Part shown: piece after piece, positions 1 to 64,000 of the stretch | Layout: the number at the start of each line of letters is the position of its first letter | How positions within the stretch are numbered: the stretch's first letter is position 1 | NCBI RefSeq assembly: GCF_030812295.1 | Contig: NZ_JAUSSK010000004.1 | Location: 1 to 64,000 of the forward strand | Direction of reading: 5' to 3' | Origin: Luteibacter jiangsuensis | GTDB lineage: Bacteria; Pseudomonadota; Gammaproteobacteria; Xanthomonadales; Rhodanobacteraceae | Length of the DNA stretch: 64,000 bases | Program-made: the position numbers and the translations under genes | Notes under the pieces: model-generated | What the model was told of the DNA's origin: nothing | Database searches by the model: none | Seen by the model: only the letters and a program-made list of their open reading frames with translations

Positions 1-94
1 GCCGGGGTGCCGTTGCCTTCCGTCGCGGGCAAATGTGTTTGGCGCACCCCAGCCCCGCCGACAGGGCCCGCCCCCCCGGGCCCGGCCCCGCCCG

Positions 95-147
95 GTGGGA
101 GCCGACCCTGTCGGCGATGCCGTTGGGGGAGCCGCTTCAGCGGCGAA
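95..147. repeat. Dispersed palindromic repeat, two adjacent units
   Basis: Two units of an intergenic repeat lie side by side. The first (95-118) begins GTGGGAG and carries the stem GCCGAC/GTCGGC around CCT. The second (about 125-147) carries GCCGC/GCGGC around TTCA. Related units occur at 46775, 49371, 50259 and 61374. The second unit runs into the alkB reading frame and supplies its stop codon at 137-139. The element resembles a REP-type palindrome; its function is unknown. Confidence 0.8.
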
Positions 148-784
148 GCTCTCCGATGTGCCGAAAAGTAAGGTTTATCCGCGGCCCCGTTACCCGCTTC
201 CGCACCGGCAACTCATGCTTGTACAAGCGCTGCGTGCCCCCCGCCATCCGTAGCAGGCTGCCGTGCGGCAGATCGATGGCCACTGGCTCACCGCCCGCTT
301 TCGCCCGGAAACGGAATGTCCTCACGGCACCCAGGCTCAATGATGCGATCAGCGGCTCCGGCCCCAGCTCCGGCTCATCGTCGCTGTGCCAGCCCATGCG
401 ATCGCCGCCGTCCCGATACAGGTTCGCCAGGACGCTGTTGAAGCGGCCGCCACACGCCTCGGCGACGTGCTCGCGCAGCGTCGCTAATGCCGGTGTCCAC
501 GGGTGCGGCACGAAGCGCGTGCCCGAGTAGCGGTACGTGGCGTCCTCGTCGCCGATCCAGGCGCTCAGCCGAGGCGAGTCGACCACCCGGCCAAACATGC
601 GGATGCGATGCACTTCCCATGGCAACTCATCGAGCAGCCGCGCCAGCAATGCGTCCGCCTCTTCGCTGTCCAGCCACGCCGGCGCGAAGGTGACGTCCGC
701 GCCGGGCAGTGCGATGCGATGCCACCCGGTGGTCAGGCGGGCTCGACCGGATAAGGCGGCTCGGCGTCCAGCGAGGATGCGCAT
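137..784 (-). CDS. alkB: AlkB-type alpha-ketoglutarate-dependent DNA/RNA demethylase
   Basis: Fe(II)/2-oxoglutarate dioxygenase that would repair N-alkylated bases by oxidative demethylation. The protein shows the metal-binding HSD of WHSDDEPELG, the second histidine in YKHELPV, and the RINLTFR signature that binds 2-oxoglutarate in the family. It looks closer to the short ALKBH2/3-like group than to E. coli AlkB. The start is uncertain: the ATG at 784 overlaps the upstream amidase by about 50 bases, and conserved sequence begins only near WHRIALPGAD, close to the amidase stop, so a non-ATG start there is possible. The longer open frame reaching 919 has no family support. The last two codons and the stop lie in a dispersed repeat. 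Confidence 0.9.
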   Translation of the reverse strand: MRILAGRRAALSGRARLTTGWHRIALPGADVTFAPAWLDSEEADALLARLLDELPWEVHRIRMFGRVVDSPRLSAWIGDEDATYRYSGTRFVPHPWTPALATLREHVAEACGGRFNSVLANLYRDGGDRMGWHSDDEPELGPEPLIASLSLGAVRTFRFRAKAGGEPVAIDLPHGSLLRMAGGTQRLYKHELPVRKRVTGPRINLTFRHIGELRR

Positions 785-2133
785 ACACCCGCCAACTCGA
801 GCAGGCGGAGATCCGAGCCACGCGCGCCCACCAACTGGAGGCCGATCGGCATGCCATTGGACAAGGTACCCATGGGAATGCTCACGGCCGGGCAACCAGC
901 GAGGCTGGCGAAGCTGCAAAGATCCGCCTGCGAGGAAGGGACCGGTCCATCGAGCGGGAACGCGCCCTGCGGGGTCGTGGGCAGCACCAATACGTCCACC
1001 TGGGCGAACAGGCGGCGCATCTTCAGCGTGGCCGCGTCGAGCACGAGGTCGGCCGCCACGTAGTCGGCCGCGGACTTCCTCGCGGCGAAACCGACCATGT
1101 CGCGGAAGCCATTCGACACCGGATAGGCCTCATCGGCCAGCTCGATCGCGAAGGTGTTGAGCATTTCCGCTTCCATCAGCAGGAGGCCGGCGCGGCGGGT
1201 CCGGGCGAAGTCCCAGTCGGAGAAATCGACCGTCCGGCGCTCGCCCAGTTCGCCCTTCAGCTTCGACAGCGCGTCGTCGAAGACGTCGATAACGTCCTGT
1301 TCCACGCCCACGGCCGCGAGATCCGGCAGAAAACCCGCCCTGAGATTGCCCGGCTCCCAATCGGGCGGCGAAAAAGCGACGCGGCGCCGGCGGGAGCGCG
1401 CGTCGTCGGCGTCGTACCCGGCCAGCGTCTGCAAGAGCACCGTGAGGTCGTCCACGCCACGCGCCAGCAGGCCTACCGCGTCGAGGCGGCGGGCCGCCGG
1501 TACCAGGCCGCGGGCGGAGATTTCGCCATGCGTGGGCTTCAGCGCATAGACGCCGCAGTAGCTGGCGGGCACGCGGATCGAACCGAGCGTGTCCGAGCCG
1601 ATCGCCGCCACGGCGAGCCCCGCGGCAACGGCCGCCGCGGCGCCGCCGGACGACCCACCCGCGGTGTAGCCCAGGCGGTGCGGATTGTGCGTCGCGCCAT
1701 GGAACGGGTTGTTCGTGGTCAGGCCGAGGGCGCCTTCGTCCATGTTGGTCTTGCCCACCAGCACGGCCCCCGACGCGCGCAGCCGCGCGACGATGTGGGC
1801 GTCTTCCTCGGGCACGACGATGCGTCGACGCATGCCGGCCCGCGTGGGGACCCCGGCTACGTCGAAATTGTCCTTGATGGCGATCGGCATGCCGTCGAGG
1901 CGGCCGATGACACCGTCGCGACGCCGCCTGTCCGCCGCCAGGGCCTGTTCCTGGATCAGGGAGACGCTGTAGTCGGCGAAGGCGTTGAGCCGTGGATTCA
2001 GGCGCTCGATGGCGTCCTGGTAAACGTCGGAAAGGGCCTGTGGCTGGACCCGTCCGATGGCCAGCCAATGCAGGATCTGCAGCAGTGTGGCCCGTCGCAT
2101 GTCGACATCGGCGACCGGCGGCATCGTATTCAT
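733..2133 (-). CDS. Amidase (amidase-signature family)
   Basis: Hydrolase of the amidase-signature family, 466 residues. The Ser-cisSer-Lys triad is visible: Lys in PIAIKDNFDVAG (about residue 86), the Gly/Ser-rich stretch TAGGSSGGAAAA with the cis-Ser, and the nucleophile in SDTLGSIRVPAS. The family includes acylamide hydrolases and the GatA subunit. GatB/GatC neighbours are absent and the protein has its own C-terminal half, so it is a free-standing amidase of unknown substrate rather than GatA. It is divergent from the ETF-ubiquinone oxidoreductase gene and its 3' end overlaps the alkB 5' end, so the two are probably cotranscribed. Confidence 0.9.
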   Translation of the reverse strand: MNTMPPVADVDMRRATLLQILHWLAIGRVQPQALSDVYQDAIERLNPRLNAFADYSVSLIQEQALAADRRRRDGVIGRLDGMPIAIKDNFDVAGVPTRAGMRRRIVVPEEDAHIVARLRASGAVLVGKTNMDEGALGLTTNNPFHGATHNPHRLGYTAGGSSGGAAAAVAAGLAVAAIGSDTLGSIRVPASYCGVYALKPTHGEISARGLVPAARRLDAVGLLARGVDDLTVLLQTLAGYDADDARSRRRRVAFSPPDWEPGNLRAGFLPDLAAVGVEQDVIDVFDDALSKLKGELGERRTVDFSDWDFARTRRAGLLLMEAEMLNTFAIELADEAYPVSNGFRDMVGFAARKSAADYVAADLVLDAATLKMRRLFAQVDVLVLPTTPQGAFPLDGPVPSSQADLCSFASLAGCPAVSIPMGTLSNGMPIGLQLVGARGSDLRLLELAGVCASSLDAEPPYPVEPA

Positions 2134-2210
2134 GAAATCTCCTTGCGCGTGGGACGATTATGAACGCGACATGTGAAGATCGTGCAACCCTTGATGTTTG
2201 AAACGCCGAT

Positions 2211-2240
2211 TTGCCCCGCTCCCGGCGAAACCGGACAATA
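2211..2240 (+). promoter_or_regulatory. Candidate promoter of the ETF-QO gene (TTGCCC-18-ACAATA)
   Basis: A -35-like TTGCCC at 2211-2216 and a -10-like ACAATA at 2235-2240 are separated by 18 bases, 39 bases before the ATG at 2280. The same two hexamers with the same 18-base spacing and similar flanks (GATTTGCCCC, then CGGACAATA) precede pgk at 50351-50380, which is the main reason to believe it. Confidence 0.5.
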
Positions 2241-2279
2241 GCGGGTTGATCCCGCAGCCAGCCGTTGAGTGAGCCAGCC

Positions 2280-3887
2280 ATGAGCGAACGCGAAACCATG
2301 GAATACGACCTCGTCGTCGTCGGGGCCGGTCCCGCGGGACTGGCGTTCGCCATTCGTACGAAACAGCTCAATCCCGAGGTATCGGTCTGCGTGATCGAGA
2401 AGGCCTCGACGATCGGCGCACAGATCCTCTCCGGTGCCGTGATCGAGCCGGCTCCACTCGACCGCCTGCTGCCCGACTGGCGCAATAACCCACCGCCGGT
2501 CTGCGTGCCCGTGGCCAAGGACGAGTTCTGGTTCCTCCGCGATCACGCCTCCGGCACCAAGCTGCCGATGACGCCGCCGCAGATGAACAACCACGGCAAC
2601 TTCATCGTGAGCCTCGGAGCCCTGTGTGCCTGGCTGGCGCCGCAAGCCGAAGCCCTGGGCGTGGACGTGTTCCCTGGCTACGCCGCAGCCGAGGCCCTGT
2701 TCGACGAAAGCGGCGCGGTGAACGGCGTGCGTATCGGAGACATGGGCGTCGCGCGCGACGGCAGCCATAAGCCCGGCTATACCGAAGGCATCGACATCCG
2801 GGCCAAGGTGACCGTCCTGGCCGAAGGCTGCCGCGGCCATATCAGCAAGACGCTGATCAAGAAATTCGACCTCGATGCCGACAGCGATCCGCAGACCTAC
2901 GGCATCGGCATCAAGGAACTCTGGCAGCTGCCGCCCGGCAGGGGCGAACCTGGCAAGGTGGTGCACAGCGTCGGCTGGCCACTGGCCAGCGATACCTATG
3001 GCGGCAGCTTCCTGTATCACCTGGACAACGACCGGGTGGCGGTCGGCTTCGTGGTGGGCCTGGACTACCCCGATCCGAACTTCTCTCCGTTCGAGGCGTT
3101 CCAGCAGTTCAAGCACCACCCCAACGTGAAGGGCCTGCTCGATGGCGGCAGCATCGTCTCGGCGGGTGCGCGCGCCATCATCGAAGGCGGCTGGCAGTCG
3201 CTGCCGAAGGTCGAGATGCCGGGCGCGATCCTGATCGGCGACTCCGCCGGCCTGGTCAACGTGCCGAAGATCAAGGGTACCCACCAGGCCATCGCCTCGG
3301 GCATGCTCGCCGCCGAACACCTCGTCGCGTCGCAGCTTTCGCCGGCTGGCTGGGATGCCAAGCTGCGCGGCTCCGCCGTCCTCGATGAACTGAAGAAAGT
3401 GCGCAACATCCGGCCCGGCTTCAACAAGGGGTTGTGGTGGGGGTTGATCAATGCCGCGTGGGAAACGGTGACTGGCGGCCGTTCGCCGTGGACGCTGAAG
3501 AACCATGCGGACTGGTCGGCGCTGGGTAAGCTCGGCAAGTACGAGGCGCCGAAGAAGGATTATGTCGATCGGACGCTGACTCCGCGCGACCGGCTTGCGA
3601 GCGTTTACTTCGCCGCGACGGAGCATGACGAGGACCAGCCGGTGCACCTGAAGGTGGCGGATACCTCGATCTGTATCGACCGCTGCACCACCGAGTATGG
3701 GAATCCTTGCCAGCGGTTCTGCCCTGCCGGGGTCTATGAGATCGTGCAGGATGACGCGGGGCGGCGTTTGCAAATCAACGCGGCCAATTGCGTGCATTGC
3801 AAGACGTGCGATATCAAGGACCCTTATCAGATCATCACCTGGGTGACGCCTGAGGGCGGGTCTGGGCCTAATTATCAGAATCTTTGA
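2280..3887 (+). CDS. Electron transfer flavoprotein-ubiquinone oxidoreductase (ETF-QO)
   Basis: Membrane-associated FAD/4Fe-4S protein that passes electrons from reduced EtfAB to ubiquinone. The N-terminus has the dinucleotide-binding VVGAGPAGLAFAI, and the C-terminal 75 residues hold the 4Fe-4S cysteines in CIDRCTTEYGNPCQRFC and ANCVHCKTC, followed by the family ending around PNYQNL. The length, 535 residues, is normal. ATG at 2280 is chosen; an in-frame TTG at 2265 adds five residues without a better ribosome site. Its partners etfBA lie 9.4 kb downstream, separated by polysaccharide genes. Its TGA overlaps the ATG of the next gene. Confidence 0.97.
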   Translation: MSERETMEYDLVVVGAGPAGLAFAIRTKQLNPEVSVCVIEKASTIGAQILSGAVIEPAPLDRLLPDWRNNPPPVCVPVAKDEFWFLRDHASGTKLPMTPPQMNNHGNFIVSLGALCAWLAPQAEALGVDVFPGYAAAEALFDESGAVNGVRIGDMGVARDGSHKPGYTEGIDIRAKVTVLAEGCRGHISKTLIKKFDLDADSDPQTYGIGIKELWQLPPGRGEPGKVVHSVGWPLASDTYGGSFLYHLDNDRVAVGFVVGLDYPDPNFSPFEAFQQFKHHPNVKGLLDGGSIVSAGARAIIEGGWQSLPKVEMPGAILIGDSAGLVNVPKIKGTHQAIASGMLAAEHLVASQLSPAGWDAKLRGSAVLDELKKVRNIRPGFNKGLWWGLINAAWETVTGGRSPWTLKNHADWSALGKLGKYEAPKKDYVDRTLTPRDRLASVYFAATEHDEDQPVHLKVADTSICIDRCTTEYGNPCQRFCPAGVYEIVQDDAGRRLQINAANCVHCKTCDIKDPYQIITWVTPEGGSGPNYQNL

Positions 3888-5143
3888 TGGATATCGGCTG
3901 GAAGCTGCGCCGGATCCGGCACCTGATCCGGCGATTGAAGGGCAGCATCGCGATGCGCGGCTGGCGTGGGACGTTGCGTCGAATCGTGCGACCGCGCGCA
4001 GCCGTTGAAGTCACCCAAGACGAGATCTTCATCCAGCACCCCGCGGTCGGCCACCCTCGCCGCCGAATCCTGGTCATCGAAACCATGACACCGGATCCGT
4101 CGCGCGACTCCGGCTCCGTTCGTCTGTGCCGTATCTTCGCGTTGCTGAATGCCGACGGATGGGAAATCGACTTTCTTGCCGACGACGGCGACACCACGTC
4201 TGCCGATGCGGTTCGTCTCGGCGCATTGGGTGTACGGGTCGTGCGTGAGCAGCCTCTGCGCTGGCTAAGGCGTGAAGGCATGGCACTCGATGCAGTCATG
4301 CTATGCCGTCTTCCGGTCGCGGACCAATATATCGATGTAATACACAGCCACGCACCGCGCGCGCGCGTCGTCTTCGACACCGTCGACTTGCACTTCATAC
4401 GGGAGCGCCGTGCCGCCGAATTAATCGGCGCCCCCGCCATGATGCGCCGTGCAATACGCCTGCGCGCTCGTGAACTCAGCATGGTCGGGCGCTGCGACAC
4501 CACGCTGGTGGTGAGCATGGACGAACAAGATGTCCTCAAGCACGAAGCGCCTGACGCACATGTGGAACTGGTCAGCAACATCCACGACGTGCACGCGCGG
4601 GCACGCGGGTTCATGGGCCGCAGCGGACTACTTTTTGTAGGCGGCTTCGGCCATCCCCCCAACGGGGATGCCGTGCGTTGGTTCATCGCCGAGGTTCTCC
4701 CGCATGTCCGCGTCACGGCGCCCGATACGATATTGCACGTGGTTGGCGATATCGACCCACCCGCGCGGCGGAGCATCGAGGGCGAAGGCATCGAGGTCCA
4801 TGGGCGAGTGGCCGACATCGCTCCCCTCTATGGACGGGTGCTGATATCGGTCGCACCGCTGCGTTTCGGCGCGGGAGTGAAGGGCAAGGTCAACCAGGCC
4901 ATGAGCTTCGGGGTTCCCGTCGTGTTGACTACGGTGGCGGCAGAAGGCATGTATCTGCAGGATGGCGTGGACGCACTGGTCGCGGATACGCCCGAGGTGT
5001 TCGCCGCAGCCATTCTTCGACTCAGCCATGACGAAACGTTGTGGACTGCAATGTCCGACGCCGGCCTCGAAAACGTCCGCAGGCACTTTTCCATCGATGT
5101 TGCACGATCCGCCTTGCGCCGTGCCCTGGATCCAGGCAAATGA
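3887..5143 (+). CDS. Family 4-type glycosyltransferase
   Basis: Cytoplasmic GT-B glycosyltransferase of 418 residues. After a basic N-terminal segment, the acceptor domain starts near RILVIETMTPD and the nucleotide-sugar-binding domain near LLFVGGFGHPPNGDAVRWF. The late motif PLRFGAGVKGKVNQAMSFG, followed by GVPVVLTT and AAEGM, is typical of the Glyco_trans_1_4 group. The substrate cannot be read from sequence. The start ATG shares its A with the TGA of ETF-QO (TGATG), so translation is probably coupled to a housekeeping gene. Its own stop overlaps the next small gene. Confidence 0.88.
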   Translation: MDIGWKLRRIRHLIRRLKGSIAMRGWRGTLRRIVRPRAAVEVTQDEIFIQHPAVGHPRRRILVIETMTPDPSRDSGSVRLCRIFALLNADGWEIDFLADDGDTTSADAVRLGALGVRVVREQPLRWLRREGMALDAVMLCRLPVADQYIDVIHSHAPRARVVFDTVDLHFIRERRAAELIGAPAMMRRAIRLRARELSMVGRCDTTLVVSMDEQDVLKHEAPDAHVELVSNIHDVHARARGFMGRSGLLFVGGFGHPPNGDAVRWFIAEVLPHVRVTAPDTILHVVGDIDPPARRSIEGEGIEVHGRVADIAPLYGRVLISVAPLRFGAGVKGKVNQAMSFGVPVVLTTVAAEGMYLQDGVDALVADTPEVFAAAILRLSHDETLWTAMSDAGLENVRRHFSIDVARSALRRALDPGK

Positions 5144-5376
5144 TGCGACTCATCCGGACGTTGCTGCGGCGCCTCATGGCCGTCATTTCGCGGCATCCCC
5201 GGCTGAAGCGCGGCTTGGTCGATCTCGTATATCGCCTGCCGTGGGTCGACATGCGCCTGCGACAGCTGGCGTCCCGGAGCATTCACACCAGCGCCTTCCT
5301 CGATCTCGACATAGAGCGCATGCCGGAAGACAGTCGCCGCAGCCTTGAACGCATCCAGGCAAGGATGCCACGGTGA
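5140..5376 (+). CDS. Small basic protein of a polysaccharide locus
   Basis: A 78-residue reading frame tightly packed between two glycosyltransferases: its ATG overlaps the upstream TGA by four bases and its TGA overlaps the GTG of the next gene by four bases. The N-terminal half is strongly basic and amphipathic (MMRLIRTLLRRL, then RHPRLKRGLVDLVYRLPWVD); the C-terminus ends with a charged helix around MPEDSRRSLERIQARM. Similar basic tails occur at the ends of O-antigen glycosyltransferases and of the FkbM protein at 34171-35559. It may be a detached tail domain aiding membrane association. I do not recognise a named family. Confidence 0.7.
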   Translation: MMRLIRTLLRRLMAVISRHPRLKRGLVDLVYRLPWVDMRLRQLASRSIHTSAFLDLDIERMPEDSRRSLERIQARMPR

Positions 5377-8171
5377 AGATCGACATCGACATGCAGGGGA
5401 TCCAGACCGAAAGCCGTCACCGCGGCATCGGCCGCTATACGCGCGCCACGACCACGGAGTTCCTGCGCCTCATCCAGGGACGGCACGACGCCCGACTACT
5501 CTTCAATGCAGCCTTGAACGGCATCGACGAACCAGTCGCAGATCTCGCCAGCGTGAATCTGCATCCGTCGCGAAGTGTGTTTGGCCCGCTCCGCAGGACA
5601 GCGTTCGACAATCCGGCCAACGAGGCCCGACGCGAGGCCGCCGAACGGGTCTACAGTCATGCCCTGGACATCGGTGGTGCCGACGTCGTCTGGTTCACCA
5701 GCCTGATCGAGGGTTACAAAGACGACGCGATCATGCCTCACGAGCTCCCCCGGCAACTGACGGTGGCGACGCTCTACGACATCATTCCGCTGCACACTGT
5801 AGATGACCTTGGCCAGTCTCGCGCGCGGGACTGGTATATGCGCAGGATCGACATGCTCCGTCGCTGCGATCTTCTGCTCGCGATTTCCTCATGGGTACGT
5901 GACGATGCGATCGAGAGGCTGGGGTTGGACGGGAGCCGCATCGTAACCATCGGCGCGGGAGTCGACGCCAGGTTCCGGCCTGCGCCCCGGAATGAACATG
6001 ATCCCGGGTTCAATCGACGAATGGGCATCGATCGACCGTTCGTGCTTTACACCGGCGGAACAGATAAACGAAAGAACGTGGAGGTGCTATTCCCCGCGTT
6101 CGCGGCACTGCCCGCGCCGCTTCGGGAAAGGCATCAACTGGTCGTGGTGGGAAGCCTCGATGTACCGACGCGGCGTCGCCTCGAGCGCGCCGCGCGCGCA
6201 GCGGGTCTGGATGCCGCGCAAGTCGTATTCCCCGGCCATGTTCCCGACGAGGACCTGATCCGTCTCTATCAGACGTGTGCCCTGTTCGTCTTTCCTTCAG
6301 CGCAGGAAGGTTTCGGCTTGCCGCCCCTGGAGGCGATGGCGTGCGGCGCACCCGTCATCGTCAACAACGCCACAAGCCTGCCAGAGGTAGTAAACGATCC
6401 GTCGGCCATGTTCGACGCGTCGGCACCCTCTTCGATCACCGCAGCGATACGCAGCGTACTGGAAGATCCTGCCCGCACCGACGCGCTGAGGGAGGCTGGG
6501 ATTCGACGCGCTGGCGAGTGTACGTGGTCAAGGGTCGCAGCGCGCGCTATCGGCGCCATAGAAGCAGCCTCGGCCAGGTTCACCGGCGAGCGGGAGGCTA
6601 CTGCGCCGAACTATGCACCCGTCAACAACCCAAGCGACGGCGCAGGTGTTCAAATCCCCCTATACCTCATGGATAGAACCAACGCCGCTGCGCTCATTCC
6701 AACACTCCGCGCATGGCCCGGACTTGTCGAGTGGCAAGGCCTCTTTCCTGCTACGCCGGTATCCGAACTAGACCGCTACCGTGTTGGCGGCTGGCAAGCG
6801 GTCGTGTCCCCCGAAGTCGTCGACTGGTCTCTCGTCCTTGCTCACGAATCGGTGGACGTGCGGCAAGTGGACGTGCGACAGGACCCACATGCACGGCGCC
6901 AATGGATCCAGGACAATGCTTCGCATCCACTCGTTCGGCAGCGCATCGCGGAAGACGACATCGCCGCACGGGTAGCTCCCCGGCTCGACACCGCGGACCT
7001 TGCACGGATCGCGGATGCACTCGATCGCCTTCGCCCCAGGGCACGTGCGCGATGGCTCGTGGACGTGACCCACATCGCCAGTAACGATCTAGGCACCGGC
7101 ATCCAGCGGGTAGTCCGCTCGGTCCTCGTACGTTGGCTGCGCACTCCTCCCGTCGGGGTGCGCATCGAGCCCATCGTCTTTCGTGGAGGGCAATATCACC
7201 ACGCGCACACTTACGCGGCGGAACTGCTCAAGGTACATGTGCCAGTGGGACTGGTCGAAGATACGGTCGCGATCACGGGCAAGGAGACCTTTGTTGGCCT
7301 GGACTGGGCCATGGAAAGCCTGCCGGCCAGCGCAGAGCTGTTATGGACCTGGCAGCGCGCCGGCGTGGGAATGCACTTCATCATCCACGACCTTCTCCCG
7401 ATCACTCTTCCAGAGGCGTTTCATCCGCAAACGCGGGAGTCATTCAATCGATGGTTGCAGCTGGTTACGGACCTTGCCGATGCCATGCATTGCATATCAC
7501 GCAGTACGGCGGATGAATTGACAACCTGGGTGCGAACGGAGCATGGGAATAGGATGCCTACGATATCCACATTCCCGCTCGGGGTCGAAGTGCCCTCCAC
7601 ATCCCAGCCCGTCCAGTTGGACCCTGCCGTCGATAGTGCTCTCAGCACACGCCCTTCCTTCCTCATGGTCGGCACCATCGAACCGCGAAAAGGCCATGAA
7701 CAGGCGCTGGATGCGTTCGAACTCTTGTGGGAATCGAACGCCGATGTAACTTTGCTGATCGTGGGGAAGCAGGGCTGGTTGGTCGGAGAGCTGATTCAAC
7801 GGCTCGAGCGGCACGTCGAACGTGGGCAACGTCTATTTTGGTTCGAGGCATGTCCCGATGTCATGCTGGATACGTTGTATCGCGCCAGCACCGCACTTCT
7901 CGTACCGTCGCTGGGCGAGGGCTTCGGGTTACCTGTCGTCGAAGCCGCGCAGCGGGGCAAACCCGTCATCGCCCGATCACTCAAGGTCTTCCGTGAGATC
8001 GCCGGAGACTACCCGTCGTATTTCGACGGCACCTCGCCAGCCGCCCTTGCCACCTACCTTGCCCGATGGCTCGCCGAACGTCCCATGCATGCTCCTCGCA
8101 ACAATTGGCCGACGTGGGACGAAGCGGCGTCCGTGCTAGCCGGACGCATCCAGGAAGTGTTGCCGCGGTAG
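5373..8171 (+). CDS. Two-domain (GT4-GT4) glycosyltransferase
   Basis: A 932-residue fusion of two GT-B family 4 domains. Domain 1 covers about residues 1-400 (RGIGRYTRA near the start, YTGGTDKRKN, and the E-x7-E region PSAQEGFGLPPLEAMACG). A linker of about 150 residues follows. Domain 2 starts near WLVDVTHIASNDLGTGIQR and carries FLMVGTIEPRKGHEQ and PSLGEGFGLPVVEAAQRG. Both catalytic regions look intact, so it may add two linkages. GTG start with a GTGA overlap. It is a clear paralog of the 1149-residue protein at 30668-34117, which has an extra C-terminal domain. Likely role: assembly of a repeating polysaccharide. Confidence 0.93.
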   Translation: MKIDIDMQGIQTESRHRGIGRYTRATTTEFLRLIQGRHDARLLFNAALNGIDEPVADLASVNLHPSRSVFGPLRRTAFDNPANEARREAAERVYSHALDIGGADVVWFTSLIEGYKDDAIMPHELPRQLTVATLYDIIPLHTVDDLGQSRARDWYMRRIDMLRRCDLLLAISSWVRDDAIERLGLDGSRIVTIGAGVDARFRPAPRNEHDPGFNRRMGIDRPFVLYTGGTDKRKNVEVLFPAFAALPAPLRERHQLVVVGSLDVPTRRRLERAARAAGLDAAQVVFPGHVPDEDLIRLYQTCALFVFPSAQEGFGLPPLEAMACGAPVIVNNATSLPEVVNDPSAMFDASAPSSITAAIRSVLEDPARTDALREAGIRRAGECTWSRVAARAIGAIEAASARFTGEREATAPNYAPVNNPSDGAGVQIPLYLMDRTNAAALIPTLRAWPGLVEWQGLFPATPVSELDRYRVGGWQAVVSPEVVDWSLVLAHESVDVRQVDVRQDPHARRQWIQDNASHPLVRQRIAEDDIAARVAPRLDTADLARIADALDRLRPRARARWLVDVTHIASNDLGTGIQRVVRSVLVRWLRTPPVGVRIEPIVFRGGQYHHAHTYAAELLKVHVPVGLVEDTVAITGKETFVGLDWAMESLPASAELLWTWQRAGVGMHFIIHDLLPITLPEAFHPQTRESFNRWLQLVTDLADAMHCISRSTADELTTWVRTEHGNRMPTISTFPLGVEVPSTSQPVQLDPAVDSALSTRPSFLMVGTIEPRKGHEQALDAFELLWESNADVTLLIVGKQGWLVGELIQRLERHVERGQRLFWFEACPDVMLDTLYRASTALLVPSLGEGFGLPVVEAAQRGKPVIARSLKVFREIAGDYPSYFDGTSPAALATYLARWLAERPMHAPRNNWPTWDEAASVLAGRIQEVLPR

Positions 8172-8209
8172 AGGCTCACTGGCTCGCACCACTACGCAAC
8201 TAAGTGGAA

Positions 8210-10537
8210 TCAATCATTCGCTGTCACCAGATCAATCCGCAGGAGCCCGATACCTAGCCGCCTGATATCGGCTGAAACTCCCAGCTCTGCCGGCGTCGCC
8301 GCATTGGGTATCTCGATCCGAAAACGCCTGGAGGGAGAACCTGGTGGCAAGGGCAGGCGCATCTGAGTCGCCGAGACGGCGGATACTATTTCCGTGGCAT
8401 CCCATTTCTTCGCATCATCGATCGCATAAACGTGAACGTGTACAGGACGCGCGGAACTGGCTCCGAAAGCGCCGAACGATAGGACTGCACTGCAAGACGC
8501 AGACACACAACGAGCGGGAACCGGCAACTCTATGATCGCAGAAGGTTTCGACCACACGAGCCCGTTCTCGCGCGGATACCAACCGTCTTCCAGCAGAAAA
8601 TCTTGGATCGCGGCACCGGGAGCGCTCTCTGGTGCGATAACGATCGGATAAGTGACATCCGCGAAAAATTCGGAAAGAAGCCTCGTCCTTTCCGCTGCGG
8701 ATCTATGGGCGTCGCCAAGGGTTACAACCGCGAACCAAGGCGTCTCCATCAGCTTGAGGTACGGCCTCTCGTTCAGCGATTGAATCGTGCGAGCGTAATA
8801 CCGGCGAAAAGCACCCACGCAATCACCGTCCACCTCGGTGCTACTGAAAGCGGGCGATACGCGCGGACTCATGCCTGCTGGATTACAAGGCCATATCTGA
8901 GCGGAATAAAAGAGGTCGAAATAAGGGATGATCACACTATCCCCGGTCCCGTCCAGCAAGAATCGAATTATGCCGAGATCCTGGCCGGGCTGTGCCGGAT
9001 CACGGAGTCGCACCATATCGGGCGGCCACTGGCTATATGCAACCGCGTAGTTCTTATCCCCGCCGGCGTTGAACGCCAGAAGATTCAACCTGGCCGCTAT
9101 ATATGCACCGAGAAAATCGTTTCCAAACGGGGAGAATGCTACGACTGGACCTCTTACGCCGTGACGCATAGGACCGATGACATTACTTTCGATATCCGCC
9201 ATCAGTCGCCTGTGGAGAGATGACTGACGATAGGCGTCAACAGGATGCGGAGCCAGCAGCAATATGATCGCCACGAAGAAGCCCACCGAGACACGCTGTG
9301 CCCTATCTCGCGGGAGAGCCAGAATGAAGAGCACCCAACAGGCGAACAGGCATAGGGCGATCCACCGATAGGATGCGCGCATCAGCTTGAAACCGGGAAG
9401 CTTCCTGGATATCCATTGCGAGCCAGTACTTGTTGAGCCGGCATCCGATGGCATCAACAGGGGGTCTGAGGTTGCCACAAGTGTAGGGGTTCCATCGGGC
9501 ATGGGTGGGCGGGTCGCGTCGATCTTCAACGTGGGCCCAAGCGACATGTAGAAGCCGAACAACGCGACCACAGCCATGCTCAGGGCAAATCGATTCTTCC
9601 GCGATCGCCAAGCACCGTACATACCTCCAATAAGGAGTGGTAGACAAAAGGTCGTCCCCCATACGGATCCGTCACCGTAATACCATGCATCCGAACGTGC
9701 CTTCGCAAGTCCAAGCAGGTCCCAAAGCCAATGAACGCCGGCTGTAGGTACCGCGATGAAGGAAAGATCCAACCCCCATGCACGGAAGAAATCTATTGGC
9801 GCCTTGTCATAGCTGGTGTAGTGCGAGTACTGGCGATACAAGATATATGCAACCGCCATACTCACCACCTGAACCGGGATAACCACTGTAATAACGCGGC
9901 GACGTTCGCGATATCCAGTCATGCAGACACAAATGCACACGAGCAAAGACCCCGTGGCGAACATCATGAATGAATATCCATCCATGAACACAGCAACGAT
10001 TGCAACCACGATGCTTCCGAAGATTGCTGTCGCACGAGTATGGTCCAGCAGCACGAGTAGTGGCAGGAAGTAGGTAGGCAAAAGAGCAATACCGAGGCTG
10101 AGCATGCCAAATCCCGCATGCCCCCACACAATGGGCGTCGACATCCATGCCGTAGCCGCGAGGACGGCAACATGGCGCGCGGCACCTATCCGGCGCGCAA
10201 ACAGGATGGCCCCCACGAATGCGGCTGTGAGCCACAGCGCGACCATGGTTGTGTATGCGTCAGGCACATCGAGGCCGACGCGAATCAACCAACTTTCTAC
10301 CAACCCACCTGAGAGGCCGAATGCCATCGCTGACGTGCCCGGATAGCCAAAGTTCACTGCGTGAATGGCGAAGGGGGAAGCATTTGCAAACGATTGGGAA
10401 AAGCTCGAAGTCCACAGTGCCAACCCTAACGCTGGCGTCGTCACCCCTGGAATCGCACCATTGACGATCAGGACGTAGAAGAGCGCAACTAAGCCCCCCG
10501 CCACGTCGAATGTCGAACGAATCCAGTGACGGTTCAA
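8210..10537 (-). CDS. Large polytopic membrane protein, GT-C-like, with C-terminal soluble domain
   Basis: 775 residues, no certain family name. The first 440 residues hold about ten hydrophobic segments, as in GT-C polyprenyl-phosphate-sugar-dependent transferases of the inner membrane. The rest is soluble and probably periplasmic. The last 120 residues (from about DGWYPRENGLVWS to RRLGIGLLRIDL) resemble the C-terminus of the protein at 21328-23352 (AGWNTREAWGVWS ... VLGIGLKSFRL), suggesting a shared beta-sandwich. The gene is last in a minus-strand operon with a flippase-like protein, a methyltransferase and a GT2. GC content is visibly lower than in the housekeeping genes. Proposed role: final periplasmic sugar transfer. 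Confidence 0.75.
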   Translation of the reverse strand: MNRHWIRSTFDVAGGLVALFYVLIVNGAIPGVTTPALGLALWTSSFSQSFANASPFAIHAVNFGYPGTSAMAFGLSGGLVESWLIRVGLDVPDAYTTMVALWLTAAFVGAILFARRIGAARHVAVLAATAWMSTPIVWGHAGFGMLSLGIALLPTYFLPLLVLLDHTRATAIFGSIVVAIVAVFMDGYSFMMFATGSLLVCICVCMTGYRERRRVITVVIPVQVVSMAVAYILYRQYSHYTSYDKAPIDFFRAWGLDLSFIAVPTAGVHWLWDLLGLAKARSDAWYYGDGSVWGTTFCLPLLIGGMYGAWRSRKNRFALSMAVVALFGFYMSLGPTLKIDATRPPMPDGTPTLVATSDPLLMPSDAGSTSTGSQWISRKLPGFKLMRASYRWIALCLFACWVLFILALPRDRAQRVSVGFFVAIILLLAPHPVDAYRQSSLHRRLMADIESNVIGPMRHGVRGPVVAFSPFGNDFLGAYIAARLNLLAFNAGGDKNYAVAYSQWPPDMVRLRDPAQPGQDLGIIRFLLDGTGDSVIIPYFDLFYSAQIWPCNPAGMSPRVSPAFSSTEVDGDCVGAFRRYYARTIQSLNERPYLKLMETPWFAVVTLGDAHRSAAERTRLLSEFFADVTYPIVIAPESAPGAAIQDFLLEDGWYPRENGLVWSKPSAIIELPVPARCVSASCSAVLSFGAFGASSARPVHVHVYAIDDAKKWDATEIVSAVSATQMRLPLPPGSPSRRFRIEIPNAATPAELGVSADIRRLGIGLLRIDLVTAND

Positions 10538-10541
10538 ATTT

Positions 10542-11420
10542 TCACCCTCTTGCGGTCCAACGCCGCAATGCCAATGCCCCTACATAACTTGTCAAGTCGG
10601 CGAGCACAGCGATCATACGTGTGAGCAGGACGGAAAAGATCAGCACTTCTCCATCCAGACGGCCCTTTAGCAGGTAGAGCAAGACAAGCTCACGGACGCC
10701 TAACCCGGCTGGCGCCCCCGGGGTGAGTAGACCGATTAGCCAGGCAGCGATATATGCACCGCAGATCGCAATCCAGTCGGTGTTAGCGACAGACTGCCAG
10801 TTGTGTGTCGCGGACACGGCCAAGAAAGTCATCCCCGATAACAACAGGTAGGCCAGATAAAGTACGAATGCGGTTGCAATCGCTGAGCCCATGAAGTGCT
10901 TGATGAGATAGGCTGCCACGGCAACAAGCGAAGCAACAGATGAAAGACATACCAGCTCGGATATCCGGGGCAGCATCAACGGAATGGAAATGAGGGATAA
11001 AAGTCCGCCCGAAAAGGTCACAAATGCCAGCTCAAGTAGCGAGGCTTTAGCCAGCGCACGCGCCGGCAGACCTGCAGCCATACCCACCGCTTGCCGTCCT
11101 GCATAATGGAAGATGTTACCCGGCACATAGCGCGCCAGCTGCGTCATCCCGTACGTCGACAGTGCCCATTCCGCCGAAACGACCGCACCCAGCCCCTGAA
11201 GGCATGCTCGCCATGCCGTGGCCAGGCAGAGATTCATGACGCAGCCCGTGAGGACCAACCCGGCTAGTACCACCCATTCGACCCAGGTGAATAAATCGAC
11301 GTTAATGCCTGCACCGTACACACGCAGCTGTCTAAAGACAAAATAAACTCCACTGAGGGCCAACCCCGCGCCCGCCAAGTGCGCGGCGAGCTTCCATCGG
11401 CTCATTCTTGGCACTCCCAT
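10542..11420 (-). CDS. Flippase-like integral membrane protein (LPG_synthase_TM / UPF0104 type)
   Basis: A 292-residue polytopic protein of the family named after the membrane half of lysylphosphatidylglycerol synthase (AglD/UPF0104 group). Visible features are the hydrophobic start KLAAHLAGAGLALSGVYFVF, the family signature YVPGNIFHYAGRQ, and TPGAPAGLGVRELVLLYLL near the end. Only the membrane part is present, without an aminoacyl-transferase domain. In polysaccharide loci such proteins are candidate polyprenyl-phosphate-sugar flippases, which is inference. The ATG at 11420 overlaps the methyltransferase TAA by one base (TAATG); a TTG at 11438 is less likely. A second copy lies at 18951-20006. 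Confidence 0.85.
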   Translation of the reverse strand: MGVPRMSRWKLAAHLAGAGLALSGVYFVFRQLRVYGAGINVDLFTWVEWVVLAGLVLTGCVMNLCLATAWRACLQGLGAVVSAEWALSTYGMTQLARYVPGNIFHYAGRQAVGMAAGLPARALAKASLLELAFVTFSGGLLSLISIPLMLPRISELVCLSSVASLVAVAAYLIKHFMGSAIATAFVLYLAYLLLSGMTFLAVSATHNWQSVANTDWIAICGAYIAAWLIGLLTPGAPAGLGVRELVLLYLLKGRLDGEVLIFSVLLTRMIAVLADLTSYVGALALRRWTARG

Positions 11421-12073
11421 TAGCCGCGTCGTCGACAAAGCAGCATTGTCCAGGGCAGCGGCTGCCGGACCTCAATGATCTCGAACACCTGGGATACGAA
11501 ATCCTGAAATGATCGCGACGACCAATGTTGGATGTGCCCAGGCGTATTGCCAAGTTGATGCAGATATTTCCCACGGACAACATTCAGTGCCCGCCACAGG
11601 GGTTCGCGGGGAACACTCAGAATGACAAAGTCGCCAGCGATTCGATGGAGGGCCTCAAGGCCCCGTAGGGGATCGTCTATGTGCTCAAGCACTTCGCAGC
11701 AAACGACGAGTTCCTTCGGATCGGATTGGCGCTCTAGATCGTATATGTTGCATTGCTCGAAAGATTCCTCCGGAACTCCAGCAAGGGCTGTATTCTCTCG
11801 AGCTAACTCGACGACCTGTTGCGAGATATCGCAACCGGAAGCGCGAATTCCTTTCGTCCTCCATTTGAGAATCCAATACCCTTCTCCACATCCGACTTCA
11901 TAGATCGCTTCCGGGTTTGCGATGTCCACGAGTTCGGAAATTGCGCTATCGAACCCCTTCATCATCCACTTGACGATGGGATTGCCCGACCCATACTTGT
12001 CAAATGTATTTCCGACCACTAGACCGTAATCGTCTGTTGCGCCACCTGAAACTTTCAGTTTCCTCTCGCTCAT
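11420..12073 (-). CDS. Class I SAM-dependent methyltransferase
   Basis: A 217-residue Rossmann-fold methyltransferase. Motif I is YEVGCGEGYWIL, the acidic ribose-binding residue is in GCDIS, and motif IV/V is VVCCEVLEHIDDPL, all typical of Methyltransf_11/25 enzymes. The substrate is unknown; a sugar or lipid-linked sugar is likely from its place between a GT2 polyprenyl-phosphate glycosyltransferase and a flippase-like protein. It is separated from the upstream GT2 gene by 32 bases and overlaps the next gene by one base. GC content is low for this genome. Confidence 0.88.
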   Translation of the reverse strand: MSERKLKVSGGATDDYGLVVGNTFDKYGSGNPIVKWMMKGFDSAISELVDIANPEAIYEVGCGEGYWILKWRTKGIRASGCDISQQVVELARENTALAGVPEESFEQCNIYDLERQSDPKELVVCCEVLEHIDDPLRGLEALHRIAGDFVILSVPREPLWRALNVVRGKYLHQLGNTPGHIQHWSSRSFQDFVSQVFEIIEVRQPLPWTMLLCRRRG

Positions 12074-12105
12074 CCGGCTATTGCTCCAATGCCATGTGCG
12101 CCATC

Positions 12106-13068
12106 TCAGGCGTCGTCTTCTAGCGAGGACGTACGATCACGCGCAAGCGCTGCCTTGTAGCGTATGTCCTCCAGCAACTTGCGGTTCGCGGAAAGAAGAT
12201 CGGCAACGAATGCAATGAGTATTGTCTGGAAGCCTATGCCTAAAAGGATGGCTGCGAGTATGAGGGATTGAACATGCCCTTCTCCCTCCCCGGAGGCGTA
12301 TTTGTATAGAAAGCGCACACCGGGAATCAGCCCAGCCACGAAGAATGTCAGACCGATATATCCGAAAAACCGAAAGGGTCGGTATATTGCAAAGATCCGG
12401 ATAATGGTCACAGTACTGCGCCGTACATACGACGACAGGCTGCGCACGAGGCGCGATGTCCTGAGTTCGGCATTTACGTGAATGGGGACGGACATCATGG
12501 ACATACCCTTCTGTCCTGCCTGAATGATCGTTTCCAAGGTATAGGTATACTCTCCGAACACGACCAGACGTTGGGCTACGGACCTCGTCATGGCACGGAA
12601 ACCGCTTGGTGCGTCGGGAACATCCGTACCGCTGGCTAATCGCACTACCCAGCTACCTACCCACTGCAATGCCTTCTTCAAAGGCGAAAAATGCTTGATC
12701 GTTGCAATGGGCCTGGCACCGATCACAAACTCCGCATGACCGTCCAGGATTGGTTGCGTGAGGCATGGAATATCTTTGGCGACGTACTGATCATCCGCGT
12801 CGGTGTTGACGATAACGTCCGCACCAAGGGAAAGACAGGCGTCCAGCCCTGACATGAACGCACGCGCTAGTCCCATGTTATGCGTGTGCCGCACGACATG
12901 ATCCACTCCGTGGTCTAAAGCGACCTGCGCGGTGTCGTCGGTGCTTCCGTCATCGATGACCAGCCACTCGACCGAGTCGAACCCCTCGACTTGGCGAGGC
13001 AGGTTAGCCAAAGCGACGCCAAGCGTCGCGCTTTCGTTCAGGCAAGGCACCTGAATTATCAACTTCAT
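12106..13068 (-). CDS. GT2 polyprenyl-phosphate glycosyltransferase (DPMS-like)
   Basis: A 320-residue GT-A glycosyltransferase of the dolichol-phosphate mannosyltransferase type. The catalytic domain shows PCLNESATLG, VIDDGSTDDT, and the metal-binding DADDQ in NTDADDQYV. Two C-terminal membrane segments follow (FFGYIGLTFFVAGLI and SLILAAILLGIGFQT), as in GtrB/ArnC-like enzymes that load a sugar onto undecaprenyl phosphate. It is first in the minus-strand operon 13068-8210, with AGGGAGGAAG upstream of the ATG as ribosome site. The flippase-like and GT-C-like proteins downstream complete a Gtr-like set. Confidence 0.9.
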   Translation of the reverse strand: MKLIIQVPCLNESATLGVALANLPRQVEGFDSVEWLVIDDGSTDDTAQVALDHGVDHVVRHTHNMGLARAFMSGLDACLSLGADVIVNTDADDQYVAKDIPCLTQPILDGHAEFVIGARPIATIKHFSPLKKALQWVGSWVVRLASGTDVPDAPSGFRAMTRSVAQRLVVFGEYTYTLETIIQAGQKGMSMMSVPIHVNAELRTSRLVRSLSSYVRRSTVTIIRIFAIYRPFRFFGYIGLTFFVAGLIPGVRFLYKYASGEGEGHVQSLILAAILLGIGFQTILIAFVADLLSANRKLLEDIRYKAALARDRTSSLEDDA

Positions 13069-13126
13069 ATTGTTCTTCCTCCCTAGGTTTTGCGAACACC
13101 CACCCCGGGGGCGCCTAGCACAATTT

Positions 13127-13147
13127 GTGACAATAACGTGACAATAA
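13127..13147. repeat. Tandem direct repeat GTGACAATAA x2, candidate operator
   Basis: GTGACAATAA occurs at 13127-13136 and again at 13138-13147, an 11-base period of one helical turn. It lies in an AT-rich island in the 254-base space between the divergent GT2 operon and etfB, upstream of the GT2 gene on the minus strand. It is either a promoter/operator element or a chance duplication. The remainder of 13069-13322 holds the etfB promoter candidate and nothing else recognised. Confidence 0.45.
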
Positions 13148-13249
13148 TAGACCTAGTCAATGATTGGGATGGGCCAAAAGCGTTCCAGGCCCTTCTTCCG
13201 GTACGGGCCGGTGGTCCGGGCGACGCGGGCGCCCCCCGATGTCCCACGC

Positions 13250-13255
13250 TATAAT
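13250..13255 (+). promoter_or_regulatory. Candidate -10 box of the etfBA promoter
   Basis: A perfect TATAAT lies 67 bases upstream of the etfB ATG. No good -35 hexamer is found at 16-18 bases, where the sequence is GC-rich. The downstream sequence (TATAATCAATGGTCAA) resembles that after the manC -10 box at 24400 (TATAATCGATCGGTTAA), which supports a real signal. Confidence 0.5.
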
Positions 13256-13322
13256 CAATGGTCAACTCCTCCATGCGCCGACGGCTCAACCGGGCCTGAC
13301 GCACGAGCTAAAGGGTATGCGA

Positions 13323-14069
13323 ATGAAAGTCTTGGTCGGTTATAAGCGCGTCGTGGACTACAACGTCCGCATCCAGGTCAAACCTGATGGCACGGGTGTG
13401 GTCACGGACGGCGTGAAGCTCTCAGCCAACCCCTTTGATGACATCGCCCTCGAAGAAGCCCTGCGCTTGCGCGAGAAGGGCTTAGCCGAGGAAGTCGTCG
13501 TCGTAGGGATTGGCCCTGCCGACCTGACCGCCCACCTGCGCAATGGCTTGGCCATGGGCGCCAATCGGGCGATCCATGTCCAAACGGCCGATGCCGTGTC
13601 ACCGTTGACCGCCGCCCGTACTTTTCTGAAGTTGATCGAAAAGGAAGAGCCAGGGCTCGTGATCCTGGGCAAGCAGGCCATCGACGACGACGCCAACCAG
13701 ACCGGCCAGATGCTCGCCGCCTTGTGGGACCGCCCCCAGGCCACCTTCGCCAGCAAGGTTGAGATCACCGACGGCAAGGCTACGGTCACCCGCGAGGTAG
13801 ATGCTGGCCTGGAAACCATCGAGGCAGACCTCCCCGCCGTGATCACCACGGACCTCCGCCTTAACGAGCCGCGCTTCATCAAGCTGCCGGACATCATGAA
13901 GGCCAAATCCAAACCGATTGACGTGATCGAACTGGGATCATTGGGCGTGGACGCGGCAGACCACATTAAAACCACTCACTACTCCGCCCCGCCCAAGCGC
14001 AGTAAGGGCGTGATGGTCAAGGACGCCGCCGAGCTTGTCGCGGCCCTCAAGCAGAAGGGCCTGCTGTAA
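13323..14069 (+). CDS. etfB: Electron transfer flavoprotein beta subunit
   Basis: Small subunit of the soluble ETF heterodimer, which collects electrons from acyl-CoA and other flavin dehydrogenases and gives them to ETF-QO. The sequence shows MKVLVGYKRVVDYN, NPFDDIALEEALRLRE and the signature GKQAIDDDANQTGQMLA; its length of 248 residues matches the family. The ATG at 13323 is preferred over one six bases earlier because it gives the conserved N-terminus and lies seven bases after AAGGG. etfA follows after 22 bases. etfA is a known conserved border of the xanthomonad lps locus. Confidence 0.97.
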   Translation: MKVLVGYKRVVDYNVRIQVKPDGTGVVTDGVKLSANPFDDIALEEALRLREKGLAEEVVVVGIGPADLTAHLRNGLAMGANRAIHVQTADAVSPLTAARTFLKLIEKEEPGLVILGKQAIDDDANQTGQMLAALWDRPQATFASKVEITDGKATVTREVDAGLETIEADLPAVITTDLRLNEPRFIKLPDIMKAKSKPIDVIELGSLGVDAADHIKTTHYSAPPKRSKGVMVKDAAELVAALKQKGLL

Positions 14070-14091
14070 GGCAGCCGACCGGAGAATCGAC

Positions 14092-15033
14092 ATGACCAAG
14101 ATCCTCGTTATTGCTGAACACCTCGACGGCAAGCTCAACGGCGCCACGGCACGCGCCGTCAGCGCCGCATCCGCCGTGAAGCCGGACGCTATCGACATCC
14201 TCGTGCTTTCCGATGCCCCGGACGCCGTGGCCGCCGAAGCCGCCAGGATTGACGGCGTCAGCAAAGTACTGACGGTAGCCCGGTCCGAAAATGCCCACGC
14301 GCTCGCGGCGATTCTCGCCCCGCAGATCGCCAAGGCGGCAGTTGGCTACAGCCATGTCTTCGCCCCCTCGACCACGTTCGGCAAGGACCTCGCCCCGCGC
14401 GTGGCCGCCCTGCTTGGCGTGTCGCAGGTCAGCGACGTCATGAGCGTGGAGGCACCACACAGCTTCAAGCGCCCGATCTACGCAGGCAATGCCATCGTGA
14501 CCGTGGAAGTGGATGCGGGCTCTACCGTTGTCGCGACGATCCGCACCGCCTCGTGGCCGGCCGCAGCGTCGAACGGCTCCGCGCCGGTTGAAGTCCTGGG
14601 CATCGACGCTACCCTGCCCTCGCACACCCGCTTCGTCGGATTGCAGCAGGGCAAGAGTGACCGCCCCGACCTGCAGGGCGCGCCGAAGGTCGTTTCCGGC
14701 GGCCGAGGCGTTGGCTCGAAGGAGAACTTCGAGATCATCTACAAGTTCGCCGACAAAATTGGCGCGGCCGTGGGCGCTTCACGTGCCGCGGTAGACGCCG
14801 GCTATGTGCCTAACGAGATGCAGGTCGGGCAGACCGGCAAGATCATCGCGCCGGAACTCTACATCGCCGTGGGCATCTCGGGAGCCATCCAGCACCTGAC
14901 CGGCATCAAGGACGCAGGCACCATCGTCGCCATCAATAAGGACGGGGAGGCACCGATCTTCGAGATCGCGGACATCGGACTGGTGGGGGACTTGTTTAAG
15001 ATCCTTCCCGACTTGGAAGCTGCCTTGGGGTGA
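14092..15033 (+). CDS. etfA: Electron transfer flavoprotein alpha subunit
   Basis: FAD-binding large subunit of ETF, 313 residues. The N-terminus [13 protein letters not shown] and the C-terminal FAD domain are clear: [14 protein letters not shown], then [40 protein letters not shown] and [17 protein letters not shown]. The start has GGAGAATC ahead of it. The gene is in an operon with etfB; downstream, a 138-base spacer separates it from the CDP-sugar operon on the same strand. The etfA-metB interval is the variable lps locus in Xanthomonas. Confidence 0.97.
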
Positions 15034-15128
15034 TGTTGGTGGGGCGTATGCCCTGGCAGGGGAACTCGGACGCCGGGAGACCCCGGCTAGGTAAAGGCAA
15101 GACGCTAATCACGCCTCGGGACGAGACC

Positions 15129-15156
15129 GTCGTGCCAGGGGCACGACTGGCACGAC
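15129..15156. repeat. Short palindrome with an extra half-copy
   Basis: GTCGTGCC, then AGG, then GGCACGAC (15129-15147) form an eight-pair hairpin, followed at once by another GGCACGAC at 15149-15156. A six-pair GCCGGG/CCCGGC stem also lies at 15072-15087. These sit between etfA and rfbG. There is no U tract, so a factor-independent terminator is doubtful; an operator or attenuating structure is possible. Confidence 0.35.
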
Positions 15157-15171
15157 AGGGATACTCACGAC

Positions 15172-16275
15172 ATGCAACACGAAGAACTTCTCGCCTTCGA
15201 GGCTACGCTCAGTGGCAAACGTGTCTTCCTTACGGGGCACACGGGCTTCACTGGTAGCTGGGCGTCCGCATGGCTACTGGGAATCGGCGCCGAAGTGTGC
15301 GGTTTTTCTCTTGCACCGGAGACATCGCCGAGCTTGTGGACCGAGCTGGCGCTTGATGGACGCATGCGCTCGGTCATCGGGGATATCTGCGATCGTGACG
15401 CACTTGGCGATGCCATCAGAACATTCGCCCCCCAGGTCATTCTCCATCTGGCAGCGCAACCGCTCGTACGGCGTAGCTATCGCCAGCCGTTCGAGACGTT
15501 CAACTCCAATGTCATGGGCACGCTGAATGTCCTTGAAGCAGCCCGCCATGTAGCCGGCATTGAAGCCATCGTCTGCGTCACTACGGACAAGGTGTACGAG
15601 AACAAGGAATGGCCATGGCCGTATCGCGAAAATGATTCGCTAGGCGGGAAGGATCCTTACAGTGCCTCCAAGTCCGCCGCCGAAATGGTTATCCAAAGCT
15701 ATCAGTACGCCTACCAGACCGTCGATGGTCGCGCCCTTCCGATCGCGACGGCGCGCGGCGGCAACATCATAGGTGGTGGCGATTGGTCGGAGGATAGACT
15801 GGTACCCGATTTTGTCCGCGCCGTCACGCGTAAATCGGCGCTTACGCTACGCTACCCGGACGCCACGCGCCCCTGGCAACACGTACTGGCCCTTGTGCAG
15901 GGCTACCTGATGCTGGCTGCAAAACTCATTTCGGATCCCGCCATCGCCGCACGAAGCTGGAACATGGGACCGGCTGACGGACGTGCCCTTTCGGTGCGAA
16001 CAGTGCTCGAGAGCCTCTCGGCCACCTGGACTCGGCCCAACCTCGAATATCTCGACAATCCCGCAAAGGAAGCCCAGTTGCTTGCCCTGGACAGCACACT
16101 GGCCCGCGACGTGCTTCGTTGGTATCCGGCGTGGGACGTCGAAGAAACGATCGCGCGAACTGCCACTTGGTACCGCGATTTCTATGCTGACCACCATGGC
16201 GCAGCCGAAATCACCCTGACCCAGATCGCGGCGTGGCGTCACCTCCTGCTCGAACGCGAAAAAAACGCGACATGA
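15172..16275 (+). CDS. rfbG: CDP-glucose 4,6-dehydratase
   Basis: Extended SDR enzyme of 367 residues that converts CDP-D-glucose to CDP-4-keto-6-deoxy-D-glucose. The NAD-binding motif is TGHTGFTGSW, the catalytic Tyr/Lys are in DPYSASKSAAE, and the family fingerprints CVTTDKVYENKEW and RGGNIIGGGDWSEDRLVPD are present. It opens the plus-strand deoxysugar operon, which also contains rfbF, the enzyme that makes its substrate. No rfbH (the C-3 dehydrase needed for 3,6-dideoxyhexoses) is in the window, so the product is probably a 6-deoxyhexose. The 3' end overlaps the next gene by four bases. Confidence 0.95.
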   Translation: MQHEELLAFEATLSGKRVFLTGHTGFTGSWASAWLLGIGAEVCGFSLAPETSPSLWTELALDGRMRSVIGDICDRDALGDAIRTFAPQVILHLAAQPLVRRSYRQPFETFNSNVMGTLNVLEAARHVAGIEAIVCVTTDKVYENKEWPWPYRENDSLGGKDPYSASKSAAEMVIQSYQYAYQTVDGRALPIATARGGNIIGGGDWSEDRLVPDFVRAVTRKSALTLRYPDATRPWQHVLALVQGYLMLAAKLISDPAIAARSWNMGPADGRALSVRTVLESLSATWTRPNLEYLDNPAKEAQLLALDSTLARDVLRWYPAWDVEETIARTATWYRDFYADHHGAAEITLTQIAAWRHLLLEREKNAT

Positions 16276-17213
16276 CGCGCGTATTATTGACGGGCGGGAC
16301 CGGATTTATCGGCGCACGTCTCCTTACCCATCTCCATGCCGCCGGCATCGACGTCATCTCGGTGGGTCGCTCCGCACTGCCAGAACGCCTCCAGTCCATT
16401 ATCGATCACCGCGTCGTCCCGCGGCTGGACGCGGAACGGTTGCACCAGGTGGCCAGCGGCGGTCAGGTCGACGCGGTGATACACCTGGCCGCAGCCGGGA
16501 TCAATCCGGGCGACCGCAACCATACAAACCTCCGTCGTATTAATGGACATCTGCCCGCTGAATGTGTCGATGTCGCGCAAGCGGTGGGCGCACGCGGCTT
16601 TCTGATGGCCGGTTCAAGTTCGGAGTACGCTCGTTTCGACGGAGATCGAATTAGGGAGGATGCCCCTCTCGAAACCATGAAACTCTACGGTGCCACCAAG
16701 GCCGCGGGATCGATCATGGCGATCGCAACGGGCGCCGCTCTCCGCTTGCCTTGCGCCAACCTTCGACTTTTCAATGTATTCGGGCCCGGTGAGGCACCGC
16801 ACCGACTGTGTCCCGCATTACGTGCGGCGCTACAGGAAGGGCGGGAAGTTCCACTTTCCCAAGGACTTCAGGTCCGCGATTTCATCCATGTGGATGACGC
16901 CTGCCGCGCCATTCTCGCCGCTCTTTCGACGACCCTTGCGGGAAGCCTCCCGACCGGTCATTACAATGTTTGTACCGGCCAACCGACAAGCGTCCGATCA
17001 TTCGCGCTCGACGTCGCGGCGGCTATGAACGCCGATGCCTCGCTGCTGCGTTTCGGTGCACTGCCGTTGCGCCCCGACGACCAGCCTCGGGTTGTGGGCA
17101 ACCCTTCGTTGTTTGAGGCCATGACCGGTTGGCGGCCCCTACATACCGTCACTACCGGCATCGCGCACACCCTTTCCGAATTGTCCCGAGCCGAGCGCGC
17201 TGGAACGCCATGA
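16272..17213 (+). CDS. SDR-family nucleotide-sugar reductase/epimerase (CDP-sugar branch)
   Basis: A 313-residue extended SDR protein with LLTGGTGFIGARL at the N-terminus, HLAAAGINPGD, a Ser cluster in MAGSSSEYAR and the catalytic pair in KLYGATKAAG. ATGA overlaps join it to rfbG before it and the GT2 gene after it, so it most likely acts on the RfbG product, reducing the 4-keto group to give a CDP-6-deoxyhexose. By position it corresponds to the abequose/tyvelose-type synthases, but without rfbH the 3-deoxy step is missing. The stereochemistry cannot be predicted. Confidence 0.85.
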   Translation: MTRVLLTGGTGFIGARLLTHLHAAGIDVISVGRSALPERLQSIIDHRVVPRLDAERLHQVASGGQVDAVIHLAAAGINPGDRNHTNLRRINGHLPAECVDVAQAVGARGFLMAGSSSEYARFDGDRIREDAPLETMKLYGATKAAGSIMAIATGAALRLPCANLRLFNVFGPGEAPHRLCPALRAALQEGREVPLSQGLQVRDFIHVDDACRAILAALSTTLAGSLPTGHYNVCTGQPTSVRSFALDVAAAMNADASLLRFGALPLRPDDQPRVVGNPSLFEAMTGWRPLHTVTTGIAHTLSELSRAERAGTP

Positions 17214-18169
17214 CCCCACTACCGCTGATCTCGATCTCTATTCCGGTCTATAACGAGGAAGGAAACATTGCGGCGCTTTACGAGCGGCTGGATGCGCTCG
17301 GACGCTCCATGACCGATGAATGCCGACTCGAATTCGTGTTCACCGACAATAGCTCGACCGATTCCACATGGAACATGCTGGAAGCACTGGCGGCACGCGA
17401 CAAGCGTGTGCGCGCCATCCGATTTTCGAAGAATTTCGGTTTCCAGCGTTCGATCCTCGCGAACTACATGCATACGCGCGGAGACGCAGTCCTGCAGATC
17501 GACGCCGATCTGCAGGATCCGCCAGAATTGCTGAAGGAATTCCTCGCCCTTTGGCGACAGGGGTACCACGTCGTTTACGGTGTCCGGCGAGCACGTCCCG
17601 AAGGCCCGTTTATCCATTCGTTCCGGAAAATGGGATACTGGTTCATTGACCGGATCAGCGAACATCCCATTCCACGGAACGCCGGGGACTTCCGGCTCGT
17701 CGATCGCAAAGTCATCAATGCATTGGAAAGCCAGCGCTCGGCAGAACCCTACCTCCGCGGCCTTATCGCGGGCATGGGCTTCCGGCAGATCGGCGTTACT
17801 TACGACCGCTCCGCCCGGATCGCTGGTTCAAGTAAATTTGGGGTCATCCAGTTAATTCGACTCGGCCTCACCGGCGTATTCAACCACTCGCTTGTTCCTT
17901 TGCGTCTGGCAACTGTCGCGGGCATCGCAATTCTCTCGCTATCCGCTGCCGGAGCGATCTACTACCTCGTCCTCAAGCTCCTGTTCCCTGATTTTCCACG
18001 AGGCCTTGCTAGCCTGCATATCCTCATCCTGTTCGGCATCGGCTTCCAATCGCTGTTGCTCGGCATACTGGGGGAATACCTACTGCGGATCTACCGGATT
18101 CTGCGCAAGGAGCCCATCGCAATCATCCAGGATTCGTTGAACCTGGATTCCAACGACACCAAACTCTGA
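17210..18169 (+). CDS. GT2 polyprenyl-phosphate glycosyltransferase (GtrB/ArnC-like)
   Basis: A 319-residue GT-A enzyme with ISIPVYNEEGNI, FTDNSSTDST (family usually has VDDGSxD), FSKNFGFQRSI, and the metal-binding motif in QIDADLQDPPEL. Two C-terminal membrane segments (LRLATVAGIAILSLSAAG and LHILILFGIGFQSLLLGIL) are typical of enzymes that load sugars onto undecaprenyl phosphate. ATGA overlap with the reductase gene. With the flippase-like protein and the GT-C-like protein of the same operon it forms a Gtr-like trio, probably carrying the CDP-derived deoxysugar or a related sugar to the periplasm. Confidence 0.9.
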   Translation: MTPLPLISISIPVYNEEGNIAALYERLDALGRSMTDECRLEFVFTDNSSTDSTWNMLEALAARDKRVRAIRFSKNFGFQRSILANYMHTRGDAVLQIDADLQDPPELLKEFLALWRQGYHVVYGVRRARPEGPFIHSFRKMGYWFIDRISEHPIPRNAGDFRLVDRKVINALESQRSAEPYLRGLIAGMGFRQIGVTYDRSARIAGSSKFGVIQLIRLGLTGVFNHSLVPLRLATVAGIAILSLSAAGAIYYLVLKLLFPDFPRGLASLHILILFGIGFQSLLLGILGEYLLRIYRILRKEPIAIIQDSLNLDSNDTKL

Positions 18170-18180
18170 GTGGCGAACAA

Positions 18181-18948
18181 ATGAAAGCTGTCATCCTTGC
18201 AGGTGGTCTCGGCACGCGCATCGCGGAAGAGTCCGATTACAAGCCCAAGCCCATGGTGGAGGTTGGAGGCCGCCCTCTCCTCTGGCACATCATGAAGAGC
18301 TACTCGAAGCATGGCATCAAGGATTTCGTGATCTGCCTCGGCTACAAGGGTTACGTCATCAAGGAGTACTTTTTCAACTACTACCGTCACACGGCGGATC
18401 TGGAAATCAATTTGCGGACGGGCGAAGCCGCGGTCCTCGACACCCAGGCCGAAGACTGGACTATCACCCTCATCGACACTGGGCAGGACACGATGACCGG
18501 TGGTCGCGTCAAGCGGGTTCGTCAGTATCTGGCCGAAGAAACGTTCTGCCTGACCTATGGTGACGGCCTTTCCGACATCGATATTTCGCGGGAGGTCGAA
18601 TTTCACAAGAGCCATGGAAAGCTCGCTACCGTCGCTGCGGTGCAGCCACCAGGTCGTTTCGGCGTACTCAACATGGGTCAGAATGCGAGCGTCACGAGCT
18701 TTGAAGAGAAGCCCCAGGATGAGATTGGCTGGATCAATGGTGGTTTCTTCGTACTCGAGCCTTCGGCCCTGGATTACATAGAGGGCGATGACACTTCCTT
18801 CGAACGTGCGCCCTTGGCTAACCTCGCCAAGGACGGTCAGCTTATGGCCTTCCAGCACCATGGTTTCTGGCAGCCCTGCGACACACTGCGCGACAAACGT
18901 GAACTGCAAGCGTTGTGGGATGCCGGCAGTGCACCTTGGAAGGCCTGA
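18181..18948 (+). CDS. rfbF: Glucose-1-phosphate cytidylyltransferase
   Basis: A 255-residue nucleotidyltransferase making CDP-glucose from CTP and glucose 1-phosphate. The activation loop is LAGGLGTRIAEESDYKPKPM, followed by the substrate-binding CLGYKGYVIKEYFFNY, the metal-binding YGDGLSDID, and the C-terminal QHHGFWQPCDTLRDK. These are diagnostic for RfbF rather than RmlA. The start is 11 bases after the GT2 stop, within the deoxysugar operon. It feeds RfbG. Confidence 0.96.
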   Translation: MKAVILAGGLGTRIAEESDYKPKPMVEVGGRPLLWHIMKSYSKHGIKDFVICLGYKGYVIKEYFFNYYRHTADLEINLRTGEAAVLDTQAEDWTITLIDTGQDTMTGGRVKRVRQYLAEETFCLTYGDGLSDIDISREVEFHKSHGKLATVAAVQPPGRFGVLNMGQNASVTSFEEKPQDEIGWINGGFFVLEPSALDYIEGDDTSFERAPLANLAKDGQLMAFQHHGFWQPCDTLRDKRELQALWDAGSAPWKA

Positions 18949-18950
18949 AA

Positions 18951-20006
18951 ATGCTGGATGAACCCGTGACCCGCGTTACTCCGACCAAGGGCAAAGGCGG
19001 TATCGTCCGCCTTGTGGTCGGATGCGTCCTGTCCACCATTTGTCTCTACTTCGTCTTTCGCAACATCAAGTTCGAAGAAGTGGGCCGGGCGCTGGCAACC
19101 TTCCACTGGCCATACCTTATCGCCGGAATCGCATCGCTTGCCGTAGGTTACACCGCACGCATCATCCGATGGAAATTGCTTCTTGAGGCTTGTGGCCCGC
19201 GAGTGACCGCGGCTGCGTGCGCCAGCCCATTCCTTGCCTCCATCGCGCTCAACAACGTGCTGCCGTTCCGCCTTGGCGATGTCGTTAGGGCGCTGATCTT
19301 CCCTGCCGCATTGGGCGTCACCAAGACAGGAGCGACCGCCACCCTAGTCCTCGAGCGGCTGGTCGACCTGCTGACTCTGCTTCTGTGCCTTGCGCTCGCA
19401 GCCTCCTTCTTTCCCAAGGGGGCATTGCCAGCTTCGGTGGTCGATATCGTCATCGTACTTGCAGTGCTGGGGAGCACAGCTCTGCTCGGACTGATCCTGT
19501 TCGCCGGTCTGGTCGTGCGCCTCATCCGTTGGCTTGCCAGACGCATCGAAGGTAAAGCTCCGGACAAAATCATCGGCATCCTACGGGCTATTGGAGATCT
19601 CGGCGAAGCGCTTCAATCGATTTCGCGCATGCGCACGATTCTCGCCGCGCTAGCTATCTCTTTTGTAGCATGGGCGGGCGAGCTCGGACTTTACCTTGCC
19701 CTGATGCAAGGCATCGGCATGACATTCTCGCTACCTGGCGGCCTCCTTCTGATGTCGATGGCGACCATCGCCACACTGGTGCCCTCATCACCGGGTTACG
19801 TCGGCCCGTATCACCTCGCCGCCTTCACGGCCGCCAACCTCATGGGCGGTTCGTCGACGCAGGCGATGACGCTTGCCGTCCTGTGCCACCTGGGTGTGTG
19901 GCTCCCAACGACGATCGCCGGTGCGATCGTCATGATCTTCAATCGCAACCTTTTCCAAGCGGCGCGCAACCAGGCCTCGCTCGAGGTATCCGGAGACAGA
20001 ACATGA
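18951..20006 (+). CDS. Flippase-like integral membrane protein (LPG_synthase_TM / UPF0104 type)
   Basis: A 351-residue polytopic protein of the same superfamily as 10542-11420 but a more typical UPF0104 member. Features include RLVVGCVLSTICLYFVFRNI, the conserved NNVLPFRLGDVVRA, LVLERLVDLLTLL, and the late TLVPSSPGYVGPYHLAAF. The family is often found in lipid-linked sugar pathways; a role in moving the polyprenyl-phosphate sugar made by the upstream GT2 is inferred. The start ATG at 18951 is two bases after rfbF; the next gene overlaps by four bases. Confidence 0.87.
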   Translation: MLDEPVTRVTPTKGKGGIVRLVVGCVLSTICLYFVFRNIKFEEVGRALATFHWPYLIAGIASLAVGYTARIIRWKLLLEACGPRVTAAACASPFLASIALNNVLPFRLGDVVRALIFPAALGVTKTGATATLVLERLVDLLTLLLCLALAASFFPKGALPASVVDIVIVLAVLGSTALLGLILFAGLVVRLIRWLARRIEGKAPDKIIGILRAIGDLGEALQSISRMRTILAALAISFVAWAGELGLYLALMQGIGMTFSLPGGLLLMSMATIATLVPSSPGYVGPYHLAAFTAANLMGGSSTQAMTLAVLCHLGVWLPTTIAGAIVMIFNRNLFQAARNQASLEVSGDRT

Positions 20007-21331
20007 ATCACCCCGTCCCGCAATACGACTCCGCCATTGTCGGTGCAGGCTTCACCGGACTGGTCGCGGCGCTACGCCTGGCACAAGCTGGAAAAAAGGT
20101 CATTGTGCTCGAGTCCGACGCCGCCCCGGGCGGTCTCGCCGGCACATTCGAATTCAACGATGGCGTCCGCATCGAGAAGTTCTATCATCACTGGTTCAAC
20201 AACGATGCTTACGTGCCCAAGCTCGTCGAGGAACTGGGCCTCAGCGACCTCATATTGACCCTGCCCTCGCGGACAGGCATGTACTACAACGGGCGCCTGT
20301 GGAAGCTGTCCACCCCGATGGATGTCCTGCGCTTCAGCCCGCTCCCCTTTATTGATCGTATCCGCCTCGGCTGGCTGGTGTTCCAGGTCCGGAAGGTCAA
20401 GGACTGGAAGGAAATCGAGCACCTGACCATCCGTGAGTGGCTCGAACCACTGTGCGGCAAGAAGGTTTTCGAGTTGGTCTGGGAACCCCTCATCCGTTCT
20501 AAGTTCTCTGTGTTCGCCGAGGACATCAACGCGGTCTGGTTCTGGAAAAAGTTGGTCCTGCGCGGAAGCACTCGTGACCCGAAGGGCGGAGAGCAGCTGG
20601 CTTACTTTCGTGGCGGCTTCGGGCGACTCGCGGAAGCCATCGCCGAACGTATCGTCAGCCTGGGCGGAGAAATCCGCTACAACACGCCGGTGACAGGGGC
20701 GATTGCCGAAGGTGACCTCATCCATGCCCTGACGACGAAGGGAGGGGATGTCGGAGCGACGAATTTTCTCCTCACCCCATCCTTCAAGATCATCGCGAAG
20801 ATCCTGAAGGATGCGCCGCAGCCGTGGCTCGACTCGCTTGAGCGGGTCAATTACCTTGGCAACGTATGCCTCGTCATGGAGCTTACGCAAAGCCTATCGG
20901 ACACCTATTGGATCAACGTCAACGACCCAGGGTTCCCCTTTGTCGGAGTGATCGAGCACACCAATCTCGATGACAGCTCCCATTACGCGGGACGGCATAT
21001 CGTGTTCCTCTCGCGCTATCTGGCGACGTCGGACGAAACATGGTCGATGAGCGACGAAGAATACCTCCAGTACGCTCTGCCGCATCTGGAGCGCATGTTC
21101 CCGAAGTTCCATCGGGAATGGGTCAAGGAATTCCGTATCTGGCGCGCCGACTACGCCCAACCGGTTACTGAGCGCGGGTACTCGAAGTACGTCCCTGCCG
21201 AGGAAACCCCATACGCGAACGCCCTGATTTCCACCATGGCGCAAATCTATCCTGAAGACCGAGGAACCAACTACGCGATAAGGGAAGGCACCCGGCTCGC
21301 CACGCGGTTGAGCGGAACCACCAGCAAATGA
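20003..21331 (+). CDS. FAD-dependent oxidoreductase/mutase-like protein
   Basis: A 442-residue flavoprotein of the amine-oxidase/protoporphyrinogen-oxidase/UDP-galactopyranose-mutase clan. The FAD-binding motif is AIVGAGFTGLVAALRLAQAG with VIVLESDAAPGGLAGTFEF. A histidine pair follows in IEKFYHHWFNND, and the C-terminus has TERGYSKYVPAEETPYANAL and a second nucleotide-contact segment near QIYPEDRGTNYAIREG. Such proteins recur in polysaccharide loci with no settled function. Here it sits inside the CDP-sugar operon by ATGA overlaps on both sides. A mutase-type rearrangement or oxidation of the CDP- or lipid-linked sugar is possible; neither is demonstrated. Confidence 0.82.
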   Translation: MNHPVPQYDSAIVGAGFTGLVAALRLAQAGKKVIVLESDAAPGGLAGTFEFNDGVRIEKFYHHWFNNDAYVPKLVEELGLSDLILTLPSRTGMYYNGRLWKLSTPMDVLRFSPLPFIDRIRLGWLVFQVRKVKDWKEIEHLTIREWLEPLCGKKVFELVWEPLIRSKFSVFAEDINAVWFWKKLVLRGSTRDPKGGEQLAYFRGGFGRLAEAIAERIVSLGGEIRYNTPVTGAIAEGDLIHALTTKGGDVGATNFLLTPSFKIIAKILKDAPQPWLDSLERVNYLGNVCLVMELTQSLSDTYWINVNDPGFPFVGVIEHTNLDDSSHYAGRHIVFLSRYLATSDETWSMSDEEYLQYALPHLERMFPKFHREWVKEFRIWRADYAQPVTERGYSKYVPAEETPYANALISTMAQIYPEDRGTNYAIREGTRLATRLSGTTSK

Positions 21332-23352
21332 AATTCGATTTCTTCACCAGCCCGCTCGCGCGTCGAAAAGCGCTCTGGTTGGCAGCAACGATCGCTCTCG
21401 CTTTCATCGCATTGGCCTCGCACTTCCGTCCTCAGCGGGTGGGTGATGGCTCTGAATACTATGCGATGTATGGAACGATCATCCATGGACATCGCACGTA
21501 TATGACGCCGCAAGGATGGGACGCGTATGACAAGCTCGTTCGAAAAGGGCGTATCACCGCGATGGTGGATACCGATACGCTAAGACATACATTCCCTTCG
21601 CTCATCCAGCAAAGCGGGTCGGATTTCAACCACTTCTGGATGTACCCAGGACTCGCAGCTGTCGCCGGCGGATGGACGTTATTCGTCCACGCAAAGGCTC
21701 ATATGGGTTTCATGATCCTTCATGCGATCCTCTTAGGCTGTCTCGTATTCGTTGCCGCGCGATCCTTCGGCTGGGCCGGCCCCCTGGCAGTATTCGCACT
21801 CATCGCTGGCTCGCCCTTACTCTGGTTTATCGACAAGGTACACACAGAATTCTTCACTTTCTGCTGCGTCGCAATCGCATCCACACTCATTTTCCAGAAG
21901 CGCAACTTTGCATCCGCCGCCTGGCTAGCGTTAGCCTCGACACAAAACATCAGCATCGGTGCGTCTGCTGTCCTGATGCTTTCCATCGCCGTCTGGAACA
22001 GACGCGACCGCGGTTTCAGTCCCATGCAGGTATGCATGATTGGACTGACGCTCGCATTGATCGCAATCCACCCGGTTTATTATTTTTTCCGTGTCGGAGT
22101 CATCGATCCTCAGTTGCTCGCGGGCGGCGCCAAGATCGGCGCGAACGTATCGACCATGTACGCATGGTTCTTCGACCCAGACGTCGGCCTCTTCACCAAT
22201 TGGCCTCTAGGGTTGGTGTTCGTGCTATGCATCCTAGTTGCGATTGGCCGGAAACACCTCAAACTACCTGGTTCGTTCGTCGCGTTCCTGTTGGTTTTTA
22301 TCGCTACCAATCTTTATGCGCAGTCCTCGACGGAGAATCTGAACTCCGGGGCGACAATCGATGTGGCGAGGTATGGGCTCTGGTACGTTGGACTGTTTCT
22401 TCCGCTGCTAGCGTCGCTCCTCGTCCGACGCGAAAGGGGACAGGAAAATGAATCAAAGACTTCCAGCGCGAGTTCCCGAGCAGGTGCACTCGTCGTCACG
22501 GCATTGACCTTATGCTCAATCGCATATGGATCTAGGCAGTTCAACCCGTCCCGTGCCGAGCACTATCTCGAGCCGACGCCACTATCTCGCTGGATACAGG
22601 CAAAGCACCCGACTTGGTACACACCGCCAGATCAGATTTTCGTGGATCGCAACGCGGGCCAAAGCTCGGCTTCGTTGCCGCCATCGTACGCGGTTGCTGG
22701 CCCTGAATGCCGAAAGTTCCTTGTCGTTGAAAGAGGAAATGCTCCCGTGCAGCCCGTAGCCAAGGATTGGTGTGGTCTGGATCTAAAACGGCTTCCTGAC
22801 GCCATTTTTCATCCAGAAGGCAACCCGCGCATGGGCACGGATGGCTCGCGCATCCATACCGTGATCCTCAGCGAGGCTGATCTTGTTCGCGCCAAGGCTC
22901 GTTTTCTACTCGACCATACCTATTCGATGTCGACAGATAGTGTCGATGGCGCGCAGCTACTTGGCGCCGGATGGAACACACGGGAGGCCTGGGGCGTGTG
23001 GTCCGAGGGATCGACGTCCGTCCTCACCGGCATAGCGCCTCAATGTACAAGTCGCACTCTTACTATCGACCTAGAAGTCAATCCGTTCCTCACGCCCAAG
23101 AATCGCGTGATCGAAGTCGGCGCAAGTGTGAATGGCACCGCAGCTGGTACGTATCGAATGAGCGAAGCCAGCCCCGCGACGTTGCGGTTTCAAGCCCCCT
23201 GCACAGCGATCGTCGGAAGCAAGACCCTAACAATTTCGTTCCAGATCAAAGGTGCTATATCGCCGAAGACGGCGTATGGAGTAGCAGACGCGCGCGTTCT
23301 AGGCATAGGGCTAAAGAGCTTCCGGCTTACTGCGTCCGACTCGGACATCTAA
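21328..23352 (+). CDS. Large polytopic membrane protein, GT-C-like, with C-terminal beta domain
   Basis: 674 residues with about ten membrane segments in the first 400 (starting at KALWLAATIALAFIALASHF) and a soluble C-terminal half. An acidic stretch after the first segment (VGDGSEYYAMYG) is where GT-C enzymes carry their catalytic Asp/Glu. The C-terminal part, AGWNTREAWGVWSEG to VLGIGLKSFRL, resembles the end of the protein at 8210-10537 and looks like the beta-sandwich appended to other membrane glycosyltransferases (DUF7024-like; to be checked). ATGA overlap with the flavoprotein gene. Likely transfers the lipid-linked sugar in the periplasm. Confidence 0.77.
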   Translation: MKFDFFTSPLARRKALWLAATIALAFIALASHFRPQRVGDGSEYYAMYGTIIHGHRTYMTPQGWDAYDKLVRKGRITAMVDTDTLRHTFPSLIQQSGSDFNHFWMYPGLAAVAGGWTLFVHAKAHMGFMILHAILLGCLVFVAARSFGWAGPLAVFALIAGSPLLWFIDKVHTEFFTFCCVAIASTLIFQKRNFASAAWLALASTQNISIGASAVLMLSIAVWNRRDRGFSPMQVCMIGLTLALIAIHPVYYFFRVGVIDPQLLAGGAKIGANVSTMYAWFFDPDVGLFTNWPLGLVFVLCILVAIGRKHLKLPGSFVAFLLVFIATNLYAQSSTENLNSGATIDVARYGLWYVGLFLPLLASLLVRRERGQENESKTSSASSRAGALVVTALTLCSIAYGSRQFNPSRAEHYLEPTPLSRWIQAKHPTWYTPPDQIFVDRNAGQSSASLPPSYAVAGPECRKFLVVERGNAPVQPVAKDWCGLDLKRLPDAIFHPEGNPRMGTDGSRIHTVILSEADLVRAKARFLLDHTYSMSTDSVDGAQLLGAGWNTREAWGVWSEGSTSVLTGIAPQCTSRTLTIDLEVNPFLTPKNRVIEVGASVNGTAAGTYRMSEASPATLRFQAPCTAIVGSKTLTISFQIKGAISPKTAYGVADARVLGIGLKSFRLTASDSDI

Positions 23353-23473
23353 GGACGCAATCGCACAGTGATGGACGCGAGTTCGGGAAATACTTCAAAG
23401 AGTTGCTGGGCGTGACTCTTTACTGCCCGATGGTCGTCCGCTGACCGCTGCTTCACTTCACAGGAGGTTATCA

Positions 23474-24358
23474 ATGAGTAAGTCGCTTCGCAGCGTGTTT
23501 CCCGACATAGAGCACAGCGCACACATCCCGCAGCCGTACGACGCCGCTTCCCTGAGACGCTACTTGGGATCATTCTCGCTGGATGGAGCACCAACCACCG
23601 AGCTCGCGAATTACTTGAACGAAGACTTCATGCGGTTTGTGCTTACGCTGGGAATAGTTCCCGAAGCCGGCGGACGGCTTCTAGAGATCGGTGCCAACCC
23701 ATACTTCACCACGATCTTGCTTAAGAAGTTCAGGCGATATGACGTCTGCTGCACGAACTATTTTGGGATCGAAGGCGGCGGCTCACGACAAGTCTGCAAA
23801 AGTGCAGAGACGGGTGAGGAATTCGCCTTCGAATTCTTGAACAACAATGTCGATAAGGAAGACATCCCTTTCGAGGGACAATTCGACGTCGTCCTTTTCT
23901 GCGAAGTCATCGAGCACCTTGTCGCCGATCCCATTGGTGCCCTCCGGCGCATCAAGGACAAGCTCGCTCCGGGCGGTGCACTCGTGCTCACGACGCCCAA
24001 CGTCAACCGACTCGAGAACATCGCCAAGATGATGGCCGGCCAGAACATGTACGACCCGATCTCCGGATATGGCGTGTATGGCCGCCACAACCGCGAGTAC
24101 AACAAGCATGAGTTGTACCTGATGCTCGATCACCTCGGTTTCGATCTGGAAGTGCTCTTCTCCTCGGATGTCCACGAGAACCATTCGAACCTGTACTATC
24201 CGACCGAGAAGATCGCCCAGCAAATCCTGGCGATCCCCAATCGAGGGTACGACTTGGGTCAGTACATCTTCCTGAGGGCCCGTAGCACGCGCCCGGCCAA
24301 GCCAGGCAAGCCGCGCTGGCTCTATCGCAGCTTTCCCGAGGGGGAACTTTGTGACTGA
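23474..24358 (+). CDS. SAM-dependent methyltransferase (class I)
   Basis: A 294-residue protein with motif I LLEIGANPYFTTILL (the usual GxGxG is reduced to GANPY), the acidic post-motif region, and VVLFCEVIEHLVADPIGALR with LAPGGALVLTTPNVNR, typical of Methyltransf_11/23 sugar methyltransferases. An unusually strong AGGAGG (23462-23467) stands six bases before the ATG, so it is translated independently although the 121-base spacer puts it at the end of the deoxysugar operon. It may O-methylate the deoxysugar or the chain end. Confidence 0.87.
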   Translation: MSKSLRSVFPDIEHSAHIPQPYDAASLRRYLGSFSLDGAPTTELANYLNEDFMRFVLTLGIVPEAGGRLLEIGANPYFTTILLKKFRRYDVCCTNYFGIEGGGSRQVCKSAETGEEFAFEFLNNNVDKEDIPFEGQFDVVLFCEVIEHLVADPIGALRRIKDKLAPGGALVLTTPNVNRLENIAKMMAGQNMYDPISGYGVYGRHNREYNKHELYLMLDHLGFDLEVLFSSDVHENHSNLYYPTEKIAQQILAIPNRGYDLGQYIFLRARSTRPAKPGKPRWLYRSFPEGELCD

Positions 24359-24399
24359 ACGGCCGTTCCGGGCACCCGGCCACGGTGCTGGGCTCCGGT

Positions 24400-24405
24400 T
24401 ATAAT
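24400..24405 (+). promoter_or_regulatory. Candidate -10 box of the manC promoter
   Basis: TATAAT 33 bases before the manC ATG, with a GC-rich upstream region and no convincing -35 box. The downstream sequence resembles that of the etfB -10 box at 13250. It marks manC as the start of a new transcription unit after the methyltransferase gene. Confidence 0.5.
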
Positions 24406-24438
24406 CGATCGGTTAATGTACCTCCCGGAGCGGAACCC

Positions 24439-25851
24439 ATGATCGTCCCAGTCATCCTCAGCGGCGGTAGCGGCACCCGTCTCTGGCCCCTGTCCCGAAA
24501 GAACCGCCCCAAGCAGTTCCTGGCCCTGGTCGGTGACGCCACACTGTTCCAGCAGACCGTCCAACGTACGGGCAAGCTGGGCAACACCAGTGCGCCCATC
24601 GTGGTCTGCAGTGAGGATCATCGTTTCACTGTCGCCGAGCAGCTCCAGGAACTCGGCGTCGCAGGCTCGGCGATCCTGCTCGAACCAGCCGCACGCAACA
24701 CCGCGCCGGCCATTGCGCTCGCTGCAATGCACGCTGTCCAGAAGGATCCCGATGCCGTCCTACTGGTACTGCCGGCAGATCACCTCATCGGCGACGAGAC
24801 CAGCTTTGTCGAGGCCGTGAAGCGCGCCGCCCCGCTGGCGACGCAGGACTGGCTGGTGACGTTCGGCATTCGTCCGGAGGCGCCGGAAACCGGTTTCGGA
24901 TACATCAAGCGTGCCGAAGCGGTCTCCGACAGCGGATTCAAGGTCGCACAGTTCGTCGAGAAGCCCAATGCGGAGACGGCAGCCAAGTACATCGAAAGCG
25001 GTGATTTCGACTGGAACTCCGGCATGTTCCTGTTCAAGGCGTCGCGATACCTTGAGGAACTTCAGAAGTATTCACCGAGAATACATGCCGCTACCGCAAA
25101 GGTATTTGCGTCGGCGCAGCCGGACCTCGATTTCGTGCGCTTCGACAAGACGACCATGGCCGAAGTGCCTGACGATTCGATCGACTATGCCGTCATGGAG
25201 AAGACCGACAGCGCTGCGGTCGTCCCCGTCAGCTGCCGCTGGAGCGATATTGGCTCCTGGTCGGCATTGTGGGACGCTGCCGATAAGGACCCGAATGGCA
25301 ACGCAACCGACGGCGACGTCATCACGCTCGACACCAGGAATACGCTGGTGCGCACGCATGACAGGCACATGGTCGCCACGATCGGGCTAGACGACGTAGT
25401 GATCGTCACCACACCGGATGCAACCCTTGTAGCCACTCGCGATAAGGTTCAGGGCGTGAAGAAGATCGTAGACAATCTCGGCAACGCCGGCCGTAGTGAG
25501 CATCTGGCGCACCGGCAGGTCTACCGCCCCTGGGGCAGCTATGACTCGATCGACATGGGCGAGCGTTTCCAGGTCAAGCGGATCATCGTCAAGCCAGGCT
25601 CTGTCCTCAGCCTGCAGATGCACCACCATCGCGCAGAGCACTGGATCGTCGTGTCGGGTACGGCGGAAGTCACCTGCGGCGAAAAGGTGTTCCTGCTCAC
25701 CGAGAATCAGAGCACCTATATCCCGCTCGGTGTGACGCATCGTCTTCGCAATGTCGGCAAGGTGCCGCTCGAGCTGATCGAAGTGCAGTCGGGCAGCTAT
25801 CTTGGTGAGGACGATATCGTCCGATTCGAGGACGTTTATGGACGTGCCTAG
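24439..25851 (+). CDS. manC: Mannose-1-phosphate guanylyltransferase / mannose-6-phosphate isomerase
   Basis: Bifunctional type II enzyme of 470 residues. The N-terminal nucleotidyltransferase has the pyrophosphorylase signature SGGSGTRLWPLSRKNRPKQF and the FVEKPNAETA motif; the C-terminal cupin isomerase domain has RPWGSYDSID, QMHHHRAEHWIVVSGTAEV and the final metal-ligand region. It supplies GDP-mannose for Gmd/Rmd. ATG at 24439 follows GGAG; an earlier in-frame start at 24385 lies upstream of the -10 box and is rejected. It is the xanthomonad XanB type, but the usual neighbour xanA is not adjacent; the phosphomannomutase lies at 27359-28711 on the other strand. Confidence 0.95.
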   Translation: MIVPVILSGGSGTRLWPLSRKNRPKQFLALVGDATLFQQTVQRTGKLGNTSAPIVVCSEDHRFTVAEQLQELGVAGSAILLEPAARNTAPAIALAAMHAVQKDPDAVLLVLPADHLIGDETSFVEAVKRAAPLATQDWLVTFGIRPEAPETGFGYIKRAEAVSDSGFKVAQFVEKPNAETAAKYIESGDFDWNSGMFLFKASRYLEELQKYSPRIHAATAKVFASAQPDLDFVRFDKTTMAEVPDDSIDYAVMEKTDSAAVVPVSCRWSDIGSWSALWDAADKDPNGNATDGDVITLDTRNTLVRTHDRHMVATIGLDDVVIVTTPDATLVATRDKVQGVKKIVDNLGNAGRSEHLAHRQVYRPWGSYDSIDMGERFQVKRIIVKPGSVLSLQMHHHRAEHWIVVSGTAEVTCGEKVFLLTENQSTYIPLGVTHRLRNVGKVPLELIEVQSGSYLGEDDIVRFEDVYGRA

Positions 25852-25854
25852 TCC

Positions 25855-27381
25855 ATGCGGCGAAGGCACAGAGTTTCCGTGGCAGAACTCTCGCACAGGT
25901 ACAAATCGAGTAACGACTCGCTGACACGAGTCGAATTCGCAGCGATTGTCTACCTTACCCTTCCTGTTGCCCTGTTCTTCGTGGCATACATGAGGGTGCA
26001 GATATGGGTGCCGGCCGTTGCATGCATAGCATTCGCCCTTGCCCGCTGTGCGAAGCGACTGGGGCCCACTCTCGTTCACCAAAGCCGTTTCCTTGGCCTG
26101 TACTTTTGGATGATCTCCGCGGCAACCGTGTTTGCGAGCGGGGCCTTCGGCCTTGTTCACACGAACAGCGATTGGATCAAGCACTTCGCCGTCTTTCGTT
26201 TCCTGATCGATAACGACTCGCTCGTTGGAATCGCTTCGGGATATGACGGCGGAACCTTGCGATATTACCTGGGCTGGTACGTTGTCCCGGCCCTGCTCAC
26301 GAAAATCTTTTCAGTCCAAGCGCTTTCCTTTCTGCTCGGGTCCTGGACCACGATTGGGCTGTATCTCTTTTTTTCGGTCGCCTCAGCGCTGACCAATCGC
26401 CCCCGATGGCGTTATGCCCTTCCTTTGGCCTTCCTTCTCTTCAGTGGCTCAGATGCGATCGGCACCGCCATAACGGGTTTTCGGATGGGACCCATCTACC
26501 ACATTGAATGGTGGTCCGGCTGGATAGAGTTCGGCTCGAACTATACAGACATCACCTGGGCACCCCAACACGCACTTTCCGCATGGCTGGGCGTGGCCCT
26601 AGCGCTCCGCCTCGTCTCTAATGCATCGTCTCTCATCGTCATACCGGTGGTGACGACTGCAGTGATTCTTTGGTCACCGTTCTCAGCGATAGGGCTCACA
26701 CCACTCTTTTTGTATGTCCTTTGGCGAAACCGCAAGGAATTCACGTGGGAAGTGCTGTTCAGCGCACTGTCGATGCTTGTCGTGTTGGCCGCCATTGCGC
26801 GGTACCTCCGAGCTGGCACGGAAGATATTCCATTCGACGCCGTCTGGAATCTCCGCTGCCTGGGCCAGGGGCGGCCTTGCTACTCATTCTTCGGCTATCT
26901 GCTCTTCGTGGCCCTCGAAGTCGTCCCGGCCATACTTATTTGCCAGACCATTACGAAATGGCGCGACGGCATGGTGTGGATCGCGTCCTTGACCTTGCTC
27001 GGAATGCCTTTCGTCAGCTTCGGAGCATTCAACGACCTCAATCTGCACGGGTCTATCCCCGCTCTTGCGCTTCTGTCGCTCACCGCATGGCAAGGCATAG
27101 CCCGAGGAACGGTATGGCTGAGGGCGGCATTCGCAGCTGTCGTAATCGTCGGATTACCCACTCCCATCCAAGAAATACGAAGGGCGCTCTGGATGAAGAA
27201 AGGACCGACCAGCACGGATACGAACTTTGCGTACGTATTCGAGCATGACGCGTGGCTGCGACCTCAATACATGATCGACAAGATACCTTGGATCATCAGG
27301 CGTCCCTATACCGCTCCTCACGCTCGGCCTGAGGAGCGCGGCCACGAGGTCGTTGATCCTACGCGCCACTCCCACCTATGA
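25855..27381 (+). CDS. Polytopic membrane protein of the polysaccharide locus
   Basis: A 508-residue protein with about ten to twelve membrane segments, beginning around [20 protein letters not shown] after a hydrophilic N-terminus. An extra-membrane loop with acidic residues ([23 protein letters not shown]) follows an early segment, as in GT-C-like proteins. Unlike the proteins at 8210 and 21328 it lacks a C-terminal soluble domain. It could be a GT-C glycosyltransferase or a polymerase-like protein; a WzyC signature was not seen. It starts three bases after manC and its last 23 bases overlap the convergent manB. GC content is lower than in neighbours. Confidence 0.7.
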
Positions 27382-28707
27382 GGGAACGAAGCTCAGCGGT
27401 TCTAACCTCCATAAGCGCTCTGTCACCACGCGCCTCGACATTCAAGCGCAGCAGCGGCTCGGTATTCGACGACCGAAGATTGAAGCGCCACGTCCCGAAC
27501 GACATGCTAACGCCGTCGATGTTCTCCACGCTCTGCGCCGATGGTTTGTAATGGTTCACGATACGAGCCACGGTAGCCGCGGCATCATCCACCCGAAAGT
27601 TGATCTCCCCGCTACACGGGTAAGCTGCCATCCGCTCTGCCAGCATGTCGGTCAGCGAGGTACCCGTCTTGCCAATGCGCTCGGCGACTAGCAGCCAAGG
27701 AATCATTCCCGAGTCGCAATACGCGAAATCGCGGAAATAATGATGTGCACTCATCTCACCGCCGTAAACGGCGTCTTCGGAACGCATGCGTTCCTTGATG
27801 AAGGCGTGACCCGTCTTGCTCTCCACGGCGATACCGCCGGCGGCTGCAACCATATCGACCGTGTTCCAGGTCAGCCGTGGATCGTGGATGATTCGCGACC
27901 CCGGATGCTTCTCGAGCATTTGCGCCGCAAGCAGGCCGACGATGTAGTAGCCTTCGATGAACCCGCCTTGCGCATCGAACAGGAAGCAACGATCGAAGTC
28001 ACCGTCCCAGGCGATGCCGAGGTCCGCGCCGGAAGCGACCACAGCTTTCGCGGTGACATCCCGATTCTCAGGCAACAAAGGGTTGGGGATGCCATTCGGA
28101 AAACTGCCATCCGGCTCGTGATTGACGCGAACGAAGGTGAATGGCAGATGCGGCTCGAGCAGGTCGACGATGGCGCCGGCACCGCCGTTGCCCGCGTTGA
28201 CCACGACCTTTAGCGGGCGCAGTGCGGCAACGTCGACGTAACCAAGTAGATGCGTGATGTATGCCGATTTATCGTGGTCCGCGCTGATCATGCCGCGACT
28301 CGCCCGGACCGGGCCGAACGCATTGTCTTCCACCATGCGCTCGATGTCGCGCAGGCCCGTGTCTCCACTGATCGGGCGAGCGCCTTCGCGCACCAGCTTC
28401 ATCCCGTTGTAGTCGATCGGGTTGTGGCTCGCGGTAACCATGATGCCGCCGGCGACACCGCGATGTGCTGTCTGGAAGTAGACTTCCTCGGTTCCGCACA
28501 GGCCGATGTCGATTACGTTGCGGCCCTCGTCGGCCAGACCGCGAGCCACTTCGGCGGCGAGCGCTGGACTGTCGAGCCGAATGTCGTATCCGACCACCAC
28601 CTCGCCATCGGCCACGGCGCGCGCAAACGCACGACCAATGCTGTAGGCGACGTCAGAATTCAATTCATCCGGCACCCGGCCGCGAATGTCGTAAGCCTTG
28701 AAACACT

Positions 28708-28711
<4 letters not shown>
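27359..28711 (-). CDS. manB: Phosphomannomutase
   Basis: A 450-residue alpha-D-phosphohexomutase converting mannose 6-phosphate to mannose 1-phosphate. The phosphoserine loop is [18 protein letters not shown], the metal loop is [12 protein letters not shown], the sugar loop is [10 protein letters not shown], and the C-terminal phosphate-binding loop is [12 protein letters not shown]. The start [11 protein letters not shown] is the CpsG-type N-terminus, with GGAAG ahead of it and an ATGA overlap with rmd. It closes the minus-strand D-rhamnose operon and is convergent with 25855-27381. Confidence 0.95.
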
Positions 28712-30667
<1,956 letters not shown>

Positions 30668-33600
30668 TTAACGAGATTCACTATTGTCCACGACGAATCC
30701 TGTGGACTCAAGCTCCGGGAATTTCCGCCGGTCGCCTTCTTCAACCGGCACTAGATCCATGTCCCGAAAAACGACCTCGGCGTCCCCGTCCACCATGACC
30801 CGGATGCAAAGGTCATCAACGTCTTCATGAACGCATATGTTCAGCTGGGCAACCAGATCTTCGCCCTCGCTTAAGACTGACGAGCCGATACGCCATGCAC
30901 CGCCATGCGCTTCGACATCGAGCCAGGCCGTACCGGCACCGTTTTGGCGCGCCCCAGCCACACGCAACTCGTAGTCACCGGCCTTCAGCTGGATGAACGG
31001 GGTCGCGTACAGCACACCGGGAGCGCGCTCAGAGATCCGTTCCCCGCGTACAAGCCGCCCCGTGGTGAAGGTCGCCCGGTAGTCCGATGCCTTGAAATGA
31101 CGAGCCGCGCAGGGCGTCCAGGAATCGTACCAATGGCTGCTCACGGCCACGCTGGCGAGTTGCCTTGCGCTTTGGCTCCAAGTCAACCACGGCATGCCGG
31201 CAGACGGTGGCGCGAGACCCGCACGATCGAGTTCGAGCCAGCGCTCGACGGCGGCAGCCATCGCCTCTGGGTCGGTGCCACTGAAATAGAACGCGTGCTC
31301 GCCAGCGACTTCTTTGAAGACAGGTAGATCGCGCGCGATGATAGGCCTTTCGTACTGCGCCGCTTCGATGAGCGGTAGCCCGAACCCTTCGCCTTCGGAT
31401 GGCGCCAGCAGGGCCGAAGCGGTCTGGTACATCGCGACCAATTGGCTATCGTCGGCACGTTCCAGCCAGAACAATCGCTTCCCGGCCTGGGCATGCCCGC
31501 GAAGACGCGTCACCAGGCTTTCCACGCGCCATCCCGACTTGCCGATCAAGACCAGATTCACATCATGGCCCCGCTCCCAAAGCGTTTCGAAGGCTGCGAG
31601 CGTCTGCGCGTGCCCCTTGCGGGGTTCGATCGTGCCGACCATGAGGAACGTCGGCCTGCCACGGAGATCGAACGGCAATACGCCAACGGCGCCATCCGCC
31701 TGGGCAGCCGGCACGAGGTCTGCACCAAGATGAAACCAATCGATGCGGAGCGGCCGGGTACGCACAGGCATCGCCTGTCCAAGCCACTGCTTGAACTCAT
31801 CAGCCACCGTGCGCGAAATGCAGATGATTCCATCGGCAAGTTCCGCGATGGCTTCATACCAGAGGCGGAAGGTGGGTAACCCGTTCTCGTCGAAGCAATC
31901 CGGCCGCAAGAGTGGAAGCAGGTCGTAGACGACAAAATGGACGTCTACGCCTCTGCTCCTCATCCGGACGTACGTATCGCGCAGATAGGGGACAAGGTGG
32001 GCAGCTAGATCCAGCCCCACGAAGATGTCGCCCTGGCGGAACTCGACGGGTGCGTCTGGGGGCAGCGACGCGCCATCGTAGAACTGCCTTGCACACCATT
32101 CCCGCGCATGACGGAATACACCGTCTGGTCGTATGTAGACAGGCTCGACGCGGAAACCTTCCGGGGGCGCGGCCATCAATCCAGCGGTGATGTTCCGCAC
32201 CACTCGCTGGATACCGGTTTTTGCATCTTCGATGACAAGATGCGACACATCGACGTATAGCGTGCGAGCGGGGCGATGAACCGGCGCGTTCGCGGCCACA
32301 GCCATGGCCAGCCGCGAGACATCGTCCCGCGCCCACGCGGCTACACCGGGTATTCCCGCGACTTCTTCAATCAGTGCGGCCCGAGCATTGACCTTTTCCC
32401 GCTCGGAGAAGGAAGACCAGGCCGCGTCACCCCGGGCGATCGCGTCGGCGGGTAACGAGGAAAAGGCAGCCTCACCCGCTTGCTTGATGAACCCAAGTGC
32501 CCGATAACCACCGGCTCCGTAGAGAATCGCAGCCAATAGCCGTTCGTCGTCGTGCCGCGTTCTTTCCAGCACCCGACCGTAGCTCGCATCCACGAACCAG
32601 AGTTGGGCAGGAATGCCCCGCACCGCCTGCAGCACCGCTACGGTACCCGGATCGTCGGATACCTGAACGAGCACGTCGCCGGCCGTTCGTGGATCGAACG
32701 TCGATAACGAGCGACGTCTCCACCCGGCAGGAAGCGATCCACCCACCACTTCCTGCCCAGCTGCACTGGAGAAAAGGTCGACGCCGCGGGAAGAACCGAG
32801 ATTAAGTGCTTCGAAATCGGCAAGGGAAACCGGTCGGGCTGCGAGTAATGCCAGGCGCTCGCCCGTTTCGTCGTTGCGCGCCGGGGAAGTTCGGGAAGAT
32901 GATGCGGGAACGACGCTTTCAATGGCCTGCCAGGCCATATCGGCCGATGCTTCCCATGAGAACGTGGTCACATGCCGCTCCGCATGGCGCTTCATACGAT
33001 CACGAAACGCCTCGTCGGTAAGGCCCTGCATGATCTTCGCGGCGATCGAAGCGGTGTCCCGTGGATCAAACAGAGCTTCCGCCGCTCCGATCACCTCGGG
33101 AAGGCTCGTCGTCGACGAACCAACGACGACAGCCCCACAAGCCATCGCTTCCAGCGCCGGCAGGCCAAAGCCTTCATGCAAGGACGGGAATACGTAAAGC
33201 TTGCAGGCATTGTAAAGCCGGACGAGCTCAGCGTCGGAGACGAAGCCGGTGAAAATGAGCTCATCGTCTGTCAGCCCGCTCGCGTCTCTCACCGCGACGA
33301 GTTCGTCTCGCTCTTTCTTGTCGAGATTGCCGACAAAGACCAACTGGTGGCCAGAGCGCACGGCTGGAGAAAGCGACGCGTACGCCGCGATAAGGGATGC
33401 CAGGTTCTTCCTGGGATCAAACCCGCCGGCATACATGACAAAGGGGCGACTAACACCATACCGCCGACCGACGGCCGACGGGTTCAAAGACGGCTCAATG
33501 CGCCGGAAATCGTCGCCCACGGCGGCAGAAACGTTAACGATCCTGCCGGCGTCCAACCCGAGCAACTCGATAGCTTCGTCGCGGGCCGCCTGCGAGATAG

Positions 33601-34117
33601 CAAGAAGTAGGTCGCAGCGGCGAAGGTGCTCGATCTTGGTCCGGTACCAGGGTGCGACGCCATCCAGCACCAGGTAAAGTTCGGGCATGACCATCGGAAT
33701 CAGGTCAAAGAGAATCCCTACCTGCAGCGCGCGCGAACGCCCTGGGACAGAAGTGACAACCGAGTCGAAGAATCCATCCACCATGCTCGCGGTCAGAATG
33801 ACATCCGCGCCCAGCGATTCGAGGAAGTGCTCCCGCAGGCGTTCGGCTACGAGGTTACGGCTGTAATTTGCAGGATCCGTGGATGCCGTACGCGCAAGGC
33901 TCTCCCATGACACGACACGGTCGGCCGGCACTGCCCCTTCAAGAAGATCCCGGACGACTCCCACCGACTCCGCCATGGTTCCATTGAGGGCGACCCAGAC
34001 CTCATGGCCACGGTTCGCCCGCGCCATCGCTAACGTGAGCGACAGGCAGTAGCGCCCGACACCTCGGATGCGACCACTCGGAGACTGACAGGCCTGAAGA
34101 TCTATGACGACTCGCAT
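30668..34117 (-). CDS. Multidomain glycosyltransferase (GT4-GT4-beta domain)
   Basis: A 1149-residue protein. Domain 1 (about 1-410) is a GT-B enzyme with RIRGVGRYCLSL, MYAGGFDPRKNLASL and PSLHEGFGLPALEAMACG. A helical linker follows. Domain 2 (about 650-1000) starts at YVDVSHLVIEDAKTGIQR and has FLMVGTIEPRKGHAQ and PSEGEGFGLPLIEAAQ. The final 130 residues (from about YRATFTTGRLVRGERIS) look like a beta-sandwich, possibly carbohydrate-binding. Both E-x7-E regions are present. In D-rhamnan and mannan O-antigen systems, multidomain transferases such as WbdA build the repeat; a similar role is inferred from its place between fkbM/wzt and gmd/rmd. Confidence 0.92.
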   Translation of the reverse strand: MRVVIDLQACQSPSGRIRGVGRYCLSLTLAMARANRGHEVWVALNGTMAESVGVVRDLLEGAVPADRVVSWESLARTASTDPANYSRNLVAERLREHFLESLGADVILTASMVDGFFDSVVTSVPGRSRALQVGILFDLIPMVMPELYLVLDGVAPWYRTKIEHLRRCDLLLAISQAARDEAIELLGLDAGRIVNVSAAVGDDFRRIEPSLNPSAVGRRYGVSRPFVMYAGGFDPRKNLASLIAAYASLSPAVRSGHQLVFVGNLDKKERDELVAVRDASGLTDDELIFTGFVSDAELVRLYNACKLYVFPSLHEGFGLPALEAMACGAVVVGSSTTSLPEVIGAAEALFDPRDTASIAAKIMQGLTDEAFRDRMKRHAERHVTTFSWEASADMAWQAIESVVPASSSRTSPARNDETGERLALLAARPVSLADFEALNLGSSRGVDLFSSAAGQEVVGGSLPAGWRRRSLSTFDPRTAGDVLVQVSDDPGTVAVLQAVRGIPAQLWFVDASYGRVLERTRHDDERLLAAILYGAGGYRALGFIKQAGEAAFSSLPADAIARGDAAWSSFSEREKVNARAALIEEVAGIPGVAAWARDDVSRLAMAVAANAPVHRPARTLYVDVSHLVIEDAKTGIQRVVRNITAGLMAAPPEGFRVEPVYIRPDGVFRHAREWCARQFYDGASLPPDAPVEFRQGDIFVGLDLAAHLVPYLRDTYVRMRSRGVDVHFVVYDLLPLLRPDCFDENGLPTFRLWYEAIAELADGIICISRTVADEFKQWLGQAMPVRTRPLRIDWFHLGADLVPAAQADGAVGVLPFDLRGRPTFLMVGTIEPRKGHAQTLAAFETLWERGHDVNLVLIGKSGWRVESLVTRLRGHAQAGKRLFWLERADDSQLVAMYQTASALLAPSEGEGFGLPLIEAAQYERPIIARDLPVFKEVAGEHAFYFSGTDPEAMAAAVERWLELDRAGLAPPSAGMPWLTWSQSARQLASVAVSSHWYDSWTPCAARHFKASDYRATFTTGRLVRGERISERAPGVLYATPFIQLKAGDYELRVAGARQNGAGTAWLDVEAHGGAWRIGSSVLSEGEDLVAQLNICVHEDVDDLCIRVMVDGDAEVVFRDMDLVPVEEGDRRKFPELESTGFVVDNSESR

Positions 34118-34170
34118 GCTTACCCTGCTATCAGCAAATATCGCCCGCCCGCCACGGGACCCAGTGTTGA

Positions 34171-35559
34171 TTATTTCTTTCTTTTGGCAATAGCCGCGTG
34201 AAGCAATGCCTCCGCGACGGCGGCCTCATCAGACATCGCGACAGGTCCATCGACGGCGACGGACACGTGCGACTGAAACAGGAACGCTCGTGCACGACGG
34301 CCCAATCGTGTATCGGGGCCCAAAAGCGCCCTCGCTGCAGGCCGCACCCCGGGGATGGCCATAGCGATGCGCATGGAGGGCCGTGCTGCCCGGGCAAAGC
34401 GCGCCACGAGCGGGCGGATCATTCTCCAGCCACGCCGTATTGCCGCGCGACCGGCGCTGCTGGCGCCACGCAGTGGCGCGGTGATCCGCCACGAAGTACT
34501 AGAGACGAAGGCACCGATCATGGCATCCCTGTGTGCCACAGCCGTGCGCAGCAGTTGCGCTTCCCGCTGCAGATCCAGGTAGCCACGAGTCGCCTCCTCG
34601 ACTTCCGACCTGGTGTGAGCGCGCACGTGGTGCAGTTGGGCTTCGACCGACGCCAGCGTGGCACGTGTTTCGGCCAGCTGCGCCCTCGCCTCTTCGCATT
34701 CCGAAACAGCCTGCTGGCATGCCAGGTCACGCTCCTGAAGCTGGGTCGCATGCAACGCGTCCAACGATCGAAGATGTTCGGATAAGCCGACAACGGCGTG
34801 CCGTGCTTCGGCAGCCTCCGCGATGGACGCACGCAACCGCACGTGCACTTCATTCACTTCATCATGCGCCTTCTTATCGTCCACACGGACGAAGTCGTCG
34901 AATACGTTCGGCGGCAAGTCGAAAGACGGCAGGAGTTCCGCGCGTTCCTGCGCCACGTAGTAACGATTCAGGCCATCACGATATGCGAGCACATAGCCAC
35001 GATCGACCAAAAGGGATTCCCATTGCTCGTGAACATCGACCTGGCTGTTGGGCTCGGTGGCTTCCACGGTGATGACCCACGGACGCACGTCCAGGAACGA
35101 ACAGGATGCCAGGGCCGTCCGTTCAGCACCTTCGCAGTCCACCTTCAAAAAGTGCACTTCGCGAACGTCCTGCTCCGAAAATATACTGTCGAGGGTCACT
35201 GTGGGGACGCGATATTCCGACACCCGGTGGCCCGCCGCCCTGTGTCGCTCGGCAAATCCCGCGTCGCTCGTGGATAGCCCCGTGCCTTCCACCTCGAAGA
35301 GCTCGAGAAACCCTTCCTGCTCGGCGACTGCGACGTTGAGATTGATGTCGTGAGGGCGATCAGCCTCGAGCATCTCGAACCAATGTTTCACCGGCTCGAT
35401 ATTGATACCTCGCCACCCGGCGAGCGAAAAGGCCTTTGTAACTGAATCCTTGATAGGATGCTGCGCGCCCACATCTACGTAAAACCCATGCCGGACGTGC
35501 TTGAGCGCACGGTGCAACATGATGTCTTCGAAGTTCTGGGCGTAGCTTACGAATGTCAT
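34171..35559 (-). CDS. FkbM-family methyltransferase with long coiled coil
   Basis: A 462-residue protein. Residues 1-210 are an FkbM methyltransferase (SYAQNFEDIMLHRAL, YVDVGAQHP, FLKVDCEGAE). Residues about 230-350 are rich in Ala, Glu, Gln and Leu with heptad-like spacing and predict a continuous coiled coil. Then comes SSTSWRITAPLR (353-364), a motif common in O-antigen enzymes, and a basic amphipathic tail. The gene lies two bases after wzt. In E. coli O8/O9 the methyltransferase/coiled-coil protein WbdD caps the chain and sets its length for Wzt recognition; this layout suggests an analogous capping ruler, although FkbM is not homologous to the full WbdD (no kinase domain). Confidence 0.88.
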   Translation of the reverse strand: MTFVSYAQNFEDIMLHRALKHVRHGFYVDVGAQHPIKDSVTKAFSLAGWRGINIEPVKHWFEMLEADRPHDINLNVAVAEQEGFLELFEVEGTGLSTSDAGFAERHRAAGHRVSEYRVPTVTLDSIFSEQDVREVHFLKVDCEGAERTALASCSFLDVRPWVITVEATEPNSQVDVHEQWESLLVDRGYVLAYRDGLNRYYVAQERAELLPSFDLPPNVFDDFVRVDDKKAHDEVNEVHVRLRASIAEAAEARHAVVGLSEHLRSLDALHATQLQERDLACQQAVSECEEARAQLAETRATLASVEAQLHHVRAHTRSEVEEATRGYLDLQREAQLLRTAVAHRDAMIGAFVSSTSWRITAPLRGASSAGRAAIRRGWRMIRPLVARFARAARPSMRIAMAIPGVRPAARALLGPDTRLGRRARAFLFQSHVSVAVDGPVAMSDEAAVAEALLHAAIAKRKK

Positions 35560-35561
35560 GG

Positions 35562-36785
35562 TCAGGTGGTCACATCGATGTGAGGTGGAATCCAGGCGTT
35601 CCCGACGAAATGGGGGTGCGAGTGATTGGCGACGGTAAAGATGAGCGCCAGATCACGCCATTCGTAGTTGTCGACCAGATGCGTGTCCGTGCTGACGAGA
35701 GCCGTCGAGATGGAGTACGTACCTGGACCGAGGTTCATGGGGAAACGCGCGACGTAGCGGACCGCCTGCCCGGTCCTGGCGTCTTCGACGACTTGCTTGG
35801 TGTGGTGCGTGTTGGTACCGAAGATGGACTGTCCCAGACGGTCCTTGATCAGGTAGCCGAAGACAAGCCTGGGAATGTCAGCGTTGATCTTGACCTCGAC
35901 CCGCAACTCCACCGGCTGCCCGACGTCGATGTACTCGACCGGATCGCCCTGCTCGGAGTACAAGCGGATCGAAGCGACAACGGCCTCGAGCGTGCCACTC
36001 GTTGTCTGTAGCTGCCCACCTTCCAGGCGCTCGACCTTCATAGTGCTGTTTTCGCGCTCGGCGATCAGCGCGTTGTACGCGTCCATGACTTCGACAGGAT
36101 CGCCGTCTTTCAATACCCGGCCTGCCTGCAGAAGGATCGCCCTGTCACAGAGACTCTGGATGGCGCCGCTGTCGTGCGACACAATCATCAGGCTCGTCCC
36201 GCGTTCGCGAAACTCCTTGATCCGTTTGAAACACTTGTGCTGGAAGTACGAGTCGCCGACCGAAAGTGCCTCGTCCACAATGAGGATATCGGGGCGAAAT
36301 GCAGTCGCCACGCTGAACGCCACGCGCATCTGCATGCCGCTGGAGTAAGTGCGAACGTATTCGTCAAAATAGGCACCGATCTCAGCGAATGCTTCGATCT
36401 CGGGCATGGCGCGGTCAATTTGCTCACGTGTGAAGCCCATGAGTCCGGCGGCATGGTAAACGTTCTGCCGCCCCGTGAGATCCGGGCTGAACCCCATGCC
36501 AAGTTCGAGGATGGCGGCAATTCGTCCGTTAACGGATACCGACCCTTCGCTCGGCATGAGGGTACGTGTGATGAGCTTGAGCAGGGTGCTCTTGCCCGCA
36601 CCGTTCTGCCCGACGATTCCGATCGCCTCACCCCTGCCGACAGCGAAGGAGATGTCGCGGATGACCCAGTGCTCGGCCTTGGGCGTCACCTGTGCGCCGA
36701 ACCAGGATGCGAACCGCTTGAACTCGCTTCCGTAGTCGCGAAATGCCTTGCCGAGCGCCTTTACTTCCAGAACCGGATCCATCAT
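35562..36785 (-). CDS. wzt: ABC transporter ATP-binding protein, O-antigen export, with C-terminal carbohydrate-binding domain
   Basis: A 407-residue Wzt. The ATPase domain has Walker A GIVGQNGAGKSTLLKL, the family YSSGMQMRVAFSVA signature, Walker B PDILIVDEAL and the H-loop IVSHD. Residues about 250-407 form an extra C-terminal domain like the Wzt domain that in O8/O9a-type systems binds the modified non-reducing end of the chain. That implies a terminal modification, for which the neighbouring FkbM methyltransferase is the natural candidate. ATGA overlap with wzm. Confidence 0.96.
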   Translation of the reverse strand: MMDPVLEVKALGKAFRDYGSEFKRFASWFGAQVTPKAEHWVIRDISFAVGRGEAIGIVGQNGAGKSTLLKLITRTLMPSEGSVSVNGRIAAILELGMGFSPDLTGRQNVYHAAGLMGFTREQIDRAMPEIEAFAEIGAYFDEYVRTYSSGMQMRVAFSVATAFRPDILIVDEALSVGDSYFQHKCFKRIKEFRERGTSLMIVSHDSGAIQSLCDRAILLQAGRVLKDGDPVEVMDAYNALIAERENSTMKVERLEGGQLQTTSGTLEAVVASIRLYSEQGDPVEYIDVGQPVELRVEVKINADIPRLVFGYLIKDRLGQSIFGTNTHHTKQVVEDARTGQAVRYVARFPMNLGPGTYSISTALVSTDTHLVDNYEWRDLALIFTVANHSHPHFVGNAWIPPHIDVTT

Positions 36786-37576
36786 AGGACATCGACCATT
36801 TCCGGCGCCGCCTTGCGAAACATCATGAATGCCAGAGCCAACAGCACGAGTGAGCCCAGAGCGGTCCAGCCAAGGGCGACAATATCCGGGGTGCGATTGA
36901 ACAGCATGACGTCCTGGAAGCCACCAACGATGTAATAGAGCGGGTTCAGCTCGATGATCCGGCCGAAGCCATGCGGAAGGATACTGGGCATATAAACGAT
37001 AGGCGTGATCCAGAACCAGAGCTGGAGGACAACGGCCATCACCTGACCGACGTCACGCACGAACACGTTTATCACCCCGAGAAGCAGCCCCAGACCTAGC
37101 GAGAAAGCCACGTTCACCGCTACCAGCAAGGGCAACCAACCCAGCGCGGATGTCGGGAAGTGACCCACGAGCGCGAAGATCGCCACCGTCGCGGCGAACA
37201 GTAGGAGATTGCTGACCAACGCCGTGCCGACCGCGATGAAAGGCAAGCAAATCCTCGGGAAGAAAATCTTCTTCATAAGATTGCCGTTGTCGACGAACAA
37301 TGTCAGCGAACGCTGTACAACCTCGACGAATAGCGACCAGGCAAGCATGCCCGCCATGAGATAGATGGAGTACGCGTATTGATTGGTCACGCCGGGAAGC
37401 TTCGCGCCCATGACACGAGAAAGCACCAGCGAGTAGATAGCCACCTGGGCCAACGGCTGAAGCACCATCCAGGCTGCACCGAGGCGACTACGCGCGAACC
37501 TCGCCTTCAGGTCATTCTTGACCGACGACAGGATGAAATGGCGATAACGCCAGGCTGAGCGCAGAAGCTCACTCAT
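36782..37576 (-). CDS. wzm: ABC transporter permease, O-antigen export
   Basis: A 264-residue ABC-2 type permease with six membrane segments. The N-terminus contains SVKNDLKARFARSRLGAAW and LQPLAQVAIYSLVLSRV, then FVDNGNLMKKIFFPRICLP and the C-terminal LNPLYYIVGGFQDVML, all typical of Wzm/KpsM-like O-antigen exporters. It starts ten bases after the metB stop, with its GAGGTG ribosome site inside the metB end, so the exporter is probably expressed from the metB promoter. Confidence 0.95.
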   Translation of the reverse strand: MSELLRSAWRYRHFILSSVKNDLKARFARSRLGAAWMVLQPLAQVAIYSLVLSRVMGAKLPGVTNQYAYSIYLMAGMLAWSLFVEVVQRSLTLFVDNGNLMKKIFFPRICLPFIAVGTALVSNLLLFAATVAIFALVGHFPTSALGWLPLLVAVNVAFSLGLGLLLGVINVFVRDVGQVMAVVLQLWFWITPIVYMPSILPHGFGRIIELNPLYYIVGGFQDVMLFNRTPDIVALGWTALGSLVLLALAFMMFRKAAPEMVDVL

Positions 37577-37586
37577 TCATGACACC

Positions 37587-38756
37587 TCAACGCGCTAGCG
37601 CGTGTGTGAGCTCGGACCGCAGATCTTCCACATCCTCCACACCCACCGACAACCGGATCAACCCGTCGCTGATCCCCAGCCGCTTGCGCGTCGCCGGCGG
37701 AATCGACGCATGGGTCATGACACCCGGATGCTCGATCAGGCTCTCCACACCGCCGAGCGACTCGGCCAGCGCAAAGATCTCGCAGCGCTCGAGCATCTTC
37801 CGGGCGGCCCGGATGCCCCCCTTCACCTCTGCCGAGATGATTCCGCCGAAGCCATCCATCTGGCGACGCGCCAAGGCGTGCTGCGGATGCGACTTCAGAC
37901 CCGGATAGATCACCCGCTCGATGGCCGGGTGCTTTTCCAGCCAGCGGGCGATATCCACGGCGGATTCGCAGTGCGCCTTCATGCGCAGGTGCAGGGTCTT
38001 CAGGCCACGCATCGCCAGGAACGAGTCGAACGGCCCCGCGACCGCGCCGACGGAGTTCTGCAGGAAGCCCATGCGTTCGGCCATCTCGTCGTTGGCGGCG
38101 ACCACGATGCCGCCAACCATGTCCGAATGACCGTTGAGATATTTGGTGGCCGAATGCAGCACCAGGTCCGCGCCGTACTCGATCGGGCGCTGGAGCATCG
38201 GTGAGCAGAAGGTATTGTCCACGACCAGGATCAAGCCATGCTTCTTCGCGAAAGCGGAAAGCTTGGCCAGGTCGACCAGCTTGAGCATGGGATTGGTCGG
38301 CGTTTCCGCCCAGATCATCCGCGTGTTCGGCTTCAGCGCGGCCTTGAGAGCGGTGGCGTCATTCAAGTCGACGAAGCTGAAATCCAGGCCGGCGGAGCGG
38401 CGGCGGACGCGCTCAAACAGACGATAGGTACCGCCGTAGAGATCATCCATGGCGATGACATGGTCGCCGGAATCGAGCAGGTCCAGCACCGTGGAGGCGC
38501 CACCTAGGCCGGAACCGAAGGCGAAACCGGCAACACCACCTTCAAGGTCGGCCACGCAGCGCTCGTAGGCCATCCGCGTGGGGTTCTGGGTACGCGAGTA
38601 CTCGTAGCCCTGATGCTTGCCCGGGCTGGATTGCACATAGGTGGACGTCGCATAGATCGGCGTCATGATGGCCCCGGTCGACGGATCGGGATGCTGGCCG
38701 GCGTGAATCGCCCGCGTGCCGAGACCCAGTGCTTGCGCCGCTTTCTTGGAAGCCAT
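37587..38756 (-). CDS. metB: Cystathionine gamma-synthase/lyase family PLP enzyme
   Basis: A 389-residue Cys/Met-metabolism enzyme. The PLP lysine is in SATKYLNGHSD, with YEYSRTQNPTR, FGSGLGGAST, DDLYGGTYRLF and SLGGVESLIEHPG also present. Family members make or cleave cystathionine and cannot be separated safely by sequence alone; the CBS-domain PLP enzyme at 44658 would complete a transsulfuration pair. ATG at 38756 gives the normal N-terminus; the frame extends 20 codons upstream without support. metB is the established border of the lps locus opposite etfA in Xanthomonas, and this gene has that position. Confidence 0.93.
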   Translation of the reverse strand: MASKKAAQALGLGTRAIHAGQHPDPSTGAIMTPIYATSTYVQSSPGKHQGYEYSRTQNPTRMAYERCVADLEGGVAGFAFGSGLGGASTVLDLLDSGDHVIAMDDLYGGTYRLFERVRRRSAGLDFSFVDLNDATALKAALKPNTRMIWAETPTNPMLKLVDLAKLSAFAKKHGLILVVDNTFCSPMLQRPIEYGADLVLHSATKYLNGHSDMVGGIVVAANDEMAERMGFLQNSVGAVAGPFDSFLAMRGLKTLHLRMKAHCESAVDIARWLEKHPAIERVIYPGLKSHPQHALARRQMDGFGGIISAEVKGGIRAARKMLERCEIFALAESLGGVESLIEHPGVMTHASIPPATRKRLGISDGLIRLSVGVEDVEDLRSELTHALAR

Positions 38757-38958
38757 TGATCTACCTAAAATAATTGTTTCCGAGCGCGCACTATGCGCCA
38801 CGGTAAAGCGGCCCATATTACCGTCTTGACGGTTTCTCGGCTGCGAAGTCTGAAGTGACGTTCATCTACTGGATGTGCAGGAGACGGAGGCGCCGGGATC
38901 GCCCATAATCGCCGGCATCGCCCGCGGGACCTCGCCCAGGGCCACGCCAAGGTCGTTC
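38757..38958. other. Divergent intergenic region metB / rmlB
   Basis: About 200 bases between two divergent operons, AT-rich near metB (TAAAATAATTGTTT). TTGACG at 38826-38831 could be a -35 box for rmlB, but no matching -10 hexamer is found 16-18 bases downstream. Nothing else was recognised. Both operon promoters must lie here. Confidence 0.5.
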
Positions 38959-40002
38959 ATGTCCACATTCCTGGTCACCGGCGGCGCCGGGTTCATAGGT
39001 GGTAACTTCGTCCACCGAGCGGTGGCTGCGGGCCATCGCGTCATCAACCTGGACAAGCTGACCTACGCAGGCAACTTGGCAACGCTCACGAGCTTGCGCG
39101 ATCATCCCAGCCATCGCTTCGTGCGCGGTGACATCGGCGATCATGCACTTGTTTCGGCGTTGCTGGCCGAACACCGGCCGGATGCCGTGGTGAATTTCGC
39201 AGCCGAATCGCATGTGGACCGTTCGATCGACCATCCGGCCGCCTTTATCGAGACCAATGTCACGGCGACACTGACTTTGCTGGAAGTCACCCGGAATCAC
39301 TGGCGGGGCCTTCCCGCGGCCGAGGGAGCGGCGTTTCGCTTCCTCCACGTGTCCACCGACGAGGTCTATGGATCGTTGGGCCCCGAGGGTCGCTTCACCG
39401 AGAGCACCCCCTACGCCCCGAACTCTCCCTACTCCGCATCCAAGGCAGCCTCGGACCATCTCGTTCGCGCCTTCCACCATACCTATGGCCTGCCGACGCT
39501 GACGACGAACTGCTCGAATAATTACGGGCCGTACCAGTTCCCTGAGAAGTTGATACCGCTGGTGATCCAGAAGGCGCTGGCCGGCGAGGAGCTTCCTGTC
39601 TACGGCGACGGCATGAACGTGCGTGACTGGCTCTTCGTCGAGGACCACTGCGACGCCATCGCCATGGTGCTGGAAAAGGGTGTGCGGGGCGAGACGTACA
39701 ACATCGGTGGCGACAGTGAACAAACCAATATCGCTGTCGTGAGGACGATCTGCGCGCTGCTCGACGAGCGCCTACCAGCCAAGTCTCCTCGTGAATCACT
39801 CATCCGTTTCGTCAGGGACCGGCCAGGCCATGACCGGCGCTACGCCATCGACGCAGGCAAGATCCAGCGCGAATTAGGCTGGACACCATGCAACGATTTC
39901 GGCTCCGGCCTGGCACATACGGTGGATTGGTACCTCGCCAACCAGGCATGGGTGGCAGGCATCCTCGATGGTAGTTACCGGATGGAACGGCTAGGACAAT
40001 GA
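38959..40002 (+). CDS. rmlB: dTDP-glucose 4,6-dehydratase
   Basis: A 347-residue SDR enzyme, second step of dTDP-L-rhamnose synthesis. It has [31 protein letters not shown], the [10 protein letters not shown] active-site segment, catalytic [14 protein letters not shown] and [17 protein letters not shown] at 38959 follows AAGG and gives the family start; the upstream open frame has no support. The gene leads the rmlBACD operon, whose four genes are joined by four-base overlaps. Confidence 0.97.
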
Positions 40003-40886
40003 CGAAGCGAAAGGGAATCATCCTTGCCGGTGGGTCAGGCACCCGGCTGTATCCGATCACCCAGGGGGTTAGCAAGCAGTTGCTCCCGGTGTACGACAAG
40101 CCGATGGTCTACTACCCCTTGGGCACGTTGATGCTGGCGGGCATCCGCGAGATCCTGGTCATCAACACGCCCCACGAGCAGGCGATGTTCCAGCGCCTGC
40201 TGGGTGACGGATCTCAATGGGGCATCTCTATCAGCTATGCCGTGCAGCCCAGCCCGGAAGGCCTGGCCCAGGCCTTCCTGATTGGTCGTGATTTCCTGGG
40301 AGGAGCTCCGAGCTGCCTCGTGCTAGGCGACAACATCTTCTACGGCGAAGGCCTGATCGACCGGATGCGCCGTGCCGACGCGCGCGATGAGGGTGCCACC
40401 GTTTTCGGTTATTGGGTGCGGGATCCCCAACGGTACGGCGTCGCCACGATCGGACCCGACGGCAAGGTCCAGGACATCGAGGAGAAGCCTGTCGAACCCA
40501 AATCCAACTACGCCGTGACCGGCCTGTACTTCTACGACGGGCACGCGGCGGATTATGCAGCCGAACTCACGCCTTCCGTCCGCGGTGAGTTGGAGATCAC
40601 CGATCTCAATCGTCGCTATCTTCGGCAAGACCAGCTCCATCTCGAGCAACTCGGCCGGGGTCACGCGTGGCTCGACACCGGTACCCACGAGTCGTTGATG
40701 GAAGCCGGCAACTACATCCAGACCATCGAGAACCGGCAGGGCCTGAAGATCTGCTGCCCCGAAGAAATCGCCTTCGTCAACGGCTGGATCGACCGTGCGC
40801 AGCTGGTGCGCCTTGCCGAGCCATTGTCCAAGGTCGGTTATGGCCAGTATCTTCTCCGCCTCGCCGAGCAGGATGGACACGCGTGA
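39999..40886 (+). CDS. rmlA: Glucose-1-phosphate thymidylyltransferase
   Basis: A 295-residue nucleotidyltransferase producing dTDP-glucose. The loop [14 protein letters not shown], the following [30 protein letters not shown] and the substrate-binding [20 protein letters not shown] are all present, and the length is standard. ATGA overlap with rmlB and GTGA overlap with rmlC. In this pathway it is usually feedback-inhibited by dTDP-L-rhamnose (family knowledge). Confidence 0.97.
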
Positions 40887-41440
40887 AATGCATTGCCACG
40901 GAGCTTCCAGGTGTCGTCATCATCGAACCGACGGTGCACGGTGACGAACGGGGCTTCTTCTATGAAAGCTTCAACCAGGCGCGCTTCGCCGCCGCCGGAA
41001 TCGATACCACCTTCGTGCAGACCAACGTTTCGCGATCGCAACGAGGAGTACTACGCGGATTGCATTACCAGTGGCCCAATCCACAGGGCAAGCTGGTGAG
41101 TGTCCTCGATGGCGAAGTCTACGACGTCGCTGTCGATATACGTCCGGATTCCCCGACGTTCAGCAAGTCTGTTGCCGTGATGCTTTCGGGTGAAAACAAG
41201 CGACACCTCTGGATAGCCCCAGGATTCGCTCACGGCTTCTGCGTAGTATCGGAGCAGGCGACGTTCACCTACCAGTGCACCAGTCTGTACGACCCGGCCG
41301 CGGATGCGGCGATCCGCTGGAACGATGCGCGCTTCGCCCTCGACTGGCCAATCTCCGATCCCCAACTTTCGCAGAAGGACCGCAAGGCACCCTTCTTCGA
41401 CGAGGTGCCACGTGAGCGCCTCCCCGACTATGTGCCATGA
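40883..41440 (+). CDS. rmlC: dTDP-4-dehydrorhamnose 3,5-epimerase
   Basis: A 185-residue cupin-fold epimerase. The signature [15 protein letters not shown], the active-site His in [24 protein letters not shown] and [18 protein letters not shown] are present. GTG at 40883 is chosen because it overlaps the rmlA TGA by four bases and gives the usual length; longer upstream starts lie inside rmlA. Confidence 0.96.
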
Positions 41441-42357
41441 AGATCCTCCTGCTCGGTGCCGACGGGCAATTAGGTGGATATCTGCGCGGCGCACTCGCCA
41501 CCGCCGGCACCGTGCGTGCCTCGTCACGGCTGGCGAAAGATGAAGCACTGCGTTGCGATCTCGCCGACCTGGCGGCGGTCGACAGGCTCCTTCGCCGCGA
41601 ACGTGCGGATCTGGTGGTGAATGCGGCCGCCTATACGGCGGTCGACCAGGCGGAGGGCGACGAACCCAGCGCCATGCTGATCAACGCGACGCTGCCTGCC
41701 GTCATCGGTGCCGTTACGTCCGAATGGAACGGCGCGGTGATCCATTACTCAACCGACTATGTCTTCGACGGAACTGCCCGCCACCCTTATAGCGAAGACG
41801 ACGACACCGCCCCCCTCGGTGTCTACGGGCGCAGCAAGCTTGCCGGCGAACGCGCACTCGAGAAGGTGGATGTGGACCACCTCATACTGCGCACAGCCTG
41901 GGTGTACAGCCTGCATGGACGAAATTTTCTCACCACCATGCTGCGACTGGGCGTCGAGCGCAAGCAACTTGCCATCGTGAACGACCAGCACGGTACGCCA
42001 ACGAGCGCCGGATTCCTGGCAACTGCGACTGCGCAAGTTGCGAGGAAATGGATGAAGGAATCCCAGTCGCGCCACAAGAAACGTGGCGTTTACCACCTGA
42101 CCGCAACAGGTGAAACCACTTGGCACGGCTTCGCAAATGCCATCTTTGACGAGGCGGTCGCGTCGAGACGATTGCAAGAACCACCGACCGTCCTTCCCAT
42201 TGATACCACCGGCTACCCCACGCCTGCGGAACGCCCTGCCTGGTCGGTGCTCGATACAACAAGGATCGCCACATCGTTCGGTGTGACGCCGCCGGACTGG
42301 CGCGACGATCTACACGTCATGATGAGCGGTGGCTACGAACCCAGCGCATCGGCATAA
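41437..42357 (+). CDS. rmlD: dTDP-4-dehydrorhamnose reductase
   Basis: A 306-residue SDR reductase completing dTDP-L-rhamnose. It has [49 protein letters not shown], the catalytic [12 protein letters not shown] and [14 protein letters not shown]. The start overlaps rmlC by four bases. The last 25 bases overlap the 3' end of the convergent acyltransferase gene. Confidence 0.96.
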
Positions 42358-42815
42358 CCGATGACCTTCGCCGGCGATCCCACGACGATCGCCCGGGGCG
42401 CCACATCGCGTGTCACGACCGCTCCCGCTCCAACCATCGCACGCTCTCCGATCTCCACCCCCGGAAGGATCGTCGCCCCACCGCCGATAGAGGCCCCCCG
42501 GCGAACATAAGTTTGAGGAAACGCTCCCGGATGCTCCCGCGACCGCGGAAACCGGTCATTGGTAAACGTCACATTCGGCCCGACAAAAACGTCATCCTCG
42601 AGCCGCAACCCATCCCACAACTGCACCCCACTCTTCACCGTCACCCTGTCACCGACGACCACATCGTTCTCGATAAAACAATGCGAGCAGATATTGCAGT
42701 CGTCGCCAATGGCGGCCCCCGGCAGGATCACGACGAACTGCCACACCCGCGTCCGCTCGCCGATGCGCAGCGACTGCACATCGGCGAGAGCATGGATGTA
42801 CGGCTGGTCGCTCAT
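42333..42815 (-). CDS. Left-handed beta-helix (hexapeptide) acyltransferase
   Basis: A 160-residue acyltransferase built almost wholly of hexapeptide repeats (for example [20 protein letters not shown] and [18 protein letters not shown]), with [17 protein letters not shown] and the closing [13 protein letters not shown]. The pattern matches nucleotide-sugar N-acetyltransferases such as WbpD/FdtC, which act on 3-amino sugars; no cognate aminotransferase is in the window. It overlaps glmS by four bases upstream and rmlD convergently, so it is expressed with amino-sugar synthesis. Confidence 0.87.
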
Positions 42816-44641
42816 TCCACCGTCACCGACTTCGCCAGGTTCCGCGGCTGATCCACATCGGTTCCACGCTGCACCGCCACGTGATACGCCAGCAACTGCA
42901 TCGGCACGGTAAACACCGCCGGGGCGATCAGGTCCCCGCCACCGTCCACGCGCACGGTAGCGACATGAGCCGTTTCCGTGTCCATCTCGGCACGTTCATC
43001 GGCGAACACGATCAGCTCGCCACCACGCGCCCGCACTTCCTGCAGGTTGGACTTCAGTTTGTCCAGCAGCGGGCCGTTCGGCGCCACGGCGACGATCGGC
43101 ATGTTCTCGTCCACGAGCGCCAGCGGGCCATGCTTCAACTCACCTGCCGGATAAGCCTCGGCGTGGATATAGGAGATCTCCTTGAGCTTCAGCGAACCTT
43201 CCAGGGCCACCGGATACTGCGCACCACGCCCCAGGAAAAGCGCGTGCTGCTTGTTGATGAAGTGGTCGGCGATCTTCAGGACTTCCGGCTCGCTCTTCAG
43301 CGCGTTCTCGATATAGCGCGGCAGCGACTGCAGTTCCTTGCAGTGGTCGAGGTAGCGGGCACCGTCCAGGCCACGGCGGCGGCCAAGGTCCAGCGCCAGC
43401 AGTGCGAAGGCGGCCAGCTGGGTGGTGAACGCCTTGGTCGAAGCCACGCCGATCTCGGGGCCCGCCCGGGTCATCAGGCGCAGGTCGGACTCGCGCACCA
43501 CCGAGGATTCCGGCACGTTGCAGATGGCGAAGGTGGCGAGGTAGCCGCGTCGACGCGACTCGCGCATGGCGGCCAGCGTGTCGGCGGTTTCACCCGACTG
43601 CGACACGGCGACGAAGAGCGTGTTCTCCGGCACCACCACATCGCGGTAGCGGTATTCGCTGGCCACTTCGACCACGACCGGGATACGTGCCAGTTCCTCG
43701 ATCCAGTATTTGGCGACCATGCCGGCGTGATAGCTGGTGCCGCAGGCGACGATGTGGATGCCACGGGTCTTGTCGAGAATGGGGTCGGCATCGATACCGA
43801 AGATGTTCGGCAGTACGCCGTGCGGGCCAATGCGGCCTTCCAGCGTATCGGCGACGGCGCGCGGCTGCTCGAAAATTTCCTTCTGCATGTAGTGGCGGTA
43901 TTCGCCACGCTCGACGGAGTCGGCGCTGATCTCGCTTTCATGCGCGGTGCGGTCCACCCGCTGGCCATCGAGGTTGAACACCTCGACGGTGTCGCGGGTG
44001 ATCTCGACGACGTCGTCCTCCTCGAGGTACATCATCCGGTTGGTGACCTTGATCAGCGCCTGCGCGTCTGAACCCAGGAAATGTTCGCCAATACCGATAC
44101 CGACCAGCAAGGGACAGCCACGGCGTGCGCCAACGATGCGCTCGGGCTCATCGAGGCTCATCACGGCGATGGCATAGGCACCTTCCAGTTCGCGCACCGC
44201 GGCGGTCACCGCCTCGCGCAGCGACCTGCCCGCCTGCACGTGCTCGTCGATGACCGCACCCATCACCTCGGTGTCGGTTTCCGAATGGAAGGTGCGGCCC
44301 TTGGCCCTCAACGACTCGCGCAGCGAGGCATAGTTCTCGATGATGCCGTTGTGCACGATCGCGATGCGGCCCTGCACGTGTGGGTGTGCATTCTTCTCGC
44401 TCGGCACGCCGTGCGTCGCCCAACGTGTATGCGCGATACCCGTACCGCCCGGCACGGGGTCGGCATCATAGAGGGCCTCCATCTCGCGGACCTTGCCCTT
44501 GGCGCGGACCCGGCGGATCTCGCCGCCATCGGCGATGGCCATGCCCGCGGAATCGTAGCCACGGTATTCCAGGGCTTTCAGCCCGGCGATGAGAATGGGC
44601 GCGATGTCACGCTGCGCGACTGCGGCGACGATTCCACACAT
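42812..44641 (-). CDS. glmS: Glutamine-fructose-6-phosphate aminotransferase (isomerizing)
   Basis: A 609-residue enzyme making glucosamine 6-phosphate for peptidoglycan and lipopolysaccharide. The glutaminase nucleophile is Cys2 of [10 protein letters not shown], exposed after Met removal, followed by [16 protein letters not shown]. The two SIS sugar-isomerase domains hold [16 protein letters not shown] and [14 protein letters not shown], and the C-terminus ends [13 protein letters not shown] as in E. coli. The start at 44641 is fixed by Cys2 and a GGGGGAAG ribosome site; longer frames are rejected. Regulation by a glmS ribozyme is not expected outside Firmicutes. Confidence 0.98.
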
Positions 44642-44657
44642 GACGCTTCCCCCTTCC

Positions 44658-46028
44658 TTAATTGACTTTGCGGCGCAGGTAATTGAGCAGGTCGATACGC
44701 GTGATGAGGCCGAGGAACTGCTCACCATCCATCACGATCGCGACATGCCCCTTCTCGAACACAGGCAGCAGCGCCTCGATCGGCGAGGTGACCTGGAGCA
44801 TTTCCGGCGACGCGATCATCGCCGTCGACACCGGATCGCGGAACCTGGTTTCGTCCGCATGCACGTGCAGGAGCACATCGGATTCGTCCAGGATGCCGAC
44901 AAGACGGTCGTCCTCCATCACTGGCAACTGCGATACGTCGTACAACTTCATGCGGTTGTAGGCGGTGATCAACATGTCGTCCGGCTTCACCACCACCGTG
45001 TCGCGCTGGGCATACGGACGCAGGATGAGATCGCGCAGGTCGCCGAAGCGCTCGCGCTCGAGGAAGCCGTTGTCGAGCATCCAGTAGTCGTTGTACATCT
45101 TCGACAGGTACTTGTTGCCAGTGTCGCAGACCAGGGTCACCACACGCTTCGGCGTGGTCTGTTCGCGGCACCACTTGAGCGCGGCGGCAAGTAGGGTACC
45201 CGTGGATGAACCACCCAGCACCCCCTCCTTCGCCAACAGCTCGCGCGCGGCGAGGAAGCTTTCCTTGTCGCTGATGGCATACGCCTTCTTCACCATCGAG
45301 AAATCGCTGATCGACGGGAGGAAATCTTCACCGATACCTTCCACCATCCAGCTGCCGGACTTCTCCGATAGCGTACCCTCGTTGATGTACTGGGCCAGGA
45401 TCGAACCGACCGGGTCGGCGAGGACGATCTCGGTGTTCGGCGAATGCTCGCGCAGGTAGGCGGTGAGGCCGCTCATCGTGCCGGACGAACCACAACCGAC
45501 CACGATGGCGTCGACCTTGCCATCGAGCTGTTCGAGGATTTCCGGGCCCGTGGTCTGCACGTGGGCCAGCGGGTTGTCCGGGTTGCCGAACTGATTGATG
45601 AAGTAGGCCCCGGGCGTTTCGCGGGCGATGCGCGCGGCCATGTCCTGGTAGTACTCGGGGTGGCCCTTGGCCACGTCCGACCGGGTAAGCACCACCTCGG
45701 CGCCCATCGCCTTGAGGTTGAAGATCTTCTCGCGGCTCATCTTGTCGGGGACGACCAGGATAAGGCGGTAGCCCTTTTGCTGTGCGACCAGCGCCAGACC
45801 GAGGCCGGTGTTGCCGGCAGTGCCTTCGACAAGGGTATCGCCCGGCTTGATCTTCCCGGCGCGTTCGGCGCCCTCGATCATGGACCGGCCGATGCGGTCT
45901 TTCACCGAACCGCCCGGATTGGCGCTCTCGAGCTTCAGGAACAGTTCGCAACAGCCCGTATCCAGGCGCTGGGCACGCACCATCGGGGTGCGACCGATCA
46001 GTTCGAGGACGCTGTCATGAACACTCAT
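44658..46028 (-). CDS. PLP-dependent cysteine/cystathionine beta-synthase with CBS pair
   Basis: A 456-residue fold-type II PLP enzyme. The Schiff-base lysine is in ESANPGGSVKDRIGRSM, with EGTAGNTGLGLALVA and the phosphate-binding GCGSSGTMSGL. The last 120 residues form two CBS motifs (VKPDDMLITAYNRMKLYDV and GEQFLGLITRIDLLNYL), as in bacterial cystathionine beta-synthases. O-acetylserine sulfhydrylase activity cannot be excluded. ATG at 46028 gives the conserved start MSVHDSVLELIGRTPMV. It lies 16 bases upstream of glmS, and with metB forms a likely transsulfuration pair. Confidence 0.93.
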   Translation of the reverse strand: MSVHDSVLELIGRTPMVRAQRLDTGCCELFLKLESANPGGSVKDRIGRSMIEGAERAGKIKPGDTLVEGTAGNTGLGLALVAQQKGYRLILVVPDKMSREKIFNLKAMGAEVVLTRSDVAKGHPEYYQDMAARIARETPGAYFINQFGNPDNPLAHVQTTGPEILEQLDGKVDAIVVGCGSSGTMSGLTAYLREHSPNTEIVLADPVGSILAQYINEGTLSEKSGSWMVEGIGEDFLPSISDFSMVKKAYAISDKESFLAARELLAKEGVLGGSSTGTLLAAALKWCREQTTPKRVVTLVCDTGNKYLSKMYNDYWMLDNGFLERERFGDLRDLILRPYAQRDTVVVKPDDMLITAYNRMKLYDVSQLPVMEDDRLVGILDESDVLLHVHADETRFRDPVSTAMIASPEMLQVTSPIEALLPVFEKGHVAIVMDGEQFLGLITRIDLLNYLRRKVN

Positions 46029-46154
46029 TGGGACTCCGTGGTTGATCCGGCGCGGCCCCTTCGACCTCGCCCTTTGGGCGCACATGATAAAGGGTGCCGC
46101 GCTGAACCGATGCCCGGCTTCACGGCCGATCCAAAACGATGTATGGGAAGACCA

Positions 46155-46184
46155 CAAAAAAACGGGCACGTTCCCGTGCCCGTT
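46155..46184 (-). terminator. Factor-independent terminator of the DUF465 gene
   Basis: A perfect ten-pair stem AACGGGCACG/CGTGCCCGTT with a four-base loop (46161-46184). On the minus strand it is followed by an eight-base T run (the A tract at 46155-46162). It begins 24 bases beyond the stop of the gene at 46209. Confidence 0.85.
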
Positions 46185-46208
46185 CTCGTCCTGGACCGGA
46201 TAACCGGT

Positions 46209-46436
46209 TCAGTGTCGTAATTTTTGCCAGCTTTCCCACATTCGCTGGAGTTTTTCCTTGGCCTGCAGCTTTTCCTTCTTGAGTCCCGCCAGGCTCTTGT
46301 CGTCGATGGGCAGACAGCCGATGTTGGCGTCGTGCAGCTTGGTATCGAGTTCCTGGTGGCGGTAGAAGAGACGACGGGTTTCGGCATCGGCGTGGATGAA
46401 CTTCTCGACGTCGTCGCGCTGCTGGTTTTCGAACAT
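46209..46436 (-). CDS. Small DUF465 (YdcH-like) protein
   Basis: A 75-residue helical protein. The sequence runs from MFENQQRDDVEKFIHAD through FYRHQELDTKLHDAN to LKKEKLQAKEKLQRMWES, the alternating charged helical-hairpin pattern of the DUF465/YdcH family. The biochemical role is unknown. The ATG at 46436 has GAGGAG upstream and gives the family length; longer upstream starts enter a region with no homology. It is a single-gene unit with its own terminator. Confidence 0.9.
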   Translation of the reverse strand: MFENQQRDDVEKFIHADAETRRLFYRHQELDTKLHDANIGCLPIDDKSLAGLKKEKLQAKEKLQRMWESWQKLRH

Positions 46437-46774
46437 AGCAATCTCCTCGCGGTGGGATCGGCCCGCGGCGCGGGCCGGTCGTGAGGGGAGACATGCGAGG
46501 CACTGTCCGCGCATCGGCGGAAGGGAGGATCGCGATGCGATGTGCCTGGTGAACGTACGCATGCTCCGGCAGGGCCGCCACGTGTTTTTCCCGTGACGGG
46601 AGTTCGAAGCTACTCCGCTCGCCAGGGGGGTGCAAGGGCGATTTTTCTGAATTTCCCGCAGAAAAAAAGTTGCCGCTGCAACGGTTTACGCGGCAGGCTT
46701 CCGGTCGGCTGGCGGGCCTGATGTACGGCCAGGGCTTGGGCTGGACGGTGCGGAGGTCTGGCCGCTATCGCGGG

Positions 46775-46798
46775 ATCGCCGACAAGATCGGCTCCCAC
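46775..46798. repeat. Dispersed palindromic repeat, single unit
   Basis: One unit in reverse orientation: ATCGCCGAC, AAG, ATCGGC, then TCCCAC. The stem is slightly degenerate (GCCGAC against ATCGGC). The unit belongs to the same family as those at 95, 49371, 50259 and 61374. It is the only clear singleton in the window. Confidence 0.75.
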
Positions 46799-46901
46799 CG
46801 GGTTCCCACCAGGGCTCCATCAGAGGCTCCACTAGAGCATCCCGGCGGGGGGCATCAGGGATCATGCGAGGCTAGCCTTAGAGCTTCCGCCAGGATCTAC
46901 A

Positions 46902-46920
46902 AGGGGCCCGTGGGGCCCCT
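46902..46920 (-). terminator. GC-rich hairpin, possible terminator of the coiled-coil gene
   Basis: AGGGGCCC, a three-base loop, then GGGCCCCT form a perfect eight-pair stem 22 bases after the stop of the gene at 46943. No U run follows on either strand, so termination activity is uncertain. Confidence 0.45.
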
Positions 46921-46942
46921 CGAGAGTCGCCCCGCAATAACC

Positions 46943-47605
46943 TCAGTTGCCGCCCTTCTTGCTCTTCTTGGGCGTGCTCGTGGCCGGTGCGGAGGCGGGA
47001 GCGCCACCGTCGGACGAGTTGATGTCACGCATCGCCCGGGCGGCGGCCTCAGCCAGCGCGGCCTGCTTCTTGGCGGCGTTGGCGACCTTGGCCTGCGCGG
47101 CGGCCACCTGGCGGGCCTTCTCGCCTTCCGCCTTGGCCTGTTCCAGCGCCTGGGAATACTCCAGGCCCTGCTGCTGCAGGCGGGTGGCCTCTTCCTGGAT
47201 CATCTGGTTCTGCATGCGCTGCTGCTCGAGCTGGCGGCGGGCCATCTCGGCGTCGAGCCGGCTGGCCTCGAGCAGGATGGCATCGTGCTCGCGGTCGAGT
47301 TGGGCGCTCTTGTTCTGGGCGTCCTGGTACTGGGCCATGGCCTTGGCGATGTCCACGCGGCGCTCGGCGATGTACCGGTAGTGGGCGTGTTCCTTGTCCT
47401 TGGGCTTGAACTGGGCCATCTGATTGATCGCCTCGCGGGCACGCGCCTGCTCCGCCTGGGCATAGCCGCCGAGGGTCGGATCGGACGAGAGCTGGTCGAG
47501 GCTGGAATTCAGGCGGCGCACGTCGAGGTCGTCGGTGGCGGCCATGGCGCCACCCGCCGAAACGGCAAGGACGAGCGCGGAAAGGAGGAGGGTCGAACGC
47601 TTCAT
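46943..47605 (-). CDS. Periplasmic Ala/Gln-rich coiled-coil protein (DUF4398-associated)
   Basis: A 220-residue protein with a signal peptide ending GGAMAATDD. The mature part starts with a helical repeat resembling DUF4398 (LDQLSSDPTLGGYAQAEQAR), then a long coiled coil (about residues 85-190, rich in Ala, Gln, Glu and Arg), and ends in a basic Ser/Pro/Lys tail. No OmpA peptidoglycan-binding domain is present. The ATG shares one base with the stop of the lipoprotein upstream (TGATG). Function unknown; an envelope role is likely. Confidence 0.8.
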   Translation of the reverse strand: MKRSTLLLSALVLAVSAGGAMAATDDLDVRRLNSSLDQLSSDPTLGGYAQAEQARAREAINQMAQFKPKDKEHAHYRYIAERRVDIAKAMAQYQDAQNKSAQLDREHDAILLEASRLDAEMARRQLEQQRMQNQMIQEEATRLQQQGLEYSQALEQAKAEGEKARQVAAAQAKVANAAKKQAALAEAAARAMRDINSSDGGAPASAPATSTPKKSKKGGN

Positions 47606-48132
47606 CACTGGCCTCCCTGGTTGTCGTTCAGGGGCTGGGTCTGGCCGCCGGGCGGCGGCGGGGTGCTGTCCGTCGGCTCCGGCAGGACCGTCTCGGATTC
47701 ATGCACGTTGCTGGGAATCGGCACCGTGTCGTTGGCGTGGTTGTCGATCATCTCCACGCGCATCCGTGAGTTTTCCTGGCTCTTGGCGGTGTTCTGCGCG
47801 CGGGCGGCGCCGAGACGAGCCTTGGCGCGAGCCAGCTCGCTGTCGGCACGGGACTCCTCGGCCAGCGCGGCCGCCTCGTCGTACTTGCGGCTGGCCATGG
47901 CCGCCTGGGCCTGGCGGAACTTGCTTTGCGCGTAATCGAGGTCGACCGGCGCATAATCGGCCGCCCCCGCATCGCGCGCGGCTTGAAGTTGGGCGAGGGC
48001 CTGGTTCATGGCGCCATCGGGCGGGGGCACGCTGGCACAGCCAGCGAGGGTGGCGATCGCCATGGCCAGGGCGGCCACGGCAAGGAGCCGGCGGCCCTGG
48101 GACAGGGCTTTCGACGGCAAGTTGTGCACCAT
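47605..48132 (-). CDS. DUF4398 lipoprotein
   Basis: A 175-residue lipoprotein. The signal peptide ends in the lipobox LAGCASVPPP. The mature part has the DUF4398 pattern LQAARDAGAADYAPVDLDYA, then AMASRKYDEAAALAEESRAD, and a Pro/Gln-rich tail. ATG at 48132 follows GAGGA; a GTG one codon earlier is less likely. It is translationally coupled to the downstream coiled-coil protein, with which it may interact at the outer membrane. It is divergent from pilU. Confidence 0.87.
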   Translation of the reverse strand: MVHNLPSKALSQGRRLLAVAALAMAIATLAGCASVPPPDGAMNQALAQLQAARDAGAADYAPVDLDYAQSKFRQAQAAMASRKYDEAAALAEESRADSELARAKARLGAARAQNTAKSQENSRMRVEMIDNHANDTVPIPSNVHESETVLPEPTDSTPPPPGGQTQPLNDNQGGQ

Positions 48133-48225
48133 CACTCGTTCCTCATACAGATTTGCGAGATATTGTCGATATACAGGTCAGTGAGACCGTCGTCTCGATT
48201 GTAATGCGAACGCCCGGGGGTTTAG

Positions 48226-49335
48226 GTGGATATCGGTTATTTCCTGAAGCTAATGGTGGACAAGGGCGCGTCGGACATGTTCCTGACGACCGGCGCCCCC
48301 GTGAACATCAAGGTGGAAGGCAAGCTTTACCCGCTCGGAAATACCGGCCTGCCGAGCGGCATGGTCAAGAAAATCGCCTACTCGTTGATGGACGAAGGCC
48401 AGGTGCCCCAGTTCGAGCGCGATCTCGAACTCAACATGGCCCTGGCCGTGAAGGAAGCCGGGCGCTTCCGCATCAACGTGTTCAAGCAGCGCGGCGAGAT
48501 CGGCATGGTCATCCGTGCGATCAAGAGCGAGATCCCTTCACTGGAAGAGTTGCGCCTACCCACGATCTTCCGCGACCTCATCATGGAGCCGCGCGGCCTG
48601 ATCCTGGTCGTGGGCGCCACCGGCTCGGGCAAGTCGACCACCCTGGCCGCCATGCTCGACCACCGCAACAGCAACAGCTCCGGCCACATCCTCACCATCG
48701 AGGACCCGATCGAGTACCTGCACCGGCACAAGCGCTCCATCGTGAACCAGCGTGAGGTGGGACTGGACACCCACAGCTATCACGAGGCGCTGAAGAACGC
48801 GATGCGCGAAGCGCCGGACGTGATCATGATCGGCGAGATCCGTGACACCGACACGATGGAGGCCGCCATCTCCTTCTCCGAGACCGGCCATCTGTGCCTG
48901 GCCACCCTGCACTCCAACAACGCCGACCAGACGCTGGAGCGCATCCTCAACTTCTTCCCGGAATCGGCGCACAAGAACGTGCTGATGAACCTCGCCCTGA
49001 ACCTGCGTGCGGTGATCAGTCAGCGCCTGGTGATCGGCAAGGACGGCCGTCGCATGCCGGCCACCGAGGTGCTGCTCAACACCCCGCTGATCCGCGACAT
49101 GATCCGCAGGGGCCAGATCCACGAGGTGAAGGACGCCATGGACCGGAGCCTGCAGGAGGGCATGCAGACCTTCGACCAGTCCCTCTACCGCCTGTACAAG
49201 GACGGCCAGATCACCCTCGACGAATGCCTCAACAAGGCCGATTCGCGCGACGGCCTGGCACTGAAGATCCGGCTGTCGGAAGGGGCGTCGGGTAACGAGT
49301 TCGCGTCGAGCGACCCGTACGGAATCGGCGTCTAG
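48226..49335 (+). CDS. pilU: Type IV pilus retraction ATPase PilU
   Basis: A 369-residue hexameric secretion-type ATPase accessory to PilT in pilus retraction and twitching. It has Walker A GATGSGKSTTLAAM, the Asp box IEDPIEYLH, Walker B DVIMIGEIRDTDTMEAA and the His box HLCLATLHSNNADQT. The N-terminus DIGYFLKLMVDKGASDMFLT and the Gly/Ser-rich end SSDPYGIGV fit PilU rather than PilT. GTG start at 48226 with AGG upstream. pilT is not adjacent in this window. Confidence 0.95.
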   Translation: MDIGYFLKLMVDKGASDMFLTTGAPVNIKVEGKLYPLGNTGLPSGMVKKIAYSLMDEGQVPQFERDLELNMALAVKEAGRFRINVFKQRGEIGMVIRAIKSEIPSLEELRLPTIFRDLIMEPRGLILVVGATGSGKSTTLAAMLDHRNSNSSGHILTIEDPIEYLHRHKRSIVNQREVGLDTHSYHEALKNAMREAPDVIMIGEIRDTDTMEAAISFSETGHLCLATLHSNNADQTLERILNFFPESAHKNVLMNLALNLRAVISQRLVIGKDGRRMPATEVLLNTPLIRDMIRRGQIHEVKDAMDRSLQEGMQTFDQSLYRLYKDGQITLDECLNKADSRDGLALKIRLSEGASGNEFASSDPYGIGV

Positions 49336-49370
49336 CCGCTCGATAGCGCTCAAGTGTGTCAGCCACTTGG

Positions 49371-49452
49371 TGTGGGAGCCGCTTCAGCGGCGATGGGGGC
49401 TTGCCGCCACTTGGCCCGCTGCCGCGGGATCGCCGCTGAAGCGGCTCCCACA
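49371..49452. repeat. Inverted pair of dispersed repeats (24-base arms)
   Basis: Two repeat units face each other: the left arm (49371-49394) starts TGTGGGAGCC, and the right arm (49429-49452) is its perfect reverse complement, with a 34-base loop. The core stem in each arm is GCCGC/GCGGC around TTCA. The pair lies between the pilU stop and the convergent maiA and could act as a bidirectional transcription barrier. The rest of 49453-49536 holds nothing recognised. Confidence 0.85.
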
Positions 49453-49536
49453 GTGGCAATGGCACTCACACCAGTCGGTTCTCACACGTTTGGCGGTTCC
49501 CACATTTAACCTCAGAGGCGCCCCGTAACCCCAAAG

Positions 49537-50187
49537 TCAACGCGGTGCATCCGGCTGCGCCTCCGGCGCAGCCCGCTGAAACGCCTCCAATGCCTGGCAT
49601 GCCTCCGCCACCCTCCGGATCGTCGGATACGGCGTCAGGTCCACTCCCCAGCGCACGGCGTTGTAGAACTGCGGCACAAGACAGGCATCGGCCAGGGTGG
49701 GCGTATCGCCATGGCTGTAGCGTCCCGCGGGACCCTGCGCGAGCAAGACCTCCAGCCCGTCGAATCCACGTGCGATCCAACGGCGCGACCACGCCTCCTT
49801 CGCCGCCGCATCGGCTCCGAACTCCGACTCGATGGTCTTGAGCACCCGCAGGTTGCCCAACGGGTGGATATCCGCCGCGACCGCTTGCATCAATTCGCGA
49901 ACGCGCGCCCGGCCCGCCGCATAGGCCGGCATCAACGGCGGCGTGGGCCGTGTCTCGTCGAGGTACTCCATGATCGCCATCGACTGGCGTATGACGCGGT
50001 CGCCATCGAGCAGCGTGGGTAGTTGCGCCTGCGGGGACAGCGCGCGGTAGGCCGGTTTCAGATGCTCGCCGCCATCGTTGACCAGGTGGACGGGGCGCAC
50101 TTCGTATTCGAGCCCCTTGAGGTTCAAGGCGATGCGTACGCGATAGACGGCGCTGGAGCGCCAATAGGTGTAGAGGACGAGGGACAT
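49537..50187 (-). CDS. maiA: Maleylacetoacetate isomerase (zeta-class glutathione S-transferase)
   Basis: A 216-residue GST-fold enzyme. The zeta-class active-site motif is [16 protein letters not shown] near the N-terminus, followed by the glutathione-binding [20 protein letters not shown] and the helical domain with [10 protein letters not shown] and [14 protein letters not shown]. Family members isomerise maleylacetoacetate in tyrosine/homogentisate breakdown. The usual partners (fumarylacetoacetase, homogentisate dioxygenase) are not adjacent. The ATG at 50187 is chosen by homology; the frame stays open far upstream only as an antisense shadow of pgk. Confidence 0.93.
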
Positions 50188-50258
50188 GTGGCTTCCTTCT
50201 ATGGCGTCGCGGATTCTAATGGCTGGCGGCGGGGAAGCCTTGCCGCGCCGCCGCGCGG

Positions 50259-50345
50259 ATCGCCGACAAGGTCGGCTCCCACCGGGTTGCAGCCAACCTT
50301 TCATCGGAGCCGCGAAGCCTGGTGGGAGCCGACCCTGTCGGCGAT
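50259..50345. repeat. Inverted pair of dispersed repeats upstream of pgk
   Basis: The left arm (50259-50282) and right arm (50322-50345, starting GTGGGAGCC) are reverse complements with one mismatch in 24. The core stem is GCCGAC/GTCGGC around CCT. The loop is 39 bases. The right arm ends five bases before the proposed -35 box of pgk, so the element separates the divergent maiA and pgk promoters. Confidence 0.85.
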
Positions 50346-50350
50346 CGGAT

Positions 50351-50380
50351 TTGCCCCACCCCCCAGGGACGCGGACAATA
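50351..50380 (+). promoter_or_regulatory. Candidate promoter of pgk (TTGCCC-18-ACAATA)
   Basis: TTGCCC at 50351-50356 and ACAATA at 50375-50380 with 18 bases between, 35 bases before the GTG start. Hexamers, spacing and flanks match the region before the ETF-QO gene (2211-2240). Confidence 0.5.
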
Positions 50381-50415
50381 TCGGTTTTCCCCTCGACCCA
50401 GAGCTGGAGCCCACC

Positions 50416-51597
50416 GTGTCCGTCACCCGCATGCAAGACCTCGACCTGCGCGGCAAGCGCGTGCTGATCCGCGAAGACCTCAACGTCCCCGTGGAGAACG
50501 GCAGGATCACCTCCACGCAGCGCCTGGATGCCGCCCTGCCCACCATCGTCGCCGCGCGCGACGCCGGCGCGAAGGTCATGGTCATTTCCCATCTGGGTCG
50601 CCCGAAGGAGGGCGAGTTCGACGAAGCTTCCTCCCTGAAGCCCGTGGCCGAATGGCTGGGCAAGAAGCTCGGCAAGGACGTGCGCCTGGTCCGCGACTAC
50701 CTCGACGGCGTCGACGTGGCCGACGGCGAGGTGGTGGTCCTCGAGAACTGCCGCATGAACGTCGGCGAAGGCAAGGACGACGAAACCCTGTCGAAGAAAT
50801 ATGCCGCCCTCTGCGACATCTTCGTCATGGACGCCTTCGGCACCGCGCACCGCGCACAGGCTTCCACGCACGGCGTGATCCGCTTCGCGCCGGTCGCTGC
50901 CGCCGGTCCGCTGCTGGCGAAGGAGCTCGACGCGCTGGGCAAGGCGCTCGAGAATCCCGACCACCCGCTGCTGGCGATCGTCGCCGGCTCGAAGGTATCG
51001 ACCAAGCTCGAATTGCTGCAAAACCTCGTCGGCCGGGTCGACCAGTTGATCGTCGGCGGCGGCATCGCCAATACCTTCATCCTCGCCGCCGGCCACAAGG
51101 TGGGCAAGTCGCTGGTGGAGGCCGACCTGCTCGATACCGCGAAGAAGATCATGGCCGATGCCAAATCGCGCGGTGCCGAGGTCCCGGTACCGACGGACGT
51201 CGTCGTCGCCACGGAGTTCTCCGCTACCGCCAAGGCCACGGTGAAGGCCGTCGACCAGGTGGGCGACGACGAGATGATCCTCGACATCGGCCCCGACACG
51301 GCCAAGCGTTATGCCGAACTGATCGCCAAGGCTGGGACGGTCGTGTGGAACGGCCCGGTTGGTGTGTTCGAATTCGATGCCTTTGGCAAAGGCACCGAGA
51401 CGCTGGCACGCGCCATCGCCGCGTCGAAGGCTTTCTCGATCGCAGGCGGTGGCGACACCCTGGCGGCAGTCGACAAATACGGTATCGAGGACGGCGTCTC
51501 CTATATCTCCACGGGCGGTGGCGCGTTCCTGGAATTTCTCGAAGGCAAGGAGCTGCCGGCAGTCGCGGCACTCCAGGCCCGCGCGGATAGCAAATAA
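50416..51597 (+). CDS. pgk: Phosphoglycerate kinase
   Basis: A 393-residue glycolytic kinase that transfers phosphate from 1,3-bisphosphoglycerate to ADP. It has [56 protein letters not shown], the hinge [15 protein letters not shown] and the nucleotide-binding [16 protein letters not shown] with [18 protein letters not shown] at 50416 with GGAG upstream gives the usual start [11 protein letters not shown]; the ATG at 50431 would remove five conserved residues. Its TAA shares a base with the HAD gene start. Confidence 0.98.
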
Positions 51598-52247
51598 TGC
51601 TGGTCCTCTTCGACCTCGACGGCACCCTGATCGACTCGGAGATCGGCATTTTCGCCGGCGTTCGCCATTCACTGGCGAGCGTCGGGGCGGAGGCACCCGA
51701 CGACACGATACTGCGTTCCTGGATCGGCCCGCCTTTGCGGGTCAGCTTTGGCGAAGTACTCGACGGTGACAGCATTCGCGTGGAAGCAGCGGTCGCCGCG
51801 TACTCCCAGCGTTTCCGCGAGATCGGCTGGTCCGAGCACACGGTCTACGACGGCGTCGCGGATACCATCGCAACCCTCGCCGGCGCGGGCCACCGCCTGG
51901 CGGTGGTGACGAGCAAGGTGCGTGCGCACGCGGAACCCATCCTCGCCCACCTCCCCTTCGGCCACCTCTTCGAACGCCTCTACGCTCCCGGCCCTGCCAC
52001 GGCGCATAGCGAGAAGGCCGAGATGATCGCGGCGGCGCTGGCCGACTTCGGCCACCCCGCCGACGACACGATCATGGTCGGCGACCGACGCTTCGACATC
52101 GAAGGTGCGGTTGCCAATCGTGTGCGTGGTGTCGGCGTACTGTGGGGCTTTGGCGATCGTGACGAGCTGGAAAAGGCCGGCGCTTGGAGGATGATTCAAG
52201 CGCCTGCTGAAATCACACTTCTCGCTGACGCGCCGATCGCCAGCTGA
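51597..52247 (+). CDS. HAD-superfamily hydrolase (phosphoglycolate phosphatase-like)
   Basis: A 216-residue HAD phosphatase. Motif I is LVLFDLDGTLIDSE, motif II the Thr in AVVTSKVRAH, motif III the Lys in AHSEKAEMI, and motif IV GDRRFDIEGAVANRV. The alpha-helical cap between motifs I and II fits the Gph/PGP-like subclass. The ATG shares one base with the pgk stop (TAATG), so the two are cotranscribed. The substrate is unproven. Confidence 0.9.
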   Translation: MLVLFDLDGTLIDSEIGIFAGVRHSLASVGAEAPDDTILRSWIGPPLRVSFGEVLDGDSIRVEAAVAAYSQRFREIGWSEHTVYDGVADTIATLAGAGHRLAVVTSKVRAHAEPILAHLPFGHLFERLYAPGPATAHSEKAEMIAAALADFGHPADDTIMVGDRRFDIEGAVANRVRGVGVLWGFGDRDELEKAGAWRMIQAPAEITLLADAPIAS

Positions 52248-52326
52248 ACCAGATAAGACCTTGGACGGAACCGCCTCCATGTGGATGTCCGTCCGATGGC
52301 CAGGCAGCACGCACCGCGCAGGTCGG

Positions 52327-54417
52327 TCATGCGTCGGGCAACGGTCCTGCCGCTAGACGCATCGCAGCGACGAATGCCGGTAGCAGGACCCGATTGCCAT
52401 ACGCACTCACGTGATCGCCGTCGAAGAACAGGGGGTGCCCGTCGAGATAACCGTCGCACGTCGGCCCCGGCCGGCAAAGCAAGGGGAATGGGTCGAACAC
52501 ACTCGTTCCATGCACCTGTGCGGCAAGACGGTCGACGGCTTTCAACATAGGCTCCCTGAGCCGTTCAAATTCGGCGCGATCCACGGCGGTTCCATCCACA
52601 CATAGGGGATTGGCGCGTGTCCACGCATCGGCACAGCGATAGGCTGGTGCGTTCAACAGCAAATTCGGAGCCTCTACGACGATGCGAGCATGGGTGGAAC
52701 GGAGCCGATCGAGCATGGCGACGGCCACCTTCGACGCTGATTCACGGGCGGCTGCGGCCCGTTCACCGAAGATGCTATCGAGCACCTGGTCGCGCGGATA
52801 ACGAACCCACTGGTCGACGAAACGCGGCATCCGCAATGACGGCAGGAAAATCACGTCACCGGGCTTCACACGGCGCAAGATGTCGCCGACCGCACTCTCC
52901 GTACTCACACGGCAGTGTACGCTGTCTTCACGGTCCGGTTGAAGACTCAGGAATGCGCAGCCACCGTTGTTATAGAGCGTCACGCGCGCTCCCGTCCGTT
53001 CGGCATAGGCATCGAACATCGACCCAAATGCCATCGCATGCGAATCGCCTATGACGAATACGTCGGGTGCGTTTACCGGCTCGGGGCAGGCAGACCGTAC
53101 ATAGCTGATACGAACGCCTTCACCAACGGTATCGACCCGAGGCTTGGGGACGCCGCATACAGCCACCGTGTCACGTTTGTTCTTTGAAGTCGGGTACCAG
53201 TCGGCCGCGTGCCTGGACACGGTGCTAAGGGACCATGCGCCCTGCTCTGCATCTATAAACCGGTGCAGCCTCATGCCCACGAACAAGATGGCGGCACCCA
53301 AGGCTACAACCTGCCAACGTGGCATCGTACGGATACGAGAGGAACTTCTCACGGGATTTTCGACGAAACGCCATGAGAGATACGCCAGCGCAAGCGCCAA
53401 CGCGACAGCCGCCGTCATTTTCAGAGGTGTGTCGAGGCCGCATGTCCAGCGGAAAACGACTAGCACCGGCCAATGCCAGAGGTAGAGCGAATACGACATC
53501 GCACCCAGACGTCGCATCGGCGGCGAGGTCAGCAGCCGCGCTATCGACGACGACAGCGGCTGGCCGTGCAAGGCGGCTAATACAAGGGCCGTACCGAGTA
53601 CGGGTGCGATGGCACCCGGCGCGGGGAAATTCGTCGCCGCCCCGGTGATGAATCCGTAAGCCATCAATGCACAGCCAGACACGGCGGCGACGGCTTTCAC
53701 AGAGCTATATGGAGACGTCTCGGCGACATCGAAACGTCTGCCAGTCAGCGTCATGCCTTGATAAAGGACGACGCCGATGGCGAGTTCCCAGAATCGCGAG
53801 GGCAGTAGGTAAAATGCCGACAAAGCATCAGCATCGCGCAGATGCAATGCATATAAGAAGCTCGCCGCGCCAAGGACGACAAACATTCCGGTGACCAGGC
53901 GGCGCCAATACCCGCCGAAGGTCCACGTCCAGAACAGCAGCGGGAACAAAAGGTAAAACTGCTCCTCCACACCGAGCGACCATGTATGGGTGTACGGGTT
54001 GTACTCGGAAATGGGCGAAAAATAGCTGTTCGTGCCCCGCGCGAGAACGACGTTGCTGAGTCCGAAGAAAGCATAGCGTCCAGTCCGCTCGTTTCCCTCG
54101 CTCAGCCATGCGTCGGGAATCAGGAGCGCGCAAACCAGTGTCGTCACGAGCAGGCAGACGATCAATGCCGGTGCGATGCGCTGGAGTCGCCGTGCAATGA
54201 AGTAGAGGCCGAACGAACGAAAGGATGTTCGCTCGCGCGCGGCGAGTGAAGCGCTCACCACGAACCCAGAGATCACGAAAAACACATCGACACCGGCGAA
54301 ACCACCGGGAAGCCAGTCCCCGTGAAGGTGGTAAATGACGACAGCGGCAACGGCGATGGCCCTCAAGCCATCGATGTAAGGGAGATAGGGATGTGGCGAT
54401 CGAGCGACTGTCATCAT
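52327..54417 (-). CDS. AT3-SGNH O-acyltransferase (OafA/YrhL type)
   Basis: A 696-residue integral membrane acyltransferase. Residues 1-360 are the Acyl_transf_3 domain with the N-terminal YLPYIDGLRAIAVAAVVIYH, ADVFFVISGFVVS-type loop and about ten membrane segments. Residues about 440-690 are a periplasmic SGNH domain with the nucleophile motif VFVIGDSHAMAF and a late Asp/His region (DGDHVSAYGNR). Such fusions O-acetylate O-antigen or other glycans outside the cytoplasm. The gene stands alone, away from the main locus, as serotype-modifying acetylases often do. The start is ATG at 54417 or the next one at 54414. Confidence 0.93.
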   Translation of the reverse strand: MMTVARSPHPYLPYIDGLRAIAVAAVVIYHLHGDWLPGGFAGVDVFFVISGFVVSASLAARERTSFRSFGLYFIARRLQRIAPALIVCLLVTTLVCALLIPDAWLSEGNERTGRYAFFGLSNVVLARGTNSYFSPISEYNPYTHTWSLGVEEQFYLLFPLLFWTWTFGGYWRRLVTGMFVVLGAASFLYALHLRDADALSAFYLLPSRFWELAIGVVLYQGMTLTGRRFDVAETSPYSSVKAVAAVSGCALMAYGFITGAATNFPAPGAIAPVLGTALVLAALHGQPLSSSIARLLTSPPMRRLGAMSYSLYLWHWPVLVVFRWTCGLDTPLKMTAAVALALALAYLSWRFVENPVRSSSRIRTMPRWQVVALGAAILFVGMRLHRFIDAEQGAWSLSTVSRHAADWYPTSKNKRDTVAVCGVPKPRVDTVGEGVRISYVRSACPEPVNAPDVFVIGDSHAMAFGSMFDAYAERTGARVTLYNNGGCAFLSLQPDREDSVHCRVSTESAVGDILRRVKPGDVIFLPSLRMPRFVDQWVRYPRDQVLDSIFGERAAAARESASKVAVAMLDRLRSTHARIVVEAPNLLLNAPAYRCADAWTRANPLCVDGTAVDRAEFERLREPMLKAVDRLAAQVHGTSVFDPFPLLCRPGPTCDGYLDGHPLFFDGDHVSAYGNRVLLPAFVAAMRLAAGPLPDA

Positions 54418-54568
54418 GACGGGAGACGATTCCTAAGGAAGCGCGAGGGTAGCAAAGCTGCGCGATATCCGTCACCGGATTGCGGCAAGAGCCGCTATTT
54501 GCGACCTGCCCGACAACCTATCGTCTCCCGGAGACGCCAGATAGGCGCCATGCATCCATGGAGAAACC

Positions 54569-54964
54569 ATGCGTAAGCTTCGCATCATGTGGGCCACCGT
54601 CGTCAGCATCACCCTCACAGTTGAGGTCGTGGCGGCAAATCATGTCGCGTCGACAAGCAACGGGCGAAACCTCGTGAACCCGGCCAGCCCGATCCAGGCT
54701 CGGTCCTGGTCGTCGCCTCTGGTGCCGGAAGTTATCAACACGAAGCGGGCGCCCCGGCGCGTCATCGGCATCCCTTTCACCGAACCGCGTCGCTATAGCG
54801 CTGCTGCCGAATGGGCCACACGGGCCGCCCTCTTCGCACTCATGGCAACAGACAAAATCTCTGGCGGCAGCCGCGACGACACGGGGGACATCGGCAAGCG
54901 TTCCCTGCCTCCTCCCGATCCATACGCTTCCCCTTTTGGGAGTTTCACCGGGAGCGTGCGTTAA
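54569..54964 (+). CDS. Hypothetical small secreted protein
   Basis: A 131-residue reading frame with GGAGAAA before the ATG and a signal-peptide-like start (MRKLRIMWATVVSITLTVEV, then VAANH). The mature part is polar and Pro/Arg/Ser-rich with no recognised domain. It is divergent from the acyltransferase gene. No family recognised; coding status is plausible but not certain. Confidence 0.5.
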   Translation: MRKLRIMWATVVSITLTVEVVAANHVASTSNGRNLVNPASPIQARSWSSPLVPEVINTKRAPRRVIGIPFTEPRRYSAAAEWATRAALFALMATDKISGGSRDDTGDIGKRSLPPPDPYASPFGSFTGSVR

Positions 54965-55146
54965 GCAAGCATGCTTCCGCTTGTGACGTAGGTATCAGAG
55001 GGCCATCAGAAGGGTTCGCCGGCGTTCATATACCGAAAACAACGACATTCCTAATCGACACAGGACGTTATCGCCACTTGCCAGACAGCCCTACCGTGCT
55101 CATGTCCACCACAAAGGTGGATGCAACGCCAAGGGAGTACAAATCG

Positions 55147-55710
55147 ATGTTGAAACGAATCCAAGCCGGCACATTCGCTTGCCTGTCGTTCGCCGCGCTG
55201 GCAGGCAGCGGCGAAGTGAGTGCGCGAATCCTCCTGCCGGGAGAAAACCTCGTTACCGGACAAGTCATGCATTCCGAGGACGGCCGCTATCTGGGCACCA
55301 TGCAGCACGATGGCAACTTCGTCGTCTACAGCAACGATGGCTTGCAGAGGCCGATCTGGTCGACCAATACGACTGGCCGAGGCGCAGTGACCGCGATCAT
55401 GCAATACGACGGCAACTTCGTGCTGTACGACGGTGTAGGCAGGGCTATCTGGTGGACCGGAAGTAATGGACGTGATCGCGTACTTGCCATCACCGAGTAC
55501 GGGCAGGCCATGGTTCTGGCTCCCGGCCGAGTCGCGCGAAATACCCCCGGGCCGGGTACCACACTCTATAAGCAGCTCGGCTTCAAGCCGGTTTGGTCGG
55601 CGCGGGAATACGACCACGTCCCCGGCAGACTCGGCAACGGCCCTTACTGCGTTGGAGATCCACACGCCTGCCCAAAGAAGTTACACGGCGATCTAAACCA
55701 AGGTCCGTAA
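55147..55710 (+). CDS. Secreted B-type (bulb/mannose-binding) lectin-domain protein
   Basis: A 187-residue exported protein. A signal peptide (MLKRIQAGTFACLSFAALAG, probable cleavage near SARIL) precedes one B-lectin domain of about 110 residues. Two canonical Q-x-D-x-N-x-V-x-Y sugar sites are present: QHDGNFVVY and QYDGNFVLY. A third (EYGQAMVLA) is degenerate. The C-terminal tail has two cysteines (YCVGDPHACPKK) that could form a disulfide. AAGGGAG lies ten bases before the ATG; an in-frame ATG at 55102 is possible. LlpA-type bacteriocins have two such domains and bind D-rhamnose or mannose polymers; this protein has only one. Confidence 0.85.
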   Translation: MLKRIQAGTFACLSFAALAGSGEVSARILLPGENLVTGQVMHSEDGRYLGTMQHDGNFVVYSNDGLQRPIWSTNTTGRGAVTAIMQYDGNFVLYDGVGRAIWWTGSNGRDRVLAITEYGQAMVLAPGRVARNTPGPGTTLYKQLGFKPVWSAREYDHVPGRLGNGPYCVGDPHACPKKLHGDLNQGP

Positions 55711-55769
55711 AGCACAGAGCCCTTAAAGCTATCGAGAGCCCTGAAGCATGAGGTTTGCTTTCGGAACCG

Positions 55770-55803
55770 CCCCGGAGGTTGGACGGGCGTCCAACTTCCG
55801 GGG
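55770..55803. terminator. Long hairpin between convergent lectin and transketolase genes
   Basis: A 16-pair stem with one G-U pair: the left arm CCCCGGAGGTTGGACG (55770-55785) pairs with the right arm at 55788-55803, with a two-base turn. It lies between the lectin stop (55710) and the transketolase stop (55830). No U tract, so it may be a bidirectional terminator helped by Rho, or a remnant of a repeat element. Confidence 0.5.
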
Positions 55804-55829
55804 ACGTTCATTTCGGGAGCCCCTGTGTC

Positions 55830-57842
55830 TTACTTGATGACGCCCTTCACCGCATCCACCACCGCCGTGGTCGTGATGCCGAAGTGTTCATATAACTTGT
55901 CGATCGGGGCGGACGCGCCGAAGGTCGTCATGCCGACCGCCTTACCATCCAGGCCGATGTACTTCGCCCAGAAGTCGACGCTGGCCGCTTCCACCGCCAC
56001 GCGGGCGCGGCACCACGACGGCAGCACGCCTTCACGATACTCGACCGGTTGTGCGTCGAATTCTTCCGTGCAGGGCATCGAGACGACGCGGACCGGCACG
56101 CCCTGGTCGCCCAGCGCCTGCGCGGCTTCGACGGCGATGCCGACTTCCGAGCCGGTGGCGATGATGATCGCCTTGAACTTCTCTTGCGATTCCCAAAGGA
56201 CGTAGCCGCCCTTCTCGATGTCGGCGACCTGCTGTTCGGTGCGCGGATTGTGCTTGAGGTTCTGGCGCGAAAAGATCAGGCACGACGGGTTGCCCGCGCG
56301 CTCGATGGCCTTCTTCCACGAAACCGCCGACTCCACGGCATCGGCCGGGCGCCACACGCGATTGTTCGGGATAAGGCGCAGCGAGCCCAAGTGCTCCACC
56401 GGCTGATGGGTGGGGCCGTCTTCGCCCAGACCGATCGAGTCGTGGGTGTAGACATGGATCGCATGCGCCGGGATCAGCGCCGACATGCGCACGCCGTTGC
56501 GCGCGTAGTCGGAGAACACCAGGAAGGTGGCATCGTACGGAACGAAACCGCCGTGCAGGGCGATACCGTTCGAGATCGCCGTCATGCCGAACTCACGCAC
56601 GCCGTAATGGATGTAGTTGCCTTCAGCACCGCCTGTGGCGATGTTCTTCGAACCCTTCCAGATGGTGAGGTTCGACGGGGCGAGGTCGGCCGAGCCGCCG
56701 ATCAGTTCCGGCAGGAGCGGGCCGAAGGCGTCGAGTGCCATCTGCGAGGCCTTGCGCGAAGCGACCACGGGACCTTCGGCTTGCAGCTTCTTGATGTAGG
56801 CGGCGGCGCTTTCGTTCCAGTTGGACGGCAGCTCACCGGCGATGCGGCGCTTGAATTCGGCGGCGAGTTCCGGGAATTCCTTCGCATACGCCTCGAATTT
56901 TTCGTTCCAGGACTTCTCCGCCTTGGCACCGGCTTCCTTGGCATCCCACGAGACGTAGATTTCTTCCGGGATCTCGAACGGACCGTACTTCCAGCCCAGC
57001 TTTTCCCGGGCGGCCTTCACTTCGTCCGGCCCCAGCGGGGCGCCGTGCGAGGATTCCTTACCTTCCTTGTTCGGTGCGCCGAAACCGATCACCGTCTTGC
57101 AGATCACCAGCGAGGGCTTCTCGCTCTGCGAGGTGGCGGCAGCGATGGCCTTCTTGATCGCTTCGGCATCGTGGCCGTCCACCGGCTTGTCGTCGTCACC
57201 GACGACGACGTTCCAGCCGTAGGCACGGAAGCGCTCGGCGGTGTTATCGGTGAACCAGTCGTGGACTTCGCCGTCGATCGAGATGCCGTTGTCGTCGTAG
57301 ATGGCCACGAGCTTGCCTAGCTTCAGCGTGCCGGCGAGCGAGCAGACTTCGTGCGAGATGCCTTCCATGAGGCAGCCGTCACCGACGAACACGAAGGTGT
57401 GGTGGTCGACGATGTCGTGGCCAGGCCGGTTGAAGCGCGCAGCCAGCACCTCCTCGGCGATGGCGAAACCGACAGCGTTGGCAAGGCCCTGGCCAAGCGG
57501 GCCCGTGGTGGTCTCGACGCCCGGGGTGTGGTGGTACTCCGGGTGGCCAGCGGTGCGGAAGCCCAGCTGGCGGAAGTGCTTGAGGTCTTCGATGCCGAGG
57601 TCGTAGCCGGTGAGGTGGAGCAACGCGTACTGCAGCATGGAGCCATGGCCGTTCGACAACACGAACCGGTCGCGGTTGGGCCAATGCGGATTGGTCGGGT
57701 TATGGTGGAGGAAGTCACCCCACACCACTTCGGCGATGTCGGCCATGCCCATCGGCATGCCCGGGTGCCCGGACTTGGCGGCTTCGACACCATCCATGGC
57801 CAGTGCGCGGATCGCGTTTGCGCGTTCGCGGCGTGTCGTCAT
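55830..57842 (-). CDS. tkt: Transketolase
   Basis: A 670-residue thiamine-diphosphate enzyme of the pentose phosphate and Calvin-type sugar interconversions. It has the N-terminal [18 protein letters not shown], the TPP-binding [15 protein letters not shown] with [12 protein letters not shown], the active-site [15 protein letters not shown] and the second-domain [23 protein letters not shown] at 57842 follows TGGAGA and gives the family start; the frame open to 57932 has no support. The promoter region is 57843-58068, shared with the divergent outer-membrane gene. Confidence 0.97.
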
Positions 57843-58068
57843 CGGCGTTCTCCAGTTAACAGGCGTCGGAAAAACCCCGATTGTCGCGCATTGGTTCCTG
57901 CTTGTCGTGGACGTTCGTGTCGCAACGCACAAGTTAACCCCGCCTTAATCTTTTGACACCGATTTTTGAATCTCTTCAGGTACGGAGGGTTCTAATCGTT
58001 CACGGCCATCGACCTCCCCCATCCCCCAACCGGACGGTGGCCGCCCCGAAAAGAAGAGGAACATCTCC

Positions 58069-58800
58069 ATGAAAAAGGCAGCTCTTGCCCTTGCGGTTTC
58101 TTGCGTCTCGTTCGCGGCCATTCCGGCCTTCGCCCAGGACAGCAACCCCGCTGTGTCTGGCAATTACCAGCCCAGCCAGGCCGTGGGTAGCGGCAACTGG
58201 TTCATCGGCGCCAATGTCGGCCGCACCAACGGCAGCGACACCGGTGGCTTCGGCAGCGACACCGGCGGATTCAACTTCCTTCACGGCGAAAAAGACCGTC
58301 GCACGGGCTACGGCCTGCTCGGTGGCTACCGCTGGAAGGTCGGTCCGGACCTGGGCCTCGGTGTCGAGGCGGGCTACACGGACCTCGGCAACTATCGTGT
58401 GAAGAACGTCTTCGAGTCGGGCCAGGACGTGGACCAGAAGGGCACGCGCAACGCGCTGCGCGGCTGGATGGTCGGTGTCAACGGCAAGATCAACCTGGTG
58501 CCGCAGTGGTACATCAGCGCGCACGGCGGTTACTTCCGTGCGAACGACAACAACCAGAACTACAACAACAGCGTGGGTCAGGATCTCGGCTTCTCCAGTG
58601 GCGGCCATCCGGATCGCGGCAGCTGGTATGCCGGTCTCGGCACCGGCTGGGACGTCAACGAGCATTTCGGCGTGGGTGTCAGCTATGACTACTTCCATGC
58701 CGACGCCGGCAAGGTCCGCAACAACACCACGGGCGAAGTCTCCCGGGGCCTGAAGCGTTCCACCGGCATTGTGTCGCTCGCCGGCGAATATCGCTTCTAA
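58069..58800 (+). CDS. Outer-membrane beta-barrel protein, paralog 1
   Basis: A 243-residue OmpA-N/OmpW/Ail-like barrel. A signal peptide ends PAFAQDS, and the protein ends in the aromatic barrel signal GEYRF. Alternating strands include GNWFIGANVGRTNG, YGLLGGYRW, LGVEAGYTDLGNY and WYAGLGTGWDVNEHFGVGV. A 21-base in-frame duplication encodes GSDTGGF twice (58231-58272). TTGACA at 57953-57958 may be the -35 box, without a clear -10. Function unknown. Paralog of 59016-59600. Confidence 0.87.
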   Translation: MKKAALALAVSCVSFAAIPAFAQDSNPAVSGNYQPSQAVGSGNWFIGANVGRTNGSDTGGFGSDTGGFNFLHGEKDRRTGYGLLGGYRWKVGPDLGLGVEAGYTDLGNYRVKNVFESGQDVDQKGTRNALRGWMVGVNGKINLVPQWYISAHGGYFRANDNNQNYNNSVGQDLGFSSGGHPDRGSWYAGLGTGWDVNEHFGVGVSYDYFHADAGKVRNNTTGEVSRGLKRSTGIVSLAGEYRF

Positions 58801-58831
58801 GTTTCGCGCGACAACGGTCCTTCAACGACCG

Positions 58832-58858
58832 AGCCGCGACGCCACCCCCGTCGCGGCT
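58832..58858 (+). terminator. Stem-loop after the first barrel gene
   Basis: AGCCGCGACG and CGTCGCGGCT pair over ten bases with a seven-base loop, followed by TTAATCGTTTCTTAAT, a broken T-rich tail. It lies 31 bases after the stop of 58069-58800 and probably terminates it before the paralog. Confidence 0.65.
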
Positions 58859-59015
58859 TAATCGTTTCTTAATACTGCACTAAGCGGTATTGAATCTATG
58901 CGAGGACGCCACATCTAACGTTCTACGCACGGCATCCCCGCTCGTGCGCCGCTGCGCATACGGCATTCCCCCATGGCCGCGCCGCGACAAGAACAAGAAG
59001 CAGGAGAGATCCACC

Positions 59016-59600
59016 ATGAAGAAGACCCTTATCGCCCTCGCCCTGGTCGCCGCCGGCATGGCCGCGGCTCCCGCTTTCGCGCAGGACGCCAATGGCGCCG
59101 GCGGTTGGTTCATCAACGGCAATGTCGGTCGCACATCGGTAGACAAGGACCGCTACGACGGTCACGACACCGGCTACGCACTCAACGGTGGTTATCGCTG
59201 GACCGTGACCCCGTGGGCCGCACTGGGTGTCGAGGCCGGCTATAACGATCTCGGCAACATCAACGCGAAGAACTTCTTCAACGGCGACCGCGTCGTCGAC
59301 CGCCGCAAGTCGGAACTGCATGGTTGGACCGCGGGCGTGAACGGCCACTTCAACGTCGATCCGAAGTGGTACATCAGCGGCCGTGCCGGTATCTATGGCT
59401 GGAAGGGCCACGGCGTCAGCAACGACGACGTCACCCGCCGCGATCTCGACAAGACCAGCTGGTATGCCGGCGTGGGTGTGGGCTACGACTTCACGCCGAA
59501 CTGGAGCCTGGGCATCAACTACGACCACTACGATGCGAAGAAGGATGGCCTGGACCTGTCGACCAACATGACCTCGGTCTCGGCGGAATATCGCTTCTAA
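59016..59600 (+). CDS. Outer-membrane beta-barrel protein, paralog 2
   Basis: A 194-residue barrel with a signal peptide ending PAFAQDA and a final AEYRF. It matches paralog 1 along most of its length (GGWFINGNVGRTSVD, LNGGYRWTV, LGVEAGYNDLGN, WYAGVGVGYDFTPNWSLG) but lacks the Asn-rich first insert and some loops. ATG at 59016 with CAGGAGA upstream; the frame open to 58890 is not supported. A tandem duplication with loop divergence is the simplest origin. Followed by a strong terminator. Confidence 0.88.
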   Translation: MKKTLIALALVAAGMAAAPAFAQDANGAGGWFINGNVGRTSVDKDRYDGHDTGYALNGGYRWTVTPWAALGVEAGYNDLGNINAKNFFNGDRVVDRRKSELHGWTAGVNGHFNVDPKWYISGRAGIYGWKGHGVSNDDVTRRDLDKTSWYAGVGVGYDFTPNWSLGINYDHYDAKKDGLDLSTNMTSVSAEYRF

Positions 59601-59624
59601 GCCAGCTTCGGCCTCGGTCGAAAC

Positions 59625-59659
59625 AAAAAAACCCGGCGCCTCGCGGCGCCGGGTTTTTT
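59625..59659. terminator. Bidirectional factor-independent terminator
   Basis: Nine G/C pairs (CCCGGCGCC/GGCGCCGGG, loop TCGC) are flanked by an A7 run on the left and a T6 run on the right. It therefore serves both the barrel gene (plus) and the convergent aldolase gene (minus). Its position midway between the two stops fits this. Confidence 0.93.
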
Positions 59660-59681
59660 CTGGGCGGAGCTGGGGGGGCTA

Positions 59682-60707
59682 TCAGCCGCCCTTCTTCCAA
59701 CGACCAAGTGCGGCGTCGCCGTTTTCCTTCGCACGCGCGTAGACCACGTCCTGGGCCTTCTTGACGTTGCTTTGCTGGTCCTTCGACCAGACATTCAGCG
59801 CCTCGGCCACGAGCGCGCGGCCGTAGGAAAAGCTCACCGGCCAGGGGTGCGGACCCATCTGGTTGATGATGTTCAGGTGTTCGGTGGCCTGGGCGTCGGT
59901 CTGGCCACCGGAGAGGAAGACGATACCCGGCAGGGTGGCCGGCACGGTGGTTTTCAGGACACGGATGGTGGCATCGGCGACTTCTTCCGGCGTAGCTTGC
60001 GCATCCTTGGGCGCGTGCTTGCCCGGGATCACCATGCTGACCTTCAGGATGGTGCCCTCGAGCATCACGTTCTGCTCGTACAGCGCATTGAACAGGCTGC
60101 GCAGGACCGCCTCGTGCACCTCGTAGCTGACGTCGAGGTCGTGCGTGCTCTCCGGGCCGTCCATGACGATTTCCGGCTCGACCATCGGCACCAGCCCGGC
60201 TTCCTGGCACAACGCGGCGTAGCGGGCCAGCGCGTGCATGTTGGCTTCGATGGCGGTGGAGCTGGGATTGTCCTCGGTGATGTTGATCACCGCACGCCAC
60301 TTGGCGAACTGGGCACCTAGCTGGGCGTATTCCTTGAGGCGGTCACGCAAGCCATCGAGGCCCTCGGTGATCATGTCGCCGGGGAAGCCCGCGAGCGGCA
60401 CCGGGCCCTTGTCCACCTTGATGCCAGGGATGATACCGGCCTTCTTCATGGCCTCGACGAGCGGCACGCCATCCTTGGTCTTCTGCCGGATCGTCTCGTC
60501 GAACAGGATCGCCCCGGAGATGTGCTCACCGAGGTTGGGCGTGGTCAGCAGAAGCTCGCGATAGGCGCGCCGGTTTTCCTCGGTGTTCTCGACACCCGCC
60601 GCGTCGAAGCGCTTCTTGATCGTCCCGGTCGATTCGTCGACGGCGATGATGCCCTTGCCGGTGGCAACCATCGCCTGCGCGACCTGTTCGAGGTTTTCGA
60701 TGCTCAT
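59682..60707 (-). CDS. Class I fructose-bisphosphate aldolase
   Basis: A 341-residue Schiff-base aldolase of glycolysis/gluconeogenesis. It has GKGIIAVDESTGTIKKRF, the phosphate-binding LFDETIRQKT, KWRAVINIT, the acidic MVEPEIVMDGPE, the catalytic lysine in LEGTILKVSMVIPGKH and FLSGGQTDAQATEHLN. This is the animal/plant-like class I enzyme; the class II (fbaA) type is not seen here. ATG at 60707 is chosen by homology. Close to pgk, transketolase and pyruvate kinase, it belongs to a loose central-carbon neighbourhood. Confidence 0.95.
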   Translation of the reverse strand: MSIENLEQVAQAMVATGKGIIAVDESTGTIKKRFDAAGVENTEENRRAYRELLLTTPNLGEHISGAILFDETIRQKTKDGVPLVEAMKKAGIIPGIKVDKGPVPLAGFPGDMITEGLDGLRDRLKEYAQLGAQFAKWRAVINITEDNPSSTAIEANMHALARYAALCQEAGLVPMVEPEIVMDGPESTHDLDVSYEVHEAVLRSLFNALYEQNVMLEGTILKVSMVIPGKHAPKDAQATPEEVADATIRVLKTTVPATLPGIVFLSGGQTDAQATEHLNIINQMGPHPWPVSFSYGRALVAEALNVWSKDQQSNVKKAQDVVYARAKENGDAALGRWKKGG

Positions 60708-60813
60708 GACAACTCCGTGGAAGTAGTGGTATGCCCCGCGAAGCCTGGGGGGCGGATGCAAAAAACCGGCGGAGTATATGGGAATACCCCGTGGACGCCG
60801 TTGTGCGGCGCGA

Positions 60814-61257
60814 TCAACTGGTCTGGTCGTAGCCGGGCAGTTTGCACTGGCTCAGGATGGAAGCCTTGCGGGCCGGGTCGTCGGGCAGGTTGAAACCGGC
60901 GACGTAATAGGTCTGCACAGGCTCGGCGGTGCCGTTCTGCGTGCCCTTCACGTAGACCAGCTGCTTCACGATGCTGACGCCGACCTGGCCCAGGTCGCCT
61001 TCCGGGACGACCTTCGCGATCGTGGGATTTCGCGTCTTGCCATCGGAGCCGATCATGTAGGTGACAGCGACGCAGCCAGGCTGGTTGAGGTTCTTGCCCG
61101 TGTTGGGCACATCGGCGTCGATGGTCTTGTTGGTGAGGAACCAGTAGCCGGTGAGGCGCTCCGGAGAGACGCGGCGTAAGGTCTGCGCCGCGGCGGTGCC
61201 GGCGACGAGGAGGAGGACGGCGGCGATGGCGCCGGTGCGGAAGCTGATTCGGATCAT
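60814..61257 (-). CDS. Exported protein with TonB-C-like domain
   Basis: A 147-residue protein with a signal peptide (FRTGAIAAVLLLVAGTAAAQ). The mature region QPGCVAVTYMIGSDGKTRN, followed by KVVPEGDLGQVGVSIVKQLV, has the beta-alpha-beta pattern of the TonB/energy-transducer C-terminal domain, but no N-terminal membrane anchor or Pro-rich linker is present. Two cysteines may pair (GCVAV and SQCKLPG). ATG at 61257 follows GAGGG. Function unknown; a free periplasmic TonB-C-like protein. Confidence 0.75.
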   Translation of the reverse strand: MIRISFRTGAIAAVLLLVAGTAAAQTLRRVSPERLTGYWFLTNKTIDADVPNTGKNLNQPGCVAVTYMIGSDGKTRNPTIAKVVPEGDLGQVGVSIVKQLVYVKGTQNGTAEPVQTYYVAGFNLPDDPARKASILSQCKLPGYDQTS

Positions 61258-61373
61258 GACGCCCTCGTGGATTTGCCAGGGCATCGAGTTTACTCCCGCC
61301 GGGGGATGCGATGCGTGTGAAATCGTGCGGTGGGCGGGAGATCCGCGCCGGTGAGTGGACGCCGCGACCGGGA

Positions 61374-61494
61374 ATCGCGGACAGAGTCCGCTCCCACCCA
61401 GCCGGCTGCCGGGACTGCTCCCACCAGGCCGGTGCTTGGAGTACCGGCAAGCCCCGGTAGCCAATGCCTGGTGGGAGCGGACCCTGTCCGCGAC
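61374..61494. repeat. Inverted pair of dispersed repeats, GCGGAC variant
   Basis: The left unit (61374-61397) and right unit (61471-61494, starting GTGGGAGCGG) are inverted relative to each other. The core stem here is GCGGAC/GTCCGC, a compensated variant of the GCCGAC/GTCGGC core elsewhere. A partial CTCCCACCAGG lies at 61418-61428 between them. The pair separates the TonB-like gene from the pyruvate kinase stop. Confidence 0.8.
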
Positions 61495-61512
61495 AGGTGC
61501 CGGAGGCGCCTG

Positions 61513-62982
61513 TTACAGGTCGCGCAGGCTGTCCGCGATGCCGTCTTCGCCGATCACCAGCAACTTCAGCGTGTTGGTGCCACCGCCCCGGCCGATATGG
61601 TCGCCGTGGGTGAGGATCACGCGATCGCCCTTGGTCAGCTTGCCCAGTGCGAACAGGTGCTGGAGCGCGGCACGGGCGGTGTGCGCGGGGTCGAGGTTGC
61701 TCTGCTCGAAGTCCACCGGCTGTACGTCGCGCAACACCAGCATGCGGCGACGGGCCATGCCGGACGGCGACATGGCGTAAATGGGCACGGCGAAACGATA
61801 GCGCGACAGCCACTGCGCGGTAGCGCCGGATTCGGTCAGCGCGACGATCGCGCGAACGCCGACCTGGGCCGCCAGCAGCATCGCCGCGAGGGCGATGGCC
61901 TGGTCGGAACGGTCGATCGAGTGCGTGTCCGGGCGCAGGTCGTCGCGCGGCTCGAACTGGCGCTCGGCACCGAGGCAGATGCGGCGCATCGCGGCCACGG
62001 CCTTGTCCGGATGGGCGCCGGCCGCGCTCTCCTGCGAGAGCATCACGGCGTCGGTACCGTCGATCACGGCATTGGCCACGTCGAGCACTTCGGCGCGGGT
62101 CGGGATCGGCGCCGTGACCATCGATTGCAGCATCTGCGTCGCGGTGATGACCGAGCGGTTGCGTTGCACGGACTCGCGGATGATCTTTTTCTGCAGGCCC
62201 GGAAGCTCGGCGTCGCCGATCTCCACGCCGAGATCGCCGCGGGCGACCATGACGACGTCGGAGGCGTCGATGATCTCGCCCAGTACCGGGATGGCATCCG
62301 CGCGCTCGATCTTCGAGACGATAGCCGCGTCACCGCCAGCCTCGCGCAGCAGTCGGCGTGCCTCGTGCAGGTCTTCCGCGGAACGGACGAAGGACACGGC
62401 CAGGAAGTCGGCGCCCATCTCGGCGGCGAGCTTGATGTCGTTACGGTCCTTGTCCGACAGTGCCGCGACCGACAAGCCACCACCCTGGCGATTCAGGCCC
62501 TTGCGGTCGGACAAGCGGCCACCGATCGCGACCCGGCAGCGGATCTCGCTACCCACCACTTCCACGACCGCGAGCGCGACCAGGCCGTCGTCGAGCAAAA
62601 GGATGTCGCCGGCGACCACGTCCTTGGGCAGGTCGTAGTAGCTCACGCCGACACGGGCCTGGTTACCCGGAGGCGCGTCGGGACGGCAGTCGAGTACGAA
62701 GCTGTCGCCGGTCATCAGGTCGACGGGGCCACCCGCGAACTTCTCGATGCGGATCTTGGGACCCTGCAGGTCGGCCAGGATGCCGACCTCGCGGCCGACC
62801 TTGTCGGCTGCGGCGCGTACCGCCGCGGCACGGGCCCGGTGATCGTCCGGCTGGCCATGCGAAAGGTTCAGGCGGACGATATCCACGCCCTCCTCGAGGA
62901 TTTTCTCGAGCATGCCCGGCGCATCGGTGGCGGGGCCGAGGGTGGCGACGATCTTGGTGCGGCGTACCTGAATTTCGGTCAT
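61513..62982 (-). CDS. pyk: Pyruvate kinase
   Basis: A 489-residue glycolytic enzyme. It has the N-terminal RRTKIVATLGPAT, the catalytic RLNLSHGQPDDH, ILADLQGPKIRI, the Lys/Glu/Asp cluster AIVSKIERADAIPVLGEI with VMVARGDLGVEIG, and VITATQMLQSM. The C-terminal domain is complete. The start ATG follows AAGGTAA. It lies 34 bases after the nuclease gene on the same strand and may share its transcript. Confidence 0.97.
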   Translation of the reverse strand: MTEIQVRRTKIVATLGPATDAPGMLEKILEEGVDIVRLNLSHGQPDDHRARAAAVRAAADKVGREVGILADLQGPKIRIEKFAGGPVDLMTGDSFVLDCRPDAPPGNQARVGVSYYDLPKDVVAGDILLLDDGLVALAVVEVVGSEIRCRVAIGGRLSDRKGLNRQGGGLSVAALSDKDRNDIKLAAEMGADFLAVSFVRSAEDLHEARRLLREAGGDAAIVSKIERADAIPVLGEIIDASDVVMVARGDLGVEIGDAELPGLQKKIIRESVQRNRSVITATQMLQSMVTAPIPTRAEVLDVANAVIDGTDAVMLSQESAAGAHPDKAVAAMRRICLGAERQFEPRDDLRPDTHSIDRSDQAIALAAMLLAAQVGVRAIVALTESGATAQWLSRYRFAVPIYAMSPSGMARRRMLVLRDVQPVDFEQSNLDPAHTARAALQHLFALGKLTKGDRVILTHGDHIGRGGGTNTLKLLVIGEDGIADSLRDL

Positions 62983-63016
62983 GGAGGATTACCTTGTCTT
63001 GAATGCGGGGCGCGGA

Positions 63017-63841
63017 TCAGTCCAGCGTCTTGTTGAGCAGGTCGGCGAGGCGTCTGGCCGCTTCGCGCAAGCGTGTCTCGGCGATAGGCAGGTTCGTCGC
63101 CACGTAGGCGTCGTCGATGCGGTGGCCGTCGGGATAAAAACCCGGAGTGGCGACGATCGAGCAGGACTCCTCCGCCCATTGCGCGTACGGATTGTCGAAC
63201 GGCGCGATCGGGCGCGGCAGCTTCACGGGTCCTTCGGCGGCCAGACGGTCCGCGTAGGCCTGCCACTTGAGGTCACGGGTGTAGAGCATCTGCGAGTCCC
63301 ACACGCGGTGCAGGTTCGTACCCTTGCCATCGAACTGCACCTGGTACTCGTTGCCGCCCTTGTCGTCACGGTTGCCCGCGTGCAACGGCTGGTGCACGTC
63401 GCCGACGAAGTGGACCACGAATTTCAGCGCCTCGGCGCGTTCCGCGTTGGACTTGTGCCGGTCGCCGAGGATGGCCACGTATTTCTCCAGCCCGCCGATG
63501 ACGCAACGGCCGTCGGCGCAGTCGCGTGGCGGCACGTAATGGCACTTCCCGTCGCGGAAATTCACGTAGTGCAGGGGACCGGTGGCCTTGCCCAGGTCTT
63601 CCTTGCCGGGCATGTCGCGCAGATGGTCGGGCCAGCTGGCGATATCGGGCAGGGAATCGGACCCATCCGCCTTCAACAGCCGGGTCACCTCGGCGCGGGC
63701 CGAGGGGTCGAGCTGGCGCCAGGCCAGTTCGGCGACGATACGGTGGCCGATGTCGCCCCAGGCCTGCACGGTGGCGGCGAAGGCGGGAATGGCGAGGGCC
63801 AGCAGGGCGGCGATGGTGCGGCGCTTATGGAGGGCTTTCAT
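63017..63841 (-). CDS. S1/P1-type nuclease
   Basis: A 274-residue secreted zinc-dependent nuclease. The signal peptide (IAALLALAIPAFAATVQ) leads directly to the mature N-terminal Trp of WGDIGHRIVAELAWRQL, whose amino and carbonyl groups bind zinc in the family. Other ligands appear in SLPDIASWPDHLRD, HYVNF, FVVHFVGDVHQPLHAGN and GTNLHRVWDSQML. It would degrade single-stranded DNA/RNA in the periplasm or outside the cell. ATG at 63841 places the signal peptide correctly; the open frame to the window edge has no support. Confidence 0.95.
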   Translation of the reverse strand: MKALHKRRTIAALLALAIPAFAATVQAWGDIGHRIVAELAWRQLDPSARAEVTRLLKADGSDSLPDIASWPDHLRDMPGKEDLGKATGPLHYVNFRDGKCHYVPPRDCADGRCVIGGLEKYVAILGDRHKSNAERAEALKFVVHFVGDVHQPLHAGNRDDKGGNEYQVQFDGKGTNLHRVWDSQMLYTRDLKWQAYADRLAAEGPVKLPRPIAPFDNPYAQWAEESCSIVATPGFYPDGHRIDDAYVATNLPIAETRLREAARRLADLLNKTLD

Positions 63842-64000
63842 GGACCAGCAAACGTTTCCGGGCGGGCGAACGGCCAAGTGTGCCACAGCCGGACTGAGAC
63901 CCGGATGACAAATCGCGGCAATGCAGCAAGCAGGGTCCGGGGGGCTTCCGTTACCATGGAGGTTTACACCACCCGCCCCTACTTCGTTAGCACATCCCAT
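63842..64000. other. Upstream region of the nuclease gene
   Basis: Non-coding to the window edge as far as can be seen. It should hold the promoter of the nuclease gene; no clear hexamers were recognised. Confidence 0.4.

Follow-up and report, generated by a model that had tools for sequence, protein, structure and literature searches.

The window, by which we mean the whole stretch of DNA analysed (64,000 nucleotides; positions 1-64,000, forward strand, of contig NZ_JAUSSK010000004.1 from Luteibacter jiangsuensis, GCF_030812295.1), carries a protein that fuses an FkbM methyltransferase to a long helical rod and a basic tail and is encoded two bases from wzt. We consider it probable (roughly 77%) that this protein terminates the chains, and measures their length, in an O8-type D-rhamnan O-antigen that leaves the cell through an ABC exporter. 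Capping determines the length of an O-antigen and whether it is exported, and if such proteins act as terminators, the many "FkbM family methyltransferases" beside Wzt would gain a testable function.

Gene order and partner proteins

The open reading frame list and the Pfam and NCBIfam assignments gave the row wzm-wzt-fkbM-GT-gmd-rmd-manB, all on the reverse strand. Its features, with the parts of Wzt and the FkbM-coiled-coil protein below each, are as follows.

36782..37576 (-): Wzm, exporter permease (PF01061, E 4.4e-23)
35562..36785 (-): Wzt, ATPase of the O-antigen ABC exporter with a C-terminal cap-binding domain, 407 aa (ABC_tran, E 5.7e-21)
35592..36005 (-): Wzt_C carbohydrate-binding domain, Wzt residues 261-398 (PF14524, E 1.9e-37)
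34171..35559 (-): FkbM-coiled-coil protein, proposed chain terminator/ruler, 462 aa (PF05050, E 5.1e-25; TIGR01444, E 1.3e-16)
34897..35559 (-): FkbM methyltransferase head, residues 1-221 (Pfam Methyltransf_21 at residues 29-190)
34504..34884 (-): rod, continuous predicted helix, residues 226-352 (AlphaFold2, coil scan, heptads)
34468..34500 (-): rod-end signature STSWRITAPLR, residues 354-364 (alignment and junction profile)
34174..34467 (-): basic, partly amphipathic tail, residues 365-462 (AlphaFold2 helix 361-399, short C-terminal helix 444-461)
30668..34117 (-): WbdA-like polymerase (GT), 1149 aa, two GT4 modules and a C-terminal all-beta domain at about 1006-1124 (Pfam, AlphaFold2)
29606..30658 (-): Gmd, GDP-mannose 4,6-dehydratase, GDP-D-rhamnose supply (TIGR01472, E 2.7e-145, over its cut-off)
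28708..29628 (-): Rmd-like reductase, putative GDP-D-rhamnose supply, assigned from the Epimerase family (PF01370, E 1e-39) and the position after gmd
27359..28738 (-): phosphomannomutase of CpsG/ManB type (four PGM_PMM domains; best NCBIfam PRK15414 CpsG, under its cut-off)

One open reading frame list was reduced greedily and lacks genes that lie opposite a longer frame. A tRNA-His call within the GT frame had no Rfam support and was dropped.

The order wzm-wzt-terminator-polymerase is common to the window, E. coli HS (O9) and E. coli IAI1 (O8), and the fkbM gene lies between wzt and the WbdA-type polymerase gene, as wbdD does. Wzm was 42-43% identical to its O9/O8 counterparts, and Wzt 52.6% identical to O8 Wzt over 403 columns; the polymerase was 44% identical to O8 WbdA over the first 405 columns and 42% and 33% identical to two stretches of O9 WbdA. 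The polymer is probably a D-rhamnan and not a mannan, because gmd and an rmd-like gene stand in the row. No O-antigen structure of the source organism was found among the literature matches listed, and therefore no terminal methyl group is known.

The methyltransferase head and the helical rod

The head belongs to the FkbM family by both models (PF05050, 89 bits against a cut-off of 22.7; TIGR01444, 61.3 against 37.7), and D29, G31, A32, D141, E143, G144 and E146 were invariant in the 25 aligned homologues (25 of 26 FkbM proteins; L048 was left out). An earlier note, made from the sequence alone, had held that FkbM is a methyltransferase family other than that of WbdD, and blastp gave no significant match between the head and O8 or O9 WbdD. 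A PDB sequence search with the whole protein returned no relative (best E 0.59), and the top Foldseek matches were nearly all generic methyltransferase folds, one of them with E <0.001. No Pfam kinase match was obtained at E up to 0.1; the note was right about the missing kinase, but this is not a new feature because E. coli O8 WbdD has none.

Between head and C-terminal region lies a long coiled coil, as in WbdD. AlphaFold2 predicted a single unbroken helix of 127 residues (226-352), followed by a break and then the basic tail; block pLDDT stayed at 91-95 as far as residue 300, beyond which it dropped from 85 to reach 59 at residue 350. A COILS-type scan reached P>=0.5 only at residues 279-315 and P>=0.3 at 279-343. 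Shuffling residues 224-355 gave as many P>=0.5 residues in 10 of 1000 trials, and shuffling residues 216-462 in none of 500; the sequence-based coil signal of the window protein alone is moderate. The "about 120 residues" of coiled coil given in the earlier note are accurate for the helix and generous for high-probability coil. In the 25 aligned homologues, the coil hydrophobics peaked at a period of 3.5 (mean power 4.35, against a mean of 1.00 and a maximum of 1.56 in 200 shuffles). The coil prediction that the note had proposed as a check supported a coiled coil. Rod length varied from 92 to 331 aa (CV 0.36), compared with a CV of 0.014 for head length in the same 25 proteins. Rod lengths in whole heptads were considered and rejected: all seven remainders occurred among 24 lengths, remainder 1 in eight of them (24 of 26 proteins; L048 was split and L056 lay outside the pattern).

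A rod-end signature common with WbdD

The rod ends in the pattern S-x-SWR-x-T-x-P-L-R, and all 25 aligned homologues share its residues S356, W357, T360 and R364. A junction profile was made from 38 family segments, WbdD excluded, after the motif had already been spotted by eye in O9 WbdD. In a set of 38 ORFs, this profile gave O9 WbdD 30.0 bits (E 7.3e-10) and the runner-up 4.0 bits; in a set of 19, it gave O8 WbdD 36.5 bits (E 3.5e-12) and the runner-up 0 bits. Another coil stretch of O9 WbdD scored only 0.7 bits. The data suggest that the window protein is a different head on a rod end common with WbdD. The earlier description of an independently assembled protein therefore fails at the rod end, where full independence is ruled out by these matches.

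Similarity to WbdD is limited to the junction. Past the motif, hhalign probabilities were 0.2-1.3%, and homology of the tails was rejected. With a second-round C-terminal profile, O8 WbdD scored 12.6 bits (E 0.0057), topped by one of 996 background C-termini, that of the FkbM-coil protein L046, but the profile failed to set O9 WbdD apart; a C-terminal helix common with WbdD is not claimed because 163 of the 996 background C-termini scored as high as O9 WbdD. The tail itself carries a net charge of +16 over 75 residues counted from the motif on, and the fusion of an FkbM head to a coil and basic tail stands as first described. An amphipathic moment as strong as that of the tail was found in 10 of 1000 shuffles for the window protein, 14 of 1000 for O9 WbdD and 431 of 1000 for O8 WbdD.

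The cap-binding pocket of Wzt

The carbohydrate-binding domain that the note had read at the C-terminus of Wzt is present and is closest to its O8 counterpart (46% identity). A. aeolicus Wzt was homologous over residues 37-402 of the window protein (E 4.9e-84); its binding domain is described as binding 3-O-methyl-D-mannose and not mannose, with the methyl group packed by Leu/Thr/Ala/Trp (PMC9445017). Mapped on that protein, the window pocket consists of Y311, L312, N325, S360, A362, V364 and W376. The methyl-packing residues are Leu/Ser/Ala/Trp, and the Asn, Ala and Trp of the methyl-cap reader are all present, so that the pocket appears to retain the Trp/Ala of a 3-O-methyl reader. At the position of the His that contacts C2 (A. 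aeolicus His350; His in O8 too), the window and 68 of 75 FkbM-adjacent Wzts have Val, and the methyl position may differ because Val replaces a residue that contacts the C2-OH in A. aeolicus.

A survey of 126 Wzts (2 labelled "edge") took as slot gene the longest ORF that began within 400 bases on the same strand, a rule that may pick the wrong gene if the neighbour faces the other way; eight Wzts (6 "other", 2 "edge") had no next ORF. After de-duplication at 98%, the pocket Trp was found in 61/63 FkbM-adjacent Wzts versus 28/47 others and the pocket Ala in 61/63 versus 10/47. The association was lost when Wzts were clustered at 45% identity, which left 2 FkbM clusters. The cap pocket thus appears to vary with the slot head in a manner inseparable from relatedness.

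The slot after wzt in relatives

In relatives, the slot after wzt was filled by proteins with FkbM, other methyltransferase, sulfotransferase-like or WbdD-type heads; in the family member L116 it held a WbdD relative (35% identity over 678 columns). Among the best 80 FkbM homologues, 47 of the 74 with enough upstream DNA on their genome contigs lay directly behind a Wzt with the C domain; of the 73 complete proteins, 70 had a coil and 65 had the tail module. Within the genus, 9 of 23 genomes had an FkbM slot protein, and these made up 9 of the 20 FkbM-domain places in those genomes.

An even chance is given to a broader reading, in which terminators form a plug-in system: unrelated heads would be exchanged on a shared rod ending in a so far undescribed SWR junction and the Wzt pocket exchanged too, cap chemistry and perhaps chain length would be predictable from sequence, and the FkbM-headed class (several phyla, by record titles) would be a major unrecognised member. 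The heads counted here were FkbM, other methyltransferase classes, methyltransferase-kinase, sulfotransferase-like and DUF4915. The junction could serve as a sequence handle for terminator candidates with unknown heads, and head-pocket pairing may allow caps to be predicted from a genome.

The literature was searched in full text, with most subscription papers outside its reach. Several spellings of the SWR motif gave no match, and no paper matched FkbM, Wzt and coiled coil together. No FkbM coiled-coil terminator appeared among the matches listed, the nearest being a statement on Ochrobactrum (below), and none of the listed papers on Wzt and Wzm included FkbM.

Proposed mechanism and alternatives

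In the mechanism we propose, the tail past the SWR signature would lie at the inner membrane, next to the polymerase (GT, 30668-34117), and the rod, probably oligomeric, would keep the FkbM head about 19 nm off (127 residues x 1.5 A). A growing chain long enough to reach the head would be O-methylated at its non-reducing end; elongation would then stop, and the C-terminal domain of Wzt would recognise the methyl cap and admit the chain to export. The WbdD-like capping and ruler role suggested in the earlier note is favoured by the O8/O9 gene order, the O8-like Wzt with its methyl pocket, and a coil that varies in length beside a constant head.

The head might instead cap the chain and license export while the rod only oligomerises or tethers, with length set by enzyme stoichiometry. 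The E. coli O9 serogroup and K. pneumoniae O12 are the only cases in which control of length by a coil is called established, and cap-controlled length has a named exception in K. pneumoniae O1 (PMC11231755, PMC5082667, as far as these accounts go); the more than threefold spread of rod length among family members would also suit a tether. We regard this as unlikely, given that the head-rod-anchor plan is identical to that of proven rulers and that the 19 nm of the window rod is near the ~200 A given for WbdD (PMC5082667). A further alternative extends the tether to rod and signature together, as a general membrane or complex anchor of glycan enzymes, which would make the likeness to WbdD uninformative on termination. 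Of 33 signature carriers sampled across Pseudomonadota, 11 lay directly behind wzt, 16 came from fetched loci in which no Wzt was found, and several stopped right after the motif; the four Methyltransf_24-headed slot proteins lacked it. Terminators thus appear not to be its sole bearers. Set against this, 57 of the 63 distinct FkbM proteins encoded behind wzt bear the signature, as do both E. coli WbdDs, and the other genes in the row independently indicate an O8-type system, which makes a general anchor quite improbable.

FkbM-family enzymes act on many different substrates, and the head could methylate internal or side-chain sugars as the chain is made, while Wzt_C reads something else; 27 of the 74 assessable homologues among the best 80 were not directly behind a detected Wzt. 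Such a decorating role is very improbable, as the slot in relatives holds a WbdD-type protein or other transferase heads on coils, the Wzt pocket retains the methyl-binding Trp/Ala, and the seven proteins from Wzm to ManB offered no second terminator candidate in a Pfam scan. Nothing was found in favour of the idea that the methyltransferase gene and the exporter stand together by chance; the recurrence of the pairing in 63 distinct cases after de-duplication rules this out for practical purposes.

Comparison with known systems

The window protein, read as a terminator and ruler, is closest in setting to WbdD of E. coli O8, described as a simple methyltransferase (PMC3482155) and here the 425-aa ORF of IAI1, assigned by position (record name "class I SAM-dependent methyltransferase"). 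The two have in common the gene order and a methyltransferase, coil and basic tail with the junction SRSWRITQPLRW, and their partners are alike (Wzt 53% identical, polymerase 44% over its first 405 columns). O8 WbdD differs in having a head from another methyltransferase family and a shorter rod, with the junction already at residue 308 compared with a window rod of ~127 residues, and the O8 polymer is a mannan, whereas the window has gmd and rmd-like genes for a likely D-rhamnan. WbdD of O9/O9a (708 aa for O9, agreeing with PMC3482155) follows the same head-rod-anchor plan, with the same signature and slot after wzt, but it has a kinase, which the window protein lacks, and the heads are without significant sequence likeness; O9 Wzt has Arg aligned at the position of the pocket Trp.

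WxcB of X. campestris, an O-antigen gene product for a rhamnan, is called similar to the methyltransferase and kinase domains of WbdD; the O-antigen was missing in its mutant, with polar effects not excluded, whereas LPS was unchanged in a wxcB mutant of X. euvesicatoria (PMC4878081). Compared by description, WxcB resembles the window system in the rhamnan O-antigen, and a WbdD relative also stands behind wzt in L116, but WxcB is not an FkbM protein. In Ochrobactrum, a 2024 paper citing its authors' earlier work states that FkbM controls O-polysaccharide length; its account, as far as seen in PMC10888714, differs in having no coil, signature or Wzt argument. The A. aeolicus WzmWzt system, with 3-O-methyl caps, has a homologous Wzt and a pocket of Leu/Thr/Ala/Trp compared with Leu/Ser/Ala/Trp in the window, and differs at the C2-contacting His, which is Val in the window. 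In K. pneumoniae O4, O7 and O12, a coiled coil likewise joins the terminating enzyme to the polymerising part, but the heads are a Kdo transferase in O4, another methyltransferase-kinase in O7 and a glycosyltransferase in O12, and the polymerase modules are fused in O7 and O12 (PMC11231755).

Organization of the locus

The FkbM protein, a proposed chain terminator and ruler, is encoded directly after wzt in the following gene row:

36782-37576, minus strand: wzm, first in the row
35562-36785, minus strand: wzt
34171-35559, minus strand: FkbM protein gene
30668-34117, minus strand: glycosyltransferase of 1149 aa (polymerase)
29606-30658, minus strand: gmd
28708-29628, minus strand: rmd-like gene
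27359-28738, minus strand: phosphomannomutase, last in the row

The ORF coordinates confirmed the two-base spacing between wzt and the FkbM gene reported in the earlier note. The ORF upstream of wzm (37587-38816) is presumably metB-like and those beyond it rmlB/A/C/D-like, as judged from the translations. A D-rhamnan is the most likely polymer, given the gmd and rmd-like genes.

At its C-terminus the polymerase has an all-beta domain (residues ~1006-1124) that was well predicted and looks CBM-like by eye; it gave no Pfam match, and most of the longer polymerase relatives (~1250-1430 aa) did not match it by blastp. A second large ORF (5373-8171, plus strand, 932 aa) starts like the window polymerase by eye and is surrounded by further glycan-like genes. 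A tRNA-His called by ARAGORN within the glycosyltransferase ORF (33098-33174, minus strand) is probably a false positive, because Rfam models run over the entire window with gathering thresholds gave zero matches.

Architecture of the FkbM protein

The 462-aa protein begins with an FkbM methyltransferase domain (residues 29-190, Pfam E 5.1e-25). Across 25 aligned proteins, D29, G31, A32, K139, D141, E143, G144 and E146 of this head were invariant; we take these residues to belong to the SAM site. AlphaFold2, run on the 25-protein alignment, predicted a single helix spanning 226-352 and another spanning 361-399, separated at 353-360 by a break of low confidence (mean pLDDT 83.4). A COILS-type scan was strong at 279-315 and weak at 279-343, and the same scan marked residues 475-517 and 557-594 of E. 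coli O9 WbdD and 259-294 of O8 WbdD. In the 25 proteins, the coil hydrophobics peaked at a period of 3.5 (4.35 vs. a shuffle maximum of 1.56), and the coil, at 92-331 residues, varied in length far more than the other parts (CV 0.36; head 0.014, tail 0.11).

A short C-terminal helix recurred in many FkbM-coil homologues, with 32 of 63 scoring above the non-FkbM background against a profile built with 26 of those same 63. The end of O8 WbdD was similar and that of O9 WbdD unremarkable. This helix could be a docking peptide.

A conserved signature at the end of the rod

Beyond position 221, only S356, W357, T360 and R364 were invariant in all 25 aligned proteins, and all four fall within the sequence STSWRITAPLR (residues 354-364), where the rod ends. 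We counted 40 occurrences of the pattern S-x-SW[RKL]-x-T in 1037 ORFs, compared with a shuffled mean of 0.3, in loci selected because they carry such genes. The motif had been noticed by eye in O9 WbdD before a junction profile was made (56 positions, 38 family segments, WbdD excluded). In E. coli HS (O9), this profile picked out WbdD from 38 ORFs with 30.0 bits and E 7.3e-10, the runner-up reaching 4.0 bits; in E. coli IAI1 (O8), it picked out WbdD from 19 ORFs with 36.5 bits and E 3.5e-12, the runner-up reaching ~0 bits. Scores above 20 bits were reached by six of the 996 ORFs that lack the strict pattern, namely four proteins encoded directly after wzt in relatives (loci L046, L111, L115, L116) plus two further long ORFs (L106, L112), and the following score was 6.6 bits. 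Past the motif, hhalign detected no similarity to WbdD. A full-text literature search found no published mention of the motif in any of six spellings. In another relative (L048, 9661-11141, plus strand), the FkbM-coil gene was apparently split into a 358-aa ORF and then a 146-aa ORF with the signature.

The position after wzt in relatives

Matches to the FkbM protein at E<=0.001 were found in 38 of 233 family genomes, some of them to the coil or tail only, and a full FkbM head in 9 of 23 genus genomes. In most fetched loci the homologue followed a Wzt with a C domain and preceded a glycosyltransferase, and gmd, rmd and metB lay nearby; in L045 and L050, other ORFs intervened. In a sample of the best 80 of at least 531 confirmed FkbM homologues in the contig database, the upstream DNA was sufficient for 74, and in 47 of those the homologue came no more than 200 bases after a Wzt with a C domain; the complete proteins of the 80 had a coil in 70/73 and the junction module in 65/73. 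Among the matches listed, titles included Luteibacter, Rhodanobacter, Massilia, Pseudomonas and Desulfosporosinus, and several were of metagenome bins from other phyla.

Where an FkbM gene immediately followed wzt, 60/63 distinct proteins had a coil and 57/63 the module; for other genes next after wzt, the counts were 22/41 and 12/41. We scanned 18 proteins encoded at or near this position in relatives without FkbM there. Their heads were of the Methyltransf_11/12/23/25 types, Methyltransf_24, Sulfotransfer_3 (L121 above the cut-off, L103 below) and DUF4915, and no capping-type head was found in L118, L120, L125 and L127. Many had coils and the signature, some being fused to WbsX and other glycosyltransferase modules, and the four with a Methyltransf_24 head (L110, L113, L114, L126) were without the signature. 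The L116 protein was 35% identical to O9 WbdD over 678 columns.

Proteins of ~1600-1830 aa with the module (degenerate in L111) occupied this position in L057, L103, L104, L111 and L118. By Pfam, the module precedes WbsX and other glycosyltransferase modules in a single chain in L103, L111 and L118, an arrangement that recalls K. pneumoniae O7/O12. In L089, L091, L092 and L093, the usual order was reversed, the methyltransferase lying C-terminal to the coil; these four lacked the module, and their Wzt pocket was almost FkbM-like. Pfam, run on L089, L092 and L093, placed DUF4214 in L089 and L092.

A sample of 249 genomes of the phylum had the module in 29, among them the genome of the window itself. 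Because 16 of its 33 places outside the window were without a Wzt (17 had one somewhere in the locus) and 11 were directly behind wzt, the signature is associated with Wzt, yet by itself is no mark of a terminator.

The Wzt cap pocket

In A. aeolicus Wzt, the 3-O-methyl group of the cap lies between Leu300, Thr346, Ala348 and Trp362, the ring oxygen is contacted by Asn313 and the C2 hydroxyl by His350, and unmethylated mannose is not bound (PMC9445017). At positions 299, 300, 313, 346, 348, 350 and 362, the window pocket reads Y L N S A V W, that of O8 Wzt Y M N A A H W, and that of O9 Wzt I L N S G S R. O9 chains end in methyl-phosphate. The valine at 350 suggests that the methyl position or an adjoining contact in the window system may be unlike that of known 3-O-methyl-mannose readers.

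After de-duplication at 98%, Trp362, Ala348 and Val350 occurred in 61, 61 and 56 of 63 FkbM-adjacent Wzts, compared with 28, 10 and 3 of 47 others. Clustering at 60% gave 13, 13 and 10 of 14 vs. 14, 4 and 3 of 30. At 45%, just two FkbM clusters were left and nothing was significant, so relatedness of the Wzts could itself have caused the association.

Comparison with WbdD systems

The WbdD coil is reported to keep the capping head ~200 Å off the polymerase, with altered coil length altering chain length (PMC5082667), and O9a export to require capping (PMC3482155). The window rod would span ~19 nm. The FkbM protein probably works like WbdD; it is not classed as WbdD because its head gave no significant blastp match to O8 or O9 WbdD. 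Coiled-coil terminators have already been described as diverse and widespread (PMC11231755), and in Ochrobactrum FkbM is said to control O-polysaccharide length (PMC10888714). As far as literature searches reach, three features are new: a WbdD-type rod that bears an FkbM head, the SWR junction common to both, and the head-pocket pairing.

The E. coli O9 and O8 records have a GDP-mannose gene pair followed by wzm, wzt, a methyltransferase gene, which is WbdD by position, and a large glycosyltransferase, annotated wbdA in HS. The window polymerase shared 44% identity with O8 WbdA across 405 columns, and two stretches of O9 WbdA matched it at 42% and 33%. The window Wzt had 53% identity with its O8 counterpart and 43% with that of O9; its C domain matched that of O8 at 46% over 150 columns and that of O9 weakly (26% over 76). 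The closest functional model for the FkbM protein is O8 WbdD, a methyltransferase without a kinase.
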